A DNA stretch of 9,389 nt from Candidatus Zixiibacteriota bacterium (lineage in GTDB: Bacteria > SM23-81). This document shows positions 1 to 9,389 of the stretch, one piece after another. Below the pieces are notes generated by a model. The model was given only the letters and a program-made list of their open reading frames with translations. It was not told where the DNA came from and made no database searches. Position 1 is the stretch's first letter, and each line of letters starts with the position of its first letter. Location: positions 1 through 9,389 of the forward strand of contig DAOVRJ010000083.1 in assembly GCA_030628225.1 (NCBI GenBank), read 5' to 3'. The position numbers were made by a program, and so were the translations under genes.

Positions 1-2631
<2,631 letters not shown>

Positions 2632-2642
2632 GGCTGCGTAGG

Positions 2643-2701
2643 CTGGATGCTGGATGAAAAGATAGAACCGATCCTGGATCTTAGATCCTGGATGCTGGTT
2701 A
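2643..2701 (+). repeat. Degenerate heptamer array (CTGGATG/CTGGATC type)
   Basis: In the kdsA-kdsC gap, CTGGATG occurs twice in tandem (2643-2656). After 17 bases a second run of four heptamer units follows (2674-2701): CTGGATC, TTAGATC, CTGGATG, CTGGTTA. Parts of the second run are also self-complementary: 2671-2680 and 2684-2693 can pair as a 10-bp stem with one T-T mismatch and a TTA loop. No T-run follows, so it does not look like an intrinsic terminator. It resembles the short tandemly repeated heptamers known from cyanobacterial intergenic DNA; no function can be assigned. Confidence 0.6.
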
Positions 2702-2719
2702 AAGGCGAGAGGGACGGGG

Positions 2720-2730
2720 TATGATATCAT
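2720..2730 (+). promoter_or_regulatory. 10-bp perfect palindrome with overlapping -10-like hexamers
   Basis: ATGATATCAT (2721-2730) is a perfect 10-bp palindrome. It carries TATGAT (2720-2725) and TATCAT (2725-2730), each one mismatch from a sigma-70 -10 box. The best -35 candidate at normal spacing (TGGTTA, 2696-2701, 18-bp spacer) matches TTGACA at only three positions. It could be an operator or a weak internal promoter for kdsC and the genes after it, in the only gap long enough to hold one upstream of the lpt-rpoN part. The evidence is weak. Confidence 0.25.
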
Positions 2731-2758
2731 TCCGAGTTCCGCGCTCCGAGTTCCAAAC
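2731..2758 (+). repeat. Degenerate heptamer array (TCCGAGT type)
   Basis: Four consecutive 7-bp units read TCCGAGT, TCCGCGC, TCCGAGT, TCCAAAC. Units one and three are identical, giving a 10-base direct repeat, TCCGAGTTCC, at 2731-2740 and 2745-2754. This is a second heptamer family, different from the CTGGATG units about 30 bases upstream. A pyrimidine-rich stretch follows to about 2792, then the kdsC ribosome binding site. Confidence 0.55.
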
Positions 2759-2792
2759 TCATTCTTACATCCCTGATCTCTCTTCTCTACAC

Positions 2793-2810
2793 TAAGGAGG
2801 TGTCACCATC
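2793..2810 (+). promoter_or_regulatory. Perfect 10-nt Shine-Dalgarno and ATC start of kdsC
   Basis: TAAGGAGGTG (2793-2802) is complementary over ten bases to the consensus 16S rRNA 3' end. Seven bases after its GGAGG core (ends 2800) is ATC (2808-2810), in frame with kdsC. No ATG, GTG or TTG stands at a workable distance; CTG at 2814 is 13 bases away. The TAA within the site (2793-2795) is in frame with kdsC, so the gene cannot begin further upstream. Either an AUC start is used or an ATG has been misread. Confidence 0.65.
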
Positions 2811-3332
2811 GGTCTGACCCTCGGTCAGAAGGCTGCCCGGGTGAAACTGCTCATCCTGGATGTGGACGGCGTGCTCACCGGCGGGGAGATCATTCACGGA
2901 TCCGGGGGCATGGAGCTGAAGCATTTCTGCACCCGGGACGGGATGGCCATTGCCCAGGCCCATCGGGCAGGTCTGGCGGTGGCTTTCATCACCGGCAGGG
3001 CCTCCGAGGCGGTGATGGCCAGAGCTGCTGAGCTGGGGGTCAAGGATCTCTTTCAGGGATGCGCGGATAAACTGGAGGCTTACCGCAGCCTTTTAAAAAA
3101 ATATAATCTGGGTGACGATCAGGTAACCTTTGTGGGGGACGATCTTGTGGATTTACCGGCCATGAGCAGGGCTGGTTTAAAGGTGGCCGTGGCCAATGCC
3201 AGTGGTGAGCTGAAGGCGGTGGCCGATTACGTGACCATCGCCAGCGGAGGGCGGGGGGCTGTGCGGGAGATTGTGGATTTTCTGCTGGGCTGGAAGGAGA
3301 GAGAGGAGCCGGCGACCGTTGAGAGAGAGTAA
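2808..3332 (+). CDS. kdsC: 3-deoxy-D-manno-octulosonate 8-phosphate phosphatase (HAD family)
   Basis: Hydrolyses KDO-8-phosphate to KDO and phosphate in the cytoplasm, after KdsA and before KdsB. The product from the proposed ATC start is 174 aa, within the usual 165-190. HAD motif I is LILDVDGVLTGG with nucleophile Asp18 and acid/base Asp20; motif II lies in FITGRASEAV; the motif III Lys is in GCADKLEAY; motif IV is FVGDDLVDLPAM. The C-terminal GGRGAVREIVDFLL is typical of KdsC. There is no cap domain, as expected for this tetrameric C0-type HAD. The residues before VKLLILDVDG (GLTLGQKAAR) resemble KdsC N-termini, so translation probably starts at ATC 2808. GTG at 2841 is the conventional alternative (163 aa) but has no ribosome binding site. 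The family's usual LTDG is LTGG here, a mild change. kdsD follows after 16 bases. Confidence 0.93.
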   Translation: MGLTLGQKAARVKLLILDVDGVLTGGEIIHGSGGMELKHFCTRDGMAIAQAHRAGLAVAFITGRASEAVMARAAELGVKDLFQGCADKLEAYRSLLKKYNLGDDQVTFVGDDLVDLPAMSRAGLKVAVANASGELKAVADYVTIASGGRGAVREIVDFLLGWKEREEPATVERE

Positions 3333-3348
3333 AGCTAACGATAGGGAC

Positions 3349-4311
3349 ATGATCAGCATTGAGGGAGCCCGTCAGGTCATCAGGGAAGAGGCCGAGGCAG
3401 TGCTGCGGCTGGAGGACAGAATTGGCTCCGATTTCGAGAGGGCCGTGGAGCTCATCTTGGGTTGCAAGGGAAGGGTGATCGTCACCGGCATGGGGAAATC
3501 CGGGCACATCGGCCGAAAGATCGCCGCCACCTTAACCAGCACGGGCACGGCCGCCTTTTTTCTGCACCCCGCCGAGGGTATGCACGGAGACCTGGGCATC
3601 GTTCAGCGGAACGACTGCATCATCGCCATCTCGAAGAGCGGGGAGACGAACGAGTTCCATTTGCTGCTGCCCATCTTCAAGCGGCTGGGTGTGCCCATCG
3701 TGGCCATCACCGGCAACGTCAGCTCTCCCCTGGCCCAGAAGAGCGATGCGGTCCTGGACGTCAGCGTGCAGCAGGAGGCTTGCCCGAACAACCTGGCGCC
3801 CACATGCAGCACCACGGCCAGCCTGGTGATGGGCGATGCTTTGGCCGTAGCCCTTTTGTTGAAGAGGGGTTTCAGCCAGGACGATTTCGCCTTTCTCCAT
3901 CCCGGCGGCAACTTGGGCAAGAAGCTGATTCTCAAAGTGGCCGATGTGATGCACACCGGCAGCGAGGTTCCCATCGTTTCCGACACCGCCAATATGAAGG
4001 AGGCCATCCTGGAGATGACCTCCAAGCGGTTAGGAGTAACTGCCGTCGTCGATGGCTCGGGCCAGCTGAAGGGGATTATCACCGACGGGGATTTGAGGCG
4101 TCTGGTGGAGAGAACCGATACGATTTTCTCCCTCACCGCCGGGAAAACCATGACTCGCCGGCCCAGGACCATCTCCCATGATTCCCTGGCGGCCGAGGCC
4201 GTTAACACCATGGAACAGTACAATATCACCTCTTTGATCATCACCGACGGGGGAAATAAGCCCGTGGGCATCGTTCATCTACACGACCTCCTCAAGGCCG
4301 GTATAGTCTGA
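3349..4311 (+). CDS. kdsD: D-arabinose-5-phosphate isomerase
   Basis: Converts ribulose-5-phosphate to arabinose-5-phosphate, the KdsA substrate. The product is 320 aa, as in the KdsD/GutQ family. Residues about 35-175 are a SIS sugar-isomerase domain with VTGMGKSGHIGRK, AISKSGETNE and NLAPTCSTTASLVMGDALA. HPGGNLGKKL follows it, and then two CBS domains (about 197-255 and 262-320). Lys50, Glu102, Glu143 and His184 match in spacing the catalytic Lys59, Glu111, Glu152 and His193 that I recall for E. coli KdsD, so the enzyme should be active. ATG 3349 is chosen because conserved sequence begins there and the in-frame extension to 3271 only overlaps kdsC. Its ribosome binding site is poor (ATAGGGAC), so coupling to kdsC is likely. 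GutQ-type paralogues share this architecture, but the setting beside kdsA and kdsC favours KdsD. Confidence 0.96.
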   Translation: MISIEGARQVIREEAEAVLRLEDRIGSDFERAVELILGCKGRVIVTGMGKSGHIGRKIAATLTSTGTAAFFLHPAEGMHGDLGIVQRNDCIIAISKSGETNEFHLLLPIFKRLGVPIVAITGNVSSPLAQKSDAVLDVSVQQEACPNNLAPTCSTTASLVMGDALAVALLLKRGFSQDDFAFLHPGGNLGKKLILKVADVMHTGSEVPIVSDTANMKEAILEMTSKRLGVTAVVDGSGQLKGIITDGDLRRLVERTDTIFSLTAGKTMTRRPRTISHDSLAAEAVNTMEQYNITSLIITDGGNKPVGIVHLHDLLKAGIV

Positions 4312-4318
4312 GGAAACG

Positions 4319-5254
4319 ATGTCCAAAAAGCGACTAAAGAACTGGCTGATCTATCGTTTCGTCCGCATCCTGGTTTTCTGGGTGTCGCGCCTGCCCCGGG
4401 GTACGGCCTTGAGATTCTGCGGCTTTCTGGGCCTTTTGGCCTTCTTGGTCGTGAGGGATGCCCGGCGATTGACCGTGAAGAATATCTCCCGGGCCTTCGG
4501 CTGGCCAAAGGGACATCCTGGTCTGCTAAGAACGGCCCGCGGTGTGTTCGTCAACGCCGGCAAGAATTTAGCCGACATGATACTCTTACCCCGGCTGAAC
4601 GAGGCCGATATCGACCGGCTGGTCAGCGTGAACGGAGGCCATTATGTTGACCAGGCCATGGCGCAGGGCCGGGGAGTTATCGCCGTTACCGGCCACATCG
4701 GCAACTGGGAGCTATTGGCCGCCTGGTTCTCCATCAAGGGTTTTCCGGTGAACGTGATATTCCGCCAGGTCTATGACCCCCGTTTGGACCGGATGCTCAA
4801 CGACCTTCGCAAAAAGGCCAATGTAAAAGGCATTTCGCGAGATGCCGGAATCAAGGAGATGATCCGGGTGCTGCGCCGCGGGGAGGCTTTGGGCATTCTG
4901 ATGGACCAGGATACCAAGGTGCGCGGGGTTTTTGTTCCCTTCTTCGGCCGTGTTGCCCATACCCCCGTGGGCCCGGTAGTTTTAGCCATGAAAATGGGGG
5001 CCCCCATCGTGCCCATGGCCATTCACCGCCAGCAGGATGAGACCTATCTGATCACTGTAGAACAGCCTCTGAAACTCGTTTGCACCGGGAATCGAGAAAA
5101 AGATATTCTGGCTAACACGGCTGTCTGTTCCGCAGCATTGGAGCGCTTCGTTCGCATGGATCCTGCCCAGTGGGTCTGGATGCACGACCGCTGGAGAAAG
5201 AAGATGAGGGGGGAAGAGAAACTGGCTGCGGAGGAAATTTTTAATGCGCCTTGA
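4319..5254 (+). CDS. LpxL/HtrB-family lysophospholipid (lipid A) acyltransferase
   Basis: Probably adds a secondary acyl chain to KDO-lipid A at the cytoplasmic face of the inner membrane. The product is 311 aa, normal for the family (about 300). The N-terminus (about residues 10-48) has hydrophobic stretches around ILVFWVSRLPRG and FLGLLAFLVV that would anchor it. The catalytic H-X4-E motif is His126/Glu131 in VTGHIGNWELLA. Further family signatures are GILMDQDTKVRGVFVPFFG, TPVGPVVLAMKMGAPIVPM and the terminal QWVWMHDRWRKK. The gene begins seven bases after kdsD with GAGGA just upstream of ATG, and its end overlaps lptC by 11 nt. It sits between KDO synthesis and LPS export, which fits late acylation of KDO2-lipid IVA. 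Whether it is LpxL-like or LpxM-like, and its acyl-chain preference, cannot be read from the sequence, so no symbol is given. Confidence 0.9.
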   Translation: MSKKRLKNWLIYRFVRILVFWVSRLPRGTALRFCGFLGLLAFLVVRDARRLTVKNISRAFGWPKGHPGLLRTARGVFVNAGKNLADMILLPRLNEADIDRLVSVNGGHYVDQAMAQGRGVIAVTGHIGNWELLAAWFSIKGFPVNVIFRQVYDPRLDRMLNDLRKKANVKGISRDAGIKEMIRVLRRGEALGILMDQDTKVRGVFVPFFGRVAHTPVGPVVLAMKMGAPIVPMAIHRQQDETYLITVEQPLKLVCTGNREKDILANTAVCSAALERFVRMDPAQWVWMHDRWRKKMRGEEKLAAEEIFNAP

Positions 5255-5798
5255 GTTTGCTTCGTCCATCTTGGCCCTTTTTTTGCTATTTAACGTGACC
5301 GGGTGCCAGAAGGAAGAGCCGCCCCGCGTTGCCGAGGACAGCTTCCAGAATGCTCCAGAGCAAGTCATTGAAAATATGGAGGTTATCTTCACAGAACAGG
5401 GACGGCGGACCGGGGTGCTCAGGGCGGACTCGGTGACCGTCTATAGACAGGGCCAGGAGAAGAGGGGCAAGAGGATCCGGGTTGACTATTACGACCGAGA
5501 TGGTCAGCATGTCTCCACTCTTACCGCCAAGGAAGGAACTTATAATTCCGATGCTGAGGAGGTGGAGGCGCGGGGAAATGTGGTGGTGGTTTCCGAGGAC
5601 AGCACGCATCTGCAGACGGATGTCTTAATCTGGAGGAAACAGATTAACAGGATATTCACCGATTCCTTTGTGACCATCACCCGCGGGAAGAACACGGTGT
5701 CCGGCTATGGTCTGGATACTGACCCCCGGCTGGAGGATTTTCACATTCTGAGGAACTTGCAGGGCAGGATCGAGGACGTTCGCCGGATCAGCGAGTAA
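5244..5798 (+). CDS. lptC: LPS export protein LptC, predicted lipoprotein form
   Basis: LptC passes LPS from the LptB2FG complex at the inner membrane to the periplasmic LptA bridge. The product is 184 aa. Residues 1-20 form a short hydrophobic leader (SSILALFLLFNVTGC); Cys21 sits in a lipobox-like VTGC, implying a lipid-anchored protein rather than the single-transmembrane LptC of E. coli. Residues about 40-165 are the LptC/OstA-like beta domain, with AKEGTYNSDAEEVEARGNVV, LQTDVLIWRKQINRIFTD and the terminal VSGYGLDTDPRLEDFHI. The start has GGAGGA eight bases upstream, inside the acyltransferase gene. The leader has only one Arg and begins with acidic Glu4, so the lipoprotein call is good but not certain. 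An lptA gene, which usually follows, is absent. Confidence 0.88.
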   Translation: MRLEFASSILALFLLFNVTGCQKEEPPRVAEDSFQNAPEQVIENMEVIFTEQGRRTGVLRADSVTVYRQGQEKRGKRIRVDYYDRDGQHVSTLTAKEGTYNSDAEEVEARGNVVVVSEDSTHLQTDVLIWRKQINRIFTDSFVTITRGKNTVSGYGLDTDPRLEDFHILRNLQGRIEDVRRISE

Positions 5799-5808
5799 TT
5801 TTATCACA

Positions 5809-5830
5809 GCCCCTTGGTGGGGCGTCGCCC
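5809..5830 (+). other. GC-rich hairpin in the lptC-lptB gap
   Basis: GCCCC (5809-5813) and GGGGC (5819-5823) form a perfect 5-bp stem around a TTGGT loop. The right arm could instead pair with GCCC at 5827-5830 (GGGC 5820-5823, loop GTC), so two exclusive folds are possible. No T-run follows, so it is not a canonical terminator. lptB starts 23 bases later with a weak ribosome binding site (GGGA, 5841-5844). A role in RNA stability or in setting lptB expression is possible but unproven. Confidence 0.3.
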
Positions 5831-5853
5831 AGCACGGCTTGGGAAACTTATAA

Positions 5854-6579
5854 ATGGCCCGTTTACACGTGAGTAACCTGGTCAAGATCTATAACAAACG
5901 AAAGGTCGTGAACCGGGTCAGCCTGGAGGTAAAGCAGGGAGAGATCGTCGGCCTGCTCGGGCCCAACGGGGCGGGAAAGACGACCACTTTCTACATGATC
6001 GTGGGCATGATTCGCCCCGACGAGGGGCAGGTGCTCATCGACGACCAGGAGATCACCGGGCTGCCCATGTATCAGCGGGCCCGCAGGGGGATCGGATATC
6101 TGTCCCAGGAACCATCGGTTTTTCGGAAACTATCCGTGCGGGACAACATCATGGCCATCCTGCAGACCCTGGAGCTGAGCTCTCAGCAGAGAGAGGAACG
6201 GCTGGAGGTTCTCCTGGATGAGCTGGATCTGACTCCTCTGGCCGGCAACAAGGCCTACACCCTCTCCGGAGGGGAGAGGCGCAGGGTGGAGCTGACCCGT
6301 GCCCTGGTGACCAATCCTAAATTTTTGCTTCTCGACGAGCCCTTCGTGGGCATCGACCCCATTGCCGTGGAGGAGATCCAGAGGATCGTGGGCCGGCTTA
6401 AGGAAAAGGGGTTGGGGGTGTTGATCACCGACCATAATGTTCGCGAGACCCTGCAGATCACCGATCACGCCTATGTGATGGCCGAGGGGAAGATTCTCAA
6501 GGCGGGCACGGCCGAAGTTCTGGCCAATGACCCCGAGGCCCGCAAGATTTATTTGGGCGAGCGATTTCGACTGGATTGA
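5854..6579 (+). CDS. lptB: LPS export ABC transporter ATP-binding protein LptB
   Basis: ATPase subunit of LptB2FG, which extracts LPS from the inner membrane; cytoplasmic and membrane-associated. The product is 241 aa, the family's exact size. All ABC elements are present: Walker A GPNGAGKTTT (Lys42), the Q-loop in YLSQEPSVFRKLSV, signature LSGGERRRVE, Walker B FLLLDEPFVGIDP with catalytic Glu162, and the switch His194 in ITDHNVRETL. The LSQEPSVFRKL and DEPFVGIDPIAV wording is specific to LptB rather than to amino-acid transporters of similar fold. The partner permeases LptF and LptG are not in the window, which is usual. It lies 55 bases after lptC, where lptA would be expected, and six bases before rpoN, an adjacency shared with many proteobacteria. 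Confidence 0.97.
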   Translation: MARLHVSNLVKIYNKRKVVNRVSLEVKQGEIVGLLGPNGAGKTTTFYMIVGMIRPDEGQVLIDDQEITGLPMYQRARRGIGYLSQEPSVFRKLSVRDNIMAILQTLELSSQQREERLEVLLDELDLTPLAGNKAYTLSGGERRRVELTRALVTNPKFLLLDEPFVGIDPIAVEEIQRIVGRLKEKGLGVLITDHNVRETLQITDHAYVMAEGKILKAGTAEVLANDPEARKIYLGERFRLD

Positions 6580-6585
6580 GACATT

Positions 6586-7980
6586 ATGAAACTAAGTCTT
6601 CAACTTAAACTGCAACAGGTCCTGGCTCCTCAGCTGATTCAATCCCTTCAGCTGTTGCAGGTTCCTATTCTACAGCTGGAGCAGATCCTGAAACAGGAGC
6701 TGCAGATCAACCCCCTCCTGGAGGAGGTGGAGGAGATAGAGGAAGAGGAAGAGGAAGAGCAGCTGGAAGAGAAGGAAGATGAGGAGGAACAGGAGCCGGA
6801 GGAGGATAAGATTGACTGGGACGATTATCTTCAGGATGGTTACGACGGTGGCTATAACGTGCGGGCCGAGAGGGATTCAGAGGAATTTCCCGAAAGGGTT
6901 CCCGTTTCCCGGATGACCTTCTCCGAGCATCTCCTCTCCCAGCTTCATCTCACCAGCCTCTCTGAGCGGGAGTATCAGATCGGGGAATTCATCATCGGCA
7001 ACATCGATGACCGCGGTTACCTGACCATACCCCTGGAGGAGGTCGCCCGTATCCTGGACGTTCCCACGGAGGAATGCCAGCGGGTGCTAGAGGTCATTCA
7101 GACCTTCGAACCTGTGGGTGTCGGGGCGCGGAATCTGGCAGAATCTCTTCTGATTCAGCTCCGGGAACGGGGCATCGATAACCCGGTGGCCAAAGCCATC
7201 ATCGAGAATCATCTTGACGAGGTCGAAAAGAAAAGCTTTGCTCAGCTGGCCAAGGTCTTGAAGGTAAGCACTAGTCAGGTTCAGGAGGCCATGGAGCGGA
7301 TAAGCACTCTTTCCCCCAATCCTGGCTTCGGGTATGTGACCGTGGATGCCGAGGTCATCGTTCCCGATCTGCTCGTGGAGAAGGTGGACGACTGTTACGT
7401 GGTCATGCTAAACGACAGGAGCATTCCCCGACTCCGCATCAGCCCTCTGTACAAGACCCTGTTGTCCAAATCTGCAGGGACCCCCGAGGAGACCAGAGAT
7501 TACGTCAAGGAGAAGCTCAATGCCGCTCGCTGGCTGATCAAGTCCATTGATCAGCGTCGTTCCACCATGCTCAAGGTGATGAACTACCTGGTTTATGCCC
7601 AGAGAGGTTTCTTCGAAAAGGGAATATCCGAGCTCAAGCCCATGACCCTTCAGGAGGTGGCCGAAGCCACCGGACTGCACATCTCCACTATCAGCCGGGT
7701 GGTGAACAACAAATATGTGCAGAGTCCCCAGGGCATCCACGAGCTCAAGTACTTCTTCGGATCGAAGGTGGAATCCATCGGCGGCGAGGAAATTTCCTCC
7801 AAGAGCGTCAAGGATAAGATCACCAACATGATCGAGAAAGAAGATCCCCAAAGACCCCTCAGTGACCAGAAAATTACCAATATGCTCAAAGCCGAGGGTC
7901 TGCAGGTGGCCAGGCGTACCGTGGCCAAGTATCGAGAGCAGTTGAAAATTCTGCCGGCTAGATTTCGCAAGCGAGTATAG
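6586..7980 (+). CDS. rpoN: RNA polymerase sigma-54 factor
   Basis: Directs RNA polymerase to -24/-12 promoters that need AAA+ activators. The product is 464 aa, typical. Region I (about residues 1-47) is the Gln/Leu-rich activator-responsive segment: LQLKLQQVLAPQLIQSLQLL, ending in LQINPLLEE. Region II (about 46-80) is very acidic, almost all Glu and Asp. A core-binding domain spans about 105-300. The helix-turn-helix begins near residue 353 (TLQEVAEATGLHISTISRVV), and the RpoN box ARRTVAKYRE is at residues 442-451, near the C-terminus. All expected regions are present, so the factor should be functional. It starts six bases after lptB with almost no Shine-Dalgarno, which suggests coupled translation. 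The stop is three bases before the lipA ATG. Confidence 0.98.
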   Translation: MKLSLQLKLQQVLAPQLIQSLQLLQVPILQLEQILKQELQINPLLEEVEEIEEEEEEEQLEEKEDEEEQEPEEDKIDWDDYLQDGYDGGYNVRAERDSEEFPERVPVSRMTFSEHLLSQLHLTSLSEREYQIGEFIIGNIDDRGYLTIPLEEVARILDVPTEECQRVLEVIQTFEPVGVGARNLAESLLIQLRERGIDNPVAKAIIENHLDEVEKKSFAQLAKVLKVSTSQVQEAMERISTLSPNPGFGYVTVDAEVIVPDLLVEKVDDCYVVMLNDRSIPRLRISPLYKTLLSKSAGTPEETRDYVKEKLNAARWLIKSIDQRRSTMLKVMNYLVYAQRGFFEKGISELKPMTLQEVAEATGLHISTISRVVNNKYVQSPQGIHELKYFFGSKVESIGGEEISSKSVKDKITNMIEKEDPQRPLSDQKITNMLKAEGLQVARRTVAKYREQLKILPARFRKRV

Positions 7981-7983
7981 AGG

Positions 7984-9165
7984 ATGGCCTCAGGCCAGAT
8001 TAAACAGATCTGTCAACGGTTGCCCGGATGGTTGTCTAAGCCGATTCTGGCCAATGCCGGCACACGGAGGGTCGCCGCTCTCCTGCGTCGACTGGAGTTG
8101 AATACCGTTTGCCAGAGCGCCCATTGTCCCAACAAGGGAGAGTGCTTCTCCCGGGGCACGGCCGCCTTCATGATTTTAGGGGATGTGTGTACCCGGGGCT
8201 GTTCCTTCTGTGCCGTGACCAAGGGGCAGCCGACTCCTGTTGACAGTGATGAGCCCCGGCGAGTGGCTCAGGGCGCCGAGGAGCTTGGACTGCGGTACGT
8301 GGTGATCACCTCGGTGACCAGAGATGATCTGCCCGATGGGGGCGCCGGTCAGTTTGCCAGGGTTGTCCATGCTCTGCGTCGTCTTCTCCGAGGTCCTCGG
8401 GTGGAGGTGCTCACACCTGATTTTCGGGGAGATTTCGCCGCCCTGGCCACTGTGGTTGAGGCCGCACCGGACGTGTTCAACCACAATGTGGAGACAGTGC
8501 CCCGTCTCTATGGCTTCCTTCGACCGCAGGCCGATTATCACCGGTCATTAGGAGTTCTGGAGAGGGTCAGGGCAATGGATTCGGCTATGGTGACCAAATC
8601 GGGCATCATGGTGGGCCTGGGAGAGCACCGTCACGAAATCCTTACGGTCATGCAAGATCTTCGCCAGGCCGGCTGCCAGGTCTTGACTATAGGCCAATAT
8701 CTATGTCCATCCCGCCAGCATTATCCCGTCCAGGAATTCGTCACCCCCCAGGTTTTTGAGGAATACCGTCTCATGGCCCAGGATCAGGGTTTTCTTCACG
8801 TTTGCTCGGCTCCGTTCGTTAGAAGCTCCTTCCACGCCGAGGATCTTTTTGACACCTTCTCCCAGAGGAGGAAAAGAGATGAGGATAAACATCACTGCCA
8901 GACATTTCGAGATAACCAAAGAATTGGAAGATCACGTTCAGAGTCGATTGTGGACCCTGAAAAAAAATTTCGAGAGCATCATCCACACCCACGTCATCCT
9001 CTCCGTGGAGAAATATCGACACACCGCCGAGATCACGATGAAGGTCTCCGGGCTCACCCTGGTCAGCAGGGAGGAATCCGAGAGCATGTACACGGCCATC
9101 GATCGCGCGGTGGCCAAGCTGGAACGCCAGGTCAAGCGATACAAGCAGAAACTTCAAAATCATAA
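7984..9165 (+). CDS. lipA: Lipoyl synthase with an anomalous C-terminal extension
   Basis: A radical-SAM enzyme that inserts two sulfurs into protein-bound octanoyl groups to make lipoyl cofactor for 2-oxoacid dehydrogenases and glycine cleavage. The auxiliary 4Fe-4S motif CX4CX5C is Cys43, Cys48 and Cys54; the radical-SAM CX3CX2C motif is Cys69, Cys73 and Cys76. The conserved C-terminal RSS motif, whose Ser is an auxiliary-cluster ligand, is at 280-282 (FVRSSFHAED). Normal LipA ends about here, but the frame stays open to residue 393. The last ~104 residues are Arg/His-rich and lie over hpf in another frame, so they are unlikely to be a real domain. With one extra T in the T5 run at 8846-8850, the protein would end at UGA after 289 aa. 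ATG 7984 is the first start after the rpoN stop; AGG immediately before it is too close to be a normal ribosome binding site. LipA beside rpoN is an unusual placement. Confidence 0.9.
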   Translation: MASGQIKQICQRLPGWLSKPILANAGTRRVAALLRRLELNTVCQSAHCPNKGECFSRGTAAFMILGDVCTRGCSFCAVTKGQPTPVDSDEPRRVAQGAEELGLRYVVITSVTRDDLPDGGAGQFARVVHALRRLLRGPRVEVLTPDFRGDFAALATVVEAAPDVFNHNVETVPRLYGFLRPQADYHRSLGVLERVRAMDSAMVTKSGIMVGLGEHRHEILTVMQDLRQAGCQVLTIGQYLCPSRQHYPVQEFVTPQVFEEYRLMAQDQGFLHVCSAPFVRSSFHAEDLFDTFSQRRKRDEDKHHCQTFRDNQRIGRSRSESIVDPEKKFREHHPHPRHPLRGEISTHRRDHDEGLRAHPGQQGGIREHVHGHRSRGGQAGTPGQAIQAETSKS

Positions 9166-9259
9166 GTCCAAAAAGAGGGAATTGGAGGAGGAAAGGGTGA
9201 AGACGTCTGAGGAATCCTTTGAGTTGTCCGAGGAGGAAGAGGGGGTATGGCAGGACTGA
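8879..9259 (+). CDS. hpf: Ribosome hibernation-promoting factor (HPF/RaiA family)
   Basis: Binds the 30S subunit in the decoding region and silences ribosomes in slow growth. The product is 126 aa. Residues 1-100 are the beta-alpha fold: INITARHFEITKELEDHVQ, a strand SVEKYRHTAEITMKV, then SMYTAIDRAVAKLERQVKRY and a basic QKLQNHKSKK. The tail (about 104-126) is acidic (SFELSEEEEG). It is longer than E. coli HPF (about 95 aa) but lacks the C-terminal dimerisation domain of long HPF (about 180-190 aa). ATG 8879 is chosen because AGGAGG lies seven bases upstream (8866-8871) and the conserved MRINITARH begins there; the open frame back to 8756 is a shadow of lipA. It sits after rpoN, its usual neighbour, with lipA inserted between. 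The hprK ATG overlaps its end by 13 nt. Confidence 0.93.
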   Translation: MRINITARHFEITKELEDHVQSRLWTLKKNFESIIHTHVILSVEKYRHTAEITMKVSGLTLVSREESESMYTAIDRAVAKLERQVKRYKQKLQNHKSKKRELEEERVKTSEESFELSEEEEGVWQD

Positions 9260-9389
9260 CGGTCGAGGAGCTTTTTCAGGAGAAAAAGAACTATCTGGAG
9301 CTGATGATCGCAGGCGACAGGTCGGGTCTTAAGAAAAGCATCTCCGAGAACGGCATCGACCGGCCGGGCCTGGCCCTGGCGGGATTCAC
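9247..9389 (+). CDS. hprK: 5' end of HPr kinase/phosphorylase (truncated by window edge)
   Basis: HprK phosphorylates and dephosphorylates HPr on its regulatory Ser according to energy and carbon state. Only 47 full codons are visible, covering the start of the N-terminal domain. MAGLTVEELF, LELMIAGDRSGLKKSISE and IDRPGLALAGF match the HprK opening, notably the N/D-RPGL-LAGF motif. The Walker A and catalytic motifs lie beyond the window. ATG 9247 lies inside hpf (13-nt overlap), preceded by the purine-rich GAGGAGGAAGAGGGGG, which can act as a ribosome binding site. In many bacteria outside the enterobacteria hprK follows rpoN-hpf, where ptsN is found in E. coli, and this supports the call. 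The main alternative would be another protein with the same N-terminal domain. Confidence 0.82.
   Translation, partial: MAGLTVEELFQEKKNYLELMIAGDRSGLKKSISENGIDRPGLALAGF

Follow-up and report, generated by a model that had tools for sequence, protein, structure and literature searches.

A bacterial lipA gene very probably forms an unusually long same-strand phase-1 overlap with its neighbour hpf

Where does a lipA gene end when its reading frame runs 287 nt into the next gene? And does such a junction reflect a sequencing mistake, ribosomal or transcriptional slippage, or a real overlap of two genes? The stretch of DNA in which this question arises (hereafter the window) is a whole contig of 9389 bases from a draft genome of 2.34 Mb in 306 contigs (92% complete) with a single lipA match. 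Based on the comparisons described below, lipA and hpf are very probably a genuine same-strand phase-1 overlapping pair that is unusually long in the window and carries a passive distal tail on the LipA side.

Results and discussion

All features considered here lie on the forward strand of the window. The lipA open frame (7984–9165 in the list of open reading frames) runs from the ATG at 7984 to the TAA at 9163–9165 and, as written, encodes a lipoyl synthase of 393 aa. Its product belongs to the LipA family, with a TIGR00510 score of 365 bits (cut-off 310) and a match of residues 14–296 to NCBIfam PRK05481. The protein also contains the N-terminal cysteine motif (CQSAHCPNKGEC), the radical SAM CxxxCxxC motif (CTRGCSFC) and the C-terminal RSSY/F motif (RSSF). 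Its upstream neighbour, rpoN (sigma-54; 6586–7980, TIGR02395), is located 3 nt before lipA. On the downstream side, hpf (8879–9259) encodes a ribosome hibernation-promoting factor of 126 aa in a frame other than that of lipA, with an ATG at 8879 and a TGA at 9257–9259. It is a member of the HPF/YfiA family according to TIGR00741 (88.4 bits, cut-off 40.9) and is also matched by Pfam PF02482. The initial annotation had assigned hpf to 8879–9165; start, frame and the 287 nt shared with lipA stand, but the gene extends to 9259, and 9165 is the stop of lipA. The start of hprK (9247–9389) follows and runs off the end of the window; the gene was named by inspection and is similar to the one downstream of hpf in G001, a genome of the same family but another genus and the sole close relative compared. 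Together, rpoN, lipA, hpf and hprK form a tight gene cluster.

LipA had been expected to end at HAEDLF, at residue 289, and the frame is indeed open for a further 104 residues after F289. However, a missing normal stop at this point is not supported, since the family models continue to about residue 296 and the tails of the comparison genes are longer. The NCBIfam LipA models align through residues 295–296 in the window and through residue 298 in G001, and 5 to 39 residues follow the RSSYHA motif across 71 comparison lipA genes (one of which runs off its contig). A stop at residue 289 would leave 4 residues after the motif, below all 71. The LipA family region thus spans residues 1 to about 296, and residues 290 to about 296 fall within the ordinary length of the protein. 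No match to NCBIfam or Pfam was found for the 104-residue tail.

We compared the junction with that of G001, which has the same order of rpoN, lipA, hpf and hprK and shares 71% (LipA) and 69% (HPF) identity with the window. Both junctions align without gaps (window GAGGATCTTTTTGACACCTTCTCCCAGAGGAGGAAAAGAGATG, G001 GAGGATCTTTTTCAGACCCTCTCCCAAAGGAGAAAAGGAGATG). As in the window, there is no stop in G001 lipA before hpf; its LipA ends with EDLFQTLSQRRKGDEDRHHREAFRTH, 41 nt inside hpf and in the same phase, at a TAA over hpf codons 13–14. The window reads CAA at the corresponding positions 8917–8919. The two genomes differ here at the third position of hpf codon 13, with ACC in the window and ACT in G001, both encoding Thr13, so the lipA frame switches between CAA and TAA through a change that is synonymous in hpf. 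The difference at 8917, where the window base comes from a single assembled genome, probably sets the two lengths apart, without polarity, as two sequences are compared. Only six changes separate window and G001 in the ten codons ahead of hpf; they fall 3/0/3 on lipA codon positions 1/2/3, a coding-frame-like pattern. Over the following eight codons, inside hpf, the substitutions fall 4/1/0, as hpf dictates.

The comparison divides the LipA tail into two parts. The proximal part (residues 290–312; 8851–8919) aligns gap-free to the G001 tail up to the G001 TAA at 8917–8919, while the frame of the 81 distal residues (8920–9162) is open in the window alone. Over the whole tail stretch, G001 translated in this frame was 51% identical and contained four TAA codons; the likeness is therefore what conservation of hpf alone would give. 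Because the distal part lacks a family match and its frame is closed by TAA in G001, it looks like a passive by-product of the overlap. We conclude that LipA of the window/G001 family has its C-terminus in the roughly 22 proximal residues. The previous view of the tail as an accidental translation fits the distal 81 residues, which have no family match and meet four TAA codons in G001, but not the proximal residues shared with G001. A conserved in-frame tail in relatives had been named as the sign of a genuine extension; it is seen for the first ~22 tail residues and not for the last 81.

The initial annotation had centred on the run of five T at 8846–8850, proposing a homopolymer sequencing error, a stop-loss frameshift or slippage-based termination. 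The run is read in frame as CTT TTT GAC, as described, and the window/G001 comparison revealed that it is kept as T5 in G001. If one T had been dropped here during sequencing or assembly, the true LipA would comprise 289 aa; an extra T directly yields CTT TTT TGA, and the source is a single draft genome in 306 contigs. However, G001 independently carries an identical T5, and its lipA frame is likewise open into hpf, so a dropped T would need to have occurred identically in two genomes. In addition, a 289-aa LipA conflicts with the family models and with the at least 5 residues found after the motif in the 71 comparison genes. We consider such an error highly improbable, and the G001 sequence argues equally against a frameshift at the run. 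A stop difference is involved, but it is found at 8917–8919 inside hpf and not at the T-run.

It is extremely improbable that a -1 ribosomal or transcriptional slip on the T-run ends LipA early and spares hpf from lipA ribosomes. TTT could re-pair on TTT in the -1 frame and, as had been pointed out, this leads immediately to a UGA at 8850–8852 in the window; the -1 frame of G001 would end too, at the ATGA of hpf, its first stop. Yet the UGA reached by the slip is absent in G001, so the two genomes would yield different slip products, and the zero frame shows its coding-like substitution pattern up to hpf. The site also lacks the hallmarks of programmed -1 frameshifting or slippage: it has no in-frame X XXY YYZ heptamer, the run consists of only 5 T and no unusual RNA fold was detected there (z -0.72).

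With the T-run set aside in favour of a real overlap, the length of the open frame has to be accounted for. The 95 open codons over hpf were mildly unusual under synonymous-codon nulls, with P about 0.008 when codons were drawn according to window codon usage and P about 0.03 when codons were shuffled within hpf. In 90 distinct hpf genes, the median distance from start to first stop in the phase-1 frame was 20 codons. The frame stayed open for at least 60 codons in 15 of these 90 genes (window included), frequently as far as the compared region extends, so the length observed in the window is not exceptional among real hpf genes. In G105, a genome of another phylum (its class and phylum are represented by one genome each in the comparison set), the lipA stop is a TGA over hpf Phe10-Asp11, which requires TTT as the Phe codon. 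The window and G001 lack this stop because Phe10 is TTC in both. Past the region of Phe10 and codon 13, the lipA frame of hpf is poor in stops; without an early stop, a long extension is thus unremarkable.

Thirteen different genomes (window included) contain lipA directly before hpf, and in eight of them the genes overlap, by 1, 4, 4, 4, 10, 32, 41 and 287 nt. Gaps of 89, 29, 27, 25 and 15 nt were found in the others (the 27-nt value, from L182, is approximate because the position taken as the hpf start is not tied to a start codon). The 32-nt overlap belongs to G105, which has the full rpoN-lipA-hpf-hprK order and the same phase as the window. Its LipA tail, GDHEDQHNREAL up to the stop, resembles that of G001, GDEDRHHREAFRTH, a likeness that is partly forced by the conserved N-terminus of hpf. 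All three overlaps (287 nt in the window, 41 nt in G001 and 32 nt in G105) are 2 mod 3. The pair thus consists of two real same-strand genes in a unidirectional phase-1 overlap that is present in G001 and G105 as well, but neither genome shares its full length of 287 nt.

The comparison set comprised 4 genomes from the phylum of the source organism. Among them, lipA is located between rpoN and hpf in the window/G001 family and not in the sister family (sister-family loci L113, L116 and L117). In G002, of the same phylum, rpoN is directly followed by hpf and hprK, and lipA of G002 and G003 is found elsewhere, after thiC-like and panD-like genes (named by inspecting translations). From the different lipA sites of the two families it follows that the gene moved in one of two lineages. 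The arrangement of lipA directly upstream of hpf recurs in distant genomes, often between rpoN and hpf (loci L006, L007, L019, L062, L128, L140, L141, L164, L172, L177 and L182). The exact junction pattern was absent from the viral contigs searched, and a plasmid search gave only distant lipA matches.

How might both genes be expressed from such a junction? Since lipA lacks a stop ahead of the hpf start, its ribosomes would end inside hpf at the first stop in their frame, and hpf would be initiated on its own Shine-Dalgarno site within lipA. A candidate site, the AGGAGG at 8866–8871 (sequence CAGAGGAGGAAAAGAGATG), lies within the lipA frame, with 7 nt separating it from the hpf ATG; the counterpart in G001 is CAAAGGAGAAAAGGAGATG. 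A scan for promoters and terminators at the lipA-hpf junction gave nothing above chance. In G001, lipA translation would end at the TAA over hpf codons 13–14; with CAA in its place in the window, it would continue to the next stop at 9163–9165 and add a passive tail of about 80 residues. We infer full-length synthesis of the 393-aa protein, tolerance by LipA of a tail that would have no function, and initiation of hpf on its own site.

The tail might instead be a functional extension or serve expression control, with putative tuning of hpf by lipA ribosomes that cross its start. The hpf start is inside lipA by at least 32 nt in three genomes, which is consistent with such a role. But the distal tail is neither matched by a family nor conserved in G001, and the junction length varies widely at the same gene order, gaps included; we therefore regard this possibility as very unlikely. 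It also seems very unlikely that the 287-nt overlap is translated in both frames with wrong-frame lipA ribosomes dampening hpf, in which case a synonymous hpf change would alter both the LipA C-terminus and hpf output. If dual translation were true, the junction would count as a real co-directional overlap that far exceeds the 60-nt limit of a previous survey (PMC2478687).

In that survey, Palleja et al. (2008) judged every co-directional overlap of more than 60 nt to be an error and took holD-rimI of Enterobacteria, with 32 to 56 nt, as the longest real overlap (PMC2478687). The lipA-hpf junction resembles holD-rimI as a conserved co-directional overlap of genus-specific length, and both G105 (32 nt) and G001 (41 nt) fall within that range. 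It differs in the 287 nt of the window, the long part of which is not conserved. Measured against the 60-nt ceiling, 287 nt would be exceptional if maintained (PMC2478687). Fonseca et al. (2013) inferred selection against overlaps longer than 60 nt, and state that phase 1 allows short overlaps only through the rare start ATT (PMC3887535). As in their phase-1 class, the window contains two genes on the same strand, the 3' end of the upstream gene is extended into the downstream gene, and chance stops in the latter determine how long the overlap is, although 287 nt greatly exceeds what is usual (PMC3887535). The window lipA would also be flagged as a member of a published error class, in which a frameshift or stop-codon mutation extends the upstream gene. 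Only the last 246 nt fit this class, because G001 shares the overlap itself, and the cause in the window is a stop difference inside hpf rather than a frameshift at the T-run. No paper on a lipA-hpf junction was found in the collection of literature searched. The window is best regarded as an unusually long case of a common bacterial overlap type, and neither a sequencing mistake nor a new mechanism.

This case calls for caution in annotation, where a long upstream gene that enters its neighbour is often dismissed as a frameshift error. In the present case, a related genome reveals a real overlap in which only the length varies, through a substitution silent in the downstream gene. On a small scale, the locus neatly illustrates how phase-1 overlaps can become long.

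Two minor observations concern neighbouring sequences. A second, partial lipA lies at a contig end in G001 (L118, G001:C34:4-456; L125) beside a lipB gene, and represents a second gene copy or else contamination, which amounts to 5% in G001; lipB was not found in G000, G002 or G003. The hpf and hprK genes overlap as well, by 13 nt in the window (9247–9259) and by 7 nt in G001 (L112, 3489–3495).
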